Origin: an uncultured Sphingomonadaceae bacterium
GTDB lineage: Bacteria; Pseudomonadota; Alphaproteobacteria; Sphingomonadales; Sphingomonadaceae
Length of the DNA stretch: 64,000 bases
Assembly (NCBI GenBank): GCA_947489315.1
Contig: CANLCX010000003.1
Coordinates: forward strand, 124,001-188,000
Direction of reading: 5' to 3'
Part shown: piece by piece, positions 1-64,000 of the stretch
Layout of the letters: every line of letters starts with the position of its first letter
Numbering within the stretch: position 1 is the stretch's first letter
The notes under the pieces: model-generated
What the model was told of the DNA's origin: nothing
What the model saw: the letters and a program-made list of their open reading frames with translations, nothing else
Database searches by the model: none
Program-made: the position numbers and the translations under genes

Positions 1-3000
1 ATTCTCTTGTACACGACGTTCCTCGTCCCGGCGTGCGATTAGTAAATACATAGCTGGGGTTACAACGCGAGAAAGCAAGGTCGAACTGATCAATCCGCCG
101 ATAATGATGATTGCAACTGGCGCATAAAGCGCCCCGCCAAACAGAGCGAGGGGAAGCAAGCCGCCAATGGCGGTAACCGATGTTAGCAATACCGGCAGGA
201 AGCGGACTTCGCCGGCTTGTTCAATCGCTTCCCGCAAAGGCATACCCCGTTCCCGCAGTTTTGCAGTAAAATCGACGAGCAGGATGGAGTTTTTAACTTC
301 TATACCAATGAGCGCGATAAAGCCGATCACACCCATGAAGCTGAGCGCATCGCCGGTCAGATATTGCGCGATCAATCCGCCAAATGTTCCCAATGGAATG
401 ACGCCTGCAACGACTATGGTTTCTCTAAAACGCCCGAATTCAGCAACCAGAATCGCGAGTATCAAGAGAATAGCCGTGAAAACAATAGGCCCCAGATCGC
501 CAAATGTATCACCAATGGATTCGCTCTCCCCGCCAATTGAGAAAGAATAGCCTTCCGGAAAATCGATATTCTCAATCTTCTCCACAGCGTTATTGGTTAC
601 GATGGATGCCACTTCATTATATTCCAGCTGCGCGGTAACAGATACTGATCGTTCCAAATGGCGGCGCTGAATTTGCGGGGGGACATTGGTCAATTTGGGG
701 TTGGTAACTTGAGACAACGCAACCGGATCGCCGTCGCGTGTCGCAAGATAGATATCGTCCAAAGCTGAAACAGGTTGCGTCTCTTTCAGTGGCAAACGCA
801 CGGTTACCGGATAGTTATCCCCTTCTTCATCTCGGAAAGTCGCTGCGCGTTCACCGCTAATTGCCAATTGGATGGCCCGACGCGCTTCGCCCGGTGGAAT
901 ATTGAGTAAAGCCGCTTTTTGCTCGTCCAGTCCGATATCGAGATCAATTTTGTCCGTTCCAATCGGATTGTTAATGTCTCTGGCGCCGGATGTTTCCCGT
1001 AAAATATCTTCAACCTGACCGGCTAGATTTTTGAGGACATCAAGCTGCGGTCCGGATACCTCGATGACCACCGGCGCTTCAATCGGTGGGCCATTTTGAA
1101 ATGGTTCCAACTTCACACGCGCGCCCGCTATCGCATCAAATTTTGCCCGCAGCCGAGCAACCATTTCTGGCCCGTCATCTGCATCCCATTCGTCAAGCAC
1201 CGCCAGCACTTCGCCATAGTTGGTACGCTCTGCCCCGACGAAGACATTATAAAATACTTGCGGATTACCAGCGCCGATATTCTCTGCCCTGACTTTAATC
1301 GACGGTTCCGCTTCCATGATTTTTGCGACCTGACTGACGATCTCGTCTGTCTGATCCAGGCTGCTGCCTTGTTCGGTCTCGACCGATACGCGGAAATAAG
1401 GAGAGTCTGAATTGGGGAAGAGCGAGAAACCCATTAAGGGCACCAGCGCAAAGGCTGATATGCAAAAGGCCATAGCGATAATAACGGTCCGCCGAGGCGC
1501 GCCTAAAGCGATATGTAAGAGCGGACTATAGAAGGTTTGTATTTTTTCGTTCAGCCAACGGAGTAGAGCGTTGCCCTCTGGATTTTCATCTCGGCGCAAC
1601 AAACGGCTCGCAAGAAACGGAATCAGGGACAGCGAAATCACTAGAGATGCGGCCACTGTCACCATGATGGCCAGATAAAAGGAGCGGGTATAGGAGCCTG
1701 CTCCCCCGGGTAAGAATAGCAGCGGCGCAAAAGCGAAGATGAGCACGAAAGTGGATCCGATAACGGCGCCGCGGATTTCCAGCGTGCCTTCTATTGCCGC
1801 CTGTGTTCGCGTTTTTCCCATGCGCAAATGGCGTGCAATATTCTCTGTAACAACGATAGAGTCGTCGACCAGCAGTCCCAATGAGACAATGAATCCGGCT
1901 ATGGAAAGCTGACTAAGATTATAACCCATGGCGTAGAGCACGAGCAGTCCTGATGCCAAGGACAAGGGGATGGAAATCATCACCATGGCCGACGCTCGCC
2001 GGCCAAGCGGCAATAACGTGAATATCACCAGTGCGACAGCAATTGCAAAATCGCGGGTGAGTTCATTCAGACGGCTCGTAACATCGCGGCTCTGGTCAAA
2101 TTGCAACGCCAGTTTAATATCTGCTGGCAAGCTAGCCCGCTGATTGGCAAGTTCTGTGCTGAGCTCCTCTCTTAAGCGGGTCACATCAACGCCGTCTTTT
2201 TGGGTCGCGGTCACAATTATGGCGCGTTTCCCGTTATGCCGGGTGCGATATATCTGTTCAGCCGCACCCCATTTGACGGTCGCTACATCTTTAATGGTCA
2301 GTAATGCGCCTCCCGAAGCGCGCAGCGGTAAAACGCGAATGGCTTCCAGATTGCGGAAAACACCGCCCGCTTTCACATTCAACCGCCGATTGCCGCTTTG
2401 CACAGCCCCGCCAGGAAGTTCGATCCCGCCTTGTTTCAAAGCATCGGCAACCGCGCTTGCCGGGACTTGTAATTCCGATAATCGCGCTGGATCAATCTCT
2501 ACGCTAATCTCTGGCTGCGGCAGGCCGAATATGCGCACTTCCCGGACGCCGGGATAGCGTGTCAGATTATCAACCAAATCGTCCGCAAATTTTTCCAGTC
2601 GCCGCCAAGATGCGGTTTCACTGACAAGGGCGAGCTGCAACACCGCCGCTTCAGTGGTCCGAACTTTTCGGAATTCCAGGCGCTGAAGGTTAGGGGGCAA
2701 TGTCTCACGAATGGCGTTCACTTCGCGGACGACATCGTCAAAATAACCCTCTACGTCCCCCGTCCAGTCGGTAAATTCAACACTGATCGTGCTGCCGCCA
2801 TCGGTGCTGTTGGACCGAACTTCCTTTATATCGTCCAAGCTTTGGACAGCCTCCTCAATAGGCTTAGCGACCGTTTCTTCCATATCCTGCGCATCGGCGC
2901 CGGGCAGAATGGCGATGATGCTGACAACGGGAATGGGGAAATGCGGATCAACGGCTCGGGTGATATTGGATAGGGCGCTGATGCCCAATACGACCAGTAG

Positions 3001-3054
3001 CAAAAACAAGATCATCGTTAGCTGCCAGCGCTTTATGACAAATTCAGCAAGCAT
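1..3054 (-). CDS. RND efflux permease (AcrB/HAE1-type), C-terminus cut by window edge
   Basis: Inner-membrane proton-driven efflux permease. About 1018 residues are visible; the stop lies beyond base 1. The start ATG (complement of 3052-3054) gives MLAEFVIKRWQ, a typical RND N-terminal amphipathic segment before TM1. Around residue 394 the reverse complement of about 1840-1880 reads LLVDDSIVVTENI, the TM4 motif holding the paired aspartates of the proton relay. Two large periplasmic loops and a second hydrophobic cluster near 200-550 complete the fold, so little is missing. It starts 36 nt after the adaptor stop, so the two are one minus-strand transcription unit. The substrate cannot be told; the family fits HAE1/multidrug pumps better than CusA because no metal-relay motifs were seen. 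It is clearly different in sequence from the second RND permease at 21439-24684. Confidence 0.93.
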   Translation of the reverse strand, partial: MLAEFVIKRWQLTMILFLLLVVLGISALSNITRAVDPHFPIPVVSIIAILPGADAQDMEETVAKPIEEAVQSLDDIKEVRSNSTDGGSTISVEFTDWTGDVEGYFDDVVREVNAIRETLPPNLQRLEFRKVRTTEAAVLQLALVSETASWRRLEKFADDLVDNLTRYPGVREVRIFGLPQPEISVEIDPARLSELQVPASAVADALKQGGIELPGGAVQSGNRRLNVKAGGVFRNLEAIRVLPLRASGGALLTIKDVATVKWGAAEQIYRTRHNGKRAIIVTATQKDGVDVTRLREELSTELANQRASLPADIKLALQFDQSRDVTSRLNELTRDFAIAVALVIFTLLPLGRRASAMVMISIPLSLASGLLVLYAMGYNLSQLSIAGFIVSLGLLVDDSIVVTENIARHLRMGKTRTQAAIEGTLEIRGAVIGSTFVLIFAFAPLLFLPGGAGSYTRSFYLAIMVTVAASLVISLSLIPFLASRLLRRDENPEGNALLRWLNEKIQTFYSPLLHIALGAPRRTVIIAMAFCISAFALVPLMGFSLFPNSDSPYFRVSVETEQGSSLDQTDEIVSQVAKIMEAEPSIKVRAENIGAGNPQVFYNVFVGAERTNYGEVLAVLDEWDADDGPEMVARLRAKFDAIAGARVKLEPFQNGPPIEAPVVIEVSGPQLDVLKNLAGQVEDILRETSGARDINNPIGTDKIDLDIGLDEQKAALLNIPPGEARRAIQLAISGERAATFRDEEGDNYPVTVRLPLKETQPVSALDDIYLATRDGDPVALSQVTNPKLTNVPPQIQRRHLERSVSVTAQLEYNEVASIVTNNAVEKIENIDFPEGYSFSIGGESESIGDTFGDLGPIVFTAILLILAILVAEFGRFRETIVVAGVIPLGTFGGLIAQYLTGDALSFMGVIGFIALIGIEVKNSILLVDFTAKLRERGMPLREAIEQAGEVRFLPVLLTSVTAIGGLLPLALFGGALYAPVAIIIIGGLISSTLLSRVVTPAMYLLIARRDEERRVQEN

Positions 3055-3090
3055 TTATGGACATCTCACCAAAGACTATCGGGCACCAGA

Positions 3091-4143
3091 TCATTTGGTT
3101 GTGCTGATCGGTTTGATGACATCACCGTCTTGCAGCTTTTCGGTACCGCGGGTGACTACAACCTCGCCTTCGGACAGACCGGATGATATTTCCAGACTGT
3201 CATCATTTAGCTCACCGATGATGACATTGCGGGTTTTGACTTTCTTGTCCTTATCGACAACGAAAACCAGACCTTCACCTGATCGTACGCCAAATATTGC
3301 AGTTGCGGGAATGGCGATCGCACCGTTATTATTGCGGGATATTTCAATTTCAACGGTCCCCAATTGGCCTGACCTCAGCCGGCTATTGGCGGGCAGCAGA
3401 AAGCTGACCTCAAACGTACCGGTGCGTTCATCCGCGCGGCCATCTTTTTCGCTAACCACGGCCTCGATCGCAGCGTCTGATAAGGCAGAGATAGTTACGT
3501 TGGCGCGCATGCCTACCCGTACCCGCGATGCTACGGCATCGGCTAGCGGTACTTTCAAGACGAAGCCTTTGTCGGTTTCTCCAAGGACAATGGCGGTGGT
3601 TCCGGCGGAAACAATCTGACCGGCATCAATGTTTCTGCTCAAGATGATACCATTGCTTGGCGCATGGATATGAGCAGTTCTACTTGCAAAACCGCTGGCA
3701 TTCACTTGCGCTTTCGCGGCGCGCGTCGCTGCTTCGGCTTGTTCGAGGCGAGCCTTGGTGACCCACCCGTCTGCGTAGAGAGATTTTATGCGACCAAATT
3801 CCGCCTCTGCGCGGTCGCGTTCGGCTCTTGCGGACTCCAGATCAGCGGAAACAGTGCTGTTGTCGAGGGCTGCCAGAATCGCGCCACGCTTCACCCGGTC
3901 GCCTTCCTCATAGCGCACAGATGCTACTTGTCCTGCGGTTGTAAATCCCAATTCGGTTTCGCGGCGCAGACGCACCGTCCCCGCGGCCGTAAGCGTCTCA
4001 TTTTGACTAGCGGATTGAGCGATGATGGTCGCAGCGGGTACAGCGTCTCGCGCTTTTGGCTGTTCTTCTGCGTCGGTTCCGCTGCACCCAAGCAACAAAG
4101 CCGTTGCGATTAACCCTAGAGATTTGTGACTACGCCCCGTCAT
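3091..4143 (-). CDS. RND efflux periplasmic adaptor (membrane fusion lipoprotein)
   Basis: Links the inner-membrane RND pump to an outer-membrane channel. I start at the ATG ending at 4143 because AGGAAA lies 5 nt upstream and the product then begins with a lipoprotein signal: a hydrophobic stretch ending LLLGC (Cys20). The longer in-frame start at 4266 would bury that signal. Then follow a lipoyl/barrel-sandwich half (VRYEEGDRVKRG), a helical hairpin (about 95-150), the second lipoyl half (HIHAPSNGIILSRNIDAGQ) and a beta-barrel (GTVEIEIS). 350 residues is normal for HlyD/AcrA adaptors. Promoter-proximal gene of a two-gene unit with the permease at 1-3054. No outer-membrane partner is adjacent; the channel at 18564 could serve both pumps (inference). 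Confidence 0.93.
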   Translation of the reverse strand: MTGRSHKSLGLIATALLLGCSGTDAEEQPKARDAVPAATIIAQSASQNETLTAAGTVRLRRETELGFTTAGQVASVRYEEGDRVKRGAILAALDNSTVSADLESARAERDRAEAEFGRIKSLYADGWVTKARLEQAEAATRAAKAQVNASGFASRTAHIHAPSNGIILSRNIDAGQIVSAGTTAIVLGETDKGFVLKVPLADAVASRVRVGMRANVTISALSDAAIEAVVSEKDGRADERTGTFEVSFLLPANSRLRSGQLGTVEIEISRNNNGAIAIPATAIFGVRSGEGLVFVVDKDKKVKTRNVIIGELNDDSLEISSGLSEGEVVVTRGTEKLQDGDVIKPISTTK

Positions 4144-4220
4144 ATTTTCCTGTCTTGTCCCCTCCCGACAGCCCTTCATAAGTCGCGAAATCGCCGTGAC
4201 CAATAAAAAATTGCAGTTTG

Positions 4221-4254
4221 CAACGAAAAAGGGCCGGATCAGAAGACCGGCCCT
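4221..4254 (-). terminator. Rho-independent terminator after aqpZ
   Basis: GGGCCGG (4231-4237) and CCGGCCC (4247-4253) form a 7-bp GC-rich stem, extended by an A-T pair at 4230/4254, with a 9-nt loop. Read on the minus strand the stem is followed by TTTTTCGTT. It lies 33 nt past the aqpZ stop and insulates the efflux operon from aqpZ read-through. Confidence 0.8.
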
Positions 4255-4286
4255 CTTGGTTTTCATTAGATATGTTGGAGAGAAGG

Positions 4287-5009
4287 CTAGCCTTCTGTGC
4301 CGACAATATCTTTGCCGTCACCACCAACAAATTTGTAAACGATTCCCGCGAGCACTGCGCCGACAATGGGTGCGACCCAGAATATCCAGAGCTGAGATAG
4401 AGCGATACCGCCCTCAATCAACGCAGGACCGGTGCTACGCGCCGGGTTTACCGACGTGTTGGTCACTGGAATACTGATCAGGTGGATCAACGTTAGGCCG
4501 AGACCAATAGCCAAAGGGGCAAAGCCTGCTGGTGCACGGCCATCTGTCGCGCCCAATATGATCATCAGAAAGAAGAAGGTCAGCAATATTTCAATCGCAA
4601 TCCCTGAGACCATTGTATATCCGCCTGGTGATTTCTCGCCGACGCCATTCGCGGCCAGTCCGTTGACGGCAATATCATAATCAGCATTGCCGCTTGCGAT
4701 CAGATAAAGCGCTGCTGCGGCAGTGACTGCACCGACCACTTGCGCGATAATATAAACTGGGATTTCATTGGCTGGGAAGCGCCCGCCCGCCCAAAGGCCA
4801 ATGGTAACGGCGGGATTGAGATGGCATCCGCTAATATGCCCAATGGCATAAGCCATGGTGACGACTGTCAGGCCAAAGGCCAGCGACACGCCTAACAAAC
4901 CGATACCGACGTCCGGAAAGGCAGCGGCGATAACAGCGCTGCCGCACCCGCCAAAGACCAACCAAAATGTACCGAGAAATTCTGCTAGTGATTTTTGTAC
5001 AGCCGTCAT
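4287..5009 (-). CDS. aqpZ: Aquaporin Z
   Basis: Inner-membrane water channel of the MIP family, 240 residues, the usual AqpZ length. Two half-helix NPA boxes are visible: HLNPAVTIG (NPA 65-67) and SVNPARS (NPA 188-190), with six hydrophobic segments between and around them. The selectivity-filter neighbourhood [20 protein letters not shown] carries the His and Arg typical of water-specific AqpZ rather than glycerol facilitators. The gene stands alone, with a terminator just downstream at 4221-4254 and an AT-rich upstream region (5010-5123). The identification is firm; water specificity is inferred from these residues. Confidence 0.96.
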
Positions 5010-5123
5010 GTTCCTGACTCCCCAAGAATTTTTTCGCTGCCGTTATTCGGCAGCATGGCTGCAATTTACCGCAAATTAGCCAAATCACCTAATTTTCGGC
5101 CGTAAATCAATGTAAAAACCGCA

Positions 5124-6083
5124 TTATTCTTGTTGAGAAGCGCGCTTTAACCGATCGTTTATTGCAGCGCCGATACCGCTCTTGGGGATTGGTGCGACTG
5201 CAATTTGCGCTTGAGTGGCAGCATCCGCAATATGCAGAGCGGCAAACAGGTTGGTCGCAGCTTCAGCTAGATCGCCGCTGGCCGACAGATTCTTGTCACC
5301 TTCGGTGTCGCCAAAGCCGATATGATATTCGTCTGACTCAGATTGTTTTGCATTGATACGCACCGGCTTTGATGGTGCATAATGGCTCATCAATTGTCCG
5401 GGTGCTTCAATAGTCGAGCTTTGCTCAGCAATCCCTAGCTTGCCAGTGATGCGTTGCAGGTCTTCCTTCGTTATCGGACCCGGCCGCAATATCTGATAAT
5501 CATTATCCCTGATGGCGACGATGGTTGACTCGACACCAGTTTCGCAGCGGCCACCATCCAATATCAGAGGGGCTGCGCTGCCTAAGCTGCGTTCGACATG
5601 CTCCGCAGTTGTAGGACTGATCTCACCACTTTTATTGGCTGACGGCGCAGCGAGGAAAAGCCCAGAGGCTTCCAGTAATTCCTGCATCAAGGGATGGGCC
5701 GGACAGCGCAACGCTATGGTATCAAGGCCAGCTGTTACCGCCGGTGTAACAGGGCAGTCAGATGTTTTTGGTACGACTAGCGTCAAAGGGCCAGGCCAGA
5801 ATTTTTTCGCGAGCGTGGCCGCCAGATCATTGAACATCCCTATTTTTCTGGCCGTATCGATGTCAGGCACGTGAACAATAAGCGGATTGAAATCGGGGCG
5901 GCCTTTTGTCCGGTAGATGTCCGCTATCGCGCTGGCGTTGGTCGAATCGGCAGCCAGACCATAGACGGTTTCGGTAGGGACAGCGACCAGCCCGCCGGAT
6001 TGCAGTCGTTCGGCAGCGGCGACTATCGCCTGCTTGCCGTAACGTCGCGCATTGCCATCAATATGATCATTTGAGCCGGACAT
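5124..6083 (-). CDS. sua5: L-threonylcarbamoyladenylate synthase (Sua5/YrdC/YwlC)
   Basis: Makes threonylcarbamoyl-AMP from threonine, bicarbonate and ATP, the first step of tRNA t6A37 modification. 319 residues is the long Sua5 form. The YrdC domain comes first (about 15-205): LVAVPTETVYGLAADST, the KGRPDFNPLIVHV substrate loop, FWPGPLTLV, and LFLAAPSANKSGEISPT. The linker GQLMSHYAPSKPV (about 225-240) leads into the C-terminal Sua5 domain, ending in GIGAAINDRLKRAS. The start at 6083 is the first Met and leaves a short N-terminal extension. It is divergent from the acyl-CoA dehydrogenase gene with only 52 bases between starts. A housekeeping gene; nothing odd seen. Confidence 0.96.
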   Translation of the reverse strand: MSGSNDHIDGNARRYGKQAIVAAAERLQSGGLVAVPTETVYGLAADSTNASAIADIYRTKGRPDFNPLIVHVPDIDTARKIGMFNDLAATLAKKFWPGPLTLVVPKTSDCPVTPAVTAGLDTIALRCPAHPLMQELLEASGLFLAAPSANKSGEISPTTAEHVERSLGSAAPLILDGGRCETGVESTIVAIRDNDYQILRPGPITKEDLQRITGKLGIAEQSSTIEAPGQLMSHYAPSKPVRINAKQSESDEYHIGFGDTEGDKNLSASGDLAEAATNLFAALHIADAATQAQIAVAPIPKSGIGAAINDRLKRASQQE

Positions 6084-6135
6084 GATAGGGCGCTATAGCC
6101 CAGCGAGATTTCAAGCAATAGCGGATACCAAATAG

Positions 6136-7887
6136 ATGAGCTTTACAGCGCCTAGCAGAGAACAGAATTTTGTCCTGAAACATATCGCCAATGTCGGTGC
6201 GCTTGCCGAGCATGAACGCTTTGCCGGTGCCAGCGAAGATATGGTTGAAGCAATTGTCGAAGGCATTGGCCAGTTTGCGGCCGGAGAATTTGCGCCGATT
6301 AATCGCATCGGCGATACGGTTGGTGCAAAATGGAATGGCGGTGCTGTGACCATGCCTGCCGGTTTTAAAGAAGCCTATGGTCAGTTTGTTGAAGGCGGCT
6401 GGGCATCGATTGACGGCTCGGAGGAATTTGGTGGGCAAGGACTGCCTTATTCTCTGTCAGCGCTAGTCCTTGAGACCTGCGGCGCAGCCAATTTCGCTTT
6501 TACGCTTTGCCCGATGCTGAGCTTTGGTGCGGTTGAGGCTATTCATGCCCATGGTAGCGATGAGCAGAAAGCCACTTATCTCGAAAAAATGATATCCGGT
6601 GCATGGACCGGCACCATGAATCTGACCGAACCGCAGGCGGGTTCCGATGTGGGTGCTTTACGTGCCACTGCCGAGCCTATCTCGGACGGTGAACATGCTG
6701 GCAAATATAAGATCAAAGGTCAGAAGATATATATCACCTTTGGCGAACATGATCTGACTGACAATATCATTCACTTGGTACTCGCTCGTACGCCCGACGC
6801 ACCGGAAGGCACGCGCGGCATATCCTTGTTCATCGTTCCCAAATATCATCTGGATGCCGATGGCAATAGCGCAGAGCCTAATGATGTGACCTGCGTTTCT
6901 ATCGAACATAAGCTTGGTATTCACGCGTCACCTACCTGCGTCATGGCCTATGGCGAGAATGACGCATGCATCGGCGAGATGATTGGCGGCGAATTTGGCG
7001 GGATGAAAGCTATGTTCACGATGATGAACAACGCTCGCATCAATGTCGGTTCGCAAGGTGTGCAGATTGCCGAACGGGCAACCCAGCAGGCTATCTATTA
7101 CGCAACCGACCGGGTGCAGTCCGCTCGCGCCGGTAGCGGGAATAAAGAGCCGGTTGCGATTATCGAGCATCCCGATGTGCGTCGGATGATCTTGCGCAGC
7201 AAGGCGCTGACGCAGGCGGCGCGGGCGTTGCTCTATTATGCAACGTCTCATGTGGATGGCGCCACTCTCGGTATCGAAGGTGCAAAATCGCGGGCTGAAA
7301 TCCTGACGCCGCTGATCAAGGGCTATGGCACGGATATCGGTAATGAAGTCGCTTCCATCGGTGTGCAAGTGCATGGCGGCATGGGCTTTGTCGAGGAAAC
7401 CGGAGCGGCCCAGCATTTTCGCGATGCCCGTATCGCGCCGATTTATGAAGGTACGAACGGTATCCAGGCCGCTGATCTTGTCGGCCGGAAACTGGGTCTT
7501 GATGGCGGCGATGCGATGATCGGGCTTATTGCCGATATCAAGGCAGAGGCTGCGGACGAAGATGCGTTGATGCTATTGGCTATGACGGTCGAAGATATTG
7601 CAAACTGGATGGCCAGCGGTGACGCGTCGATTGATGACCGGCTGGCAGGCAGCTATCCGTTTATGACCATGCTGGCGACAGCAACCTGCGGTATGTTGAT
7701 GAAAAAGCAGCAGCGGATTGCCGAAGCCGAACTGGCCGGTGGCAATGACCCGTTCCTGAAAGCGAAGCTGGTCACAACCCGCTATTATCTTGACCATCTC
7801 GTCCCAGAAGTCATGGGCTTGAAAGCCGCTGCAATGGGCGGCGCAGATATATTATATAGTCTCGATAGCGAGGAACTGGTCGCCTGA
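6136..7887 (+). CDS. Acyl-CoA dehydrogenase, DmdC-like large subfamily
   Basis: FAD-dependent alpha,beta-dehydrogenation of an acyl-CoA. At 583 residues it is about 200 longer than classical acyl-CoA dehydrogenases and has the N-terminal extension (MSFTAPSREQNFVLKHIA) and C-terminal domain of the DmdC/FadE-like group (3-methylmercaptopropionyl-CoA dehydrogenase relatives). Landmarks: GTMNLTEPQAGSDVGALRA (flavin-side loop, about 160-178), VQVHGGMGFVEETG (about 412-425), and the YEGTNGIQA box with the candidate catalytic Glu near 438. DMSP use cannot be claimed: no dmdA, dmdB or dmdD is near. One nucleotide separates its TGA from the next gene's ATG, so the two are translationally close. Confidence 0.93.
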   Translation: MSFTAPSREQNFVLKHIANVGALAEHERFAGASEDMVEAIVEGIGQFAAGEFAPINRIGDTVGAKWNGGAVTMPAGFKEAYGQFVEGGWASIDGSEEFGGQGLPYSLSALVLETCGAANFAFTLCPMLSFGAVEAIHAHGSDEQKATYLEKMISGAWTGTMNLTEPQAGSDVGALRATAEPISDGEHAGKYKIKGQKIYITFGEHDLTDNIIHLVLARTPDAPEGTRGISLFIVPKYHLDADGNSAEPNDVTCVSIEHKLGIHASPTCVMAYGENDACIGEMIGGEFGGMKAMFTMMNNARINVGSQGVQIAERATQQAIYYATDRVQSARAGSGNKEPVAIIEHPDVRRMILRSKALTQAARALLYYATSHVDGATLGIEGAKSRAEILTPLIKGYGTDIGNEVASIGVQVHGGMGFVEETGAAQHFRDARIAPIYEGTNGIQAADLVGRKLGLDGGDAMIGLIADIKAEAADEDALMLLAMTVEDIANWMASGDASIDDRLAGSYPFMTMLATATCGMLMKKQQRIAEAELAGGNDPFLKAKLVTTRYYLDHLVPEVMGLKAAAMGGADILYSLDSEELVA

Positions 7888-7888
7888 C

Positions 7889-8719
7889 ATGACCGATGGC
7901 GACACCAAGGCCGCGCTCCAACGGATTGCCGACGCTTTGGAACGCCTATCCCCCATAGCTTCTGCTTCCGCGGATATCGGTTCGGGGCCGGCTTTCCACT
8001 GGACCGGAAAAACCATTGAAGCGATTGATAGCTTTGCGCCGATTGCGCTGGATATGCTGACCGGTATTGATGATCAAAAGATGCGGTTGCTGGAAAATAG
8101 CAAACGCCTAGCCAATGGTTTCGCGGCCCATGATGTCTTGCTGTGGGGATCCCGCGGTATGGGCAAGTCGGCACTGGCTAAATCAGTGGTACGCGAACTG
8201 CATGGGACAGACACAGATATAGCGATAGTCGAGGCCAATGCCGATATGCTCGAAGATCTGACTGATCTCTTTGCGACATTGGGCAAGACGGATCGCGCTT
8301 TCATCCTGTTTATCGATGATATTGGATTTGAAGAAGGCAGCGCTGCGCCTCGGTTGTTGCGATCGATGCTGGAAGGCGGTGCTGCTGCGCGGCCAGATAA
8401 TGTTCGGCTCTATGTAACTTCCAACCGGCGGCATATTGTCCCGCGGCACATGGCGGAACAGGATGACCCGATTAATCCACGTGACGTCGTTGACGATAAA
8501 TTGGCGCTGTCAGATCGCTTTGGTTTGCGGCTGGGTTTCCATGCCGCGTCACAAGATGATTATCTGGCGATGATAGATCGCTATGCCGAAGTCCATGGAT
8601 TGGCATATCAAAGCGATGATGCGCTTTTATGGGCTCGGCAACGCGGTAGTCGATCGGGCCGGGTTGCGTGGCAATATATAGTTGAACTAGCTGGACGAGC
8701 AGGAAAGTCGCTGACTTAG
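7889..8719 (+). CDS. DUF815-family P-loop ATPase
   Basis: AAA+-like cytoplasmic ATPase of the DUF815 family, 276 residues, normal size. Walker A is LLWGSRGMGKSALAKS (about 86-97) and Walker B is FILFIDDIGFEEG (about 137-149). The segment LRSMLEGGAAARPDNVRLYVTSNRRHI resembles the sensor region of these proteins, and DRFGLRLGF with RSGRVAWQYI lies near the end. The family's function is not established; the fold suggests a loader or remodelling ATPase. Starts 1 nt after the acyl-CoA dehydrogenase stop, so the two are cotranscribed, but this pairing does not suggest a shared pathway that I can name. Convergent with the next gene, 11 bases apart. Confidence 0.9.
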   Translation: MTDGDTKAALQRIADALERLSPIASASADIGSGPAFHWTGKTIEAIDSFAPIALDMLTGIDDQKMRLLENSKRLANGFAAHDVLLWGSRGMGKSALAKSVVRELHGTDTDIAIVEANADMLEDLTDLFATLGKTDRAFILFIDDIGFEEGSAAPRLLRSMLEGGAAARPDNVRLYVTSNRRHIVPRHMAEQDDPINPRDVVDDKLALSDRFGLRLGFHAASQDDYLAMIDRYAEVHGLAYQSDDALLWARQRGSRSGRVAWQYIVELAGRAGKSLT

Positions 8720-8730
8720 CTTTTCTGTGC

Positions 8731-10086
8731 TTATTCTGCGGCTGGTGCCTTTTCTGCTGCTCCCGGCTTTGAAACGCGCCAGATAATCCCGCCTACATCA
8801 TCGCTGACCAGCAACGCACCGGTTTGGTCAAATTCGACCATGGTGGGGCGGCCACGCGCCTTTTCTTCGTCATCGACAAAACCGCTTAGGACCATTTGCG
8901 GCTTGCCTTGCGGTTTTCCTTTTTCATCGAAATCAACGTAGATGACATCATAGCCAGATAGAGGCTTGCGGTTCCAAGAGCCGTGCCGCGCGATAATCGC
9001 ACCGCTGTCAAAAGGCGCGCCCAAAGCTTTCCCGTTGGAAAAGGCCAGACCAAGCGGCGCAACATGCGCGCCAAGCCCATAATCGGGACGCCGCTCATAT
9101 TGGCGGTGATCCAGATTTTTGGGCTCAACCCTCGGATCAATATGGCCGCGCCAGAAATGCCATGGCCAGCCGTAATGCGAGGCAAAGAGGACTTCGGTCA
9201 AATAGTCCGGCACCATGTCGCTTCCGAGCATGTCGCGCTCATTCACGACGGTCCAGAGTTTGGCGGAAACAGGTTCATAGGCAAGGCCGACCGGGTTACG
9301 CAGACCATCGGAATAGATCATTTTATCGTTGGTCGCCAATTCGACGCGTAGAATGGCGGCGCGTTCTTTTTCGCTTTCCATCCCGTTCTCGCCAATATTA
9401 CTGTTCGAACCGACGGCAACAAATAGATATTTGCCGTCCGGGCTAGCAACGAGATTGCGGGTCCAGTGGTTATTCGGCGCCTTGGCATTAAGGTTGGCGA
9501 CCTTGCGTCCCTCAGTCGTGATTTTCGTATCGCCGACGATATAAGGAAAGGCGAGCACTTCATTGGTATTCGCTACATAAAGCGTGTCTTCGATCAACAC
9601 CATGCCGAATGGCGAGTTGAGGTTTTCGAGCAGGGCAAATTTTTCGTCCACTTTGCCATCCGCATCGCCATCGCGCAGCAAGCTGATCCGATTGGCAGAT
9701 GGCGTACCAGCGCCCGCTTTGCTCATCAGATTGCGCATGATCCAGCCCTCGACACCACTATTGGTGCGCGGCGGGCTGTTTGTTTCCGCTACCAATATGT
9801 CGCCATTGGGCAGGCGCAGCATGGAGCGGGGATGGTCTAACCCTTCGGCAAACCGTTCGACCGTCAATCCTTTTGCGGCAACCGGTCCTTCTCCGGGTTT
9901 CCACGGATCGGCTTCAGCGATGTTAATGGTCGGAAAATTTTCTTTCCGGACATTGGTTATCGTCGGTTCGACACCAGTGGTCGCCTCTAGGGGAATGCGT
10001 GCCGTATCGCCCCGGGTGATATAATAGCCCGCGCCAATGGCGATCAGGATGATCAGAATCGAGAAGTTGCGAATATGTTTTAGCAT
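8731..10086 (-). CDS. PQQ-dependent sugar dehydrogenase-like protein (L-sorbosone dehydrogenase family)
   Basis: Six-bladed beta-propeller of the soluble glucose/sorbosone dehydrogenase family, 451 residues. The N-terminus (MLKHIRNFSILIILIAIGAGYYI) is one uncleaved-looking transmembrane anchor, placing the propeller in the periplasm. Characteristic stretches: GLDHPRSMLRLPNGDILVAE (about 78-97), NHWTRNLVASPDGKYLFVAVG (about 206-226), LRNPVGLAYEP, NERDMLGSDMVPDYLTEV, and HGSWNRKPLSGYDVIYV near the end. The family oxidises aldoses or sorbosone using PQQ; the true substrate and cofactor use are not shown here and no pqq genes are present. A C-terminal Ala/Pro/Glu-rich tail (KPGAAEKAPAAE) follows the last blade. 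Monocistronic. Confidence 0.88.
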   Translation of the reverse strand: MLKHIRNFSILIILIAIGAGYYITRGDTARIPLEATTGVEPTITNVRKENFPTINIAEADPWKPGEGPVAAKGLTVERFAEGLDHPRSMLRLPNGDILVAETNSPPRTNSGVEGWIMRNLMSKAGAGTPSANRISLLRDGDADGKVDEKFALLENLNSPFGMVLIEDTLYVANTNEVLAFPYIVGDTKITTEGRKVANLNAKAPNNHWTRNLVASPDGKYLFVAVGSNSNIGENGMESEKERAAILRVELATNDKMIYSDGLRNPVGLAYEPVSAKLWTVVNERDMLGSDMVPDYLTEVLFASHYGWPWHFWRGHIDPRVEPKNLDHRQYERRPDYGLGAHVAPLGLAFSNGKALGAPFDSGAIIARHGSWNRKPLSGYDVIYVDFDEKGKPQGKPQMVLSGFVDDEEKARGRPTMVEFDQTGALLVSDDVGGIIWRVSKPGAAEKAPAAE

Positions 10087-10182
10087 GGGAAGACAATAGG
10101 AAGCACGGCGTCTGATGACAAGCGCGCTATTGGTATCAATATTTCAAAATAATATATCTTGCGGGCCAAGCCGTTTACTGGG

Positions 10183-10365
10183 TCAGCGGTCAAAAAACCA
10201 GATCGCCACCGCGACCAGAGCGCCCGCTACCAATCCGCCCAGAAAACCGATCGAAGGTTGCCCCAATAGACCGCCCACTATCGCGCCGGCAATGCATCCG
10301 GCCGCTAGGAAAAACCCGCCGGCACTTTTGTTGGATCTGTTTCCAGATTCTTGCTCGTTCGTCAT
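10183..10365 (-). CDS. Small two-helix membrane protein, unknown function
   Basis: 60 residues beginning MTNEQESGNRSNKSAGG. I chose the ATG at 10363-10365 because AGGGG lies a few bases upstream, in preference to a longer start at 10404. After a short polar N-terminus come two Gly/Ala-rich hydrophobic segments (GFFLAAGCIAGAIVGGLLG and GFLGGLVAGALVAVAIWFF) joined by QPSI, ending FDR. The glycine spacing suggests tightly packed helices. I do not recognise a named family. It lies between the sorbosone-dehydrogenase-like gene and the small gene at 10556, with no clear operon partner. Confidence 0.6.
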   Translation of the reverse strand: MTNEQESGNRSNKSAGGFFLAAGCIAGAIVGGLLGQPSIGFLGGLVAGALVAVAIWFFDR

Positions 10366-10555
10366 AGGAGCCCCTGTTCCACAATCATTGCGACGCCATG
10401 CCATGCCCGATCACCAATGGCTAGGCTCGTCTGCTTACCAAAAAATAAGGTTTTGTTCACCATCGGCTTTGACGGAATTTCCATTCCTGTTCCCTAATAG
10501 TCACGGATGTCGAGCGGGGCGATAGAGGCCCGCTTTCTTATCGCAGGAGCCTGTT

Positions 10556-10765
10556 TTGCAACTACCCGTTTTTATAGACTCCACTAATTTTTCCGATGCC
10601 GAGCAATTGATCATCAATTTTGGTGAAGAAGCCGGTCTCGAAGCCGCCAACCGGGCTGATAAAAGCCGGGCAGTGGGCAACCATATACATTATTGCAAAT
10701 GGCGGCAGGTCGAACGGCTTTGCGTATTGCTGTCGATCGACCAGTCGATTGGAACTGTGCATTAA
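10556..10765 (+). CDS. Small soluble protein with TTG start, unknown function
   Basis: 69 residues. The start is TTG at 10556-10558, supported by CAGGAG at 10544-10549, six bases upstream; no in-frame ATG is available near the front. The sequence (MQLPVFIDSTNFSDAEQLI then EEAGLEAANRADKSRAVGN then HIHYCKWRQVERLCVLL and SIGTVH at the end) has the dense, low-gap look of a conserved small protein. The HxHxCKWRQ centre with His/Cys and a following hydrophobic helix is distinctive. I have a memory of similar small proteins in sphingomonads, unverified. No domain name or function can be given. Confidence 0.65.
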   Translation: MQLPVFIDSTNFSDAEQLIINFGEEAGLEAANRADKSRAVGNHIHYCKWRQVERLCVLLSIDQSIGTVH

Positions 10766-10799
10766 AGCACTGTTTTAACAGTAAAATATAGTAAAATAG

Positions 10800-11507
10800 C
10801 TATCGTTTCGGGTCGCAGATAATCTCTGCTGATCCGCCGGATTTCACGCTGCAATTGGGCCGGCCGCCAATCTGGATTTTGCCCGTGCCGCTATTGGAAA
10901 TATTGGCCTCTTTTTCGACAAAGACATGGCTGCTCGCTGGCCCGCGGTGAACCAGTTCTAATGTTTCCAATGTCAATTGGGAACCTTCGAATATGCTCGA
11001 GCCAAGCAATTGTATCGTCCCTTTTTTGGCCTGACCAGCCATGACTATCTGGCCGCCTCCATTCATGGCAATGTTAAGGGTGTCGCTATCGACATCGTTA
11101 ATCGTCAATACGCCAAAACCGTTTAACCGCGCTTTAGGGTCGCGCCCGCCCAGCTTGTCGAGGGATACGTTGCCCGACCCGGAATGGGTGATCGACTTGA
11201 TGACATAGCTGCTCAACGTAACTGTGACCGGTTCATTTGCGGAAAAGCGGCCATTGTCTCTTGCCTTGGGTTTGACCGATATGATCAATTGGCTGCCGCT
11301 TTTGCGCAGCGTCACGCGGTCTAATATTTCCCTGTTCGCCGCTTCCGCCTTGGCGGATACGCCCCGATCGGTAGAGATGAACACATTGACGCTGCCGATA
11401 ATCCGGACATCTTCAAAGCTGGAGATGGAAAACTTGCGTTCCGCGGCCTGTGCCGGTGCGATCATCGCCGCAAAGCTGAGGGCGAGCATGATAAAAAGAT
11501 TCTTCAT
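10800..11507 (-). CDS. Exported DUF2807 (GIN-domain) protein
   Basis: 235 residues. The ATG at 11505-11507 overlaps the methyltransferase stop as ATGA, and the product starts with a clean signal peptide (MKNLFIMLALSFAAMIAPAQA-AE). The rest is a DUF2807 right-handed beta-solenoid: FEDVRIIGSVNVFIS, HSGSGNVSLDKLGGRD, LNGFGVLTINDVDSDTL, MNGGGQIVMAGQAKK. Each rung contains a Gly-rich turn. Two late cysteines (PNCSVKSG and EIICDPKR) could form a disulfide. Translation is probably coupled to the methyltransferase. DUF2807 proteins are described as putative adhesin-head-like domains; function is unproven. A second, lipoprotein member lies at 12436-13176. Confidence 0.88.
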   Translation of the reverse strand: MKNLFIMLALSFAAMIAPAQAAERKFSISSFEDVRIIGSVNVFISTDRGVSAKAEAANREILDRVTLRKSGSQLIISVKPKARDNGRFSANEPVTVTLSSYVIKSITHSGSGNVSLDKLGGRDPKARLNGFGVLTINDVDSDTLNIAMNGGGQIVMAGQAKKGTIQLLGSSIFEGSQLTLETLELVHRGPASSHVFVEKEANISNSGTGKIQIGGRPNCSVKSGGSAEIICDPKR

Positions 11508-12127
11508 AACGGCCGTGCTTCTCCAAATTCCATCCAACCCAGCCATCTGGGCGTTTTGGGGGCATAATGCCCGCCTTCTTGATTCAATGCGAAACCCTCG
11601 GCTTCGAACAGTTTCGTGACCGGGCGATGCAAATGACATCCGCCAGCAATATGTTTCCACATTGGCTCGATCCGCTGTTGCCACTTTTCCGGGCCTTTAT
11701 CGGGAGCGCGTCCATGTTCGAGGAACAGGATTTTGCCACCCGGTTTCAACACCCGCCGCATTTCGTTCAGAACTTGTTTACCATCTTGTACTGAACAAAG
11801 AGTAAAGGTGGTCAGCACCGTATCGAAGCTATCATTCTCGAACGGCATAGCCTCGCCAATGCCATCCAATATATCCATCTCGAACCCAAGTGCTTTGGCT
11901 TCGCTGCGCGTATAGTCGAGCAATTCTGCGGAAGGATCGAGCCCGGTCAGCTTGTCGACTTTTGATCGATCATAAAATTGCAGATTGATCCCGCCGCCGC
12001 AGCCGAGTTCCAGTACCTCACCCTGTGCTCTGGGAACAATTTCGCTGCGGTCCTTCATCACCGCTGGTTGCGAGCAGGCGAATTTTATGATCCGCGGGAC
12101 GGCATGTTTTTCCCAGAAATTAGGCAT
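11504..12127 (-). CDS. Class I SAM-dependent methyltransferase (Methyltransf_11 type)
   Basis: 207 residues, cytoplasmic. Motif I is VLELGCGGGINLQFY (about 38-52), the acidic SAM-ribose loop is LTGLDPSAELL (about 60-70), motif post-II is MPFENDSFDTVLTTFTLCSV, and motif III is RRVLKPGGKILFLEHGR. The substrate is unknown; the sequence resembles UbiE-like small-molecule methyltransferases and the human METTL7-like group (WKHIAGGCHLHR is typical of the latter). The stop overlaps the start of the exported DUF2807 gene by ATGA, so the two are made together. Its upstream region carries three phased direct repeats (12157-12273). Confidence 0.9.
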   Translation of the reverse strand: MPNFWEKHAVPRIIKFACSQPAVMKDRSEIVPRAQGEVLELGCGGGINLQFYDRSKVDKLTGLDPSAELLDYTRSEAKALGFEMDILDGIGEAMPFENDSFDTVLTTFTLCSVQDGKQVLNEMRRVLKPGGKILFLEHGRAPDKGPEKWQQRIEPMWKHIAGGCHLHRPVTKLFEAEGFALNQEGGHYAPKTPRWLGWMEFGEARPL

Positions 12128-12156
12128 GGGACGGTCTCCTGCTTAGTGATGAAACG

Positions 12157-12273
12157 CCAAAGTTCACACACATCACAGCTCTTTTTAGACGCTGATATGA
12201 AACTCCAAAGTTCACACAGATCACACGCCCTTTTTGCAAGAGGCGCACAGTCCAAAGTTCACACACATCACAG
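12157..12273. repeat. Three phased 21-bp direct repeats upstream of the methyltransferase gene
   Basis: CCAAAGTTCACACANATCACA occurs at 12157-12177, 12205-12225 and 12252-12272 (starts 48 and 47 bases apart). Copies 1 and 2 are also each followed by CTTTTT at the same spacing, so the unit is longer than the core. The array lies 30-146 bases upstream of the methyltransferase start, in a 308-base gap (12128-12435) with no convincing gene. On the sense strand each copy reads TGTGAACTTTGG. It may be a multi-site operator or a dispersed repeat. Confidence 0.8.
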
Positions 12274-12435
12274 CTTGTTTCTCTGCGAAAAGCAGGCAAG
12301 CGCGGCGCCGGTTCGAAAACCGCACCATATCTGATTTGATTGTCTCTTATTGTCATGATGACCCTCCCCAAAGCCTGTGCGACCGAGGTTAGCAGACAGC
12401 CAATCATGTAGGAAAGGGAAAATCAGCTAGGGCGA

Positions 12436-13176
12436 TTACCCACAGGTGACATCACCAGATCCTGCAGTTTTGGAGTTGCACTTGGCATCACCGTGGATTC
12501 GAACATCTCCCGAACCCGCGATTTTGGTATCGACAGTGCCGTCCGAAGACAGCGCAACGTCGCCGCTGCCGGCGATTTTGATCGTTGCGGTTTCCGCTTT
12601 AAGTCCCTTGCCGCTGATATCGCCGGAACCGGCAATTGATATCGTGACATTACCCGCCGTCCCGGCAAAAGCGACATCGCCTGACCCGGCGATTTTGGTG
12701 GTGAGCGAGGTGGTTTCCATTGTCGCAATATCTATATTGCCTGACCCAGCGACGCTGATTTTCGTGTTTTCACCGTTCATTTTATCGACTTGCATATCGC
12801 CCGACCCGGACAGTTTTGCGCTGTTCAGGGACGGCGCACTGACATAGATTGTCGCATCCTTATAATCGCCGCTCCACATGCCGCTGTTTTTTTCACGGCC
12901 GATTTTCAACTGTCCGTCAGCAATCTTGTAGCGCAGCTGCTCCAATGTATCGGCATCGCCTTCCGCCCGGATTGAGAATTCCGAACCTGTGGTGAAGATA
13001 ACATTATCAGGCCCTGCCAGAGTGACACCCTCAAATGCGCCCGGATTGGTATTCGCAGAAGGAATTGCTGTGCCATCGGAAAAACTGCTCTTTCCTGCAT
13101 CGCCCACAGCGCTGGCGATAGAACCCTCGCAGGATGCAAGCGCGAGAAAAGGAATGACAAGCAATAATTTTTTCAT
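12436..13176 (-). CDS. DUF2807 (head GIN domain) lipoprotein
   Basis: 246 residues with a lipoprotein signal (MKKLLLVIPFLALASC, lipid-modified Cys16) and a strong ribosome site (GGAGGG upstream of the ATG). After a linker, the DUF2807 domain (about 48-246) is a regular beta-solenoid marked by repeated (S/A)GSGD turns: KLSGSGDMQV, SVAGSGNID, KIAGSGDVAF, SIAGSGDIS, KIAGSGDVAL, KIAGSGDVRI, KTAGSGDV. That is at least seven rungs of about 17-19 residues. A Cys pair near the end (DAKCNSK and DVTCG) may be disulfide-bonded. Envelope surface or periplasm is expected. Own promoter region with the inverted repeat at 13192-13211. Paralogous in fold to 10800-11507. Confidence 0.9.
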   Translation of the reverse strand: MKKLLLVIPFLALASCEGSIASAVGDAGKSSFSDGTAIPSANTNPGAFEGVTLAGPDNVIFTTGSEFSIRAEGDADTLEQLRYKIADGQLKIGREKNSGMWSGDYKDATIYVSAPSLNSAKLSGSGDMQVDKMNGENTKISVAGSGNIDIATMETTSLTTKIAGSGDVAFAGTAGNVTISIAGSGDISGKGLKAETATIKIAGSGDVALSSDGTVDTKIAGSGDVRIHGDAKCNSKTAGSGDVTCG

Positions 13177-13191
13177 GGGAACCCTCCAGTG

Positions 13192-13211
13192 TGTATTGTT
13201 TCTCTAATACA
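13192..13211. promoter_or_regulatory. Inverted repeat upstream of the DUF2807 lipoprotein gene
   Basis: TGTATT (13192-13197) and AATACA (13206-13211) are perfect inverted 6-mers 8 bases apart, located 15-35 bases upstream of the start codon and next to the ribosome site. This is operator-like for a dimeric repressor, but the arms are short and the regulator is unknown. Confidence 0.35.
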
Positions 13212-13270
13212 GTAGGACGGTCTCAATGGCAAGCAATGAGTTTGCATCAAGATGTTGTTTGTCAGCGACG

Positions 13271-14104
13271 CTATTTTGCTGGTTGGCGTACCGCCAATAT
13301 ATCACAGGGCAAATATGTGATAAGTGCGCGCGCCATGCTGCCCATCATATTGGCGCGGAAGCCACTCGTGCCATGGGTGCCGATAACCGCGAGATCAGTG
13401 TGACGGTTTTTCAAAGCCTGCATCACGACGCTACACGTATCACCATATTCCACGCTATAGGTCAGGCTTTTACGGACATCGGGCGAGAGTTTCAGGTCTT
13501 CCATGAATTTCGTAATCTGCAAATGCTGTTCGGTTCGAAATTCCTCGGTCACGGATTCGGAATGTAGAAAACCTTCGAACGGAACGTGAAAGGCGTTGAT
13601 GATATGCGCCTGCAGGTCTGGAAACAGAGTACAACCTTGCTCAATCGCATAGGCCGACGGCGAAGAGAAATCGCTAGCAGCGACAAGGCGCTCATATTGC
13701 GTCGTGGCCCGGTTTTTGGCGATCAACACAGGCAGCGGGCTGTGATGGATGATCCGTTCCAGTTGCGTGCCCATGACCAGGTCGCCCAAACGCCCAATTC
13801 GAGCCACGCCAGCGACAATCATAGCAGCATTGCTCGCGGCGGCATTGTCGACAATCTGACTGACCACATCGCCGCGCTCGATAATGATCTCTGCTTCTAT
13901 ATTATAGCTTGCGAGATCCAGTTCGATTTCAGCCGAGGCTGCTTCGATGGCGGCGCTATCGTGCCGCCCTTTCTCCAACACATGACAGACAACCAGCTTT
14001 GCGCCGCGCGCTTTGGCGAGCTGAATGGCGCGATCCATTGGCCGGTCGCCGCGTGCGGTCAGGTCGGTGGTGAGAAAAATAGTCTGATCTTGTTGTGTTG
14101 ACAT
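13271..14104 (-). CDS. Tandem-domain universal stress protein
   Basis: 277 residues with two UspA folds. Domain 1 (about 6-137) starts TIFLTTDLTARGDRPMDRAIQLA and ends VMGTQLERIIHHSPLPVLI; it has the family's G-2x-G-like nucleotide loop region. Domain 2 (about 145-275) starts RLVAASDFSSPSAYAIEQG and ends TDLAVIGTHGTSGFRANMMGSMARALITYLPCDILAV, where GTHGTSGFR.NMMGS is the ATP-binding consensus. Cytoplasmic; role in stress tolerance is general family knowledge. It is followed by 109 bases without a gene and then the antiporter at 14214-15941; both are minus strand and could be linked. Confidence 0.92.
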   Translation of the reverse strand: MSTQQDQTIFLTTDLTARGDRPMDRAIQLAKARGAKLVVCHVLEKGRHDSAAIEAASAEIELDLASYNIEAEIIIERGDVVSQIVDNAAASNAAMIVAGVARIGRLGDLVMGTQLERIIHHSPLPVLIAKNRATTQYERLVAASDFSSPSAYAIEQGCTLFPDLQAHIINAFHVPFEGFLHSESVTEEFRTEQHLQITKFMEDLKLSPDVRKSLTYSVEYGDTCSVVMQALKNRHTDLAVIGTHGTSGFRANMMGSMARALITYLPCDILAVRQPAK

Positions 14105-14213
14105 GGGGGTGCCTTTCTAAAATTTTGGTCGATATATTCCTTGTAAATGGTCGTATCATGATCCCGGCGATGCCGTTAAATCGATTGATGGCAGGCTTTT
14201 CGATAGGACCGGT

Positions 14214-15941
14214 CTATTCTTCGGTCTTCTTTCCGGTTTGCCAGGTCCGCTGATCATCCACGATGGAGCGGGCGGCCTCTTGCGGAAAACCGATATTGGT
14301 GAGCAATTGTTCGCAAAGTTCCAAACTGGCTTCGACTGTTTCTGGCACTGCGCTTCGGGCGCCGCTGGCGCGCAGGGCTTCCGCATGAGGCACGTCACAG
14401 GCGCGGGCGATGATCGGGATATGTGGCCAGTCTCTGTGGACGGCTTTGATCACATGATCAGCCGCTTCGGGCGTATTCATCGTGGTGGCAAAGGCGGCGG
14501 CTTTGGCTATTCCCAGATGTTTTAACAGATCCGGCTGGCTGGCGTCGCCAAAAAATACGGCCGCCCCCTTGGCGCGCTGCGTTGCCACCAGATCGGGATC
14601 GCTATCGATAGCTATATAGGGAACGCGCTGCTCGTCCAGCAGCTGTGCGAGCAAGCGGCCAACGCGCCCAAACCCACCAATGATGACAGGATGTTCGTCG
14701 CCAATGCTGGTTGGCGCGTCACCGTTTGTGGCCTCTCGCCGGCGCAATATTTCCCCCAGCCGCTTGCCTGCTATCGCGAGCAGCGGTGTTACGAACATGG
14801 TGACGATAACCACGAGCAGCATGAATTGGGCAATGTCGGGATCAAGCAGAGAAAAGGACAAAGCGGCGGCGATAACTACAAAAGCGAACTCGCCGCCCTG
14901 GCTCATCAATATTGCGGTTTCCACTGCAACATCCTTGGGCAAACGATAGGCCCGGGCGAGGGCGAACAATATGGTTCCCTTGATCGCAAGCAAGCCTAGC
15001 GCGGCCACCAAGACCCACTGTATATTCGCCCAGACGGCCAGAATATCGAGGCTCATCCCGACCGAGATAAAGAACAAGCCTAGGAGCAAACCTTTAAACG
15101 GTTCGATGTCGCTCGCAATCTGATGGCGATATTCTGTTCCGGCGAAGAGCAGTCCAGCGAGAAAGGCGCCGAGGGCCATTGAAAGCCCCGCCATTGCTGT
15201 CAACGCCGCAGTGATCAGGACTAGCAAGATGACGGCAGCCATAAAAACTTCGCGGCTGCCGGTGCCGCCGACAAAACGCAGAAACGGACGGACAGCGATG
15301 CGGCCGAGCAGGAAGATGAGCGCTATCACGAGCACCGCCTCGCCAATGGCTCGCAAGGCTGCCAACGCTAGTGATCCCTGGATTGTCGCACCGGCTATAC
15401 CAACGAAAAACAATATCGGTACCACCGCCAGATCTTGCAGCAGCAACACCCCGAAACTCGCGCGGCCAGCGGGCGTACTCAGCCGGCGTGTTTCGGTGAG
15501 CAGCTGCATAACCAGTGCGGTAGAGGAGAGCGCAAGGCACAGGCCGAATATGGTTGCGGCGACCAAGCTGTTGCCGAACGCATAAGCGATAGCGCCGATC
15601 ACTAGCGCGCTAATGGTGACCTGCGCTGTGCCGAAACCGAAGACAAGACGACGCATACCCCAAAGCTGCGCAACAGAGAGTTCGAGGCCGATGGTGAACA
15701 GCAGGAATATAACGCCAAGCTCGGCAAAGCGGCTAACACCCTCGACATCCGCAATCACCATGAGCTCGAGCACCGGCGTCTCGCCAACGAGTCGCCCGAC
15801 ACCAAAGGGGCCGATGATCAGACCGACAAACAGAAAGCCCAGCACAGCACTAATCCCCGCCCTGCGGAACAGCGGAACAACCAGCCCGGCGGCGACCAGG
15901 AAGATGATGGTTTCGCGAAGATAGGGGATTTCAGGATGCAC
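14214..15941 (-). CDS. CPA2-family K+/H+ antiporter with RCK (TrkA-N) domain, Kef-like
   Basis: 575 residues. The first ~385 are a CPA2 antiporter membrane domain with 12-13 hydrophobic segments: FLAGLLFAGTEYRHQI, ALSSTALVMQLL, MSQGGEFAFVVIAAAL and GLLLGLFFISVGMSLD are the usual signatures. A cytoplasmic Rossmann RCK/TrkA-N domain follows (about 410-530): HPVIIGGFGRVGRLLAQLL binds NAD(H), then YIAIDSDPDLV, AVFFGDASQPDLL. The tail (after about 530) resembles the KefB/KefC C-terminal end (VEASLELCEQLL). Transports K+ out against H+, gated by nucleotide or glutathione adducts in the Kef group. No KefF/KefG partner is adjacent, so gating is unknown. Confidence 0.93.
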   Translation of the reverse strand: MHPEIPYLRETIIFLVAAGLVVPLFRRAGISAVLGFLFVGLIIGPFGVGRLVGETPVLELMVIADVEGVSRFAELGVIFLLFTIGLELSVAQLWGMRRLVFGFGTAQVTISALVIGAIAYAFGNSLVAATIFGLCLALSSTALVMQLLTETRRLSTPAGRASFGVLLLQDLAVVPILFFVGIAGATIQGSLALAALRAIGEAVLVIALIFLLGRIAVRPFLRFVGGTGSREVFMAAVILLVLITAALTAMAGLSMALGAFLAGLLFAGTEYRHQIASDIEPFKGLLLGLFFISVGMSLDILAVWANIQWVLVAALGLLAIKGTILFALARAYRLPKDVAVETAILMSQGGEFAFVVIAAALSFSLLDPDIAQFMLLVVIVTMFVTPLLAIAGKRLGEILRRREATNGDAPTSIGDEHPVIIGGFGRVGRLLAQLLDEQRVPYIAIDSDPDLVATQRAKGAAVFFGDASQPDLLKHLGIAKAAAFATTMNTPEAADHVIKAVHRDWPHIPIIARACDVPHAEALRASGARSAVPETVEASLELCEQLLTNIGFPQEAARSIVDDQRTWQTGKKTEE

Positions 15942-16160
15942 AGTCAGGCCTCTGCTTTGGTTGCTAACGGGGTCTGGAGCGAGGATCGATTTTAAGTCGA
16001 TTCCCTTAGTTTTTAGACGTCCAAATTGGTGCCATAGCAGCTTCTAACACCCCCATGCGGCCATTGGATTGATCTGAGTCAATAGAACGGCTGCATGAAG
16101 TTGGTACAATCCACCTCACAACGCGCTGAGATGATGGCTCTCGGCCGGAAGGAGAAAATC

Positions 16161-16931
16161 ATGGCTCAACCATCAGCAATCGGTCATATTGTCTGGCATG
16201 ACCTCCTGACCACCAATGTCGGCAAAGCGCGTAAATTTTATGCTGACTTGCTGGGGTGGGACTATGAGGTGGAGCATGCGACGGATTTCGTCTGGAAGTC
16301 CGGCGAGGCGGATTATCCGCTCATTCTCCATGAAGGTGAAGCCCATGGCGGTTTCATAGAGATTGAGCCGGATCACCAATCCCACTGGTTGGCCTTTGTT
16401 GCGGTTGATGACGTCGATGATGCTGCCAAACGGTCTCAGAAAATGAACGGTACAATTGAAAGAGTGCCGTTTGATATTCCCGGAGTCGGGCGAAGCGCGG
16501 TGGTGGGTGATCGGCAAGGCGGGTTGATCTGTCCGTTCGTCGCCAGCCACGACTATCCAGCCCCGACAGGTGTCTTCATTCGGGAGGAGTTACTCACGAT
16601 GGATACCCATAGTGCTCGGGTTTTCTATGAAGGTCTTTTTGCATGGTCTTCCGAGCAAACTGATGCGGGAGATATGGACTTTTACAGCAGTTTTGCAGCT
16701 GCCGATGACAGTCCGGTAGCGAGTGCAGTGGCTATGCCCGAGGGGTTGAATTGCGCCGTACAATGGATCCCTTATATTGGCGTCGCGGCCGTCGATATAT
16801 TTGCTGAAAAAGCCATATCATTGGGTGCACATATGATGCTCTCGCCAAAGACCGTAGAAGGCATTGGTCGCTATGCGTTGGTGCGGGATCCTACAGGCGC
16901 CCTATTCGGATTGCTGAATTCTGAGCGCTGA
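16161..16931 (+). CDS. Two-domain VOC (glyoxalase-fold) protein
   Basis: 256 residues from the ATG at 16161, chosen because AAGGAG (16149-16154) is well spaced; a start at 16095 adds a poor N-terminus. Two VOC modules: GHIVWHDLLTTNVGKARKFYADLLGW (entering at about residue 8, shown here as its recognisable opening) runs to about 125, and FIREELLTMDTHSAR starts the second, ending GRYALVRDPTGALFGLL. This is the CFP32/hydroxylase-like group of tandem glyoxalase proteins. Probably a metal-dependent or degenerate lyase; the substrate is unknown. Single gene between the divergent antiporter and the endonuclease/phosphatase gene. Confidence 0.85.
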   Translation: MAQPSAIGHIVWHDLLTTNVGKARKFYADLLGWDYEVEHATDFVWKSGEADYPLILHEGEAHGGFIEIEPDHQSHWLAFVAVDDVDDAAKRSQKMNGTIERVPFDIPGVGRSAVVGDRQGGLICPFVASHDYPAPTGVFIREELLTMDTHSARVFYEGLFAWSSEQTDAGDMDFYSSFAAADDSPVASAVAMPEGLNCAVQWIPYIGVAAVDIFAEKAISLGAHMMLSPKTVEGIGRYALVRDPTGALFGLLNSER

Positions 16932-17060
16932 ACCGCGAAACGGCGCGAAGCAGATATTATTTGCAAGATCGTCGCATATCCCTAATTTGGCCGCGGCCCG
17001 ATCCAATGGAAATCGGGAAATATAATATGGAATCGGCGTGGGACAATTGCAGACTCTTCG

Positions 17061-17756
17061 ATGCTAAAAGTTGCCAGTTACAACATTCATAAAGCGGTGG
17101 GCACCGACCGGCGGCGCAATCCGGGGCGCATCATTGAGGTGCTCAATGAACTGGATGCGGATGTTATCGCACTTCAGGAAGCCGATCGCCGTTTCGGCGC
17201 ACGAGCAGCGGCGCTACCGCCTCTGTTGCTCGAACAATATAGCGATTATCGGGCCATTCCTCTGGATGTGCAGACCGATTCCATGGGTTGGCATGGCAAT
17301 GCGATATTGGCGCATAAGTCCGCGCGGATAGTTGCGCATGACATATTGCATATCCCATATCTCGAGCCGCGCGGCGCAGTCATGGCGCAGATTGAAGTGA
17401 ATAGCTTTGATCTGTCGATATTTGGCATGCACTTGGATTTATCGGGCCTTTGGCGTCGTCGCCAAGCGGCTGCGATCGTAAAGCTCGCCAAGCAACATGG
17501 TGAGAGCAGACCCACCATCTTAATGGGTGATCTCAACGAATGGAGTGCTTCTGGCGGATGTCTGAAGGATTTTGGCCGTAGTTATAATTTCGTCAATTGC
17601 GGCCGCAGCTTCCACTCGCGCGGACCGATAGCCCAGCTCGACCGGATCATGCATTGTGAGCAGCTGACCGCCCTTGCAGGTGGCGTGCATGACAGCGCTT
17701 CGGCGCGCAAGGCATCGGATCATCTACCGGTCTGGGCGCAGATCGTTTCGGCGTAA
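17061..17756 (+). CDS. Endonuclease/exonuclease/phosphatase family protein
   Basis: 231 residues, the compact form of the DNase I-like fold. Recognisable: MLKVASYNIHKAVGTDRRR (Asn8 and the entry strand), DADVIALQEADRR (metal-binding Glu), GMHLDLSG (His/Asp), PTILMGDLNEW (Asp-Leu-Asn catalytic box, about 152-162), QLDRIMH, and SDHLPVWAQI (terminal catalytic Asp-His). No signal peptide, so it is cytoplasmic. It may act on DNA, phospholipid head groups or phosphoinositide-like substrates; nothing here decides. 129 bases after the VOC gene, so possibly cotranscribed with it. Confidence 0.9.
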   Translation: MLKVASYNIHKAVGTDRRRNPGRIIEVLNELDADVIALQEADRRFGARAAALPPLLLEQYSDYRAIPLDVQTDSMGWHGNAILAHKSARIVAHDILHIPYLEPRGAVMAQIEVNSFDLSIFGMHLDLSGLWRRRQAAAIVKLAKQHGESRPTILMGDLNEWSASGGCLKDFGRSYNFVNCGRSFHSRGPIAQLDRIMHCEQLTALAGGVHDSASARKASDHLPVWAQIVSA

Positions 17757-17785
17757 CATTGCTATACGTAGCGTAAGGGATTGGT

Positions 17786-18427
17786 TCAGGGTTGGTGGAT
17801 CAACATCCAGGCATTGACGGCCCGTCTGGCCCGTTTTTCTTTATCGGCGACCGAAAATTTGATTTTTTGACCGTATCTCAAGAACAGGTCCATACGGCCC
17901 ATGACAAGGCCTGCGAACATTTCGGCTGATGCGATAATATCGTCACTGTGAATCTCACCCTTCTCGACGGAAAGTTGCAGCAAATTCGTGAGATCCTGCA
18001 GCAGCCGGCGCGGACCATTGTCGAGGAAGCGCTCGCCGATTTTGGGATCGCGGGTGACTTCAGCGGCCAATATGCGTTCAAAGCGGATCATCTCATCCCG
18101 CATCAGGAAGTCCATCATGCCGAGCGCAGCGTGGAACAAAATATCGCTCAGGCTTTTGTCGTCCAGATTAGCGACAACAAAATTTTCGCGCATATGAGCG
18201 CATTCCATTTGCACCACTTGGGCAAAGAGATTCTCTTTGTCCTTAAACCGACTGTAAATCGTCACTTTGGAAACCTGGGCACGCGCTGCGATCGCTTCTA
18301 TCGTCGCTGCTGAAAAGCCGTTGATAAAAAACTCCTCGCGAGCAGCTGCCAGAATATCAGCGATCTTGCGCTGACTCGCCGGCCCGTCAATCCGCATGTG
18401 AACTTTATTCTTTTCCCCATGAATCAC
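17786..18427 (-). CDS. TetR/AcrR-family repressor of the divergent RND operon
   Basis: 213 residues from a GTG start (complement of 18425-18427), supported by AAGGGA seven bases upstream; an upstream ATG at 18481 would overlap the operator, and a downstream ATG at 18397 lacks a ribosome site. The N-terminal helix-turn-helix is IADILAAAREEFFINGFSA then IEAIAARAQVSKVTIYSRF (about 22-62), standard for the family. The ligand domain (about 70-210) has the TetR_C_7-like region FERILAAEVTRDPKIGERF. It is divergently placed from oprM-like/adaptor/permease genes, with a strong inverted repeat (18462-18502) just upstream of its start, so it very likely represses both itself and the pump. Ligand unknown. 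Confidence 0.9.
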   Translation of the reverse strand: MIHGEKNKVHMRIDGPASQRKIADILAAAREEFFINGFSAATIEAIAARAQVSKVTIYSRFKDKENLFAQVVQMECAHMRENFVVANLDDKSLSDILFHAALGMMDFLMRDEMIRFERILAAEVTRDPKIGERFLDNGPRRLLQDLTNLLQLSVEKGEIHSDDIIASAEMFAGLVMGRMDLFLRYGQKIKFSVADKEKRARRAVNAWMLIHQP

Positions 18428-18461
18428 AGCGTTTTCCCTTAATAACCATAGCTCTATAGCA

Positions 18462-18502
18462 AAATGAACGCCAGCGTACAAATAAAACGTTGACGTTCAT
18501 TT
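18462..18502. promoter_or_regulatory. Inverted-repeat operator between tetR and the RND operon
   Basis: AAATGAACGCCAGCG (18462-18476) and CGTTGACGTTCATTT (18488-18502) are inverted repeats matching at 13 of 15 positions, with an 11-base AT-rich spacer. The element sits 35 bases upstream of the regulator start and 61 bases upstream of the outer-membrane gene, within the 136-base divergent region, where a TetR dimer pair would occlude both promoters. Binding is inference from position and symmetry. Confidence 0.75.
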
Positions 18503-18563
18503 CGTTCGATGGCAATTTGCTAGCGCTTGGTAGTATCTAAGCCGCTGGAACGGTGCCCCTATT

Positions 18564-20063
18564 GTGAAAAGTCATTTTTTTAGAGCCTTTTTGTCGTCCG
18601 GCGCGATAGTGTTGCTGGTGTCCGGTTGTGTCAGCATGGCACCGGACTCGCCTGCGCCGAAAATAGCTGCTGGCGTGCCGCAGCAATATAGCAAGACGGA
18701 TGCCAGCGGTGCCTATGAGCCCGCGCAATGGTGGACCAATTTTCAGGATCCGGTTCTCAATACCCTGCTCGACGAAGCGCTAGCCAAAAATCTCGACCTC
18801 GCAGAAGCAACAGCCCGGCTGCGCGCGGCAGAAGCGCAGGCGCGGGTATCGAAAAGCGGTCTGTTTCCGCAAATTGATGCTGATGTTGGGAGTAGCTATT
18901 CCGATACACCGACTGCCGGAACGGGATTTGGTGCTGGCACTGGTTCTTCGCGTTTTCAGGTTGAAAGCTATACATCCGGTCTGGGTTTTTCGTACGAAGT
19001 CGACCTCTGGGGCAAGCTGCGCGATGATGCGCGCGCTGGCCGGGCGGACGCCATTGCTGCGGCGGCAGACCTGCAGGCCGCGCGCCTTGCTGTAATAGCC
19101 GAAACGATAACCAGCTATTTTGATATTGTAGATGCCCGTGATCAAATTGCGCTGACCACCAAGATTATTGATGTGCTGGGCGACCGGGTGGAGCAGACCG
19201 AAAATCGCTATCGCCGCGGTCTGGCGACATCGTTCGAACTATATCAGGTGCGCCAGGATTTCCGGAATATTCAAGCTGGCCTGCCGCAGCGCGAAAGCCA
19301 GCTGACCGCGACCGAAGGACAGCTGGCGGTGCTGATCGGGCGCTATTCCGATAATATGGATCAGTTTCTCGGACAGAAGCTAGCGCCGCAACTGATATTC
19401 ACTTCCATTCCCTCGGGTCTGCCCATCGACTTGTTGGCACAGCGGCCGGATATCTATGCAGAGGGTCAGCGACTGGAATCGGCCCGATTCAATCTTGGCG
19501 CGCGCAAAGCAGAGCGTTTTCCTTCGATTAGCCTGTCTGCTGGCACGGGAACACAGGCGGGCAGCCCATCGGGCTTGTTTGATATTTTCGACAAATGGAT
19601 ACTTAATTTAGGGGCTGGTCTCACCGCGCCCTTGTTTCAAGGCGGCAGGATAAGAGCCAATATCGATGTCGCCGATGCGCAATATTCTCAGCAAGCGGCT
19701 GTCTATGCCCGAACTGTTTTGACCGCTTACCAAGAAGTCGGCGCGGCGATCGAAGGCTATGAAGAAGAGCGGCAGCGTTATCGTTTTCTCTTTTCCCAGC
19801 TTGATGAAGCAACCGCTGCTGCCGAGTTGCAATCGCGTCGTTTTGCCACGGGAGTCGGCAGCTATGTCGACTATCTTGATGCCCTGCGCGCGCAATATCA
19901 GGTGCAGTCTGCCTTGTCTTCGGCAGCGCGAGATGTGGCACTGGCCCGTTTGGCAGTGCACCGGGCTCTTGGCGGCAGTTGGGTCCAGACCGCGTCCACC
20001 ACAGCCGATACCGACGACCGTGATCCAGAGACCGGATCATCAGAAATTAGAGGAGACGAATAG
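18564..20063 (+). CDS. NodT/OprM-family outer-membrane efflux lipoprotein
   Basis: 499 residues; start GTG at 18564 with a weak ribosome site. The signal ends in a lipobox, IVLLVSGC (Cys22). Two OEP repeats follow: TNFQDPVLNTLLDEALAKN with the coiled-coil helices (about 45-260), and LPIDLLAQRPDIYAEGQRLE to AALRAQYQVQSALS (about 285-455), the duplicated plan of TolC-like trimers. RYRRGLATSFELYQVRQD is the typical second helix of a repeat. The C-terminal tail is acidic (TTADTDDRDPETGSSE). It forms the outer-membrane exit duct of the tripartite pump. Its TAG stop shares one base with the next gene's GTG (TAGTG), so translation is coupled. Confidence 0.94.
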   Translation: MKSHFFRAFLSSGAIVLLVSGCVSMAPDSPAPKIAAGVPQQYSKTDASGAYEPAQWWTNFQDPVLNTLLDEALAKNLDLAEATARLRAAEAQARVSKSGLFPQIDADVGSSYSDTPTAGTGFGAGTGSSRFQVESYTSGLGFSYEVDLWGKLRDDARAGRADAIAAAADLQAARLAVIAETITSYFDIVDARDQIALTTKIIDVLGDRVEQTENRYRRGLATSFELYQVRQDFRNIQAGLPQRESQLTATEGQLAVLIGRYSDNMDQFLGQKLAPQLIFTSIPSGLPIDLLAQRPDIYAEGQRLESARFNLGARKAERFPSISLSAGTGTQAGSPSGLFDIFDKWILNLGAGLTAPLFQGGRIRANIDVADAQYSQQAAVYARTVLTAYQEVGAAIEGYEEERQRYRFLFSQLDEATAAAELQSRRFATGVGSYVDYLDALRAQYQVQSALSSAARDVALARLAVHRALGGSWVQTASTTADTDDRDPETGSSEIRGDE

Positions 20064-21442
20064 TGCATCGGCAACGCGTCATTGGCGGCCTGATCCTGCT
20101 TGCAGCAATCGCGATTGCCGCGCTGCTTATCTTTGTGCGCGGTGAGCCGGAGGAGAAGCCGCCGGAGGAGAATATTCCGCTGGTACAGGCAGAGCCACTG
20201 GAAATTCGCTCTGGAAATTTGATGGTGCAAGGCGCTGGCACGGTTCGCGCACGGGAAGAGCTGACGCTTTCCGCTGAGGTGGCGGGCAAGCTGGTTTATG
20301 TTAATCCACGCCTGCGCGAAGGCCAAAGCGTTGGTCGTGGTGCGACGCTGTTTCGGATCGATACCTCGGACTATCGCAACGCCGTACAGACTGCGCAGGC
20401 CGATGTGGCTTCGCAAAATGTAGCGGTCATGGAAGCGCGCGAGGAAGTGGCACTGGCCAAGGCAGAGCTGGCCCGCTTTCAACAACGCGGTGCCAGCAGC
20501 AGCGCTTATGCAAGCGTCGATAGCAGCGACTATGCCGCAAGGATTTTACCGCCCGCTGCATTGGCAAAAGGCCAGGGTAGCAATGATCAGCAAGCCAGCA
20601 CGTCATCGCAGACCAATGGTTTGGCAACCCGGGAACCACAATTGCTATCGGCGCGCGCAGCGCTTCGCCGCGCACAAGCGCAATTGTCTGATGCACAAAC
20701 TGCATTGAAACGAACGACTGTCCGCGCGCCTTTCTCGGGCGTCGTACGATCAGAGGAAATTGCCCTCGGCAGCTATGTCGCACCGGGCCAGGCGCTCGGC
20801 TCGATGGTGGGCACCGCCGATTTTGAAGCCGTCATTCCCCTGTCGGAAAGCGAAGCCGCCCTGATCCCGGCCTTGTGGCGGCCCGGCAACAACCAGATCG
20901 AGGCGTCGGTTTATTCTGATTATGGCGGGACACGCTATCGCTGGCAGGCTTTTGTTGATCGCGCCAACAGCGTCCTAAATCCGCAGACCCGGACCATAGA
21001 TGTGTTTTTGCGCATCCCCAACCCGTTGCGTGGCGGGGCTCCGGCAGTGGCTCAGAAAGAAGGGCAGAAATCGGCAGGCGCATCGAGCGCGCCGCCTTTG
21101 TTCGTGGGTAGCTTCGTGGACGCGGAAATTACGGGTCGGGCATTGGATCAATATGCAGTATTGCCGCTGGCAGCCCTGCGGCCGGGCAACCAGATATGGC
21201 TGGTGCGAGACGGCAAGCTGCGCATCGTCAAAGTGGATATATTGCAGCGCACCGACAAACAGGCGTTGATCGCGACGGCGGGTCTGGGCGAAAAGCCTGT
21301 TGTCATATTGGGAACGCTGAAGACGGCTACAGATGGCCAGCAGGTGCGGATTGCAAAAGACAGAAAAACTGCTGCGCCCGAAGTTAAACCGGCTGTGAGC
21401 AAAACAAAAGCCGCCAAATCCGGAGCTGACAAAGCCCCATGA
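20063..21442 (+). CDS. RND efflux periplasmic adaptor with extended hairpin
   Basis: 459 residues, start GTG at 20063 overlapping the upstream stop. One N-terminal membrane anchor (GLILLAAIAIAALLIFVRG) replaces the lipoprotein signal seen in the other adaptor (3091-4143). Lipoyl halves are EVAGKLVYVNPRLREGQSV and VRAPFSGVVRSEEIALGSYV. The helical hairpin between them (about 105-220) is long and carries a low-complexity Ser/Gln/Asn insert (GSNDQQASTSSQTNG). A second insert (AQKEGQKSAGASSAPP) lies in the barrel. This makes it about 80-100 residues longer than AcrA-type adaptors. The Lys/Ala-rich C-terminal tail is unstructured. It overlaps the permease start by four bases (ATGA). Confidence 0.94.
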   Translation: MHRQRVIGGLILLAAIAIAALLIFVRGEPEEKPPEENIPLVQAEPLEIRSGNLMVQGAGTVRAREELTLSAEVAGKLVYVNPRLREGQSVGRGATLFRIDTSDYRNAVQTAQADVASQNVAVMEAREEVALAKAELARFQQRGASSSAYASVDSSDYAARILPPAALAKGQGSNDQQASTSSQTNGLATREPQLLSARAALRRAQAQLSDAQTALKRTTVRAPFSGVVRSEEIALGSYVAPGQALGSMVGTADFEAVIPLSESEAALIPALWRPGNNQIEASVYSDYGGTRYRWQAFVDRANSVLNPQTRTIDVFLRIPNPLRGGAPAVAQKEGQKSAGASSAPPLFVGSFVDAEITGRALDQYAVLPLAALRPGNQIWLVRDGKLRIVKVDILQRTDKQALIATAGLGEKPVVILGTLKTATDGQQVRIAKDRKTAAPEVKPAVSKTKAAKSGADKAP

Positions 21443-24400
21443 CCGAACCGGTAGATCAGTCCAGCTCTCCGCCTTCGGGACCGGAAACGCCCAGCAAAGA
21501 AGTGATGGAACAGCGCGGCGTTGTCGCGTTCATGGCGCGCAACGGTGTGGCTGCCAATTTGCTGATGCTGTTCTTCTTCATTGCCGGCATCGCGTCATTC
21601 GGCACGATTGTGCAGGAAGTTTTTCCGGAAAATAGTCTCGACACCGTGCAAGTCAGCGTCACCTATCCCGGTGCCACGCCCGATGAAGTCGAAGAATCGA
21701 TCATCCAGAAAATCGAAGAAGCGGTCGAAGCAGTAGACGGCGTTAAGAAGGTGAAAGCTAATGCCTATGAAGGATCGGGCACGGTTTCGGTCGAACTCGA
21801 ATTGGGTACAGATATTGACCGCGCTCTGGACGATGTAAAGGCGGAGATCGACCAAATTCAGACCTTTCCCGATGAAGCGGAAGAACCCGATGTTCGGGAG
21901 CTGACCACCAGGCAAAGCGTCGTACGGATCGCGATATTCGGTGATGTGTCGGAAACGGCGCTGAAAGAAGTGGCCTATCAACTGGAAGATTCTCTCGCGG
22001 CGCTCGACGAAGTGTCTTTTGTCGATACCAGCTCCATCCGCGACTATGAGCTATCGATTGAAGTGCCGCAAAACACGCTGCAGGCCTTTGGTCTGTCGCT
22101 GAATGATATCTCGCAAACCGTGGCGGCGAGCAGTCTGGATAGTCCGGCGGGTTCGATTGATACCGATACAGAAGAGGTACGGGTTCGCACCATCGGACAA
22201 AATTACGACCAGCAGAATTTCGAAGATATTGTGCTGGTGAGCAACGAAAATGGCGCGCTGATAAGACTTGGGCAGGTCGCGACGATCAAGGACGGATTTG
22301 AAGATGCCGATCTATTGCCGCTCTATAATGGCAAGCCGGTCGCGTTTGTGGAAGTCTTTCGGACCAGTGATGAACGGGTGCTCGATGTGGCGGCGGCGGT
22401 TCGGGAATATTTGGAAAATGATTTTGTCGATACGCTGCCCGAAGGCGTGTCCTATGCAATCTGGAGTGACGATTCCGAACTGCTCGATGACCGTTTGAGC
22501 CTGTTACTCAAAAATGCGGCAATCGGTCTGTTTCTGGTGTTGCTGGCACTCACGCTATTTCTTGATATCCGGCTCGCGATGTGGACGGCGGTGGGCATAG
22601 GTGTCACCTTTATCGGCGCGATTTATCTGCTCGATCTGGCTGGCTCCAGCATCAACATGTTTTCGCTTTTCGGATTTATTCTTGCCCTTGGCTTGGTGGT
22701 CGATGACGCGATTGTGGTCGGCGAGAATATCTATGCGCAGCGCGAAAATGGTCGCACCGGTCTGGGCGCGTCGATTACCGGTGCGCGCCGCGTCACGGTG
22801 CCAGTCATCTTTGCGGTGCTGACGACGGTTGCCGCTTTCTCTCCGCTTTTTGCCATTGGCGGGGTAATCGGAAAACTGGTGGCCGACATTCCGTTGGTGG
22901 TGATTGCCGTTCTTGCACTGTCGCTGATCGAATGTTTGCTCATCCTGCCTTATCATCTGAGCCATTTGCCAGCGCCTGGAACGCCCACCCTTAACGTTGT
23001 GACGCGGTTTTTCGAGCGGCTGCAGGCCAAGGTCGATCGATATTATCAAGCTTTCGTCGATGGTCCGCTGGACCGCGCGCTCAATTTCTCCCTCCGCATG
23101 CCCTATGTGATCGTGGCCGGGGCGGTTGCGATATTGATCCTGTTCGCTTCGTTCATTCCTGCCGGGATCATCAAAGTTGGATTTTTCCCGTCGGTAGAGG
23201 CCGATGTGGTTACCGCTAATCTGGAAATGCCAGCCGGCACGACGATTGAGCAGACCGAGAAAATCGCTCGTCTGATTGAGGAAGGCGGACGCAAGGCCTA
23301 TGCTGAGTTTGAAGCGGAGCAAGAGGAGGATGAGCCCTCTCCCTTGCGCGGCATATTTACCAGCGTTGGACAAGCAGCGGCCGACGGCGGACCGGAACCC
23401 AATAGCGGCACATTGTCGTCCAATCTTGCCAGCGTGCAGTTTAGTTTCATACCCGGTGATCAGCGAGAACTGGATGCCAAAGCGTTTGAAAGTGCTTGGC
23501 GCGATACGGTCGGCCCGCTCGTTGAAGTGCGTTCTCTAGTCTTTGCATCGGATCTGATTTCGGTCGGCGCACCGATTAATGTCCAGCTGTCCGACCCCGA
23601 TCCGGTGATCGTTGATGCGGCGTCCGAGCAGCTAATGGCAGAGCTTGCCCGCTTCTCTGGCGTGTTTGATATTGAAACTGATCAGGATGAAGGCTTGCAG
23701 GAAATCCAGCTGCGGTTGAAACCAGCGGCCAGAACGCTGGGTGTGACCTTGCAAGATGTGGCGCTGCAAGTACGCGCCGCCTTTTTCGGCAGCGAGGCGC
23801 TGCGGGTCCAGCGCGGCCGGGAAGATGTCCGGGTCTATATTCGCTTGCCCGAGGAAGAACGCAATTCGATCACCGATGTCGAACGCTTCCGGGTCCGCGT
23901 GCCGGGCGGCGAAGTCGCGCTCGCAACGCTGGCCGATGTGTCCTTTGGTGAAGCGCCTTCCATCATCCGCCGGACCGACGGGCGCCGGATAACCACGATA
24001 ACCGCTGATCTCGACGATGAGGTGGTCACGGGTCAGGAAATTGCCGATGCGTTGAACGGCGATATCATGCCGCGTCTGCAGGCCGATTATCCGCAACTTT
24101 TATATACGCTGGGCGGGGAGCAGGAAGAACAGGCGGAATCCTTTGGTGACCTGACCACCGCTTTTCTCTTTGCGTTACTGGCAATCTACGCGCTGCTTGC
24201 CATTCCCTTCCGTTCCTATGTGCAGCCGCTCATCATCATGGCGGTTATTCCGTTCGGCATTATCGGTGCGCTGATTGGTCACATTCTGCTCGATCTGCAG
24301 CTAGTGGTGCTGAGTATATTTGGGATAATTGCCTTGTCGGGCGTGATCGTAAATGGCTCACTGGTGATGATTGACTTTATCAACGAAAATCTGCGCAATG

Positions 24401-24684
24401 GCATGCCGATTGAAGAGGCGATATTGAGCGGGGCGAAATCTCGTTTCCGTCCGATTATGTTGACGTCGCTCACGACCTTTCTAGGCGTCGCGCCCATCAC
24501 CTTTGAAACCAGTCTGCAGGCGCAATTCCTGATCCCAATGTCGGCTAGCCTGGGCTTTGGGGTGCTGTTCGGCGCCTTCATCCTCCAGCTGCTTATTCCT
24601 GCACTGGCGCTGCTCGAATATCGCGGCAAGCGGGGGTTTCAGCATATGGTGGCCAAACGCCGCGGGGCTTTGGCTGAAAGCTGA
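21439..24684 (+). CDS. RND efflux permease (AcrB/MMPL-like, HAE1-type)
   Basis: 1081 residues, complete. N-terminal cytoplasmic tail of about 25 extra residues (PPSGPETPSKEVMEQRGVV) before TM1 (NLLMLFFFIAGIASF). TM4 carries LGLVVDDAIVVGENI (about 417-431), the proton-relay aspartates. Periplasmic porter regions are PEDIV-type (QTFPDEAEEPDVRELT and FIPAGIIKVGFFPSVEADVV). The second half repeats the twelve-helix plan: LLAIPFRSYVQPLIIM and GVIVNGSLVMIDFIN. The Glu/Asp-rich patch EAEQEEDEPSP (about 625) is unusual and lies in the second large loop. Last gene of the three-gene operon at 18564-24684, presumably controlled by the TetR at 17786. Confidence 0.95.
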   Translation: MTEPVDQSSSPPSGPETPSKEVMEQRGVVAFMARNGVAANLLMLFFFIAGIASFGTIVQEVFPENSLDTVQVSVTYPGATPDEVEESIIQKIEEAVEAVDGVKKVKANAYEGSGTVSVELELGTDIDRALDDVKAEIDQIQTFPDEAEEPDVRELTTRQSVVRIAIFGDVSETALKEVAYQLEDSLAALDEVSFVDTSSIRDYELSIEVPQNTLQAFGLSLNDISQTVAASSLDSPAGSIDTDTEEVRVRTIGQNYDQQNFEDIVLVSNENGALIRLGQVATIKDGFEDADLLPLYNGKPVAFVEVFRTSDERVLDVAAAVREYLENDFVDTLPEGVSYAIWSDDSELLDDRLSLLLKNAAIGLFLVLLALTLFLDIRLAMWTAVGIGVTFIGAIYLLDLAGSSINMFSLFGFILALGLVVDDAIVVGENIYAQRENGRTGLGASITGARRVTVPVIFAVLTTVAAFSPLFAIGGVIGKLVADIPLVVIAVLALSLIECLLILPYHLSHLPAPGTPTLNVVTRFFERLQAKVDRYYQAFVDGPLDRALNFSLRMPYVIVAGAVAILILFASFIPAGIIKVGFFPSVEADVVTANLEMPAGTTIEQTEKIARLIEEGGRKAYAEFEAEQEEDEPSPLRGIFTSVGQAAADGGPEPNSGTLSSNLASVQFSFIPGDQRELDAKAFESAWRDTVGPLVEVRSLVFASDLISVGAPINVQLSDPDPVIVDAASEQLMAELARFSGVFDIETDQDEGLQEIQLRLKPAARTLGVTLQDVALQVRAAFFGSEALRVQRGREDVRVYIRLPEEERNSITDVERFRVRVPGGEVALATLADVSFGEAPSIIRRTDGRRITTITADLDDEVVTGQEIADALNGDIMPRLQADYPQLLYTLGGEQEEQAESFGDLTTAFLFALLAIYALLAIPFRSYVQPLIIMAVIPFGIIGALIGHILLDLQLVVLSIFGIIALSGVIVNGSLVMIDFINENLRNGMPIEEAILSGAKSRFRPIMLTSLTTFLGVAPITFETSLQAQFLIPMSASLGFGVLFGAFILQLLIPALALLEYRGKRGFQHMVAKRRGALAES

Positions 24685-24708
24685 TATCGGCCCAACCGGC
24701 CGTAACCG

Positions 24709-25518
24709 TCAGGCGTAGTAAGCAACGCTTTGCATGCCGGTTGCAATCAACTGCCGGTCGCTGTTCCAGATGCTCATAAACTGGCTGCTAGCTCCATGAT
24801 CGGCATGATGGGTCTGTGAATCGATCAGCCACCAGCCGTCGGTTGTGGTCGGATGATCGGCAATCACGTTCACCTGCCAGTTCATCGAGCTGACCATCGC
24901 GTTCTTGTCGAGCAATCCCATGATCGAAGGCGGCAGACTGTCGCCCATGCAGATAATTTCTGCCATCGGGTCGAGGCCATCTCGATCCGCTAACCGCATC
25001 CAGCGCGTCAGTCGGTTGGTTTTGATACTGGTATCAATACGCTTTCCAACAAATTGCATTTTAGATGTGAAAAACTGTTCTGGTCCGCTGTGTAAATCTT
25101 CTTCTTTGGGCAGCGGCGGAAAGTCCGGCGGCGTCATGTCATGGGCTTTGACAGCCGTTTCGCGCTCGCTGGCGAAGATAAAATTGCAATGCAGGCCGAG
25201 TCCCTTGTCGCCAAAAAGTTCGGATTGGACAAAGGCGGTGCTGCGGCCTCGGCGGAGCATTTTCGTCTCAGCGGTCAGCGCGCCAAATAACGGGCCAGTA
25301 AAGGCAATTTGCGCCGAGCGTAGCCCGGGCAGCTCGTCTTCAATATGACTTGCAGCCTGATAGGCTAGGGCCGCTGAGAGCCCACCAAAAGCTGTTCGTC
25401 CCTGAGTCCAGCCTTGCGGAAGGGTGACGGGATTCGACTCGCCGCCAGACCCGCATTGGTTCAAAAGCTCGTTTAAAGTCATCATTTTATCGGTTTTTTT
25501 GGTCATCTGATCGGTCAT
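24709..25518 (-). CDS. Acyl-CoA thioesterase, double-hotdog type
   Basis: 269 residues. Two hotdog domains: the first contains GRTAFGGLSAALAYQAA (about 41-58) and LRRGRSTAFVQSELFGDKGLGLH (here its core GRSTAFVQSELF), the second contains the DGLDPMAEIICMGDSLPPS and SSMNWQVNVIADHP region and ends in WLIDSQTHHADHG with SQFMSIWNSDRQLIATGMQS. This is the 4HBT_3/TesB-like group that hydrolyses medium or long acyl-CoAs. The start at 25518 has no clear ribosome site; internal Met codons at 25506, 25485 and 25482 are alternatives. Convergent with the RND permease (24 bases apart) and divergent from ihfA. Confidence 0.85.
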   Translation of the reverse strand: MTDQMTKKTDKMMTLNELLNQCGSGGESNPVTLPQGWTQGRTAFGGLSAALAYQAASHIEDELPGLRSAQIAFTGPLFGALTAETKMLRRGRSTAFVQSELFGDKGLGLHCNFIFASERETAVKAHDMTPPDFPPLPKEEDLHSGPEQFFTSKMQFVGKRIDTSIKTNRLTRWMRLADRDGLDPMAEIICMGDSLPPSIMGLLDKNAMVSSMNWQVNVIADHPTTTDGWWLIDSQTHHADHGASSQFMSIWNSDRQLIATGMQSVAYYA

Positions 25519-25631
25519 AAATGCGGCTTATCGTGAGAAACGACCGAAATCCACTGTTAAGATTTACATATTTCCCAACTTGCTCTATGCGATATGTAGG
25601 GTTTTCAATCTCTTACTAGGAGATATATTAG

Positions 25632-25931
25632 ATGAGCTATAGCAGTACTCTTACACGTGCGGATCTTTCCGATACCATGAATCGCCAAGTTGGCCTGTCG
25701 CGCGCGGATAGCGCGGTCATGGTGGAGTCCATTTTGGATCATATGATCAACGCGTTGGTAAACGGGGAAAATGTCAAAATTTCCGGTTTCGGAACCTTCG
25801 TCCTGCGTGACAAAGGCGAGCGTACGGGCCGTAATCCCAAAACCGGTGTGGAAGTTCCGATTGCACCGCGCCGCGTGCTAACATTCCGCGCCAGCCAGAC
25901 AATGCGCGACCGCATTATCGCGGCCGGGTAG
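25632..25931 (+). CDS. ihfA: Integration host factor subunit alpha
   Basis: 99 residues, DNA-bending nucleoid protein that pairs with IhfB. The HU/IHF signature is [28 protein letters not shown] (here its core [14 protein letters not shown], about 45-58), followed by the arm [18 protein letters not shown] with the intercalating proline. The alpha-type feature is the N-terminal [21 protein letters not shown]. Ribosome site TAGGAG lies nine bases upstream of the ATG. The MerR gene follows 20 bases on, an arrangement common in alphaproteobacteria, so they are likely one operon. Confidence 0.96.
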
Positions 25932-25951
25932 TCTGAAAGGTCGAGTATAGT

Positions 25952-26353
25952 ATGACCAAAGACAGCCCAAGCAAAGACAGGGGCGCATTCCGAACCATAG
26001 GTGAGCTTTCCAAAGAGCTAAACATCAAGCCGCATATATTGCGCTATTGGGAAGACCAGTTCGGAATGCTTCAGCCGTTGAAACGCGCTGGCTCACGCCG
26101 CCATTATCGGCCAGAAGATGTCGCTATGGTGAAGACGATCAACCGCCTGCTCAACGAAGAAGGCTATACGATAAAGGGCGCGCGGAAGGCTCTGACCGGG
26201 CGCAAGACCCAACCTAGCGCTGGTGAGACAAAGGAAGCACCTGCTGCATCAGCCACGCCAATGGCCGCAAGTGTCAAAGACGATGGCGGTTTGATGCTCA
26301 AAGAGCTGAAAACCATTCGCGATCAATTGTCGAGTGCTCTTAGTCAGGCCTAG
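25952..26353 (+). CDS. MerR-family transcriptional regulator
   Basis: 133 residues. The N-terminal winged helix reads RTIGELSKELNIKPHILRYWE (here split: FRTIGELSKELNIK, PHILRYWEDQFGML) then KRAGSRRHYRPEDVAMVK (about 45-62) and GYTIKGARKAL (about 75-85). The rest is a short linker and a likely coiled coil (MLKELKTIRDQLSSALSQ) for dimerisation. No cysteine cluster, so it is not a metal-sensing MerR. It is the conserved partner downstream of ihfA in alphaproteobacteria; its targets are not known to me. Confidence 0.93.
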   Translation: MTKDSPSKDRGAFRTIGELSKELNIKPHILRYWEDQFGMLQPLKRAGSRRHYRPEDVAMVKTINRLLNEEGYTIKGARKALTGRKTQPSAGETKEAPAASATPMAASVKDDGGLMLKELKTIRDQLSSALSQA

Positions 26354-26405
26354 CGGATAGCGATTGTTATAGTTGGTTCCCCGACAAGTGTAATCCGAAG
26401 TCTGT

Positions 26406-26427
26406 TTCATCCCGGAAGCGGACACTA
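26406..26427. repeat. Short dispersed repeat, copy 1 (before DUF3089 gene)
   Basis: TTCATCCCGGAAGCGGACACTA at 26406-26427 matches the sequence at 27656-27677 in 19 of 22 positions. It lies in the otherwise empty 218-base gap between the MerR gene and the DUF3089 gene. Together with the copy at 27656 it brackets that gene. Confidence 0.55.
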
Positions 26428-26571
26428 GTTGAAATTTGTCATGGCTAAAGGCTTGATTGGGATCTTTCTCGGATGAACCCTCTCAAGTTGGACTAGACTG
26501 TTTGCTATTGTTGCAATTTTATATGCACGCACTTAGCCTCGTATTTCTGTAGAATGCACGAGGAGGCATAT

Positions 26572-27639
26572 ATGTTGAAATGGGGCGTCCGAATTGGGTT
26601 GGTTCTTCTGCTGGTGCTTGGCACGTCCTATTTGTTTCGCGAACAAATTATATTTGCAGTGATGAAATCACAAATGGAACCAGCGAACGCATTCGATGCT
26701 GCACAAGTTCCTGCTGAGTTAAATTATGCTGACGAAGACGCGTGGGCTGCATTACCAAGTAAAAAGGATGGTGCAGATTTCATTCCCGATCAACTCAAAG
26801 GACAAGGGCAGCCTTCCGACGTCGCGGTATTTTTCCTGCATCCAACGACCTACCTGTCGGACGCGGGTTGGAATGCGCCGACAGATGATCCGGAATCCAG
26901 CGAATTCCGGGATGATCTGGTGATGCGCGCTCAGGCAAGCGCATTCAACGGCTGCTGCGAGGTTTATGCGCCCAAATATCGCCAAGCAACGCTTTGGTCA
27001 TTCATGGATGAAACCGGCTCCGGCGATAAAGCGCGGGCATTTGCCTTTGCGGATGTTGAGCGAGCGTTTGATGAATTTCTCAAACGTATTGGTGATCGGC
27101 CATTCATTGTTGCTGGACATAGTCAGGGCGCGGATCATGTGGTTCGACTGCTGAAGGCCAAGATTACCGGAACATCGTTGAAGGATCGCATGGTCGCTGC
27201 TTATCCCATTGGGTTCGGTATCAATCCTGCTGATATGAAAGAGGTTGTGGCTGACATTCCTGTTTGTGATACGCCTGAGCAGACGGCATGCTATGTCACT
27301 TGGAATTCACTGGGTCCAAATGCGAAGCCCTTTCCCGATTATATCGGCGCTGTTTGCGTCAATCCGCTTAGCTGGACAACCGATGGGAAGTCCGTAACTG
27401 CGGATCAAAATGTAGGTTCCCTGTCAGTGGGAGATAAGATTCGCTACGAGGCCGGCGTAACCGGTGCTCAATGCCAAAGTGATCGGCTTCTTGTTGGTGA
27501 CTTCCAATCCGATATGTTCGATAATTTGCCGGTAAACATGGGCGAGGATAACTATCACCTGATAGATTTTTCACTGTTCTACGGCAGCATTAGGAAAAAT
27601 ACTCAGGACAGGGTTAAAGCGTTTCTCTCAGCAGAGTGA
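26572..27639 (+). CDS. DUF3089 alpha/beta-hydrolase-like membrane-anchored protein
   Basis: 355 residues from the ATG at 26572, chosen for AGGAGG five bases upstream; an ATG at 26554 precedes the ribosome site. One N-terminal transmembrane or signal segment (GLVLLLVLGTSYLFREQIIF) is followed by the DUF3089 domain. DVAVFFLHPTTYLSD (about 83-97) is the first core strand, and RPFIVAGHSQGADHVVRLL (about 178-196) holds the nucleophile elbow G-H-S-Q-G. The C-terminal NLPVNMGEDNYHLIDFSLFYGSIR is where the catalytic His is expected. Probably a periplasmic esterase/lipase-like enzyme. It is AT-richer than its neighbours, and flanked by short repeats (26406, 27656), which suggests a mobile or accessory insertion. 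Confidence 0.88.
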   Translation: MLKWGVRIGLVLLLVLGTSYLFREQIIFAVMKSQMEPANAFDAAQVPAELNYADEDAWAALPSKKDGADFIPDQLKGQGQPSDVAVFFLHPTTYLSDAGWNAPTDDPESSEFRDDLVMRAQASAFNGCCEVYAPKYRQATLWSFMDETGSGDKARAFAFADVERAFDEFLKRIGDRPFIVAGHSQGADHVVRLLKAKITGTSLKDRMVAAYPIGFGINPADMKEVVADIPVCDTPEQTACYVTWNSLGPNAKPFPDYIGAVCVNPLSWTTDGKSVTADQNVGSLSVGDKIRYEAGVTGAQCQSDRLLVGDFQSDMFDNLPVNMGEDNYHLIDFSLFYGSIRKNTQDRVKAFLSAE

Positions 27640-27655
27640 TCGGCAGCCCGCCTGC

Positions 27656-27677
27656 TTCATCTCGAAAGCGGACATTA
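27656..27677. repeat. Short dispersed repeat, copy 2 (after DUF3089 gene)
   Basis: TTCATCTCGAAAGCGGACATTA at 27656-27677, 19 of 22 identical to copy 1. It starts 17 bases after the DUF3089 stop. Confidence 0.55.
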
Positions 27678-27788
27678 CCAAGTTTACATTGTAACGTTGC
27701 TATAGCCGGTGATAGGTCGTCGTTTACACGAAGCCATTTCTTGTTATTTGTAGCCTTGAAGGCGACCGCTATAAGAAGGTGGGCCGAC

Positions 27789-28106
27789 ATGCTGACTATC
27801 AATGTCAAATGAGATAGCGTTGCGGCTGGCGACGATGGCGATGCGCCGCATCAATATTCGTTCGAGATGGAAAAAAGCGCTAGTTTTAGCCTGCTTTTTC
27901 AGCATCTCGCGGCGAGGCAATATCTTGCAACCGTTTCGGGAGCAGAACATGCTTGGCAAGCAAAAATAAGTGACAAAATCGTGGCGGAGTTCATCGCGAA
28001 CAACGATAATCCAGAAGCATCCCCGCTACTGGAGATTCCAATATCAGAGTGGGCCGATAACGATACAATTGAGCTTTATTTTATTTATAATTCTTCCACA
28101 TTTTAA
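27789..28106 (+). pseudogene. Small gene interrupted by an in-frame TGA
   Basis: ATG at 27789 follows AAGAAGG with good spacing, reads seven codons (MLTINVK), then meets TGA at 27810-27812. The same frame continues open for 97 further codons to a TAA at 28104-28106: DSVAAGDDGDAPHQYSFEME, LFQHLAARQYLATVSG, AEHAWQAKISDKIVAEFI, then an acidic end. The composition and the DSVAAGDD start look like real protein, and I recall similar small proteins beginning near an AGDD motif in bacteria (unverified). A single base change (for example TGG or GGA to TGA) would explain the break. A start at the internal ATG 27867 would give 79 residues but has no ribosome site. This and repeats fill the 516-base gap 27640-28155. 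Confidence 0.5.
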
Positions 28107-28130
28107 ATACGAAATAACTTCGGCTTTTGC

Positions 28131-28149
28131 GTCCTTAGCAGACATTACC
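28131..28149. repeat. Diverged copy 3 of the short dispersed repeat
   Basis: The 3' half AGCAGACATTACC (28137-28149) matches AGCGGACATTACC of copy 2 at 12 of 13 positions; the 5' half is diverged. It lies after the broken small gene and next to the sixA stop. Confidence 0.35.
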
Positions 28150-28155
28150 GTTCAC

Positions 28156-28698
28156 CTAAACGTAATCCGGCCCCAATTCCGGATCGAGATCACGGGGCCG
28201 GGTAAACCGGTCCAGTGTCCCGCAGCTGTCCTTCATGTCCGACCAATTTTCAATGTCCAGACTGAGTTCGGCCAATGCGGCTGTCGGATATTTGACCTCC
28301 ACTGCGCCGCGTGCTTCGGATGAGCCATCGTCGGGGACGAGATCAAATATCAGGTCTTCAAGGCCGGGATTATGGCCGACCATCAGGACATGGTCCGCAT
28401 CAGCATTGGCACCGCGCAGCACATCCATCAAAGTGACCGAAGAGGCGAGATAGATTTTGCGGTCCCATTGCGGTTCGAAAGACAAGCCGCTGGCGGGCTC
28501 CACTTGTTCCAATGTTTCAATAACCCGGACAGCGGGCGAGGCAAGGACCTGATCAAAGGCCAGCTCATTGCGCTTGATAAACTTGCCGATAATGGTGGCG
28601 GCACGTTTGCCTTTTTCGTTGAGCGGCCGATCAAAATCGCGGGTGACAGCATCATCCCAACTGGATTTCGCATGCCGTAATAGTGTCAGTCTCTTCAT
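28156..28698 (-). CDS. sixA: SixA-type phosphohistidine phosphatase
   Basis: 180 residues, histidine-phosphatase superfamily. The N-terminal RH box is TLLRHAKSSWDDAV (His9 is the phospho-acceptor), followed by FDRPLNEKGKRAA, SPAVRVIETLE (the second Arg), and VLMVGHNPGLEDLIFDL (the second catalytic His). That set and the short length indicate SixA, which dephosphorylates phosphohistidine on phosphotransfer (HPt) proteins or the nitrogen PTS. The ATG overlaps the upstream helicase stop by four bases (ATGA), so translation is coupled. The pairing with a helicase gene has no obvious functional reason. Confidence 0.92.
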   Translation of the reverse strand: MKRLTLLRHAKSSWDDAVTRDFDRPLNEKGKRAATIIGKFIKRNELAFDQVLASPAVRVIETLEQVEPASGLSFEPQWDRKIYLASSVTLMDVLRGANADADHVLMVGHNPGLEDLIFDLVPDDGSSEARGAVEVKYPTAALAELSLDIENWSDMKDSCGTLDRFTRPRDLDPELGPDYV

Positions 28699-31556
28699 AT
28701 ACCGCCCGATTTATCCCGAATTTCGTCCCTCAGCGCAGCGTCATGCCCGAAAGATATGTCAGGGGAAAGACTGGATTGCACAGTTTTGGATTTAGCCGCT
28801 TTTATTTCGGCCAGCGCTTGATCAAGCGGCATTCTTTCAACCGGCGTCCCTTCCGGGAAAGCGGACAATAAGCGAGAGGGAAAGGCGGAGGACAAGATGA
28901 CAAAATGGCCATGATCATCGGCGCGGCGGATGATCCGGCCAAAGGCTTGTGCGAGCCGCGCGCGGATGATGCGATCATCATAAGCGGTTCCGCCACCTGC
29001 CAGCTTCCGGGCTTTGTGCAGGATATCCGGCCGTGGCCATGGAACCGATTCCATCACCACGAGGCGCAAACTGCGGCCCGGCACATCGACGCCGTCGCGC
29101 AGCGCATCGGTGCCTAGCAGACTGGCTTTGGGATCATCGCGGAAGATATCAACCAAAGTGCCGGTATCAATCGGATCGACATGCTGTGCGTAAATCGGCA
29201 GGCCGCTTTGTGCCATCCGGTCGGCAATGCGAGCGTAGACGGTGCGCAGACGCCGGATCGCGGTGAATAATCCCAATGTACCGCCGCCCGATGCCTCGAT
29301 CAATTGTGCATAGGCGCCAGCAAGGCCAGCCATATCGCCGCGTTTCACATCGGTGACGATGATGACCTTGGCTTGCTCCGCATAGTTAAACGGACTCGGT
29401 ACCTCAAATTCCTGCACCGCTTGGTCGAGATGTACCGCGCCGCTGCGCGCCCGTGCCGTTTCCCATCCGCCGCCACCTTTCAGCGTAGCGGATGTGATCA
29501 TTAGGCCGTGGGCTTGTTTCGTCACAACCTCTGTCACCGGGATGGTCGGATCGAGCCAGTGGCGGCACAGACCAATATCATATTCGCGCCCTTCAAACCG
29601 GTCGATCATCAGCCAGTCGACAAAATCGGGGTCGGCTGGGCCGCCAATGCGCGAGAGCAAAGCGAGCCAGCCGGACAAAGTATCGCAGCGCCAGCCTAGG
29701 CTCGACAACGCCCCTTCCATCCGCGCGCGGGCCGGCGCGTCCATCCAGTCGGGGCCTTCCTCGATCAAATGTTCAATCCGCTGACCGAGCCGGACCAAGG
29801 GTTTGAGCAAGGCATCAATCGCCTCGGCCGCATTGGCGACGGCGTCGATCATCGGCCCTTCAACATCGGTGAGTTCGGTTTCGAGGCCATAGCCGGCATC
29901 CGCGCTTTGGCTCTCGTCACGCGCGAAGACCATATGGCGAACTTCCCCGAGCAAGGCTTCAACCGGACCAAAGGGTTCGCTTTCCGATAAGCGTTGCAGC
30001 CAGCCATCGCTGGGCATGGCTTCGGCGGCATGGCGCGCGCTTTCAATCGCACGGCCACCTTCGTCATCATAAGAGGCAAGGTCGGCGAGCCGGGCCGCGA
30101 GACCGCGACGCCGTCCGCGATTTTTGCTCTCCGGGCCGATGACCCAGCGGCGTATCTCGATCGCTTCTTGACCTGAAAGGCGCGCGGCAAACATGGAATC
30201 AGCGGCATCGAACAGATGATGGCCTTCGTCGAAAATCAACCGTGTTGGCGCGTTCTGCTGTTCGCGTCCGCGCGCAGCGTTGACCATGACCAGCGCGTGA
30301 TTGGCGATAACAATATCGGCCTGCTGGCTGGCGCGGGTTGATTTTTCAATGAAGCATTTTCGGTAGTGCGGGCAGCCTGCATAGACGCACTCGCCGCGCC
30401 TATCGGTCAAAGCGGTGGCGCCATTGCGACGGAACAAGGTGGTGAGCCAGCCAGGCAGGTCGCCGCCAACCATATCGCCATCTTTTGAATAGGCCGCCCA
30501 TCGCGCCACCAGATGGGCAAGGATCGCGGCTCGTCCGGCAAAACCGCCCTGAAGCGCATCTTCCAGATTAAGCAGGCAAAGATAATTTTCACGGCCTTTG
30601 CGCACCACTACCTTTTTGCGGAACGTTTCTTCATCGGGATAGATGCGCCGGGTTTCGCGATCGAGCTGGCGTTGGAGAGCCTTGGTAAAAGTTGAAATCC
30701 AGACCGCGCCGCCTGCTTCGGCGGACCAAAGCGAAGCCGGGGCCAGATAGCCCAAGGTCTTGCCAATGCCTGTGCCTGCTTCGGCGAGTAGCATATTGGG
30801 CGCGCCTTTGACGCGGCGCGGGTTGAATATCTTGGCTACGGCGGACGCATAGCTTTTTTGGCCTGCGCGCTCCTCAGATCCCTTACCCGTCAGGTCGCCT
30901 AGCCTCGTCAATGTCGCGCTTTCGTCCATCGTTATGGATCGCGGAGCGGGGCGCGGGGTTTCTTCCTCCCATTCCTCGAGCTTGGAAAACAGCCAGCGTT
31001 CGGCTTCGTCCGGCTTTTTGAGGCGCTGGGACACTTCCCCGGCCCATGGCCAGCGCAAGCGATAGAGTGCCTGCGCGCTACTCCACGCGCCTTCGCGCTC
31101 TGGCCAATGCTTCGCTCCTAGTCCGGTTAATAGGTGGTCCGCGGCCAAACGATAGAACGCAGCGATTTGGGCTTCATCAAGCCCCTCCCCTTCAGGGGAG
31201 GGGTTGGGGTAGGGAAGTGTGGCGCTATCGTTCGGATGTGCCCCACCCCCGGCCCCTCCTCTGAAGGGGAGGGGAGAAGATAGCCCCAATGTCTTGGCAA
31301 GGCCAGCAGGCGTTGGCACAACAAACTGTGCCGGATGGATGAATGCAAAGAGCTCCAACAGATCGAGACCGGACAAGTCGGGATAACCCAATCGTTGTCC
31401 CATAAGCGGCGCGTTGAGCAGGATATGCGGGGTCTCGGCAACACAGCCAATGGCCTCGCCCTTGCCAATCGCGCGGGACACGCCATCGCTGCCGCAGATC
31501 CAGATGCCGCTATGGCTGGCATGTAGAGCGGGATAGGGGAGAGTGTGGTCAGTCAA
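28695..31556 (-). CDS. DinG/Rad3-type Fe-S ATP-dependent DNA helicase
   Basis: 953 residues, superfamily 2. Walker A is LLAEAGTGIGKTLGYLAPA; the DEAH box is RLIFDEGHHLFDA (DEGH variant). Four cysteines between motif I and II (NYLCLLN, then GECVYAGCPHYRKCF) fit the Fe-S cluster of XPD/DinG helicases. Motif VI is RLAQAFGRIIRRADDHG near residue 880. The N-terminal ~190 residues precede the helicase core and contain, at 95-125, a Gly/Pro-rich stretch encoded by a palindromic repeat (31182-31274); its removal would leave a continuous protein. Possible roles are R-loop or G-quadruplex resolution and repair. Its 3' end overlaps the sixA start. Confidence 0.92.
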   Translation of the reverse strand: MTDHTLPYPALHASHSGIWICGSDGVSRAIGKGEAIGCVAETPHILLNAPLMGQRLGYPDLSGLDLLELFAFIHPAQFVVPTPAGLAKTLGLSSPLPFRGGAGGGAHPNDSATLPYPNPSPEGEGLDEAQIAAFYRLAADHLLTGLGAKHWPEREGAWSSAQALYRLRWPWAGEVSQRLKKPDEAERWLFSKLEEWEEETPRPAPRSITMDESATLTRLGDLTGKGSEERAGQKSYASAVAKIFNPRRVKGAPNMLLAEAGTGIGKTLGYLAPASLWSAEAGGAVWISTFTKALQRQLDRETRRIYPDEETFRKKVVVRKGRENYLCLLNLEDALQGGFAGRAAILAHLVARWAAYSKDGDMVGGDLPGWLTTLFRRNGATALTDRRGECVYAGCPHYRKCFIEKSTRASQQADIVIANHALVMVNAARGREQQNAPTRLIFDEGHHLFDAADSMFAARLSGQEAIEIRRWVIGPESKNRGRRRGLAARLADLASYDDEGGRAIESARHAAEAMPSDGWLQRLSESEPFGPVEALLGEVRHMVFARDESQSADAGYGLETELTDVEGPMIDAVANAAEAIDALLKPLVRLGQRIEHLIEEGPDWMDAPARARMEGALSSLGWRCDTLSGWLALLSRIGGPADPDFVDWLMIDRFEGREYDIGLCRHWLDPTIPVTEVVTKQAHGLMITSATLKGGGGWETARARSGAVHLDQAVQEFEVPSPFNYAEQAKVIIVTDVKRGDMAGLAGAYAQLIEASGGGTLGLFTAIRRLRTVYARIADRMAQSGLPIYAQHVDPIDTGTLVDIFRDDPKASLLGTDALRDGVDVPGRSLRLVVMESVPWPRPDILHKARKLAGGGTAYDDRIIRARLAQAFGRIIRRADDHGHFVILSSAFPSRLLSAFPEGTPVERMPLDQALAEIKAAKSKTVQSSLSPDISFGHDAALRDEIRDKSGGI
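31182..31274. repeat. Palindromic element inserted in frame inside the helicase gene
   Basis: The 93-bp element is bounded by two hairpins: CCCCTCCCCTTCAGGGGAGGGG (its arms CCCCTCCCC / GGGGAGGGG, 31182-31203) and CCCCTCCTC / GGGGAGGGG (31253-31274). Between them are further G/C-tract arms (GGTTGGGGTAGGG against CCCCACCCCC). Length 93 is a multiple of three and no stop is created, so it adds 31 residues (95-125) such as LPFRGGAGGG and NPSPEGEG to the protein. This resembles Rickettsia-type palindromic elements that sit inside genes. Confidence 0.8.
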
Positions 31557-31565
31557 GCTATACCG

Positions 31566-32147
31566 TCATCCGGGCGCGTTGGGGCCTGCCAGCGCCACAC
31601 CGGCATAGAAGCGATGCATGCCGAACAAGACGATATAAAGCACCAGTGCGATCACGACGCTTAATATCTCCCGGCCCATGGTGGCCGTTTCGGTGGGTTT
31701 CACCCAAGCCCCTTCGTTGCGGGAAACCGTGAAAATCGAAATCAGCGCCCAAAGGCCCAGTCCGCCAAACAGGACGACCGACCGGCTGTCCCCATTGGCG
31801 AGCAAATGCCCCGCTGACCAGACAACGACGCCCATTAGCATCGGATGCCGGATGGCCTGCTTGACCCGTGATTTCCCCTGCGCGGCTCCGAACAGCAAAA
31901 TCGCAAAGATCATCGTCAGCATATTGAGATGCCGTCCCCATGTTGGAGGATCATAGACAAATTCATATTGCGCTGTGCGCCAGCCATAGATCATCAATGC
32001 TATGGCTGTGATGATCAGCACCGCCACTAGCCCCTGATGCGGGCCTTCGCCGATCTTGGCTCTTATGTTGGTTCTTAGGCCCGGAGCCACCGATTTGACG
32101 AGATGAACGATGCTCCAGAGCAACACACCCGCGATCAATGCACCCAT
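31566..32147 (-). CDS. NnrU-family integral membrane protein
   Basis: 193 residues from the ATG at 32145-32147 (AGGAG eight bases upstream); the first Met at 32240 would be far from any ribosome site. Five or six hydrophobic segments: MGALIAGVLLWSIVHLVKS, GLVAVLIITAIALMIYGW, LNMLTMIFAILLFGAA, HPMLMGVVVWSAGHLLANGD (its core HPMLMGVVVWSAGHLL), SVVLFGGLGLWALISIF and a final one. The H-P-M-L..W..GHLLANGD segment is the NnrU/isoprenylcysteine-methyltransferase-like signature. NnrU is linked to denitrification in some bacteria, but no nitrogen genes are here, so the role is open. Nine bases separate its stop from the helicase start, so the helicase lies downstream in the same direction. Confidence 0.88.
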   Translation of the reverse strand: MGALIAGVLLWSIVHLVKSVAPGLRTNIRAKIGEGPHQGLVAVLIITAIALMIYGWRTAQYEFVYDPPTWGRHLNMLTMIFAILLFGAAQGKSRVKQAIRHPMLMGVVVWSAGHLLANGDSRSVVLFGGLGLWALISIFTVSRNEGAWVKPTETATMGREILSVVIALVLYIVLFGMHRFYAGVALAGPNAPG

Positions 32148-32259
32148 TTGAAATCTCCTGCTTTTGTGCTGTTCTAACTTGCTATAGACGGTAATGCTAC
32201 TATTGGCGCAGAACCAAGCAAAATAAACAACGCAAACCATTTAATAGGACTATCACATC

Positions 32260-33843
32260 GTGACCGATTATCGTGAAGCAGCACAGCAATCCAAAGCATG
32301 GCCATTTGAAGAAGCCCGCAAATTGCTCAAACGCTATCGCGGTGAGCGCGGCGCGCCTGCGCCTAAACCCGGTGGCGAGCCGATGCTGTTTGAAACCGGC
32401 TATGGTCCATCAGGGCTGCCGCATATTGGTACATTTAACGAAGTACTGCGCACCACCATGGTGCGCCGTGCCTATGAAGTGCTGACCGGCAATGCGACAC
32501 GGCTGATTGCCTTTTCCGATGATATGGACGGCTTTCGCAAAGTGCCGACCAATGTCCCCAATCAGGATATGTTGGCGGAACATTTGCACAAGCCATTGAC
32601 GCAGGTACCGAACCCCTTCGACACGGAATATGAAAGCTTCGCAGCGCATAATAATGCGATGCTGCGCGAGTTTCTCGATCGCTTTGGTTTTGATTATGAG
32701 TTCATCTCTTCAACCGAACAATATCAGTCGGGTGCATTTGACGAGACGTTGAAACTGGTGCTGGCACGCAATCAGCAGATATTGGACATCATGCTACCCA
32801 CGCTCGGCAAAGAACGTCAGGCGACTTATTCACCGATCCTGCCGATCAGTCCTAAGACCGGCCATGTCTTGCAGGTGCCTGTCGAGATTGTCGATGCGGA
32901 TGCGGGCATCGTCCGCTTTGAAGATGATGGCGAGATGATCGAGCATAATGCCCTTTCCGGCGGCGCGAAGCTGCAATGGAAAGTCGATTGGGCCATGCGC
33001 TGGGTGGCTTTGGGCGTTGACTATGAAATGTATGGCAAGGACCTGACCGACAGCGGCGTGCAGTCCGGCAAGATTGCCAAAGTGCTCGGCGCGCGTAAGC
33101 CCGAAGGCCTGATCTACGAAATGTTCCTCGACGAAAAAGGTGAGAAAATTTCGAAGTCCAAAGGCAATGGTTTGTCGCTGGACGACTGGCTGCGCTATGG
33201 CTCGGAAAACAGCCTTGCCTTCTATATTTACCGGGAACCCAAATCAGCCAAGCAGCTGCATCTTGGCGTGATCCCCAAAGCGGTGGATGAATATTTCCAG
33301 TTCCGCGCCAACTGGCAGGACCAAGCGCCGGAGAAGCAGCTCGGCAATGCCGTGCATCATGTTCATGGCGGCGATGTGCCGGGCGATACTATTCCCGTAA
33401 CTTTTGGCTTGTTGCTCAATCTGGTCGGCGTGATGGGCGACGCGGACCGCGAACAAATTTGGGGCTATTTGCGCCAATATGCGCCCGATGCAACGTCAGA
33501 GAAATATCCTGATCTGGATGAGCTGATCGGCAATGCTATGGCTTACCACAAGGATTTCATCGCGCCGACGCTGAACCGGCGGAAACCGGAAGCTATTGAA
33601 GTTGCGGCGCTGAAACGGCTGGACAATGAGCTGGGCGGATTGCCAGACAATCCGGTGGCTGAGGACATCCAGACGATTATTTATACCATTGGCAAAGAGG
33701 GCGGATTTGAAAATCTGCGCGACTGGTTCAAAGCGCTTTACGAGACATTGCTGGGCAGCTCGCAAGGGCCGCGCATGGGCAGTTTCATCGCGCTCTATGG
33801 TGTGGAGAACACGCGCAAGCTGATTGCTGAGGCCCTGTCATGA
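32260..33843 (+). CDS. lysK: Lysyl-tRNA synthetase, class I
   Basis: 527 residues, start GTG at 32260 with TAGGA upstream. Class I LysRS is distinct from the usual class II enzyme and is found in archaea and many alphaproteobacteria. The HIGH-like motif is PSGLPHIGTFNEV (PHIG at 54-57) and the KMSKS-like loop is GEKISKSKGNGLS (KISKS at 296-300). MYGKDLTDSGVQSGKI and LHLGVIPKAVDEYFQF are other family-typical stretches, and the C-terminal alpha-helical anticodon domain runs from about 390. Ends in ATGA, overlapping the next start. First gene of a three-gene run (lysK, DUF3291, asparaginase-like); the other two have no evident link to translation. Confidence 0.96.
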   Translation: MTDYREAAQQSKAWPFEEARKLLKRYRGERGAPAPKPGGEPMLFETGYGPSGLPHIGTFNEVLRTTMVRRAYEVLTGNATRLIAFSDDMDGFRKVPTNVPNQDMLAEHLHKPLTQVPNPFDTEYESFAAHNNAMLREFLDRFGFDYEFISSTEQYQSGAFDETLKLVLARNQQILDIMLPTLGKERQATYSPILPISPKTGHVLQVPVEIVDADAGIVRFEDDGEMIEHNALSGGAKLQWKVDWAMRWVALGVDYEMYGKDLTDSGVQSGKIAKVLGARKPEGLIYEMFLDEKGEKISKSKGNGLSLDDWLRYGSENSLAFYIYREPKSAKQLHLGVIPKAVDEYFQFRANWQDQAPEKQLGNAVHHVHGGDVPGDTIPVTFGLLLNLVGVMGDADREQIWGYLRQYAPDATSEKYPDLDELIGNAMAYHKDFIAPTLNRRKPEAIEVAALKRLDNELGGLPDNPVAEDIQTIIYTIGKEGGFENLRDWFKALYETLLGSSQGPRMGSFIALYGVENTRKLIAEALS

Positions 33844-34352
33844 GTAATGTCATGAGTAACGTCATGAGTGGTTATCACCTCGCGCAGATTAATATCCTGC
33901 GTTTTAAACGGCAAAAGGACGATCCGGCCAATGCCGATTTCATGGACGCACTTGACCCGGTAAATGCACTGGCGGACACCGCGTCAGGCTTTATCTGGCG
34001 GTTGGTGGGTGAGGGCAATGATGCCGTTGATATTGATCCCGTTCCGGACGATCCACGTCTGGCCGTGAACATGTCGGCCTGGGAAGATGTTCAGTCACTG
34101 GGAGACTTTGTTTACCGGAACCCGGAGCATCTTGCGATCATGCGCCGCCGTAAGGAATGGGCGGAGCAAATTGAAGTATATCAAGCCTTATGGTGGATAC
34201 CGATCGGTCATATTCCATCGGTGGAAGAAGGTTTGGGAAAGATCGACTTGTTGGAACAGCGCGGTCCGACAGCAGATGCTTTTACCTTCCGACAGCCCTT
34301 TGATGCTCCGGACGGAAAGCCTGCGACTCCCGTACTGGACGCGTGCGCCTGA
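33840..34352 (+). CDS. DUF3291 family protein
   Basis: 170 residues. DUF3291 is a ferredoxin-like dimeric barrel related to monooxygenase/spheroidene-type domains. YHLAQINILRFKRQKDDP (about 12-29), ALADTASGFIWRLVGEGNDA (core ASGFIWRLVGEG), LAVNMSAWEDVQSLGDFVY and WWIPIGHIPSVEEG are the conserved stretches. Its front is odd: three in-frame starts (33840, 33852, 33864) come from a tandem 12-bp duplication ATGAGTAAYGTC, giving MSNVMSNVMSG. The first ATG overlaps the lysK stop. The third would restore the normal family start just before the first strand. Enzymatic role not established. Confidence 0.88.
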   Translation: MSNVMSNVMSGYHLAQINILRFKRQKDDPANADFMDALDPVNALADTASGFIWRLVGEGNDAVDIDPVPDDPRLAVNMSAWEDVQSLGDFVYRNPEHLAIMRRRKEWAEQIEVYQALWWIPIGHIPSVEEGLGKIDLLEQRGPTADAFTFRQPFDAPDGKPATPVLDACA

Positions 34353-34831
34353 TGATCGATATTTTTACCACTGGTGGCACAATCGATAAGATATATTTCG
34401 ATGCGTTATCGGAATATCATATCGGCCCGACGCCGTTGCCCGACATATTGGCAGAGAATAATGTCTACGTTCCGCACCGGGTGACTCAGTTGATGCGCAA
34501 GGACAGTCTGGAACTGACAGACACGGACCGGCAAGCGATCCATGACGCGGTGGCGGCTAGCGACGCGGACAAGATTCTCGTGACTCATGGCACCGATACC
34601 ATGGTGCAAACCGGTCAGGTGCTGGCGGACATAAAGGGTAAAACCATCGTCATAACCGGCGCGATGCAGCCAGCGACTTTGCGCAATAGTGATGCGGAAT
34701 TTAACATCGGCTTTGCGCTAGCGGCGACCCAGACATTATCGCATGGAGTCTATATTGCCATGAACGGCGAGGTTTTTGATCCCGCGACCACCAAGAAGGA
34801 TCGCGCCGCGCATCGCTTCATTCGCGCATAG
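34352..34831 (+). CDS. Asparaginase-like protein, N-terminal domain only
   Basis: 159 residues from ATG 34352, which shares one base with the previous TGA; a GTG at 34343 is an alternative. The type I/II asparaginase N-terminal domain is seen: IFTTGGTIDKIYFD (first catalytic Thr), DKILVTHGTDTMVQTGQVL (second Thr, with Asp), and KTIVITGAMQPATLRNSDAEFN. The usual C-terminal domain (about 150 more residues) is absent, and the ORF closes normally with FIRA. Short forms of this kind exist as proteins, so I do not call it a pseudogene, but the substrate is unknown. It converges on, and overlaps by 14 bases, the YeeE gene. Confidence 0.85.
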   Translation: MIDIFTTGGTIDKIYFDALSEYHIGPTPLPDILAENNVYVPHRVTQLMRKDSLELTDTDRQAIHDAVAASDADKILVTHGTDTMVQTGQVLADIKGKTIVITGAMQPATLRNSDAEFNIGFALAATQTLSHGVYIAMNGEVFDPATTKKDRAAHRFIRA

Positions 34832-35774
34832 CTTTCTGGAACCACGGAATCTGCGCGATCGCTTTGGCCGCATAGGGCATGGCCTTTAGCATCAGCGCAA
34901 TAGTGGCTATCATAACCAGATAGGCCACAGCGCCATAAAGCGTCAGGCCCGGCACCGTCCACATCAGCAGCACGTCATTGCCGCCCGGCACAGTTGCTGC
35001 GCCAATGCCCATAAGGAAGCCGCCGGCCAGATTGGCGGTGGCTAGCTTCCATGTCCCGAGCTGGGGGTGGAATTTATTTTTCAGCCAGCTGCTGAAAATA
35101 GCACCCGCGAATAAGGCGATGACGGCCAGTTCGACGGTCATACCAACAGAGAGGCCTTGTCCGGCGAGCAAGCTGTTGAGCACCACCGCATAGGACCATT
35201 CCGGTCGCGTACCGTAGATGATGGCTGCGGTGATTCCGATGGTCAGTAACGCCAGCATGGCCATATTGCGCTTGGCAATGATCAGCCACAGACTGAGCAA
35301 CGCAAGCGCCGCAAAGCCGAATAGTGCTGCTTGCTTGACAATGCTGTCTTCAATCGCAATCCGTCCCTTTGTCACGACCGGATCAAAGGGATTGAGCGCA
35401 TCCACGCGGAGCAGCAACATGGCCAGCGCCAACCCGACAAACGTCAAAAGATAACTGAACTTGCCGACACCAATATAGCCAACCGTACCCACAAAACAGC
35501 CGCGATTGATCATGGCGCCAACGCCCATGATGGCGGCACCGAAAAACAGTTGCCAGCCTATTTCGATATCAACCGGGATATGGGCGCGCCCCGAATATTG
35601 AAGAAGCAGAAAGAGTACCAGTCCCGCCCAAGCGGCGACAATCAGCAATCCGAACAACCAATCCAATTTACCGTCATCAATCCAGCGCATGGTCGCAGCG
35701 ACCGTGCAAGTCGCGGCGCGGACCAGCGCAAAGCCGAGCAGGAAGGCCAAAGGGATGATGAGGAAAGCCATCAT
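34818..35774 (-). CDS. YeeE/YedE-family (DUF395) sulfur-compound transporter
   Basis: 318 residues from the ATG at 35772-35774, chosen because GGAA precedes it; a TTG start at 35810 is also possible. About nine hydrophobic segments. The DUF395 cysteine motifs are present twice: VRAATCTVAATMRW near the start and INRGCFVGTVGYIGVGKFSY (about 104-123), the sites through which thiosulfate is passed in the family. The second half (AGGFLMGIGAATVPGGNDVLLMW) lacks the conserved Cys of the GGC motif in that position, keeping GG-ND. Probably takes up thiosulfate or a related sulfur compound; no TusA-like partner is adjacent. Divergent from the cupin gene (79 bases). Confidence 0.88.
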   Translation of the reverse strand: MMAFLIIPLAFLLGFALVRAATCTVAATMRWIDDGKLDWLFGLLIVAAWAGLVLFLLLQYSGRAHIPVDIEIGWQLFFGAAIMGVGAMINRGCFVGTVGYIGVGKFSYLLTFVGLALAMLLLRVDALNPFDPVVTKGRIAIEDSIVKQAALFGFAALALLSLWLIIAKRNMAMLALLTIGITAAIIYGTRPEWSYAVVLNSLLAGQGLSVGMTVELAVIALFAGAIFSSWLKNKFHPQLGTWKLATANLAGGFLMGIGAATVPGGNDVLLMWTVPGLTLYGAVAYLVMIATIALMLKAMPYAAKAIAQIPWFQKAMRE

Positions 35775-35853
35775 GGTTCCGATGCTTAGCTGATTATTCT
35801 GTTTTCTCAATCAAGTGAATTGAAATAGAGGTAGCAAAGCTTAGATATAGGTC

Positions 35854-36531
35854 ATGCGCATAAACGCCGAATTTGACAAACCCGTGGTCCTCAGACCCGA
35901 AGATATGAAATGGGTTCCCTCTCCGTTGCCCGGTGTCGATCGCAAAATGCTCGACCGGGTCGGCGGAGAGGTTGCCCGAGCTACCTCGTTAGTGCGCTAT
36001 GCCCCTGGCAGCTATTTTGATCCCCACGTCCATAGTGGCGGCGAGGAGTTTCTGGTCGTCGAGGGTATATTTTCGGATGAACATGGCGACTTCCCGACTG
36101 GCACTTATGTGCGTAATCCGATTGGGACCAGCCATAAGCCGCATAGTCAGGATGGCTGCATTATCTTGGTGAAGCTGCACCAGTTTGATACCGCGGACAC
36201 TGCGCATTTCTCTGTTGATATCGATAGTCTGATATTTGAAGATGGTGGCGCGCCCGGCGTCGAATTTGCCTGGCTCCACAGCTTCGAAGGCGAGGACGTA
36301 AAGATCGTCAGATGGGCACCGGGCAGCAGCTATCCCGAACATGTCCATGAAGGCGGCAGTGAAACCTATATCCTGGAAGGCAGCCTGTCCGATGAACATG
36401 GCGATTATCCAACCGGCACCTGGGACCGCACGCCGTCAGGATGGACGCATACGCCTTACAGCAAAGACGGGTGTTTAGCTTGGACCAAAACTGGGCATCT
36501 CACGCCTGAGAAGTTAGGGAAATTCGCTTAG
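35854..36531 (+). CDS. Two-cupin protein, ChrR-like
   Basis: 225 residues with a duplicated ChrR-type cupin. Cupin 1 (about 15-120): SLVRYAPGSYFDPHVHSGGEE (metal His pair in DPHVHSGGEE), then GTYVRNPIGTSHKPHSQDGC. Cupin 2 (about 140-225): VKIVRWAPGSSYPEHVHEGG, then TYILEGSLSDEHGDYPTGTW and HTPYSKDGCLAW. Each has H-x-H and a late His and Cys, fitting metal binding. ChrR's cupin domain controls sigma E in the singlet-oxygen response, but no anti-sigma part or sigma gene is here, so this stands alone as an enzyme or sensor of unknown substrate. Single gene, followed by the inverted repeat 36539-36616. Confidence 0.9.
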   Translation: MRINAEFDKPVVLRPEDMKWVPSPLPGVDRKMLDRVGGEVARATSLVRYAPGSYFDPHVHSGGEEFLVVEGIFSDEHGDFPTGTYVRNPIGTSHKPHSQDGCIILVKLHQFDTADTAHFSVDIDSLIFEDGGAPGVEFAWLHSFEGEDVKIVRWAPGSSYPEHVHEGGSETYILEGSLSDEHGDYPTGTWDRTPSGWTHTPYSKDGCLAWTKTGHLTPEKLGKFA

Positions 36532-36538
36532 TTTAATC

Positions 36539-36616
36539 GTGCTCCGCACTTGATGCGGAGCCCAGGATGGCAGGGCGCGGCAGCTAACCCTAGGCTCCGC
36601 ATCAAGTGCGGAGCAC
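36539..36616. repeat. 78-bp inverted repeat with 24-bp perfect arms
   Basis: Arms of 24 bases (36539-36562 and 36593-36616) are perfect reverse complements, and each is itself palindromic (CTCCGCACTTGATGCGGAG), separated by 30 bases. This is a REP/IME-type element. The right arm overlaps the end of the desaturase gene: its bases 36602-36616 encode the last residues VLRT and the stop codon. On the plus side it lies 8 bases past the cupin stop and may terminate both convergent transcripts. Confidence 0.85.
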
Positions 36617-37672
36617 AGTCGCCTGATTGGTCACTTGCTTCAGGACATCCCAATATCCGCCCGCAATCGTCATGCGGTCTTCCATACCTTTGACCATCAA
36701 CAGGGCATGCGCTTTGGGCAGATTATAGCAAGGCACGCCCATGAACAGATGATGCTCGCTATGATAGTTCACCCAATAGGGTGCCACCATCGTGCGTTCC
36801 AGCAGGTTCGCATAGGTGGTGCGGGCGTGGGTGAAAGGGTCTTCGCTGCCAGTCGTCGTGCAGGCATGTTCGGCAATATTTCTGATGCGCAGGAAAAGCT
36901 GGAACGTTGTTGCCAGCGCGATAATCCAAATCAGAAAGGGGATGATGCCCAATGTCAGCAGACTGACGGCCAGAACGATTAACTGGATCAGAAGAAAGCG
37001 TGCCACAGTCTTGGTGGTCCGTATGGCTCCGCTCAAGTCGGTTACCGGAGCAGAGACTCCAGCAGCGCCGCCGCGATTAAGCGGTGTGCCAGCAGAGGTG
37101 TCGCGCTTGCCATTGCGATCGGTCGAAGACGAACCGCGCAACATTGCCTTCAGCCCCAACCAAGCTGCAAACAACTGACCACTGCGCTGTTTGAGGAATG
37201 TTTGCCCGGTCAAGTCGCGAAAGACTTTGCGCTTCATACTCGCGGGCGTTGTCGGAAACGGCTGCGACAGCGCAAGATCAGGATCTTCGGGTTGCTGCGT
37301 ATATTTGTGATGGGTCAGGTGATAGGCGCGGTAACTGTGCAGATCGCTTCCCGTCGCCGCGCCAGTAAGCCATTGGCCTGCGAAATTATTGACCTTGCGA
37401 TTGGGATGAAGCAGCCCGTGCGCGCCTTCATGCATCAATATGGAAAGGCCCAATTGTCGCCCGCCGACCATTGCGATGGCAAATGGGAAGGCGACGAGAC
37501 CAGCTAGCCAATGCCAATCCCATAGCAATGCCGTGCCCGTCAGAACCAAAGCCGTGGTCAACCAGCCATGCAGGATCAACCAAAGACCCCGTGAAGGCGA
37601 TACACGCGTTAAGCGCGCCCACTCCTCGCGGGGAAAAATATCTGTTGGTCGGGCGGCTTTAACGGCTGGCAT
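36602..37672 (-). CDS. Fatty acid desaturase-family membrane protein
   Basis: 356 residues. The three histidine boxes of membrane di-iron desaturases/hydroxylases are HEGAHGLLH (about 80-88), HLTHHKYT (about 118-125) and NYHSEHHLFM (about 304-313). Hydrophobic pairs lie before box 1 (WLTTALVLTGTALLW) and between boxes 2 and 3 (LIQLIVLAVSLLTLGIIPFLIWIIALA, core LTLGIIPFLIWIIAL). A 50-residue polar loop (GSSSTDRNGKRDTSAGTPLN) between boxes 2 and 3 is longer than usual. Substrate (fatty acyl, sterol or carotenoid) is undetermined. The last four residues and the stop come from the adjacent inverted repeat. Confidence 0.9.
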   Translation of the reverse strand: MPAVKAARPTDIFPREEWARLTRVSPSRGLWLILHGWLTTALVLTGTALLWDWHWLAGLVAFPFAIAMVGGRQLGLSILMHEGAHGLLHPNRKVNNFAGQWLTGAATGSDLHSYRAYHLTHHKYTQQPEDPDLALSQPFPTTPASMKRKVFRDLTGQTFLKQRSGQLFAAWLGLKAMLRGSSSTDRNGKRDTSAGTPLNRGGAAGVSAPVTDLSGAIRTTKTVARFLLIQLIVLAVSLLTLGIIPFLIWIIALATTFQLFLRIRNIAEHACTTTGSEDPFTHARTTYANLLERTMVAPYWVNYHSEHHLFMGVPCYNLPKAHALLMVKGMEDRMTIAGGYWDVLKQVTNQATVLRT

Positions 37673-37883
37673 GTTCCCAATAATAGGCCAATTTCCGCCA
37701 AAAAGCTAGGTTTTTGCTAGCCATGCGATAACCCCCGCATTCCGTACCGTAAATTGAGTATCGATGTCTTGAAGCTTGAACAAAGGTTTGTCTTTTTGTT
37801 GGATGGTTCGCACCAACACAGTCTCGCAGCACCAAAGCGCGGGTTAAATTTCAGCTAGGGCGCCCGCGATGCCATCAATCCGT

Positions 37884-39047
37884 TTACCCCTGTCGCAGTT
37901 CTTCCACCAATCTCAGCATGAAATCCGCACCGCGAGTGAATTGCTCCAGGCTGATATATTCATTGGGTTGATGGGCTTGTTCAATCGAGCCGGGTCCGCA
38001 AATCACCGTGGGAAAGCCCGCTTGTTGAAACTGCCCTGCCTCAGCAGCATAGGATACCACGCCTGCAGGCGCATTGTCTCCGGTCAGCTTGCGGACAAAG
38101 GCTTCGGCGTCTTCTGAGCCAGATTGGCCGAGTGGTGGGGCGTTTGAGAGCTGTTCCACCCGGACGCCGGTTTCAGGGAAGGCCCGTTTCAGTTGCGCGT
38201 CAAGTGTAGCAGCTTTTTCTTTGAACGGTTTCAAGATCGTTTCGGGATCAACATCAGGCGGACAGCGCAGGTCAAAAACGAAATGCGCGCGGCGCGCCAA
38301 GATATTGGCCGCGGTGCCGCCTTCCATCTTACCGACGGTCAGCGTGGCATGGGGCGGCGTAAACGGCGAGCTCGGGTCAGCATTTTCCCAAAGTTCACGT
38401 GCCAGCTCGGCCAAATCATGCATGAGTTCGATCGCGACCATATTCGCGGAAATACCAAGATGGGTCAGACTGCTATGCGCTTCGTGGCCCAGCACTTCCA
38501 CTTCGTGCACGCAAATGCCTTTATGTCCGGTGACGACTTTCATCATCGTCGGCTCGCCAATAATCGCCAGCGCCGGCTTGGGCAGGGTTGCGGCAATCTC
38601 TTCAATCATCGCCGGTGCCCCGAGACAACCAACCTCTTCATCATAGCTGATCGCCAGATGTACCGGACGCTTGCCTTCTTTCAGCATCGGGGCTGCTGCC
38701 AGAGCGAGGGCGATAAAGCCCTTCATGTCGCATGTGCCGCGCCCATGGAGCAGGCCGTCGCGTTCGGTTACGGTGAAAGGATCGCTCGACCAATTCTGCC
38801 CATCCACGGGTACGACATCACTATGGCCTGACAGGATGATGCCGCCTTCGATATTGGGACCGATGGTTGCGTAGAGATTAGCCTTGGACCCATCGGCATT
38901 GCTAACCCGCGTGGCGCTGATTCCATATTGCGCAAGATAATCTTCAACCCAGGCGATGAGCTCCAGATTGCTGTTTCGCGAGGTCGTATCGAAGGAAATC
39001 AGCGAATCAAGAATCGCTAAAGATGAACCAAGTAACGGATTTGTCAT
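37884..39047 (-). CDS. argE: Acetylornithine deacetylase
   Basis: 387 residues from ATG 39047; a GTG start at 39056 adds three residues and neither has a clear ribosome site. Peptidase M20 fold. Metal ligands are in GGIILSGHSDVVPV (His), GRGTCDMKGFIA (bridging Asp), and SYDEEVGCLGAPAM (catalytic Glu and ligand Glu). The dimerisation domain lies between about 180 and 290 (CVHEVEVLGHEAHSSLTHLG), and the last ligand is in GPGSIEQAHQPNEYI (His). It converts N-acetylornithine to ornithine in arginine synthesis; members of the M20 family also do related deacylations, but the sequence fits ArgE. Single gene. The 210-base upstream gap of the desaturase holds nothing I recognise. Confidence 0.9.
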   Translation of the reverse strand: MTNPLLGSSLAILDSLISFDTTSRNSNLELIAWVEDYLAQYGISATRVSNADGSKANLYATIGPNIEGGIILSGHSDVVPVDGQNWSSDPFTVTERDGLLHGRGTCDMKGFIALALAAAPMLKEGKRPVHLAISYDEEVGCLGAPAMIEEIAATLPKPALAIIGEPTMMKVVTGHKGICVHEVEVLGHEAHSSLTHLGISANMVAIELMHDLAELARELWENADPSSPFTPPHATLTVGKMEGGTAANILARRAHFVFDLRCPPDVDPETILKPFKEKAATLDAQLKRAFPETGVRVEQLSNAPPLGQSGSEDAEAFVRKLTGDNAPAGVVSYAAEAGQFQQAGFPTVICGPGSIEQAHQPNEYISLEQFTRGADFMLRLVEELRQG

Positions 39048-39243
39048 CTTGTTCACATAACTGTACGCACGATAAAAAGAAACTTTCTTACAAAAAAGCT
39101 TTATCTTTCATGTGCTTTACAGCATGTTACATAGAGTCATTTGGAGTGTGAGAAGAATCTGGTAAGAGCGTGTTCATCAATGGTTAATCAAATCTTTAAG
39201 GTTTTTTGTAAAACACACTGAGATAAAGGGTTCTAAATCGGGT

Positions 39244-39636
39244 ATGAACAGAGTTATTTCAGTTGAACGGGACTTGGATCTGCTCGCCAATCTGGCGGCA
39301 AGATTGCTTGAAACACCTGTCGCGACGATCACGCTTTACGACAGCGATGATGATGGCGGTATCGATATGGTCGACACCATCAGCCATGCTGCCACCTGCT
39401 GCGATGAAAGCTGGGCGGCCAGTCATCCCGGTATAGATATCAAACAGCTGGGTAGTCCGCGCAACGCGATGACACAGCATTTGGGGCTCTATGCGTCTGT
39501 ACCAATCAGAAATGGCAATGGCGGCACCATCGGTATGGTGGCCTGTGCCGATGATGAAGCGAAGGATCTGGGTGAAGAAGGACTGGCGACATTGAAACAT
39601 ATCGCAGCCATTGCCTCAGCCGTCGCTCAAGCCTGA
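39244..39636 (+). CDS. Small GAF-domain protein
   Basis: 130 residues, essentially one GAF fold: ERDLDLLANLAARLLETPVATITLYD (core LLANLAARLLETPVATITL, about 10-28), then the chromophore-type cap with CCDESW, QHLGLYASVPIRNGNGG, and GTIGMVACADDEAKDLGEEG. No output domain is fused, so it would signal through a partner or bind a small molecule. The sequence 39184-39199 upstream (TTAA, 8 bases, TTAA) resembles but does not match the CtrA consensus. Position between argE and the small hypothetical 39684-39977 gives no firm context. Confidence 0.8.
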   Translation: MNRVISVERDLDLLANLAARLLETPVATITLYDSDDDGGIDMVDTISHAATCCDESWAASHPGIDIKQLGSPRNAMTQHLGLYASVPIRNGNGGTIGMVACADDEAKDLGEEGLATLKHIAAIASAVAQA

Positions 39637-39683
39637 AAAATTAACTATTTAGATTAACGTGGCGCCAAGCGTCGAGCACTATT

Positions 39684-39977
39684 TCAATTATGCGTATCTT
39701 CCGATTGCAAGGCGGCCTTGCCGCGTGCTGTGATCATCGTGTCGAGAAAACGGGGGCCCGATGCCGTACCGGTCAGGAAAGCTTCATACAGGATCATGCC
39801 ATTGTCGCTTAATGTTTGGACAACATCGACAAAAAACGCCGGATTAGCGGCCGCCTCCGCGGACTCAATCATGTCCGGAGACATGGTCGCCGCCGATGGC
39901 CAGGCTTGATTGAGCGATCCGAGAACATAGAGTTCCGTCTCGGATAAGTTCGCTTCGGGGGAGTAAGCAGAAGTCAT
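39684..39977 (-). CDS. Small hypothetical protein
   Basis: 97 residues, MTSAYSPEANLSETELYVLG onward; acidic and without signal or membrane segments. LSETELYVLGSLNQA could be a helix, and the middle (FFVDVVQTLSDNGMILYEAF) plus TARGKAALQS look like the recognition wing of a winged helix, but no family is recognised. It faces the GAF gene and is preceded by a canonical CtrA-like box (40043-40057), 66 bases upstream, so cell-cycle control is possible. The 384-base gap 39978-40361 holds that box, the nitroreductase promoter and no other convincing gene. Confidence 0.65.
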   Translation of the reverse strand: MTSAYSPEANLSETELYVLGSLNQAWPSAATMSPDMIESAEAAANPAFFVDVVQTLSDNGMILYEAFLTGTASGPRFLDTMITARGKAALQSEDTHN

Positions 39978-40042
39978 TTTTTATCGCAGACCAGATCAAA
40001 TTAAGTATGCCCCACTCGCTTTGATTGCGTTAACCTTTATTA

Positions 40043-40057
40043 AACTAAAAAGTTAAA
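40043..40057. promoter_or_regulatory. CtrA-type box (TTAA-N7-TTAA)
   Basis: TTAA-AAAAGTG-TTAA (40043-40057, followed by C) fits the CtrA consensus TTAA-N7-TTAA exactly. The neighbouring segment TTAACCTTTATTAAA (40030-40044) holds further TTAA half-sites. It is 66 bases upstream of the hypothetical gene at 39684-39977 and 305 upstream of the nitroreductase start. CtrA function here is inference. Confidence 0.5.
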
Positions 40058-40298
40058 AAAGTGTTAACAACCGGTTATCACTCCCTCTCCTTTTCGGCGC
40101 GTTCAGTGCCATTTCAACCGGGCGCAAAGCCAGTTTCAAGCTGGCCTTGAGCGCGGTCTGGCCCTTACAGAATTTTGACACTGTGGCGATAGAGAAGACA
40201 GCTGTTCTGCCCTTAATGCCAGACGAGTTGAATCGGTTGAATGTTAACATGGGTAATTTCCCCAGAGGATTTTGCCCATGTTTTGGCAATACGCCGAT

Positions 40299-40327
40299 TT
40301 GACATATTCGCGTAATATACATAGATA
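40299..40327 (+). promoter_or_regulatory. Sigma-70-type promoter with overlapping inverted repeat
   Basis: TTGACA (40299-40304), 17-base spacer, TAGATA (40322-40327): near-consensus. The predicted start lies about 27 bases before the ATG at 40362. TAATATA and TATATTA (40313-40319 and 40332-40338) form an inverted repeat straddling the -10, a plausible operator for the MarR encoded at 41535. Confidence 0.6.
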
Positions 40328-40361
40328 TCGATATATTAGATACCTAAAGAGAGATTCGAAT

Positions 40362-41525
40362 ATGGTTTCGCGAAGGCAAGTTCTGATTACCGGCGGATCA
40401 TCGCTGCTACTGCTGGGCGGTGGTTTCGGTGCTTATGTTGGCACACGCTCCACCGCAAAGGCACAAGCACCCTGGAAACAGGCGGCGGCGGGCTTCGGAG
40501 ACCCGAGGCTCGATGCGTTGGCCTATGCGATATTGGCCCCCAATCCGCATAACCGTCAGCCATGGCAGGTGCGGCTGGAGGGTGATGACGGTTTTACGGT
40601 TTATTGTGATCTGGAGAAACGCCTGCCGCATACTGATCCTCCCAATCGTCAGATCACTATTGGTTTTGGAACATTTCTGGAGCTGTTCCGGCAGGCGGCG
40701 GCAGAAAAAGGCTATCGGGCGGACATTACGCCATTCCCTGAGGGGGAGCCGGAACCTGTGCTTGATGACCGACCGATTGCATCGGTGAAGATGATCAAAG
40801 AACCATCCGTTCCGCGCGATCCTTTATTCGGTACGATATTGAGGCGGCGCAGTACGAAAGAAGCTTTCGCGCCCCGGTCTGTTGATGATGAGACATTTGC
40901 CAAGCTCCAAGCCTTGGCTTTTGCGGGACAATCAGAGTCAGAAGTATCGTTTGCTACAACCAGTGATGCAGACCGGGTCGCCCATTTGCGCGCGTTGAAT
41001 TGGCAGGCATGGTCGGTGGAATATGGAACCGAACGCACCCAAAAAGAGAGCGTCGATCTTATGCGGATCGGCGCGAACGAAATAAACGCTAGCCCTGACG
41101 GCATTGATTTAGGTGGGCCGATGATGGAAGCGTTGCGATTGGGCGGAATTATCTCGCGCGAGCAGCTGGCGACCAAAGGAACCAGCGCATATGAGACGGG
41201 TATTTCCATGTACAAAGATATGCTCGACAATACGAGCAGTTTTGGTTGGTTGATTTCACCCGACAACAGCCGGAAGGCACAGTTGCAGTCCGGTGCGACA
41301 TGGGTGCGGATCAATCAGGCCGCGACCGCGCTTGGGCTGGCCATGCATCCGGTTAGTCAGATATTGCAGGAGTTTCCCGAAATGGCCGCGCTTTACGATC
41401 AGTATCACGATACCGTTGCCGTGGCCGCCCCGGCGCGGGTCCAGGGCTTCTTCCGCCTCGGTTATGCGGATACACCGGCGCCATCGCCGCGATGGCCAGT
41501 GGAATCAATCCTCCAGAACGTCTAA
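40362..41525 (+). CDS. Tat-exported nitroreductase-fold protein
   Basis: 387 residues from ATG 40362 (MVSRRQVLITGGSSLLLLGG), a twin-arginine-type signal S-R-R-x-V-L. An upstream in-frame ATG at 40272 would place 30 residues inside the promoter and hide the signal. The mature part has nitroreductase-family traits: AILAPNPHNRQPWQVRL (about 55-71, FMN-binding Asn/Arg), ILRRRSTKEAFAPRSVDD (about 162-180, second FMN phosphate Arg), and GATWVRINQAATALGLAMHPVSQIL near 325-350. Exported flavoprotein reductases of this type have no assigned substrate to my knowledge. Cotranscribed with the MarR gene, nine bases downstream. Confidence 0.88.
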   Translation: MVSRRQVLITGGSSLLLLGGGFGAYVGTRSTAKAQAPWKQAAAGFGDPRLDALAYAILAPNPHNRQPWQVRLEGDDGFTVYCDLEKRLPHTDPPNRQITIGFGTFLELFRQAAAEKGYRADITPFPEGEPEPVLDDRPIASVKMIKEPSVPRDPLFGTILRRRSTKEAFAPRSVDDETFAKLQALAFAGQSESEVSFATTSDADRVAHLRALNWQAWSVEYGTERTQKESVDLMRIGANEINASPDGIDLGGPMMEALRLGGIISREQLATKGTSAYETGISMYKDMLDNTSSFGWLISPDNSRKAQLQSGATWVRINQAATALGLAMHPVSQILQEFPEMAALYDQYHDTVAVAAPARVQGFFRLGYADTPAPSPRWPVESILQNV

Positions 41526-41534
41526 AGACTATAC

Positions 41535-42014
41535 ATGAGCGATGAGACCAACCTAGAACCAAAGCCCGCGGGGCTAGACGGTGACCCCGTCGAATTCGCG
41601 GTCATGACGGAGATTGGCATTATCAGCCAGCTTGCCGACAACCTGTTCCAGTCGCACTTGCCCAATGGTATGACAGTGGCGCAATTTTCGGTGCTCAACC
41701 ATCTTTTGCGCCTTGATGTGCAGCAAACCATCAGCGAGCTGGCCAGCGCGATGCAGGTGTCTCAACCCACCATGTCATCGACGGTGCGTAAGCTGGAGGA
41801 TAAGGGACTGGTTGAGCTGGTCCATGAAGCGGAGGATCGCCGGATTAGGCGAGTTGCAGTGACTGACGTGGGCGCGCAGCTCAGAAACGATGCGGTGGCG
41901 GCTCTTGCACCGATGGCTGAGATATTGCGGCAGAATATGCCACCATCAATATGGAACGATATCCTGCCGCAATTAAACCAGATCAGAGTGTTTCTGGATG
42001 ATCTGCGCGGTTAG
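41535..42014 (+). CDS. MarR-family transcriptional regulator
   Basis: 159 residues. The winged helix is visible as SVLNHLLRLDVQQTISELASAMQVSQPTMSSTVRKLEDKGLV (here cores VQQTISELASAMQVSQPTM, SSTVRKLEDKGLVEL, about 56-97), then EDRRIRRVAVTDVGAQL for the wing. The N-terminal acidic extension (DETNLEPKPAGLDGDP) is unusual. As second gene of the nitroreductase operon it likely senses an aromatic or redox compound and represses the shared promoter (inference). Confidence 0.92.
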   Translation: MSDETNLEPKPAGLDGDPVEFAVMTEIGIISQLADNLFQSHLPNGMTVAQFSVLNHLLRLDVQQTISELASAMQVSQPTMSSTVRKLEDKGLVELVHEAEDRRIRRVAVTDVGAQLRNDAVAALAPMAEILRQNMPPSIWNDILPQLNQIRVFLDDLRG

Positions 42015-42038
42015 GAGCCAATTGATAGTCCAATATTG

Positions 42039-43541
42039 CTATTCGGCTTTCGCTTTTCTGGCCTCTTCCCTTTGTAGTTCAAGCGATGCTAGGAATGTTT
42101 CGGCGAGATCTGACTGTTTGGACCGATGTGGATTGTTAGCCAAAGGCCGCAGTGTGTGGATGGCGTGGTCATAGCGTTTGTCCAGAGCGTGCTGATTGGC
42201 GACCATCCAACGTAATCGTGAGTCAAAGGGCGCGAATTCAAGGGCTCTTTCTAAACCTTGCACGGCTATCTCAGGTATGTCCCTGCCAGCATCACGGTAG
42301 CTATTATAAAAATAGAGCAATGGAATAGGATGGTCGTTCTCGATTTTGTTCGCTTTGACAAATTGGCGTCGCACCGCTTTCCATGATGCTTCTTGATCGT
42401 CGCTATCTTTTGCTAATCGCGCCAAGGCAAAGCCTTTTTGGATATGCGCATTCATGTGTTTGGAATCCCTGACCAGCGCGCGATCGGCTGCCGCAATAGC
42501 GGCTTTGTTATTGCCTGCATCATATTCTGCTTCTGCAAGGGCGGCCTGTACTGCCGAATCATCCGGATATAGCGCAGCTATTTTTTGCGCGTCAGGCAAT
42601 AGTTCGATTGCTTGCTCTGTATTCACGCCACGTTTAGACCTCATGATAACCGGCATCATAGCGGCCTCGCCGCGGCGCAAAGTTCTGATCGTTATCTGGC
42701 CAATTTTCAATTCTGCGCGGGGCCGACTAAAATAGGTCCACTTCCTGTTTTTGCGATAGAGTCTCAGTTCTTTTGAAAGCTGGCCAATATCACCAAAAAC
42801 CTCGGCGGCTTCATTCTCTGATGATCCGGTCATCAACTTGTTCTGATAATCTAGGAATTGTTTCCGTCGCCCCGGGTTAAAGGTCAAATAGTGATAAAGT
42901 AGCCAGCTCTTGCCATAAAAATTGTCATATGCTTTTCCTTTTGAGGCAAGATATTCCTTTGTATTCAACAAAAGCTTTAGCGGGACTTCTTTGGCTTGCC
43001 CCAATTCATAAGCGCGATGAACGGCTGGTAAACCCAGTCCAACGTTTCCATTTTTTTCAAATTTAACGGTTGAATGAAACTCCGCAAACCCCTCACTGAA
43101 CCAGCGCGGAAAGGAATAACTGGTGATACCGTACATGAAATGGTGGGCATATTCGTGGAATAATATTTGTTCAGGCGAACTTTGATATTTGTTGTTGGAT
43201 TTTCTCAACTCTGGAACAAAAGCTACTGTAGCTCCGGCGCGTGGGAGATAGAAGCCTCCAAGATATTTATTGCCGTCCTGTGCCAGCTTGCGAACTTTGG
43301 TTTTGCTACCGACCACAAATATAGTGACGCGGTTGGAGGGACTGGGTTTGGACGCAACATTTTTTCTACGCAAAGCTAAGGCCGCGTGGAAAAGTTCCAA
43401 TCGTTCAGCAAAATTGCGCACGCTTTTTTCATTTTTGTCAGCATAGATGACGAAATGGTCGCTGCTCGCCTCAACCCATTTTGCCTGCGCAGGCACATTG
43501 GCGGCAAAAAACACACAAATTGCTAGATAAAAATAACGCAT
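42039..43541 (-). CDS. Exported gluzincin-like metallopeptidase with TPR-like C-terminus
   Basis: 500 residues. Signal peptide MRYFYLAICVFFAANVPAQA. The zinc motif is FHEYAHHFMYG (His129, Glu130, His133) with the third ligand Glu150 in FSEGFAEF, the gluzincin (MA) pattern. VPELRKSNN and the leading VSSDHFVIYAD-type start match proteins of the DUF1570/peptidase MA-like group. From about 315 to 490 come helical TPR-like repeats (QAALAEAEYDAGNNKAAIAA, RLRWMVANQHALDKRYDHAI). Substrate unknown; the arrangement suggests protein processing in the envelope. Starts right after a strong hairpin (43549-43595) that covers its ribosome site. Confidence 0.85.
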   Translation of the reverse strand: MRYFYLAICVFFAANVPAQAKWVEASSDHFVIYADKNEKSVRNFAERLELFHAALALRRKNVASKPSPSNRVTIFVVGSKTKVRKLAQDGNKYLGGFYLPRAGATVAFVPELRKSNNKYQSSPEQILFHEYAHHFMYGITSYSFPRWFSEGFAEFHSTVKFEKNGNVGLGLPAVHRAYELGQAKEVPLKLLLNTKEYLASKGKAYDNFYGKSWLLYHYLTFNPGRRKQFLDYQNKLMTGSSENEAAEVFGDIGQLSKELRLYRKNRKWTYFSRPRAELKIGQITIRTLRRGEAAMMPVIMRSKRGVNTEQAIELLPDAQKIAALYPDDSAVQAALAEAEYDAGNNKAAIAAADRALVRDSKHMNAHIQKGFALARLAKDSDDQEASWKAVRRQFVKANKIENDHPIPLLYFYNSYRDAGRDIPEIAVQGLERALEFAPFDSRLRWMVANQHALDKRYDHAIHTLRPLANNPHRSKQSDLAETFLASLELQREEARKAKAE

Positions 43542-43548
43542 GTAATAG

Positions 43549-43595
43549 TGCCCCTATACTGAAAGCTTGTCTAATAGACAGTCAGTATAGGGGCA
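43549..43595. promoter_or_regulatory. Strong hairpin/inverted repeat over the metallopeptidase ribosome site
   Basis: TGCCCCTATACTGA (43549-43562) and TCAGTATAGGGGCA (43582-43595) are perfect 14-base inverted repeats, and an inner TGTCT-AAT-AGACA (43568-43580) is a second stem. The metallopeptidase ATG starts eight bases past the outer arm on the minus strand, so the likely ribosome site (AGGGG) is inside the stem. It could be an RNA switch, a terminator for DUF885, or a repressor operator. Confidence 0.6.
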
Positions 43596-43629
43596 ATAGG
43601 GATGTGAAAAATTGTCCGGTCAGATCAAA

Positions 43630-45465
43630 TTAGATTTGGGTAGCTATCCAGTCATCAATCTTCTTTTCCAGCACCGTCATCGGCAGCGAGCCGGTATTGA
43701 GTACCTGATCATGAAATTCGCGTGGGTCGAATTTTTCGCCCAGGCTATCCTGCGCCTTTTTCTTAAGCCGCTGGATGGTCAATGCGCCAATTTTATAGGC
43801 CAATGCTTGCGACGGGATGGCGATGTAGCGTTCGACTTCAGCTGTCGCATCAGTCTCGCCCATGCTGCTATTGTCGAGCATATATTTGATCGCCTGTTCG
43901 CGAGTCCATTTTTTGCTGTGCAGGCCGGTATCAACCACTAGTCGCATCGCCCGGAGCATTTCGTCATCCAGATGGCCGAAACGCTGATAGGGGTCGTCAA
44001 ATAGCTCCATTGGGAAGCCGAGCTTCTCTGAATAAAGCGCCCAGCCTTCGACATAAGCGGTGTTACCGCCAAAGCGCATGAAATTGGGAAGCGCTTCATT
44101 TTCCTGTGCCAGTGAAATCTGAAAATGGTGACCTGGTGCGCCTTCATGCAGATAAAGCGTTGTCATGCCCGATGTGTTGCGGGAGGGCAGATCATAAGCG
44201 TTGAAATAAAACACTCCGGGACGCGAGCCATCGGGCGTTCCGCCTTGGTAGGAACCACCAGCCTGAAATTTTTCAATGGATTCATCATAGGGACGAATTT
44301 CGAGCGGAGATTTTGGTAGCACCTTGAACTGCGTGGAAATCACCTTGTCGACTTTTTTGCCGAGGTCATAATAGCCTTGGGTCAGGGCTTCGCGAGATTC
44401 CGGATGAAATTTCGAATCGGTCCGCAAATAGGTGAAGAATTCGGACAGGGTGCCTTCAAAGCCCACTTCATCCTTGATCGCTTCCATTTCGGTTTTGATC
44501 CGGGTGACTTCGCTAACGCCAAGATTATGAATATAATCGGCTTCCAAAGGCAGGGTGGTCGTGTTTTCGATCAGATGCTTATACATAACATCGCCGCCCT
44601 TCATGTAGGACAGGCCAACCCCTTCGCGGGCAACCGGTAGATATTCGTTTTTCAGAAAATCATGCATGGTCTGGTAGGACGCGAAGATTTTTGTCGTCAT
44701 CGCCTCATATTCTTTGGTTAAACGGGCTTTGTCAGCGTCGCTGAAGTCTTCAGGAAATGCCTGTGTCGGCGCCATGAACGGGCTGTTCTCAAGACCCAGA
44801 CCAATTTGTGTCGCGAGCTGTTCAATGACATTGCCAACGGTCAGCTTGGTTTCGACTACGCCGCTGTTCATACCCTGACGGAACCGGCCAACCGAGCGGT
44901 CAATCAGCGTGATAAACTCCGCATGGCGTTTCAGATTGTCTTCGTAATTTTTGACCGTTTTGAAAGGAGCCGCGCCCTTGCCCGATGCAAAGGTCGGGTA
45001 AAAAGTGTGAAAGCCACTAAAATGGTTGAGCGGGCGCACCACGGTTAGAGCCATAATCTCATCGGACATGCCTTTAATGGCTTGCTTCTTGTTCCGCATG
45101 AACACGTCATAGGCAATCTTGTCGGTCACGCTCAGCTTGCTGCGGTCGATAGCCATCAGGGCGGCGAGTTCGCTTTCCTCAGCAGCCAATTCGGCCGCGA
45201 AATATTCATCGCTGATATAGTCACCGAGACGGTCGGCATAGCGCTCGTCACCACGGAACAGGGCGCCAATCGGGTTGCGCTGCAGACTGTCCGCATCGCT
45301 TTTTGCGAAGAGTGCTTTCAACGTCGCGCTTTCGCTCTCCGCTGGCGCTGCGGCCTCTTCTTGAATAGCTGCGGTGCTGGTTACGGACAGGCTGTTGGCA
45401 TTGGCAGCCGAAGCGGTGGCCAGCAGGCTAACGCTGGCTAGCAGAGCGAGAGACTTGTTGATCAT
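43630..45465 (-). CDS. DUF885 exported protein (putative metallopeptidase-related)
   Basis: 611 residues with a signal peptide (MINKSLALLASVSLLATASAANA). The DUF885 domain spans the mature protein; the region SGMTTLYLHEGAPGHHFQ (about 445-462) has the H-E-x-x-x-H-H pattern that aligns with M32/M1-like zinc motifs in this family, with AYVEGWALYSEKLG as the distal Glu. HDVFMRNKKQAIKGM and VRPLNHFSGFHTFYPTFA are other typical stretches. Catalysis is suggested but not established for the family. Single gene; the 164-base gap downstream holds the hairpin described above. Probably periplasmic. Confidence 0.85.
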   Translation of the reverse strand: MINKSLALLASVSLLATASAANANSLSVTSTAAIQEEAAAPAESESATLKALFAKSDADSLQRNPIGALFRGDERYADRLGDYISDEYFAAELAAEESELAALMAIDRSKLSVTDKIAYDVFMRNKKQAIKGMSDEIMALTVVRPLNHFSGFHTFYPTFASGKGAAPFKTVKNYEDNLKRHAEFITLIDRSVGRFRQGMNSGVVETKLTVGNVIEQLATQIGLGLENSPFMAPTQAFPEDFSDADKARLTKEYEAMTTKIFASYQTMHDFLKNEYLPVAREGVGLSYMKGGDVMYKHLIENTTTLPLEADYIHNLGVSEVTRIKTEMEAIKDEVGFEGTLSEFFTYLRTDSKFHPESREALTQGYYDLGKKVDKVISTQFKVLPKSPLEIRPYDESIEKFQAGGSYQGGTPDGSRPGVFYFNAYDLPSRNTSGMTTLYLHEGAPGHHFQISLAQENEALPNFMRFGGNTAYVEGWALYSEKLGFPMELFDDPYQRFGHLDDEMLRAMRLVVDTGLHSKKWTREQAIKYMLDNSSMGETDATAEVERYIAIPSQALAYKIGALTIQRLKKKAQDSLGEKFDPREFHDQVLNTGSLPMTVLEKKIDDWIATQI

Positions 45466-45637
45466 GATGATTCCCTAATTTAAAAAGCTGTTATGCATGG
45501 CTAACACGGCTTGGTTTCACCTGCAACGATTGCTGATGTCGTTTGTCGAAGGGCATGTGTTGTTGGTCAGTGATTGCCAGCTGTCTGTTGCCGGGCATCT
45601 CCAGACTCATTCCGGATATTATTTTAATATCAGCGCC

Positions 45638-46336
45638 TTATTGCGCGGGGCGACCGTGCCAGCGATTGAGACGGAACCATTTGGTGATGATATATTTCGT
45701 GCCTTTGACAACCGGCGTGCCGGCATGAAGCGTGTTGAGATTGGGCCTGCCATCGAGACCCATATTGTTCCAGATGAGCAGCATGCCTTTGCGCGGTTCG
45801 ACCTGATATTCGAGTTGCGGGAACGCGGTTGCTCCACCTTCTTCCGGTTCATTGAGATAGGCCATGGCGGTCCAACTGCGCTGCCCGCCATTGGTTTCCT
45901 CATTCTTCCAATATTGTTCGGACTCGTGAAAGAAATCATGGTGATCCTTGAATTCCTGACCGACTTCATAGCGCTGTCCCTGCAGGACTTCGCTATGGTC
46001 GTTTTCCAGTCCCATCAGGTCAGAGATGGATTTTTCGATCCGCTGAATATCCGGATCATCTATCTTGACATTGCAGCTGTAGCTGGTCCGAAAATCTGTA
46101 GATTTTTTTGTCTCGTACACACTTGATGGCGTTGAATCGGCATCGATCATATTGATCAGCAAGGTGCAATCGGCATCGGACAGGAAATTCTGGTGCACAA
46201 ATAGCTGCGCATGCGGGCTTTCTAGCCATTGCACCTGGGGATGAGCATTGAGCGTATCGGTGACCCGCCGGCTCAGCTCGACCATCCGTTTGGGGCTATT
46301 ATATTTTGTCGCTTTGGTTTTGGTGGCTGTCGTCAT
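45638..46336 (-). CDS. 2OG-Fe(II) oxygenase, prolyl 4-hydroxylase type
   Basis: 232 residues, cytoplasmic. Iron ligands are His132 and Asp134 (DHHDFFH), with His204 (TLHAGTPV); 2-oxoglutarate is bound by Lys214 (KGTKYIITKWF). The first strand region FLSDADCTLLINMID and RTSYSCNVK match the P4H alpha-subunit fold. Start at 46336 has GAGGTG at good distance. Bacterial members hydroxylate prolines in proteins such as EF-Tu, or others unknown. The plus-strand reading of the same region is a shadow. It ends 172 bases from DUF885, and its start faces the amidohydrolase gene (8-base gap, same strand), so those two are probably one operon. Confidence 0.92.
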   Translation of the reverse strand: MTTATKTKATKYNSPKRMVELSRRVTDTLNAHPQVQWLESPHAQLFVHQNFLSDADCTLLINMIDADSTPSSVYETKKSTDFRTSYSCNVKIDDPDIQRIEKSISDLMGLENDHSEVLQGQRYEVGQEFKDHHDFFHESEQYWKNEETNGGQRSWTAMAYLNEPEEGGATAFPQLEYQVEPRKGMLLIWNNMGLDGRPNLNTLHAGTPVVKGTKYIITKWFRLNRWHGRPAQ

Positions 46337-46344
46337 GGCGCACC

Positions 46345-47640
46345 TCAGTCAATCACGCGGCCGCGGATCATCACCCAGTCGATATTCTCCAGTACCGTGA
46401 CATCTTCGAGCGGATTACCATCAAAGGCAATGAGATCAGCAGAATAGCCATTGGCAATGCGGCCAATCTGGCCTTCCATGCCGAGGACTTCAGCGGCGAG
46501 GGTGGTGGCACTGGCCACCGCTTCGCGCGCCGTCAGGCCATGGCTGACCATCAGTGCAAATTCTTCTGCATTGCGGCCATGACCGAACACACCGGCATCG
46601 GTGCCAAAGGCGACGGGTACGCCCATTTTTTTGGCCATGGTGACGGCTTTGCCAACGCTACCCAATGTTTCGCGGATCTTGTTTTCCACCACCGGGGTGT
46701 AGATGCCTTTGCCGAGGCCTTCACTCACCCCTTGAAACGCCATGAGGGTCGGAACCAGCGCAGAGCCACTGGCCTTCATTGCTTTGAGCGCGGCCTCATC
46801 GGCAAAAGTGCCATGGTCAATCGTGTCGATACCCGCGCGTGCTGCCGCTTCGATTCCGCGCGCTCCGTGCGCATGGGCCATGACTTTCAGGCCGAGCGAA
46901 TGGGCGGTATCGGCAATGGACGTCATTTCTGCATCGGTAAAATGCGCTTCGAGACCGCGGCCTTGTTGGGAGAGCACGCCACCCGTGGCGGTAATCTTGA
47001 TAATGTCAGAGCCTGCGCGTGACGCTTTGCGTACCTTCTCGGCACATTCAGTAGCACCGGTGCAGCTATAGCCGCTGGCCAGCGCATCGTTAATATCTTC
47101 CTTGAAGCCGGTCGTATCACCATGGCCGCCGACAATAGCGAGCGCCGGGCCGGCGGCAATGATGCGCGGCCCGGGGATCAAGCCCTCCGCAGTGCCTTTG
47201 CGCAGCGAAAAGGCCGAATATTGCGAAGAGCCCGCTTCGCGTACGGTAGTGAAGCCGGCTTTAGCGGTTAGCAATGCGTTCTTCGCACCGACGACGACAC
47301 CCCATTCGGTTGGTTCAGTGGCCTGTTTCCAAAAGTCTCCGCCGGGATCGCCGGTGAGATGCACGTGCAGGTCGATGAGACCGGGCATGACGGTCTTGTC
47401 AGACATATCCACAATCGTGACATGATCTTCAGGAGCAGAAGGTACTACAGACCCTTGATTTATATCGATAATTCTCCCGCCGCTGACCGTGATCGTTGCC
47501 GGACCGGAAGCCCCTTTGGCGGGATCAGCGATAAGATTGCCGACTGTAATGATGGTGACGGGGGCCATCGGCTTTTCATCCGCCGCCGAAATCGGGGTTG
47601 CGAAGCCCAAAGCTGCAATTGCAATCAGATGCCGGATCAT
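46345..47640 (-). CDS. Exported amidohydrolase (imidazolonepropionase/prolidase-like)
   Basis: 431 residues; signal peptide MIRHLIAIAALGFATPISA. The metal-dependent hydrolase core shows VMPGLIDLHVHLTGDPGG (His-x-His, about 84-101), DIIKITATGGVLSQQGRG (about 208-225, carboxylated Lys in KITATG), KVMAHAHGARGIEAA (His), GIDTIDHGTFAD (His) and FGTDAGVFGHGRNAEE (final Asp). This is the group annotated as Xaa-Pro dipeptidase or imidazolonepropionase-like. It lies upstream of the prolyl hydroxylase gene on the same strand. A role in prolyl or N-acyl amino-acid turnover is inference from the family and from the neighbour. Confidence 0.9.
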   Translation of the reverse strand: MIRHLIAIAALGFATPISAADEKPMAPVTIITVGNLIADPAKGASGPATITVSGGRIIDINQGSVVPSAPEDHVTIVDMSDKTVMPGLIDLHVHLTGDPGGDFWKQATEPTEWGVVVGAKNALLTAKAGFTTVREAGSSQYSAFSLRKGTAEGLIPGPRIIAAGPALAIVGGHGDTTGFKEDINDALASGYSCTGATECAEKVRKASRAGSDIIKITATGGVLSQQGRGLEAHFTDAEMTSIADTAHSLGLKVMAHAHGARGIEAAARAGIDTIDHGTFADEAALKAMKASGSALVPTLMAFQGVSEGLGKGIYTPVVENKIRETLGSVGKAVTMAKKMGVPVAFGTDAGVFGHGRNAEEFALMVSHGLTAREAVASATTLAAEVLGMEGQIGRIANGYSADLIAFDGNPLEDVTVLENIDWVMIRGRVID

Positions 47641-47779
47641 ATCTCACTCTTTCCCGTTAGGTCTTTTGACCTGTGTGCGACGGGCGGCAGATGGTTTCAA
47701 GAGATAATATAGATCAAGGCCCGCAATCATTGCTGATTACGGGCCTCACCTAAGGAAATTGGTTTCCGTTTGATCTGAC

Positions 47780-48928
47780 TTAATAGAAAAAGTCGTAGAT
47801 CACATCGACCACGCGGCCATCATATGTGTCGATCAACAGAACGTCGTCATAATAACGGATCCACCGGTAGCCCCCATAAGCGGGTGGCAAGCGATAGCGC
47901 CATGGGTCGTTTATCCAGTAGCGCGATCCGTAGAAAGACGATCCGAGATAGATACCGATATTCCAGCGGCGGTAGCTATGGTTCCGATAGGGCGAATAAT
48001 AGCGGCCCGGGCGATAATAGTGGCGGTTGGCTTTGCGATAGTTGCGCCAGTTATAGCGCCGGTCGTTGCGCCAGCTGCGATTCCATTTTTTATAGCCGCG
48101 GCGACCGTCGCGATAGCTGTACTTGCGCCCATCACGATAGCGACGGTCAATGCGGCCATCACGGTTGCGGTCTACCCGCCGGTCCACACGTCCATTATTG
48201 TTGCGGTCAAACCGGCGATCAATACGTCCGTCGCGATTGCGATCCCAGCGACGGTCTACCCGGCCGTCCCGATTACGGTCACCGCGGGCATTGGCACGGC
48301 GATTTTCCCTATAACGACGGTCGATCTTACCATCGCGGTTGCGATCTACCCTGCGGTCGACGCGACCATTATTGTTGCGGTCGAACCGACGATCAATCCG
48401 GCCGTCCCGGTTGCGATCAAAACGGCGGTCTACACGGCCGTCTCTGTTGCGATCACCGCGGGCGTTCGCACGGCGGTCTGAACGGCGCTCGCCGCGCTGG
48501 GCCACATCGCGGCGGGCTTGCCGGTTGGAACGACCCACATCAGCACGGCTGCGCGCAACGTTGCGGTTCGCATTGCCATTTTGCTGGCGATTGGCGCGAC
48601 GCTGTTGCCGCTGCTCGGCGCGGTCGCCTTCGGTTAGCACATTGGCGCGCCCGCGATTGTTGCGGTTTTCGGATCGCGTAGCCCGTCGGGCGTCACGATT
48701 GTCGTTGCTGCGATTACCCCGCCGCGCATCACGATTGCCAGAACCGCGATTGCCGCGATTGGCACGGCGTTCGCCGCGACCATCGCGTTGCAGGGCAACC
48801 TTGCCGGTCAGGTCCGCGGTGATCGCGGTGCCGGTCTTGTTCAAATTTGGGGCTATGTCTGCGGCCGACGCCGTCGCGGGCGTCAACATGGTGGCCGCCA
48901 TCAGGCCGGTGATAAAAAATAGTCGCAT
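47780..48928 (-). CDS. Exported Arg-rich protein with EF-hand-like repeats and RcnB-like end
   Basis: 382 residues. Signal peptide MRLFFITGLMAATMLTPATASA. Residues 50-158 are Arg/Asn-rich, low complexity. Residues 159-264 hold eight 12-residue units of the form D-R-N-R-D-G-R-(I/V)-D-R-R-(F/V/Y/W), in two near-identical blocks of four (153-210 and 211-268). Positions 1, 3, 5, 6, 8 and 9 fit EF-hand/dockerin calcium loops, but position 12 is not acidic. Residues 265-345 are Tyr/Arg/Trp-rich (RYNWRNYRKANRHYYRPGRY), and the end (YYDDVLLIDTYDGRVVDVIYDFFY, core DDVLLIDTYDGRVVDVI) matches the RcnB/periplasmic-family tail. Strongly basic and probably binds anionic ligands or metals; function not known. 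Confidence 0.8.
   Translation of the reverse strand: MRLFFITGLMAATMLTPATASAADIAPNLNKTGTAITADLTGKVALQRDGRGERRANRGNRGSGNRDARRGNRSNDNRDARRATRSENRNNRGRANVLTEGDRAEQRQQRRANRQQNGNANRNVARSRADVGRSNRQARRDVAQRGERRSDRRANARGDRNRDGRVDRRFDRNRDGRIDRRFDRNNNGRVDRRVDRNRDGKIDRRYRENRRANARGDRNRDGRVDRRWDRNRDGRIDRRFDRNNNGRVDRRVDRNRDGRIDRRYRDGRKYSYRDGRRGYKKWNRSWRNDRRYNWRNYRKANRHYYRPGRYYSPYRNHSYRRWNIGIYLGSSFYGSRYWINDPWRYRLPPAYGGYRWIRYYDDVLLIDTYDGRVVDVIYDFFY
48125..48472. repeat. Tandem 174-bp duplication within the Arg-rich gene
   Basis: Two 174-bp copies, 48299-48472 and 48125-48298, encode 58 residues each and differ at only a few codons (for example DRRF against DRRW, DGKID against DGRID). Each copy contains four 36-bp units, so the structure is nested: 36-bp units inside 174-bp blocks. 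Such arrays expand and contract by slippage. Confidence 0.85.
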
Positions 48929-49077
48929 AGGTCTACTCCATAACTATGCGACTCTGTTTGCCGCATCTATGGAACAAGTCATAGCTTGTTAACCCTGTCA
49001 GTCTCCTGAATTGAGCTGTAATGTTCAGGAAAGAATCGATTTATATGAACAAAAAATCAGGCGATTGCTACGTAAAA

Positions 49078-50430
49078 CTACGCATTTTCGTCCTTTTCGA
49101 GCCACTCTTCGAGCCATTTAATGGTATATTCGCCGGACTGAAAACCTTCATCATAAACCAGCTTCTGGTGCAGCGGGATGGTCGTTTCCACGCCTTCAAT
49201 GACAAATTCATCCAGTGCGCGGGCCAGCCGCATCATGCATCCGTCGCGAGTCCGTCCATAAACAATCAGCTTGGCAATCATGCTGTCATAATAAGGCGGG
49301 ATCGAATATCCGGCGTAAAGCCCGCTATCGACGCGGACATGCATGCCCCCGGGAGCATGATAGCTCACCACCTTGCCCGGTGATGGCGCGAAGGTTTTGG
49401 GATTTTCTGCATTGATCCGGCATTCAATCGCATGGCCTTTAAATTCCAGCTCTTCCTGCGTGACAGAAAGATCGCGGCCATCGGCAATGCGGATTTGTTC
49501 ACGGACCAAGTCAAAACCAGTGATCATTTCGGTCACCGGATGCTCGACCTGCAAACGCGTATTCATTTCGATGAAATAAAACTCGTCATTTTCGTAGAGA
49601 AATTCGATCGTGCCTGCGCCGCGATAGCTCATGCCCTTCATCGCATCGACACAGACCTTGCCCATGCGTTCGCGCTGTTCGGCGCTGATCACGGGTGAGG
49701 GTGCTTCTTCAAGCACTTTCTGGTGACGGCGCTGCAAAGAACAATCGCGCTCGCCTAAATGGATCGCATTACCACGCCCATCGCCAAAGACCTGAAATTC
49801 AATATGACGCGGATCGCCGAGATATTTTTCGATATAGACAGTCGCATCGCCGAAAGCCGCTTTGGCTTCGGTACCAGCCTGCTTCATCTGGGTTTCCAGC
49901 TCGGTCTCACTGTTGACGACCTTCATGCCGCGTCCGCCGCCGCCTGAGGCTGCCTTGATGATCACCGGATAGCCGACGTCGGCCGCAACCTGCTTGGCTT
50001 CTTCGATCTCGCTTACGGCTCCGTCAGAGCCCGGGACCAAAGGAATGCCAAGTTCGCCAGCGGTCTTTTTGGCCGCAACCTTGTCGCCCATGACCTTGAT
50101 ATGTTCGGGCTTGGGGCCAATCCATTTAATGCCGTGCGCTTCAACGACTTCGGCAAAATGCGCATTTTCGGACAGGAAGCCATAGCCAGGGTGGATCGCA
50201 TCTGCGCCGCTGATTTCCGCTGCAGAAATAATTGCAGGAATGCTGAGATAGCTGTCGGTGGCTGAGGGCGGGCCGATACAAATGGCTTCATGCGCGAGCC
50301 GAACGTGCATCGCGTCTTCATCGGCAGTGCTGTGTACGGCAACCGTATCGATGCCCAGCTCCCTTGCGGCGCGCAAGATGCGGAGCGCGATTTCGCCGCG
50401 ATTGGCGATCAGGATTTTGTTGATGGTCAT
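49078..50430 (-). CDS. accC: Acetyl-CoA carboxylase, biotin carboxylase subunit
   Basis: 450 residues, standard AccC length. Carboxylates BCCP-biotin using ATP and bicarbonate. N-terminal [22 protein letters not shown]-grasp glycine loop [15 protein letters not shown] (about 158-172), [20 protein letters not shown] (core, about 210-229), [16 protein letters not shown] (about 284-299, metal-binding Glu and Asn), and C-terminal [19 protein letters not shown]. Last gene of aroQ-accB-accC on the minus strand; 14 bases after accB. No oddities. Confidence 0.97.
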
Positions 50431-50444
50431 GCGCCGGGCCTCAT

Positions 50445-50924
50445 CTACGCAATCACGACAAGTGGCTGAGCAAATTCAACCGGCTGGCCGTTTTCGACCA
50501 ATATCGCTTTGACCGTGCCTGCGCTTTCAGCGGTTATCGGGTTCATCACCTTCATTGCTTCGATGATCAAAACTGTATCACCCACGGCGACTTTGTCGCC
50601 CACGCTGACAAAATTAGCGGCCTCAGGATCCGCTGCCAGATAAGCGGTGCCAACCATCGGAGATTTCTGTGCGGCAGCATGATCATCAGCCGGCGCTGCT
50701 TCTATAACGGGAGCGCTTGCCGCGGCTGGTAAGGGTGCTGGCGCAGCTACAGCGTGAACCGGGGCGGCCACTGCGCCACCGCCGCCACGAGATACGCGGA
50801 TCTTGCGGTCGCCATCTTCGACTTCAATCTCGCTGAGACCCGCATCATCCAATATTCCGGCAAGTTCGCGAACGATATCAATATCGACATTCATGCTGCC
50901 ATCAGTTTCTTTTTTTGCGGCCAT
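50445..50924 (-). CDS. accB: Acetyl-CoA carboxylase biotin carboxyl carrier protein
   Basis: 159 residues. N-terminal helix ([20 protein letters not shown]) and the Ala/Pro-rich linker (about 50-85) lead to the biotinyl domain, whose lysine is Lys125 in [31 protein letters not shown] (core [17 protein letters not shown]) begins the domain. Operates with AccC and AccAD (not in the window). The ATG at 50922-50924 is followed by a Lys/Glu-rich start ([11 protein letters not shown]), leaving a possible later start at Met11. Confidence 0.97.
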
Positions 50925-50968
50925 AACCGATTCCTATGCTGAAATTAAAATTTGCCTAAAATTTTGCA

Positions 50969-51436
50969 CTATAACTTTTGGGTGGCGTCGAGCGCCATTT
51001 GATAACCCAGAGCACCAAAGCCGCAAATGGTTCCTTTTGCAACCGGTGCGATCAAACTCTTGTGGCGAAATATTTCGCGTGCGGCTGGATTGGAGATATG
51101 CACCTCGATCACCGGAACGTCTATCGCCTTGATCGCGTCGTGTAGCGCGATGGACGTGTGGGTAAGCGCGCCGGCATTCAGGATCACAGCTTGCGCTTCC
51201 TCTGCAGCGGCTTCGTGCAGCCAATCGACCAGATGACCTTCATGATTGCTCTGGCGGATATCAACCTCAAGGTTCAGTTCATGCGCCTGATCTTCCAAGC
51301 GTCCGGCAATATCATCCAGCGTATCGGAACCATAAATATCCGGTTCCCGCATCCCCAGCAAATTAAGGTTGGGGCCGTTCAGGACAAAGACTGTCTTTTT
51401 TGAGCTTGTTCCTTCTGGCAATATAATGTCCCCCAT
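50969..51436 (-). CDS. aroQ: Type II 3-dehydroquinate dehydratase
   Basis: 155 residues, third step of the shikimate pathway. Type II signature: VFVLNGPNLNLLGMREPDIYG (core NGPNLNLLGMREPDIYG, catalytic Tyr), QSNHEGHLVDWLHEA, LNAGALTHTSIALHDAI, VIEVHISNPAAREIFRHKS (catalytic His) and GTICGFGALGY. Its order with accB and accC is the common proteobacterial operon. The N-terminal MGDIILPEGTSSKK extends past the usual start; the ribosome site is weak. Divergent from thiSG (82 bases). Confidence 0.95.
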   Translation of the reverse strand: MGDIILPEGTSSKKTVFVLNGPNLNLLGMREPDIYGSDTLDDIAGRLEDQAHELNLEVDIRQSNHEGHLVDWLHEAAAEEAQAVILNAGALTHTSIALHDAIKAIDVPVIEVHISNPAAREIFRHKSLIAPVAKGTICGFGALGYQMALDATQKL

Positions 51437-51518
51437 ATTGTGCTTTTGGTTGCGGCACTGCTTAGCTGTTTATATGGCCTCTTTATAGGGCTCGATTCCG
51501 AAAAGCGAGATCAAACAG

Positions 51519-52532
51519 ATGGAAACGTTGGTAATGCCGGAAATTTCAATTCAGCTAAATGGTGATAGCAAAAATATAGCGAGCGGGATGACCGTGGCCG
51601 ATCTGGTCCGCACGCTTGATCTGGAGCCCGAGAAGGTTGCGGTGGAACGCAACCGAGAAATCGTGACCCGCTCGACCTTGGCAGATGTCATGGTGGAAGA
51701 GGGCGACCAGCTGGAAATCGTGCATTTCGTTGGTGGCGGTGATCATGCAAGCGGTGTCGCCGCTGATGACGGCTGGAGCGTGGCGGGTCAAAATTTCAAA
51801 TCACGCCTGATTGTCGGTACCGGCAAATATAAGGATTTTGAAGAAAATGCGGCAGCCGTTGCAGCGGCGGGAGCAGAGATTGTAACCGTGGCGGTGCGGC
51901 GCGTAAATGTCATGGATCGCAATCAGCCGATGTTGACGGACTTTATCGATCCCAAGAAAGTCACCTATTTGCCTAATACGGCGGGCTGCTTTAATGCTGA
52001 TGATGCTATCCGGACTTTGCGGCTGGCGCGCGAAGCGGGCGGTTGGGATCTGGTGAAGCTCGAAGTGCTGGGCGAAGCGAAGACGCTCTATCCCAATATG
52101 CGGGAAACTTTGGAGGCAACCGAAGTGCTCGCCAAAGAAGGCTTCAAGCCGATGGTCTATTGCGTCGATGATCCGATAGCCGCGAAACAGCTCGAGGATG
52201 CAGGCGCGGTTGCGATCATGCCCTTGGGCGCGCCGATTGGTTCGGGGCTCGGCATTCAAAACCGTGTCACTATCCGTTTGATTGTCGAAGGGGCCAGCGT
52301 TCCAGTACTGGTCGACGCCGGTGTGGGTACGGCCAGCGATGCCGCGGTGGCGATGGAGCTGGGTTGTGATGGCGTATTGATGAATACGGCGATTGCCGAG
52401 GCTAAGCAGCCAGTGCGCATGGCTCGCGCTATGAAGCTTGCGGTGGAAGCTGGTCGGGAAGCTTATTTGTCCGGCCGGATGGGACGGCGGATGTATGCAG
52501 ACCCCTCGAGTCCCCTTTCTGGGCTGATTTAA
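51519..52532 (+). CDS. thiG: ThiS-ThiG fusion: sulfur carrier plus thiazole synthase
   Basis: 337 residues, two fused proteins. Residues 8-74 are ThiS ([20 protein letters not shown]) ending VHFVGGG (Gly72-74). Residues about 84-337 are Thi[37 protein letters not shown] (Schiff-base Lys region), [30 protein letters not shown] (core [14 protein letters not shown]) and [23 protein letters not shown]. ThiS normally needs a free C-terminal Gly-Gly for thiocarboxylation, so the fusion must be cut or work differently. The fused form is known in proteobacteria. ATG 51519 or ATG 51534 could start it. Divergent from aroQ; no TPP riboswitch recognised upstream. Confidence 0.94.
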
Positions 52533-52605
52533 CCTCATAATACACCGTGATTCGGTGTCATCTGTAACTAACTGAATAGTAACAATAGTTACATAGTTTT
52601 ACTTT

Positions 52606-52635
52606 GATCGACGTCCCATGGTCGTTGGTCGAAGC
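52606..52635 (+). promoter_or_regulatory. Candidate LytTR box upstream of the UrcA gene
   Basis: GATCGACGT (52606-52614), 12 bases, GGTCGAAGC (52627-52635): two related 9-mers 21 bases apart, the arrangement used by LytTR regulators. On the other strand GTTCGATAAAC (52664-52674) and GGTCGGTGAAC (52644-52654) repeat a similar word 20 bases apart, with another GGTCGGTGA at 52684-52692. These surround the likely promoter of the UrcA gene. The regulator at 53497 is the obvious candidate. Confidence 0.45.
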
Positions 52636-52717
52636 TTTTTGCTGTTCACCGACCAAAATGGCTGTTTATCGAACATCGGATGCTCACCGACCGACCTTCC
52701 CGTATCTAAATATGCGA

Positions 52718-52855
52718 GGCGGGAGCAGCAGCATAAGTCTTAAAGCTCTTCCCCGAGCTGGTCGAAACAAACTGCTCCCGCCGTCATAAACCCCATCCCT
52801 TCTTTGAGCAGGGATTATCTGGGCAAAACCGGTCCCCCAAACTTCCGGACTGCCC
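52718..52855 (+). promoter_or_regulatory. Structured leader of the UrcA gene
   Basis: Three consecutive hairpins precede the gene: GGCGGGAGCAG/CTGCTCCCGCC (52718-52728 with 52772-52782, perfect 11 bp, inner AGCTC/GAGCT at 52744-52748 and 52755-52759), ATCCC/GGGAT (52795-52799, 52811-52815), and GGGCA..CCGG/CCGG..TGCCC (52821-52855). This fills most of the 348-base gap 52533-52880. If the promoter is at about 52600-52700 this is a 150-180 nt folded 5' leader, or a separate small RNA. Confidence 0.5.
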
Positions 52856-52880
52856 CAAAATACTGTTGAGGAGTGAACAT

Positions 52881-53237
52881 ATGAGAAATTCAATTTTGAG
52901 CAAAGGCCTTTGTGCCGCCGCCGCAATCGCCGTAACCGTCACTGGTTTCTCGGCCAGCGCAAGCGCCCAGGGCCGGACTACCAAGTCAGTCGAAGTTAGC
53001 TATGCCGACCTGGACCTGACCAGCGCCGATGGCCAGCAAACGCTGGATGGCCGGATCAAGGGTGCCGTGCGCCAGGTTTGTGGTTCCTATAATTCGAAAA
53101 GCCTTCGCGACATCGCCGACCATAGTGGTTGCGTTAAAGAAGCAAAATTCTCCGCCAAGCGCGCCAAGGTATCGCTGATCGCTAGAGCCGAAGCGGGTAC
53201 GCTCGGCACAAGCACTGTGGTTATCGGCGGTAACTAA
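52881..53237 (+). CDS. UrcA-family exported protein
   Basis: 118 residues from ATG 52881, preceded by GAGGAG (52868-52873) eight bases upstream; an in-frame TTG at 52866 is inside the ribosome site and is rejected. Signal peptide (MRNSILSKGLCAAAAIAVTVTGFSASASA-Q, cut after about 29). The mature UrcA domain is SVEVSYADLDLTSADGQQTLD (core VSYADLDLTSADGQQTL, about 38-54), then RIKGAVRQVCGSYNS and DHSGCVKEAKFSAK, with two Cys probably forming a disulfide. Function unknown; UrcA members are sphingomonad/caulobacter periplasmic proteins. Ends at a strong terminator, monocistronic, near a LytTR kinase-regulator pair. Confidence 0.85.
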   Translation: MRNSILSKGLCAAAAIAVTVTGFSASASAQGRTTKSVEVSYADLDLTSADGQQTLDGRIKGAVRQVCGSYNSKSLRDIADHSGCVKEAKFSAKRAKVSLIARAEAGTLGTSTVVIGGN

Positions 53238-53299
53238 ATCAATCCAAGAGCCGCGAATCCCAATTAAGCGGCCGCCTACTTGGCCAAACCTCCTGATGA

Positions 53300-53330
53300 C
53301 CCCGGTGCCCTTACACCGGGGTTTATTTTT
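53300..53330 (+). terminator. Rho-independent terminator of the UrcA gene
   Basis: CCCCGGTG (53300-53307), loop CCCTTA, CACCGGGG (53314-53321), then TTTATTTTT. Eight perfect GC-rich base pairs followed by a T-run, 62 bases after the UrcA stop. Confidence 0.9.
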
Positions 53331-53356
53331 GTCTGTAGTCATTCGGTCCAGCACCA

Positions 53357-53440
53357 CCGTTCGTCCTTAGCCTGTCGAAGGCCGTCCAAGAGTATCGCTG
53401 ATCGGTAAGGGAATCGTTTCGACAAGCTCAGCCCGAACGG
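53357..53440. repeat. Dispersed inverted repeat between the UrcA and LytTR genes
   Basis: CCGTTCGTCCTTAGCCTGTCGAA (53357-53379) and TTCGACAAGCTCAGCCCGAACGG (53418-53440) are imperfect inverted arms about 38 bases apart. This CCGTTCG...TTCGACA type is one I associate with sphingomonad genomes, unverified. It lies downstream of the UrcA terminator and before the LytTR gene's 3' end, where no gene was found. Confidence 0.65.
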
Positions 53441-53496
53441 GTTGGGGGAATTATGGGAGAAGGGCTCAGGACGAAAAGGAGTTTTGGATGTAACTC

Positions 53497-54264
53497 CTAC
53501 CGTCCGGCGAGCTTCTTCGCTTCCGCCAAATGGGTGCGGCCGATGCGGATTTCCGTGCCGCATTTCAGGCAGGCCATCCATATGCCGCCGCCATCGTGGC
53601 GCAAGCCGCCAATCCAGTCGCGGCGGACCAGATGGGACCGGTGCAGGCGGATAAAATGTTCCGGATTAAGCCGCCCCTCCAGTCCGGTAATCGTCTGGTG
53701 CAGCAAATAGCTGGATCCACCCTGTTCGCTGCCGACATGCAATCGCATATAGTCGCGTTCGGCTTCGATCCGGTTGATCTCAGAGGCTGCAATGCGGCGC
53801 AGCTCCGATTTATAAGGGACCCAGAATTCTTCTGCCCAGGGGGAATCCTCGGCCGGTACCGGGACCTGATCGGTCTGGCGTTCCAGCACGCGGGTAATGG
53901 CTATGGAAAGTCGTTCCGCCTCAACCGGTTTGAGCAAATAGTCGATCGCAGCGACACCAAAAGCTTCGACAGCAAATTTGTCAAAAGCGGTGACAAAGAT
54001 AATGGCGGGCGGCGTTTCCAGTTCGGAGAGTTTCTTGGCCACTTCCAGTCCGTCCATGCCCGGCATCGCAATGTCGAGCAGCAAGAGGTCCGGCTCCAAC
54101 TGATGGGCAAGCCGAATGGCGGCTTCTCCGTCACTCGCTGTGCCGACCAGATTAATATGTTCCTGCCGGGCGCATAGCAGCTGCAATCGTTCGATTGCGA
54201 GCGGTTCATCATCGACAATCATCGTATTCAGCTGTGATGGCGGTGAGGCCGTATCGTCTGCCAT
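53497..54264 (-). CDS. LytTR-family response regulator
   Basis: 255 residues. Receiver domain (about 12-130): NTMIVDDEPLAIERLQLL, phospho-acceptor Asp64 in LLLLDIAMPGMDGLEV, conserved Thr/Lys region FVTAFDKFAVEAFGV and DYLLKPVEAERL. LytTR DNA-binding domain (about 150-250): ELRRIAASEINRIEAERDYM, TGLEGRLNPEHFIRLHRSHL and RTHLAEAKKL. DNA contacts come from the extended beta strands. It sits 2 bases after the kinase stop, the standard LytS/LytTR arrangement. Candidate target boxes with its typical geometry lie upstream of both flanking genes (52606, 55468). Confidence 0.94.
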   Translation of the reverse strand: MADDTASPPSQLNTMIVDDEPLAIERLQLLCARQEHINLVGTASDGEAAIRLAHQLEPDLLLLDIAMPGMDGLEVAKKLSELETPPAIIFVTAFDKFAVEAFGVAAIDYLLKPVEAERLSIAITRVLERQTDQVPVPAEDSPWAEEFWVPYKSELRRIAASEINRIEAERDYMRLHVGSEQGGSSYLLHQTITGLEGRLNPEHFIRLHRSHLVRRDWIGGLRHDGGGIWMACLKCGTEIRIGRTHLAEAKKLAGR

Positions 54265-54266
54265 AA

Positions 54267-55394
54267 TCAGATATCCGCTAAGAGAGGCATGGTCAGTTCC
54301 GCAACAAATCCGCCGGTTTCAGGATGGAATGTCTTTAACTTGGCCTGAGAACCAAATCTAGTCTCTAGCCGGTCGCGGACATTGGCCAAGCCAATGCCGT
54401 TATTCATGCCGTTGGATTTATTCTTCGGCTGTGCTTCGCCATCATCGCTGACCGTGATTATCAGGAAATCGCGTTCGGTCGTCGCACTGATGCGGATCGT
54501 CACAGGGCGCTTGCTATGGGCCACGCCATGTTTGATCGCATTTTCCACCAGCGGTTGCAGGATCAGGCCGGGCACCAAAACATCATCCAATTCTGCTGGT
54601 ACATCTGTCTCGGTTTTCAGCCGCTTGGGAAAGCGCACCGCTTCGATGTCCAGATAGAGCTTTTGCAGATGCACTTCTTCCGACAGCGCGACATCTTCGA
54701 GCGGGTCTCCGGACAAGCTGGTACGATAGAATTTCGAGAGGTTGAGGATCATCTTCTCGGCTTCGGCCGGCTGGCTGCGCATCACCAAGGTACTGAGACT
54801 ATTGAGCGTATTGAACAGGAAGTGCGGATTGACCTGATAGCGCAAGCTGCGCAGTTCGGCATCTTGCGCCGCCTGAGCAAAGCGGGCGGCCTTGCGTTCC
54901 ACCGTGCGAACCTCGCTAGCATAGCTGAGTGTTAAGTAGAGCGAGGCCCAGCTGATCATGAAGAAAAAGCGTGACACACTGTCCTCGACAATGGCCTTTA
55001 GAGCATAGTTTTCAGTCTCCATATACTCGCGCATTTTTTCCATATGTGCTTCGTCAAACAGGCTTTGCGGATCATAAACATTGAACATGTAATAGTTGAA
55101 GATCGCAATAGCGACAGCGCAAGGGATCGCGCCTGCAAAAGCGGTGATGATCCGCGTCGACAGTGCCTTTTCCTCAAATAGCCGCAACAAGCGATATAAT
55201 AGATAGGTTATGGCGATCCCGAACAGGGTCACCACCACGCGGCGCAGAGCCAGTTCTTCCTGGGCTGGCCAGTCGCTAACCGCCGCCCGCAAAGTGATGA
55301 TGATGACGTAAAACAACCAAAAGCCAAGGATCGACAGGATGGCGACCTGCTGTCCTACGGACGGTTTGTGATTTCCGATGTCAAATTTTCTCAT
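54267..55394 (-). CDS. LytS-like sensor histidine kinase
   Basis: 375 residues. Four hydrophobic segments in the first ~165 residues (VAILSILGFWLFYVIIITLR, VVVTLFGIAITYLLYRLL, IITAFAGAIPCAVAIAIFNYYM and FFFMISWASLYLTLSYAS) form the sensor. The His_kinase domain has LRYQVNPHFLFNTLNSLS with phospho-His191, then GLILQPLVENAIKHGV (N-box) and GIGLANVRDRLETRFG (G-box). No periplasmic sensing domain of note, so the signal is probably in the membrane. Two bases before the LytTR regulator; clear operon. The signal and target are unknown. Confidence 0.93.
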   Translation of the reverse strand: MRKFDIGNHKPSVGQQVAILSILGFWLFYVIIITLRAAVSDWPAQEELALRRVVVTLFGIAITYLLYRLLRLFEEKALSTRIITAFAGAIPCAVAIAIFNYYMFNVYDPQSLFDEAHMEKMREYMETENYALKAIVEDSVSRFFFMISWASLYLTLSYASEVRTVERKAARFAQAAQDAELRSLRYQVNPHFLFNTLNSLSTLVMRSQPAEAEKMILNLSKFYRTSLSGDPLEDVALSEEVHLQKLYLDIEAVRFPKRLKTETDVPAELDDVLVPGLILQPLVENAIKHGVAHSKRPVTIRISATTERDFLIITVSDDGEAQPKNKSNGMNNGIGLANVRDRLETRFGSQAKLKTFHPETGGFVAELTMPLLADI

Positions 55395-55467
55395 TCAGCG
55401 CCTAATTTCTCATTGGCATGCAGCTTAGAATATAATGGTATCAATTGTCTCTATCGGAATCGTGTCC

Positions 55468-55497
55468 GGTCGAAACATGCTTGCGGTTGGTCGAAAC
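55468..55497 (+). promoter_or_regulatory. Candidate LytTR box upstream of 55647
   Basis: GGTCGAAAC (55468-55476), 12 bases, GGTCGAAAC (55489-55497): perfect 9-bp direct repeats 21 bases apart, the typical geometry for LytTR-domain binding. The site is in the 252-base gap between the kinase (start 55394) and the hypothetical gene (start 55647), so it could control either. Confidence 0.55.
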
Positions 55498-55646
55498 TTT
55501 CGGTCGTGGCCAGGTAATTTCCAAAATTTTTGAACCTCTTGGCAATAAAGATCCAGCAATTTTGGGTATATTTAATCAAATCCTAACCATGTTTTGGTCA
55601 AGTGACTCTCGTGGGGACAAGAAAATGTTCCAGAGTAGGAGTTACC

Positions 55647-56198
55647 ATGACCAAAGCGATGCAACCGGTACCAGGCGCAATGACGCTGTCGGAAATGAAA
55701 GAATTTGCGGGCTTTGGTTCAGCGACTCAGCGCTATATCCGTCGCTCGCTCGACGTCGGGCTGGATCGGTCCGATGCAATCCAAACCTGGTCGCGTGATG
55801 CGGTTGAAGAAGCTGGCATCCAAGTGCAGATGAAACTCTACAGACGGCTGGCAGACATCCGTAAATCTATTCCGCAGGATTGTGGGATGGATAGCATCGA
55901 AAAATTCATGCCCGCCTTGATCTCGCTATCGGCTTATGATCTGGGGCAGGGGCGCATTAGCAGCTTCCCCGCTTACCGTTTTCTCTATGAACGCTTGCTC
56001 GGCCCCGATGCCCGGCCATGGCTGCCCGGCAGTTTTTGTGCTGCCGCTTCCTTGCCGCATCTGCACCCAAAGACCCGCAAGGGCCTGCTGCAATCGATTA
56101 GCGAAGCGGCTGCCACCGCACCCGGCTGGTCCACGCGTGAACCCAGCTTCTTCCCTGAATGGGTGGAGAAGGTGGATATGAACAAGGCTGCCCACTAG
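55647..56198 (+). CDS. Hypothetical protein, unknown function
   Basis: 183 residues from ATG 55647 (TAGGAG well placed; an ATG at 55602 lies before that site). MTKAMQPVPGAMTLSEMKEF opens; a helical, Trp/Arg/Leu-rich soluble body follows (GSATQRYIRRSLDVGLDRSD, VQMKLYRRLADIRKS, YDLGQGRISSFPAYRFLYERL, core AYRFLYERLL). No signal or membrane segment. I do not recognise the family. Downstream of the LytTR-type repeat at 55468 and convergent with the S9 peptidase. A role downstream of the LytTR pair is inference from that site only. Confidence 0.7.
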   Translation: MTKAMQPVPGAMTLSEMKEFAGFGSATQRYIRRSLDVGLDRSDAIQTWSRDAVEEAGIQVQMKLYRRLADIRKSIPQDCGMDSIEKFMPALISLSAYDLGQGRISSFPAYRFLYERLLGPDARPWLPGSFCAAASLPHLHPKTRKGLLQSISEAAATAPGWSTREPSFFPEWVEKVDMNKAAH

Positions 56199-56217
56199 GC
56201 TTAATCCGGTTCCGCTA

Positions 56218-58140
56218 TCATCCCGCCGGAATATGCTTGGCGAGAAACGCTTCCATTTCCTGCAGAAACTGCACCCGGTCAGCTTCCAGCGAGAAGTGGT
56301 GATCACCTTCTGGTTGTTCGATATAGCGGACGTCCTTGCCGGCTTTTTCGAGAGCCTTGGCAAATTTTCTGCTCTGGTTCACTTTCACTCGGCGGTCGCG
56401 CTTGCCGTGCATGATGAGCATGGGGACGTTCACCTCGTCGGCATAGTTGATCGGTGATACTCCTCTCAGATCCGGTGCCTGTTCCTTGACCCAGGTCCGG
56501 CCCCATTTGCTGCCGAGATAGCGGCGGTCATAACGGAGCATGGCGGGAAGGTCGGACACACCCGCATAGGATATTGCGCATTTATAGATATCAGGATTGC
56601 GGTGGGATGCGCGCATAGCCGCATAGCCGCCATAAGAGCCACCCACCATGCAGACGCGCTCGGGGTCGGCAATGCCTTGTTCAATCGCCCATTTCACCCC
56701 GTCGTCGAGATCATCTTGCATTGCGAGACCCCATTGCCCTTCGCCTTTCAAGGCAAAGGCAACGCCATAGCCCGATGAACCGCGATAATTGGGCTGCAAC
56801 ACCGCATAGCCGCGATCGGCAAGAAACTGTGCCTGCCAGTCCCAACTTTCGGAATCGCGAGCAAAGGGGCCGCCATGGGGCATCATGATCAGCGGCAGTT
56901 TTTCGGCGGGCCGTCCCTTGGGCAAAGTCAGAACGGCTTCGATGGAAAGCCCGTCACGAGCCGTGTAGCGGATAGACTTTACCGGCGCATAGCTGCGATT
57001 CTTAAGCTGCTCGTTCACTGTCCCCAGCTTCAGCATTCTGCCCCAGTTGGTATCAAATATATAATATAGACCCGGCCGTGATGCACTGCCAACAGAGACG
57101 ACGAAACGGGTTTGATCGCGGTTCATCGAAACAATAGTCGCGGCCTGGCCGGGCACAGACTTGTCGAGGGCATCTTGTATCTCCTGCAACCGCGCATCAG
57201 TCCATTTGATCCGGTAGCGTGTATCGGTATAGCCATAACCGATCAGGGCATTGCCTTCGCTATTGCGTATCACTCCATCAATATCATAGCCTTTAACTTC
57301 GTGCACTTTTTCGCCCAGGGTCAGACTGTCGAGATCATAAAGATATAGCGAATCGGTCCCGTCTTGATCATCAAAAACCATCGCCTTTCCCGGCTCGGCC
57401 AGAAATATGCTTGGTATCGTCAGGCTCTCGTCATTCTTGCGTTTGGCCCGGTCAACCGTCTTGAAAAGCTGACCATTGCGTTTCCGATAATAAAGCTTCG
57501 ATGAGAGGTTTTGATGGTTGCGCGCAATGCCCAAGCGGACATTGCCGAGCGGGTCCGCATACCAGCTGTTCACGTTTTGCAGGGACTTGGCGATCGTCTT
57601 CTTTTTACCGGTTTCCAGATTGATATGATCGACTTGCGGCCAGAAACCGGGATAGTTGGAATATATGGAGGTTTGATAAGCGAGCAAAATTTCCGGTGAA
57701 CCATCATTGGCAACCCACAGAATATCGGAGGCATTTTGCGCCGCGTCGCGATTGACCAGCAAGTCGGTAGACGATCCGTCCGCCTTGATCTTGGCCGTGC
57801 GGGTTATCAACCAGTCACTCCCTCTTATTTTCTTCACATCGGCAACGCTGGCAACCAACCAATCTTCGTTCACCCAGCGCCATCCGCGCATATCCGTGTC
57901 ACCCATATCCAGGACAACCCGTTTCCCGCCCGCTTCTGTGACGGGAGAAATGACGAATATCTGCTTGCCTTGAAGGGAAATCAGCGCCGCATATTTGTCA
58001 CCCGACGGGGATAATTTGGGGTTGCTCATCAAGGGTAGAGCCGCAAAATGTTCCAGCGGCGTCTGTGCACGCGCCGGTGAAAGTGCTTCTGTAAATATCA
58101 GCGCTATAAAAACACTGACGCATGAAATATAGCGCCTCAA
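56218..58140 (-). CDS. S9-family prolyl oligopeptidase-like exopeptidase
   Basis: 640 residues with a signal peptide (MRRYISCVSVFIALIFTEALSPARA). N-terminal beta-propeller to about 390 (for example LDMGDTDMRGWRWVNEDWLVAS, core MRGWRWVNEDWLV) and an alpha/beta-hydrolase domain after it. Nucleophile in VCMVGGSYGGYAAMRAS (Ser near 502), acid in MLIMHGKRDRRVKVNQS, base in GDHHFSLEADRV. This is the acylaminoacyl/dipeptidyl peptidase group of periplasmic oligopeptidases. The intergenic gap upstream (58141-58430, 290 bases) shows no gene or clear signal. Single gene, role in peptide scavenging is inferred. Confidence 0.94.
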   Translation of the reverse strand: MRRYISCVSVFIALIFTEALSPARAQTPLEHFAALPLMSNPKLSPSGDKYAALISLQGKQIFVISPVTEAGGKRVVLDMGDTDMRGWRWVNEDWLVASVADVKKIRGSDWLITRTAKIKADGSSTDLLVNRDAAQNASDILWVANDGSPEILLAYQTSIYSNYPGFWPQVDHINLETGKKKTIAKSLQNVNSWYADPLGNVRLGIARNHQNLSSKLYYRKRNGQLFKTVDRAKRKNDESLTIPSIFLAEPGKAMVFDDQDGTDSLYLYDLDSLTLGEKVHEVKGYDIDGVIRNSEGNALIGYGYTDTRYRIKWTDARLQEIQDALDKSVPGQAATIVSMNRDQTRFVVSVGSASRPGLYYIFDTNWGRMLKLGTVNEQLKNRSYAPVKSIRYTARDGLSIEAVLTLPKGRPAEKLPLIMMPHGGPFARDSESWDWQAQFLADRGYAVLQPNYRGSSGYGVAFALKGEGQWGLAMQDDLDDGVKWAIEQGIADPERVCMVGGSYGGYAAMRASHRNPDIYKCAISYAGVSDLPAMLRYDRRYLGSKWGRTWVKEQAPDLRGVSPINYADEVNVPMLIMHGKRDRRVKVNQSRKFAKALEKAGKDVRYIEQPEGDHHFSLEADRVQFLQEMEAFLAKHIPAG

Positions 58141-58430
58141 TATTCTGCCCCTGCTTCAATTCGATTCATATAATATTGAATAGATAGTAGTCAGGTTAAG
58201 TCGAGAATATTTTGAAGTCACCTATTAAGGCCACGCAGGGTTAACAGTTTCGGCCAGCCGGGGTGACGGGCAATCTACTGCCCTTTGGTCAGAGTAGCTG
58301 TGAAAGGGCTGGCTTGTCGTTTGCAGCAACCATCTGAAAACCCAGTTTTCCCACCGGATTAATCTAGCGCTCATCGGGTAGCTCCATGATAGTGCTCGAT
58401 CATCCGGGGAAAGAGGAAAACGAAGAGCAG

Positions 58431-59411
58431 ATGCATATTTATCCAAAACCAATCGTGGCGGGGCTGTATCTATTCCTCGGCCTGTTCCTATCCTTTCCGG
58501 CACTGGCCAGCGCGCCAATTTTTCCCGCAGATGGCCCGGTTGGTCTGGAACCTCCGGGCGGAATGACGGTCGCCGAGAGTTTTTCCGGGTTTCGGGATAG
58601 CGAGGAGGGGGCTTCAATATTGATCGCTGAATTTCCGCTCGAAGCTTATGCGGAAATAGCACCACAATTTACGCCCGAAAAACTTGCCGCGCGGATGACG
58701 ATGGAAGGGCCAGTGCAAAAGCTGACGCTTGCAGGTGACGTCGAGGCGCTGCTCGCGGCCGGTGTGCAGACGCAGCAGGGCGTTACTTATCGCAAATGGG
58801 TGATGATAGCGCGCAACACCGATAGCACCGCGATGGTTACGGTGCAGGTTCCCTCGACCAGTGAAGCCTATCCGGATGAAGAGGTTCTCGCAGCGCTGCA
58901 ATCGGTGCGTTTCCAGCCGCGGGGGACTTTGGAAGATGAAATATCACGACTGCCTTTCACCGTTGCGCAGCGCGCTGATTTTCGGGCTGTGCGCACCTTG
59001 GCGGGCAGCGGTTTGATGATGACCGATGGCCCCAAGGACGTGGTGGCCGATGCCTCGCAACCGCTCGTCATTGTGGCGTCCAGCCTGGGCTCCAATCCCG
59101 CGCTCAGGACGTTGACAGAGGAACAGCGCACGCAATTGGCATTGACCGCTTTGCAGGACTTGGGCTTCAAAGACTTTCGTGCCGACGCCACCGATGTGGA
59201 AGAAGATGGCGATGTGGTGATCGCCGGCAACGGCACAGACGAAGATGGGCGGTCCATGATGCTGCGCCAAATCATGCGCTTTGCACCCACGGGCCATGTC
59301 CGGACGGTTTGTATTTTTACAGCAGAGCAGGATATCGCCGCGCGCTGTGATCAGGTTGGGCAGGCGGTTGCTTTGAAGGCGGGCATGGGGAATGAACAGC
59401 TCGAGGAATAG
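58431..59411 (+). CDS. Exported hypothetical protein
   Basis: 326 residues from ATG 58431 (GAAGAG upstream); an ATG at 58386 precedes it but yields a charged run before the signal. Signal peptide (MHIYPKPIVAGLYLFLGLFLSFPALA-S, after about 26). The mature part has a repeated alpha/beta look: MTVAESFSGFRDSEEGASIL, LEAYAEIAPQFTPEKLAAR, VALQSVRFQPRG-type (LAALQSVRFQPRGTLED) and again LQDLGFKDFRADATDVEEDG. I do not recognise a domain name, though the two halves resemble each other weakly. Periplasm expected. The gene stands alone between S9 peptidase and a minus-strand hypothetical. Confidence 0.75.
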   Translation: MHIYPKPIVAGLYLFLGLFLSFPALASAPIFPADGPVGLEPPGGMTVAESFSGFRDSEEGASILIAEFPLEAYAEIAPQFTPEKLAARMTMEGPVQKLTLAGDVEALLAAGVQTQQGVTYRKWVMIARNTDSTAMVTVQVPSTSEAYPDEEVLAALQSVRFQPRGTLEDEISRLPFTVAQRADFRAVRTLAGSGLMMTDGPKDVVADASQPLVIVASSLGSNPALRTLTEEQRTQLALTALQDLGFKDFRADATDVEEDGDVVIAGNGTDEDGRSMMLRQIMRFAPTGHVRTVCIFTAEQDIAARCDQVGQAVALKAGMGNEQLEE

Positions 59412-59449
59412 CGGTCTTGGTCCCGGCAAGGGTCACTATAGTCGCGACT

Positions 59450-59995
59450 TTATTTGCCTTGAACTATGGTTTTCACTTCGGCTTGTAATTTTGCAAAAAA
59501 ATCTGCTGGTGCGCGGCCAAAGCTGATATCGATGGGTAGTTCTTTATCTTCCTGACGATCGGCGAGGAAAAAGAGTGTGTCTGCGCTAGGCCAAACCCAG
59601 CAATAGCCGTACCAGTCCTCTATCTCATAAATCGCAAAGGCCTTTTCGTCGTCCAGCAAAGCGGGATCTGCACCAACAAAATCTTCAAAACGCGCGCCGT
59701 CATCGCCGATCGCTTGGCTAATCGCCTTGCGATAGATTTTCAGTCGCTCCGCACGCTGCGCATCGATATCTTCATATTCCATCGAGGCATAGGGATCATC
59801 GAAGAACATATGGGACGAACAGAGCGCGACTTCCTGAATGCCGCCATAAAGCGGGTCTGAGAATTCAGGGTCATTGGCGAGGGTTCCCAAGGCAATGGCT
59901 TTGAACTCCTCATCCGATGCGGTGACGAGTTTCGCAAACAGGCTGTCGGGGTCTGTGGGGTTGGTCCAGCTCCAGATGGAAGGCGTTTCGGTCAT
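59450..59995 (-). CDS. Hypothetical acidic cytoplasmic protein
   Basis: 181 residues from the ATG at 59993-59995, preceded by AAGGA four bases upstream; an ATG at 60031 is less well supported. It begins MTETPSIWSWTNPTDPD, is strongly acidic, and has a compact Trp/Tyr-rich centre (IYEIEDWYGYCWVWPSADTL, about 130-150) and a conserved-looking end (FGRAPADFFAKLQAEV). Two Cys lie far apart (about 70 and 140). No signal, membrane segment or named domain. Neighbours (58431, 60128) give no context. Confidence 0.65.
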   Translation of the reverse strand: MTETPSIWSWTNPTDPDSLFAKLVTASDEEFKAIALGTLANDPEFSDPLYGGIQEVALCSSHMFFDDPYASMEYEDIDAQRAERLKIYRKAISQAIGDDGARFEDFVGADPALLDDEKAFAIYEIEDWYGYCWVWPSADTLFFLADRQEDKELPIDISFGRAPADFFAKLQAEVKTIVQGK

Positions 59996-60127
59996 GATGT
60001 CCTTTTGAGTCGTGCTAGTTTCTTCGGCCATTGCTGTGTTTGTCAGATTCTAACCAATTTACCAAAATCTAACGTCTTGGACATAGGATTGGCGTTGATA
60101 TTTTTTCCCGTCGGAAAGCGCTCTGTG

Positions 60128-60586
60128 ATGTTTCTACCGTTCAAACTTGTCGGATTAATAGTAGGAGGCGTCATTGCTATAGCTGCTTGCATCATGTTTT
60201 ACCAAGCCGCCGATATACGCATGAACTACACACTGGTCGAAGCAAGAATCACCTCGGTTGAAACGGATTGTTTCATAAAAGAAAACTATAAAAATAAATT
60301 GGTCGATGAAGCGACGCAAAAGCTTGCCTATATGGACTGCTCAAAAGCACCCGCAGCCGCCGCAAAACACAAATTCGAAAAACGGGATATTCGAAAAAGA
60401 GCTCAAATCGCATATCGATATACTTCACCGGTAGATGCAAATAAATATACCGGACATTTCGAAAGGAATGATGATGTTGAAGATTTGGTGGTTGGAAAGA
60501 CAGTGTTTGTTCATGCTCACAATGGAGAACCCGATAACTCGCGGACAACCAAAAGCAATTTTTTCATAGCAGATAGTGGCGTCTAG
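60128..60586 (+). CDS. Small membrane-anchored DUF3592-like protein
   Basis: 152 residues from ATG 60128; a GTG at 60125 or ATG at 60005 is possible, but the longer form is unlike the family. One membrane segment (PFKLVGLIVGGVIAIAACIMFY) then a polar beta-type domain: YTLVEARITSVETDCFIKEN, RDIRKRAQIAYRYTSPVDAN and VVGKTVFVHAHNGEPDNSR. The plan of a single anchor and a V-E-A-x-I-T/x-Y-x-Y core resembles DUF3592. Base use is AT-richer than its neighbours. Function unknown. About 114 bases separate it from the next gene. Confidence 0.6.
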   Translation: MFLPFKLVGLIVGGVIAIAACIMFYQAADIRMNYTLVEARITSVETDCFIKENYKNKLVDEATQKLAYMDCSKAPAAAAKHKFEKRDIRKRAQIAYRYTSPVDANKYTGHFERNDDVEDLVVGKTVFVHAHNGEPDNSRTTKSNFFIADSGV

Positions 60587-60699
60587 AAGCTGAATCAAAG
60601 TGGATGGTCGCTGCCATTCATCAGGAAATTCTGCTGCTGCAAAAACCGCATTCGAGCGCGTCAGACCTTAAGGCATAGCGAGTTTGTGCGGGTCGGGCC

Positions 60700-61599
60700 T
60701 TAGACGGCCTGCGCGCCATCCGGCCGCGCAGCGGCAAATTCACTTTCCGCTAGATCAATCAGATGCCGGTCATCTTCGTTCCACGGATGAAAGCCGGGCA
60801 GGAAGAATTTAATCCATGGCAAGATAATCTTACGCGCTACGCCGGGCGTGAACAACAGAAAGCCGAGCAGCTTCCTCTTAGTGCGCCATCCGGTAAAGCC
60901 ATCTTGCGCGAGCAGGTCGAGCGTATCGGTATAACGGTTGGTCCAGAAATTCCGGGTGATGACCAGCATCAGCAGCGATTTGACTTTCCAGCGCTGCCAG
61001 CGGGTCCAGTCTTTGGTCGCATAGAGCCAGGTGTCATAGGCGACACCCTTATGCTCGATTTCTTCGAGCGCGTGCCAGCGCCACAGGTCGGCGGTTTCCT
61101 TGTCGGCATTGGCAAAATGATGCGGATTGGCAATAAATTGCTGCGCCATGATGGCGGTAAAATGTTCGAGGATCATCGTCGCGCCGAGATTGGCAATGGC
61201 CGGACGGCCTTTTGTCATTTCGAGCGACTCGATCACGCGTTTTTCAATCGCGCTGGTATCATAGCCTGCTTCTTCGACACGGCGGTTGAGCGCCACATGT
61301 TCGCGGGTATGGATGATTTCCTGTTTCACGAATGCGCGGATTTCTTTTTGCAGTTTTTCTGGCGTGACATCGCGAAAGGCTTTGACGCTTTCAATGAAAA
61401 ACGCCTCGCCGCGCGGAAAAGTAAGGGATAGCGCGTTATAAAAGGCCGTCGCAACCGGGTCGTCATTCAACCACCAGCGGCCGGGTTTATGATCATCATC
61501 GCGGCCAAAGCGGCGATCACGCGGGGTGATCTGATGATCTTTGGGCGTCGGCGTATCAATCGTTTCCGACCCGGCTTGCAAGATGCTATGCATGTTCAT
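60700..61599 (-). CDS. PF10118-type metal-dependent hydrolase-like membrane protein
   Basis: 299 residues. The family (DUF/predicted metal-dependent hydrolase) has ferritin-like helices with acidic ligands: here FVKQEIIHTREHVALNRRVEE (core QEIIHTREHVALNRR, about 93-107), MILEHFTAIMAQQFI (about 145-159) and WHALEEIEHKGVAYDTWLYA (core HALEEIEHKGVAYD, about 177-190). Paired Glu/His of this kind suggest a di-iron centre. Hydrophobic patches near 205-275 (LLMLVITRNFW, LLGFLLFTPGVARKIILPW) fit membrane attachment. Divergent from the TetR gene with 65 bases between, so probably regulated by it. Enzymatic activity unproven. Confidence 0.85.
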   Translation of the reverse strand: MNMHSILQAGSETIDTPTPKDHQITPRDRRFGRDDDHKPGRWWLNDDPVATAFYNALSLTFPRGEAFFIESVKAFRDVTPEKLQKEIRAFVKQEIIHTREHVALNRRVEEAGYDTSAIEKRVIESLEMTKGRPAIANLGATMILEHFTAIMAQQFIANPHHFANADKETADLWRWHALEEIEHKGVAYDTWLYATKDWTRWQRWKVKSLLMLVITRNFWTNRYTDTLDLLAQDGFTGWRTKRKLLGFLLFTPGVARKIILPWIKFFLPGFHPWNEDDRHLIDLAESEFAAARPDGAQAV

Positions 61600-61664
61600 A
61601 AGAGCTCGCTTTTATACAAAATATTGTTTAAATTGCTTATTGGATATTAGGGTTACTTACATAG

Positions 61665-62261
61665 ATGTCAATAGCTAAACGACGCCTCTCCCCAGAAGAA
61701 AGCCGTGGCATGGCCATGGCCGCTGCCCGTGATTTGTTGATCGAAGCCGGGCCGCAGGCGGTAACGCTGAAAGCGGTCGCTTCGCGGATCGGCCGCACCC
61801 ATGCCAATTTGTTGCACCATTTCGGTTCCGCATCGGGACTGCAAAAATCGCTGGCGCAATATCTCACTGATCAGGTGTGCGGGTCGATCGCGCAGGCGGT
61901 GTTAGACTCTCGTACTGGTGAAGGCACGGTGCGTGATATTGTAGACCTGACCTTTGACGCTTTTGACAAGCAGGGTGCGGGCGCTTTGTCTTCATGGATG
62001 TTGCTGACGGGAAATGAAGATGCGCTCGATCCGATTGTCGATGCGATTCATGCCTTGGTCGATGAAGTGGGCGAAGGCGGCCACGAAGATCGAGAAATGC
62101 ATGAAGATACGCTGGCGCTGGTGCTGATGGCATTGGGTGATGCCCTGATCGGCGAGCGGCTATCCGATTCGCTTGACCTGCCGCGTCATAGCGCGCGCGA
62201 CATGGCGGAGCGCCAGCTGGACCATGCGCTGGATCGCTGGAAAAAGGACCATCAGGACTAA
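61665..62261 (+). CDS. TetR-family regulator, divergent from PF10118 gene
   Basis: 198 residues. The N-terminal helix-turn-helix (about 15-62) contains AAARDLLIEAGPQAVTLKAV, ASRIGRTHANLLHHFGSAS. The ligand domain (about 75-190) has ADAIHALVDEVGEGGHEDRE (core) and MALGDALIGERLSDSLDLPR. Its divergent neighbour 60700-61599 shares the AT-rich 65-base promoter region (61600-61664), where I see no clear palindrome. Likely represses that gene and itself (inference). Confidence 0.85.
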   Translation: MSIAKRRLSPEESRGMAMAAARDLLIEAGPQAVTLKAVASRIGRTHANLLHHFGSASGLQKSLAQYLTDQVCGSIAQAVLDSRTGEGTVRDIVDLTFDAFDKQGAGALSSWMLLTGNEDALDPIVDAIHALVDEVGEGGHEDREMHEDTLALVLMALGDALIGERLSDSLDLPRHSARDMAERQLDHALDRWKKDHQD

Positions 62262-62365
62262 ATTTGGTCCACTTCCTATCCGAAACGGCGCAGATTCCGG
62301 CAGATTTTTAGCTTTTCGTTCCATAATCTCCCCCACAAGAGATTTTCTTAATGTGGAGCGGCGAC

Positions 62366-63493
62366 ATGGAACATCATCCCAATGCTATCGGCGATGCGCG
62401 GACATTACATCCTGACGATCCCGCCCTCCATCTGATCGGAGACAGCGCAGCGATCGAGGAAGTGCGCAGCCTGATTCGCTATGCCGCTGCCACGCCGATA
62501 CCTGTCATGATCACCGGGCCATCGGGTTGCGGCAAGGAAGTGGTGGCCAAAGCGCTGCACCGATGCTCGGCGCGATCTGCCGAAAAGTTTGTTGGTGTCA
62601 ATTGCGGGGCGATCCCCCGGGATCTTCTGGAATCAGAGCTTTTCGGTCACGAAAAAGGCAGCTTCACTGGCGCCATTGCCCAGCGCAAGGGGCAGTTTGA
62701 AGATGCCAGCAAAGGCACATTATTTCTCGATGAAATTGGTGACATGCCCTTTGACATGCAGGTCAAGCTTTTGCGGGTGCTCGAGGAAAAACAGATTGAG
62801 CGCATTGGCGGCACGGAATCGATCGCCATTGACACGCGGATCATTTCGGCCACGCATCAAAATCTCGACGAAGCCATTGCCGACAAACGCTTTCGCGAAG
62901 ATCTTTTCTATCGGCTCTCGGTATTCCCGATAGATATCCCCGCGCTCAAGGATCGCCGCGACGATATTGCACCCCTGATTCGCCATTTCATCCAGCAGAT
63001 CGGGGGAGAGGAAATCTATTTTTCACCCGAAGCGATGGACGCGCTGGAAAATTATGGCTGGCCGGGCAATGCGCGCGAGCTGCGTAATATTGTCGAGCGG
63101 GCGGTAGTGCTGTTCCCCGGCGTGATGATATCGGCCAGTCAGCTATCCTCGCTCTTCCGCCGCCGGGCGTCCAATGCCCCAACCCATCACCGGCACGCAT
63201 TGCCATCAAGCTATGCCGGCGGGGCAGAGGTGCGGCCCTTCCGAACGACCAGTGATGATAGCGCATCGGATCGCGGGACATTGGGGGACGGTTTTGATCT
63301 GAAAAAACATCTGATGCAAGAAGAGCGCAAATATCTACTGTCAGCGCTGCGGATGGCCGAAGGGGTGGTTGCGGAAGCGGCGCATCTGGTCAGTCTGCGC
63401 CGGACAACTTTTGTTGAGAAAATGCGACGGCACAAAATTGTTCGCCGAATGGCTCTAACCGATCACCGCTCGGAGCTAGTCCGTCGCGAATAG
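62366..63493 (+). CDS. Sigma-54-dependent activator without receiver domain
   Basis: 375 residues from ATG 62366 (GGAG, seven bases upstream); ATG 62351 is an alternative. No N-terminal receiver or sensing domain: the AAA+ region starts almost at once. Walker [20 protein letters not shown] (about 50-68), the sigma-54 contact loop GSFTGA (about 104-109), Walker [15 protein letters not shown] (about 120-133), and [15 protein letters not shown] (about 230-245). A Fis-like helix-turn-helix is near the end ([21 protein letters not shown]), after a poorly conserved linker. So it is probably always active or controlled by amount, like PspF/FlbD-type proteins. Overlaps 18 bases with the convergent VOC gene. 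Confidence 0.9.
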
Positions 63494-63904
63494 CTGATCA
63501 TCGTCGGCAAAGGCTTTGAACTCCAAAGCGTTGCCACTGGGGTCGAGGAAAAACATCGTCGCTTGCTCTCCCACTTCTCCGCGAAAACGAACCGTTGGCG
63601 CGATAACAAATTCTGTTCCGTGTTGCTTTAGCCGCTCTGCTAGCGCCTCCCATTGCGCGATGGTCAGCACCACACCAAAATGCGGCACCGGAACATCCTC
63701 GCCATCCACCGCGTTGGTTATTGCACGCGGCTTGGCATTGGTATCGAGATGCGTAACAATTTGGTTGCCATACAGGTTGAAATCAATCCAATGACTGCTG
63801 CTCCTGCCCACGGCACATCCCAGCAGGTCACCATAAAATCGCCTTGCGGCTGGCAGGTCATGGACCGGAAAGGCGAGATGGAAAGGGCGCCGTTCAATGT
63901 TCAA
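63476..63904 (-). CDS. Single-domain VOC (glyoxalase-fold) protein
   Basis: 142 residues. The start is TTG at 63902-63904, with AAGGAG seven bases upstream. [22 protein letters not shown] (core [20 protein letters not shown], about 8-27), [39 protein letters not shown] and [20 protein letters not shown] mark one VOC module, with His and Glu positions for a metal. Substrate unknown. Its 3' end overlaps the sigma-54 activator by 18 bases. An upstream reading frame on the same strand ends in the start region (63894-64000). Confidence 0.88.
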
Positions 63905-64000
63905 AATTCTGCTCCTTTTTCTCCGGAGCCGCTAGCGCGAAACAATGATCGATATCCAAGGCCGCTTGCTTGCTTGGATCCTGTTCCAAGGCTCGCATTT
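63894..64000 (-). CDS. Possible C-terminal end of an upstream gene, cut by window edge
   Basis: On the minus strand one frame stays open from base 64000 to a TGA at 63894-63896 that overlaps the VOC gene's start region. It reads [20 protein letters not shown] then KKEQNFEH before the stop. It is the most protein-like of the three frames, but only about 35 residues are seen, so no function can be given and it may not be coding. Confidence 0.3.

Follow-up and report, generated by a model that had tools for sequence, protein, structure and literature searches.

The paired boxes beside a sensor kinase gene in the window, the 64,000-nucleotide stretch of DNA analysed here, are real and are conserved across Sphingomonadaceae. 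Very probably they are operators of the adjacent LytTR regulator, which would control its own operon, urcA and genes for exported or membrane proteins, plausibly in envelope damage.

Two copies of GGTCGAAAC start at positions 55468 and 55489, confirming the perfect repeats exactly 21 bases apart that the preliminary description placed upstream of gene 55647. The same spacing, which it also reported upstream of the UrcA gene, is found there between GATCGACGT (start 52606) and GGTCGAAGC (start 52627). A third GGTCGAAAC copy, starting at 52760, is unpaired, and the half-site consensus is TTnGTCGAA. Passages of PMC4847170 describe LytTR operators as two repeats of 9–11 nt, 11–13 nt apart, without a shared consensus. 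The 9-12-9 arrangement has this form both in the window and in orthologues (some loci behind the orthologue tally overlap in part with genomes used earlier), which supports the LytTR-type geometry claimed previously. The window has 6 occurrences of GGTCGAARC where 1.06 would be expected (6 was reached in 1 of 100 shuffles), and GGTCGAAAC-N12-GGTCGAAAC with at most three mismatches occurs twice against 0.04 expected, the second copy (60235) lying within an ORF. The window's other pairs of period 21 with at least 18 bits, apart from those at the two promoters, lie within ORFs: 30204 (the 949-aa ORF of locus L154), 60233 (ORF 60005–60586) and 62034 (ORF 61665–62261). The genome-wide enrichment that had been proposed as a test did not appear, GGTCGAARC-N12-GGTCGAARC occurring once in the genome; GGTCGAAAC-N12-GGTCGAAAC with at most three mismatches gave 12 matches versus 20 for the reversed control. 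Because the half-sites are degenerate and common, enrichment of a plain pattern is uninformative. An Rfam search of 52500–55700 returned three matches at E up to 1, each well short of its gathering score.

The response regulator gene (53497..54264, minus strand) encodes a receiver (PF00072, 89.1 bits) and a LytTR DNA-binding domain (PF04397, 54.8 bits), and an orthologue is present in 227 of 298 genomes of the family. Upstream of it lies the gene for a membrane histidine kinase (54267..55394, minus strand) with three hydrophobic segments, in which Pfam finds PF06580 and HATPase_c (PF02518) alone. A kinase gene adjoins the regulator gene in 76 of 78 loci. Of the LytS/LytTR pair named earlier, the linked kinase and LytTR regulator stand, but the 5TMR-LYT sensor domain of LytS proper gave no Pfam hit in the kinase at E up to 0.001. 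The operon's box comprises the plus-strand half-sites CCGGTCGAA (55466..55474) and, 21 bp on, TTGGTCGAA (55487..55495); the pair scores 27.2 bits and is the genome's best profile match. Between it and the kinase start, a block conserved in 20 same-genus loci (55421..55455, minus strand) probably contains the kinase promoter. All 20 same-genus loci and 47 of 53 loci from other genera carry a kinase-side box of at least 17 bits; the half-site matrix was trained on other-genus kinase boxes alone, and the scores and period of these boxes are therefore not independent evidence. Relative to its gene, the kinase box is oriented opposite to the boxes at urcA and at the two unlinked genes described below.

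The gene urcA (52881..53237, plus strand) encodes a member of the UrcA family (TIGR04433, 74.2 bits against a cut-off of 25) with an N-terminal signal-like segment and two invariant Cys. Its confidently modelled mature domain consists of a strand, two helices and a strand, and PDB yielded no match by fold (best E 4.4) or by sequence (best E 0.72). Its promoter carries an array of four plus-strand half-sites at offsets 0, 21, 41 and 61: TTGATCGAC (52604..52612, 7.7 bits), TTGGTCGAA (52625..52633, 15.5 bits), the weak TTCACCGAC (52645..52653, 4.6 bits) and TTTATCGAA (52665..52673, 13.2 bits). The 52606/52627 pair is the first half of this array; the related pair previously assigned to the other strand does exist but is better read on the plus strand as half-sites 3 and 4. 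In all 10 same-genus urcA promoters half-sites 1, 2 and 4 score at least 5 bits, whereas half-site 3 does so in only 4. Only 24 of 44 other-genus promoters reach at least 20 bits over the four half-sites, and 21-bp pairs are found by the kinase-trained matrix in 30 of 44 and, within the genus, in 10 of 10. A −10-like element, TATCTAA (52703..52709, plus strand), has its TA at nucleotides 30–31 after half-site 4, and in a profile of 24 other-genus arrays a TA at the same position carries 1.15 and 1.52 bits. Near the predicted 5′ end of the transcript, the fold and the orthologous leaders indicate a stem-loop (52718..52782, plus strand); the fold of 52710–52795 has −33.6 kcal/mol and z −4.77. 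In other genera urcA and the regulator gene converge in 43 of 56 loci, at a distance of at most 500 bp in 41 of these 43, and in the four cases examined in which the two are unlinked (G012, G003 and G005 in the same genus, G040 in another) the array is kept, with a sum of 34–47 bits. The urcA pair ranks seventh by profile in its own genome, after three within-ORF matches, and no box was found in the 400 bp upstream of the genome's second urcA-family gene (best pair 0.3 bits). The gene urcA is a likely target of the LytTR system, in agreement with the earlier proposal of a box word common to two promoters and of urcA as a regulon member.

Unsupervised EM applied to other genera only recovered the same half-site element of 21-bp period both before the kinase gene and before urcA, with log-likelihoods of 610 and 466, respectively, against 117–143 for dinucleotide shuffles (8 each). 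The motif is present in orthologous promoters, where its absence would have counted against the original proposal; spacers diverge and half-sites are kept. All three of the genome's best matches to the profile of orthologous kinase boxes are intergenic, one of them at the kinase promoter; many other matches fall within genes.

Boxes of period 21 unlinked to the regulator precede an M16 peptidase gene in 28 of 29 same-genus loci and the gene for a secreted calycin-like protein (SEC) in 23 of 24, and the claim of a purely local regulon finds no support. In these two sets, from which loci L180–L196 are excluded as having been brought in by the box itself, any other period from 15 to 28 gives at most 3 and the reverse strand 0. 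In other genera M16 boxes of at least 14 bits occur in only 7 of 28 loci; the 35-locus M16 table holds the box-selected L153, L180, L182, L186 and L192, none of them among these 28. The 17 SEC loci from outside the genus yielded a single strong box (L229) and two weak boxes, with four at the weak level on the reverse strand. Of 16 genera that have the regulator, 6 also show a box in the psp cluster, the pspA, pspB and pspC homologues being Pfam-confirmed in L334 and read by eye in the other five. This box starts at the pspC stop codon, before the next small gene, in L296, L297, L326 and L334, and at the stop codon of a small gene after pspC, again before the next small gene, in L324 and L329; these reading frames overturned our view of the psp-linked matches as coding coincidences. 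Read by eye, the candidate targets, including the psp cluster genes, look exported or membrane-bound; for two exported neighbours of boxes, tentative names found no Pfam support on the first 80 residues and are not used here.

The possibility that the boxes are chance words or a repeated element, to which a TTCGACAAGCTCAG-type repeat near 53420 and the lack of a naive genome-wide excess might point, is extremely remote, and as the sole explanation it is already contradicted: de novo recovery across genera exceeds shuffles, unlinked promoters show period specificity, and spacers diverge. We also consider it quite improbable that the boxes are operators of another regulator, with the LytTR operon only one of its targets. 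Non-kinase profile matches of at least 18 bits number 21, in 11 of 16 genomes with the regulator, versus 3, in 2 of 16 genomes without a detected regulator (Fisher p 0.003); these counts were made by hand, with kinase matches recognised by nearness to regulator coordinates, and "without" means that none of the nine candidates scored in each genome gave a hit at E up to 1e-40, so some absences may be false negatives. LytTR binding is inferred, and the three matches in regulator-less genomes could speak for such another protein; however, two of them lie within ORFs, and the third (G075) falls partly on the start region of a gene for a peptidyl-prolyl isomerase, in a genus (g51) in which other sampled species have the regulator. 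Moreover, the boxes are arranged as in LytTR operators, their density tracks the presence of this regulator, and none is found at L143, where the same genome encodes a LytTR paralogue (the best pair there has 11 bits).

The local regulon as first described, consisting of urcA and the divergent gene for a 183-residue protein, with the 55468 box serving the latter, is unlikely. A homologue of the 183-aa gene does lie divergently beside the kinase in 19 of 22 same-genus loci (three of the 22, L060–L062, stop at contig ends), the box is oriented toward this gene as at urcA, and the flanking DNA toward it shows partial conservation within the genus. However, 27 other-genus loci keep the box (at least 17 bits) without a detected homologue of this gene, other-genus hits of the protein coming from an iterated profile that may include false ones. 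On the side away from the kinase, other genera show no fixed-position signal (top information 0.18 versus 0.60 bits on the kinase side, n = 47); a CtrA-like site (55572–55588) lies near the gene's own start; and likely targets lie elsewhere in the genome. Because of these 27 loci we assign the 55468 box to the kinase–LytTR operon, that is, to autoregulation, and since cross-genus support is lacking the 183-aa gene is set aside as a target. The box tracks the kinase gene, and of the two implied regulon members urcA is retained as likely and the 183-residue protein is not. In the window's own genus both flanks of the kinase box are conserved, and the 183-aa gene may be co-regulated there.

What is observed is the boxes themselves, how they are arranged and conserved, which genes they may control and their link to the regulator gene; binding by this regulator, activation and an envelope signal are inferred. 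A regulator monomer would occupy each TTnGTCGAA half-site, and a pair of half-sites at a 21-bp period, equal to two turns of the helix, would form one dimer site. The kinase–regulator operon would have one such site, for autoregulation, and urcA two in tandem. The last urcA half-site would end about 29 nt before the −10-like TAt, a distance compatible with an activator that contacts RNA polymerase around the −35 region. Through similar putative sites before the M16 peptidase and secreted calycin-like genes, and inside the psp cluster in some genera, the system would coordinate exported and membrane proteins, with envelope damage as the most plausible trigger.

Like E. coli YpdAB and BtsSR, the system combines a histidine kinase with a LytTR regulator, and its putative operator consists of two direct repeats. 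According to passages of PMC4847170, YpdB monomers bind to GGCATTTCAT repeats, filling the sites successively. Here, in contrast, the operator sequence differs, a box lies at the system's own operon, urcA has four half-sites, and exported proteins, not transporters, are the likely targets. A nutrient sensor of the BtsSR/YpdAB kind, with LytTR binding the boxes but envelope stress playing no part, is a possible though rather doubtful reading. Both LytS/LytTR systems of E. coli respond to pyruvate, as stated in part of PMC5552118, and BtsR is the regulator's best NCBIfam hit (NF008677), although its 136.6 bits fall under the cut-off of 246 and do not place it in the BtsR equivalog; the target classes that recur (UrcA, a peptidase, a secreted beta-barrel protein, the psp cluster) do not include transporters. 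The Psp envelope stress response is another system for comparison, a box lying within a cluster of pspA, pspB and pspC homologues in six genera. A point of difference is the position of the box, downstream of pspC and ahead of small PspB-like genes. In the Psp context survey PMC11237479, the LytTR passage among those listed concerns Toastrack proteins, and its text has no word beginning "Sphingo".

There is also a likeness to Caulobacter UzcRS, a two-component system that drives urcA there and whose target set appears partly similar. Passages of PMC8963506 describe a UzcR regulon of mainly exported and membrane protein genes, including metallopeptidases, and a periplasmic UrcA whose function is unknown and which is noted for responding to uranium; PMC12864828 names envelope stresses or toxic metals as activators of UzcSR. 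The UzcR site is CATTAC-N6-TTAA, of which no match with up to two mismatches occurs before urcA (52533 to 52880), and here urcA appears to be under a LytTR regulator. UzcR is an OmpR-type regulator, another class than LytTR. In the open-access literature, which leaves most subscription journals outside, we found no paper joining the UrcA family with LytTR and none on an envelope-stress LytTR two-component system of Sphingomonas or Novosphingobium. We tentatively propose, at somewhat less than even confidence, that Sphingomonadaceae have a dedicated LytTR envelope-stress two-component system that reads TTnGTCGAA boxes, phased at 21 bp, in front of its own genes, urcA and an M16 peptidase gene and in the psp cluster, in a UzcRS-like role. 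The present findings give the UrcA proteins of a large bacterial family a conserved regulatory context, a putative operator sequence and a list of candidates for co-regulation. On the proposed reading, effectors similar to those of Caulobacter would answer to a regulator of an unrelated class, and one regulator may have replaced another, with envelope effectors under different two-component systems in Caulobacter and in sphingomonads.

In the window, urcA (52881-53237, forward strand) is convergent with an operon that encodes a LytTR regulator (53497-54264, reverse strand) and a kinase (54267-55394, reverse strand). Both repeats of the preliminary description are present at a spacing of 21 bp: GGTCGAAAC at 55468 and 55489, between the kinase gene and a divergent gene for a 183-residue protein, and GATCGACGT/GGTCGAAGC at 52606/52627, upstream of urcA. 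No 5TMR-LYT match was found in the kinase, which had been labelled "LytS". Genome-wide enrichment of the motif, which had been proposed as a check, was not seen: a crude count gave one exact copy and, at up to three mismatches, 12 matches versus 20 for the control. We therefore built the case on comparison between loci. Repeated-element-like sequence (TTCGACAAGCTCAGCCCGAACGG), which we take to be a REP-like word of sphingomonad genomes, lies between urcA and the regulator gene at 53380-53445.

A regulator orthologue is present in 227 of 298 genomes of the family and in 81 of 96 genera (E up to 1e-40). We analysed 78 orthologous loci, 22 from the genus of the window (the window counted in) and 56 from other genera. 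urcA was found in 43 of the 56, in all cases convergent to the regulator gene and in 41 within 500 bp of it, and in 10 of the 22, in one of these at a distance of 3.7 kb. Using EM without a prior motif on other-genus DNA, we obtained GTCGAA-N15-GTCGAa, with TT preceding the second copy, upstream of the kinase gene (n=53) and TTcGTCGa...TTcGTCG upstream of urcA (n=44), both with a period of 21. The log-likelihoods were 610 versus 120-143 in eight dinucleotide shuffles and 466 versus 117-135 in eight, respectively. The half-site matrix of the other-genus kinase boxes reads T(.59) T(.66) G/C G(.81) T(.97) C(.98) G(.99) A(.92) A(.67).

The kinase box scores at least 17 bits in 47 of 53 other-genus loci and in 20 of 20 from the same genus. 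Of the 73 loci from named genomes whose upstream DNA was usable, 72 reach this level at a period of 21; no other period between 15 and 28 gives more than 2 such loci, and the reverse strand gives no more than 1. The box at 55468 had been thought to serve the 183-residue gene. However, it is kept in 27 other-genus loci in which no homologue of that gene was detected, and the positional signal in other genera, which is weak (0.60 bits at best), lies on the kinase side only. Thus, we assign the box to the kinase operon. About 60-75 bp before the 183-residue gene is TTAATCAAATCCTAACC (55572-55588), which we take to be a CtrA-like site and which suggests that this gene is under cell-cycle control. 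Similar TTAACC...CTAACCATG blocks were seen in same-genus loci.

The urcA promoters were scored with a matrix trained on kinase boxes only. Half-site pairs 21 bp apart occur in 30 of the 44 other-genus promoters, where the next commonest distances are 62 (19), 41 (13) and 40 (9); all ten same-genus promoters have distances of 21, 40 and 61. By sequence, the element is a four-half-site array, i.e., a tandem pair of predicted dimer sites, with a weak third half-site, which reaches 5 bits in 4 of the ten promoters from the genus. The four-half-site sum is at least 20 bits in 10 of 10 same-genus and 24 of 44 other-genus promoters, so the array is not universal. In 24 other-genus arrays the fourth half-site is followed, at nucleotides 30-31, by a -10-like TA (1.15 and 1.52 bits), corresponding in the window to the -10-like TATCTAA at 52703, a placement that would suit an activator. 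In four genomes, three of the same genus (G012, G003, G005) and one of another (G040), urcA lies away from the regulator, and the array there scores 34-47 bits with thiSG alongside. The latter also adjoins urcA in the window, where thiS and thiG form a single fused ORF (51519-52532). No box was found upstream of the second urcA-family gene of the window's genome. A strong GC-rich stem-loop (52718-52782; z -4.77) opens the predicted urcA transcript. In other genera the leaders often fold into comparable 5' hairpins that differ in sequence, several of them C-rich in the loop; z is below -2 for 12 of the 24 other-genus leaders and for 9 of the 10 from the genus. The hairpin is possibly an mRNA-stability or sRNA-contact element.

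Candidate boxes also lie upstream of two unlinked genes, which speaks against the purely local regulon proposed earlier. When a profile built from 58 kinase boxes by sequence only was scanned against the window's own genome, it ranked the kinase promoter first (E 6e-4), the region upstream of a gene for a 227-residue secreted protein (SEC) second (E 0.003) and that upstream of an M16 peptidase gene third (E 0.05); ranks 4-6 fall inside ORFs and urcA is seventh (E 0.2). With orthologues retrieved by protein rather than by box, pairs of at least 18 bits at a period of 21 were found in 28 of 29 M16 and 23 of 24 SEC loci of the genus. None of the other periods between 15 and 28 gave more than 3, and the reverse strand gave none; the spacers vary from species to species. 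In other genera, 7 of 28 M16 loci have boxes of at least 14 bits, and among 17 SEC loci a strong box was seen at L229 and weak boxes at two more, the weak level being no better than on the reverse strand. Read by eye, the N-termini of the candidate targets resemble signal peptides. SEC is similar to beta barrels of the nitrobindin type (7sfn, E 3.6e-5; 3wje, 4e-4), and the M16 target is a peptidase family member. UrcA carries a signal-like segment at its N-terminus and two cysteines that are invariant across an alignment of 38 sequences, with no known fold relative found in the PDB by fold or by sequence. Genes for exported-looking products stand beside boxes in three other genomes: a peptidyl-prolyl isomerase (PF00160) at L303, in a genome scored as lacking the regulator, and one further protein each at L300 and L333.

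We counted by hand the matches of at least 18 bits in two sets of 16 genomes, one set with and the other without a detected regulator. The first set has 30, including 9 kinase boxes, spread over 13 genomes, and the second has 3, in 2 genomes. Non-kinase matches occur in 11 of 16 genomes with the regulator versus 2 of 16 without (Fisher p 0.003). These 21 matches comprise six in the pspA-pspB-pspC cluster, four upstream of M16 genes, one upstream of urcA, and ten others, many inside genes. The psp-cluster box, present in six regulator-bearing genomes and in none without a detected regulator (p 0.018), begins at the pspC stop codon, or at that of a small gene following pspC, and lies ahead of the next small gene. 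PspA, PspB and PspC were confirmed by Pfam in one of the six (L334).

The same genome carries a second LytTR-kinase pair (L143), whose regulator is 42% identical. No GTCGAA box was found near it (best pair 11 bits), and this regulator presumably reads another operator. The window's regulator scores below the BtsR cut-off. As the preliminary description had supposed, the boxes beside it match the LytTR-operator geometry given in PMC4847170, namely repeats of 9-11 nt that are separated by 11-13 nt and share no common sequence; the same paper describes two sites filled in succession by YpdB. In Caulobacter, UzcRS drives urcA, the inducers being U, Zn and Cu (PMC8963506), and PMC12864828 states that envelope stresses or toxic metals activate UzcSR. 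The proposed sphingomonad circuit, with its candidate operators, looks like a LytTR system in a role analogous to that of UzcRS.
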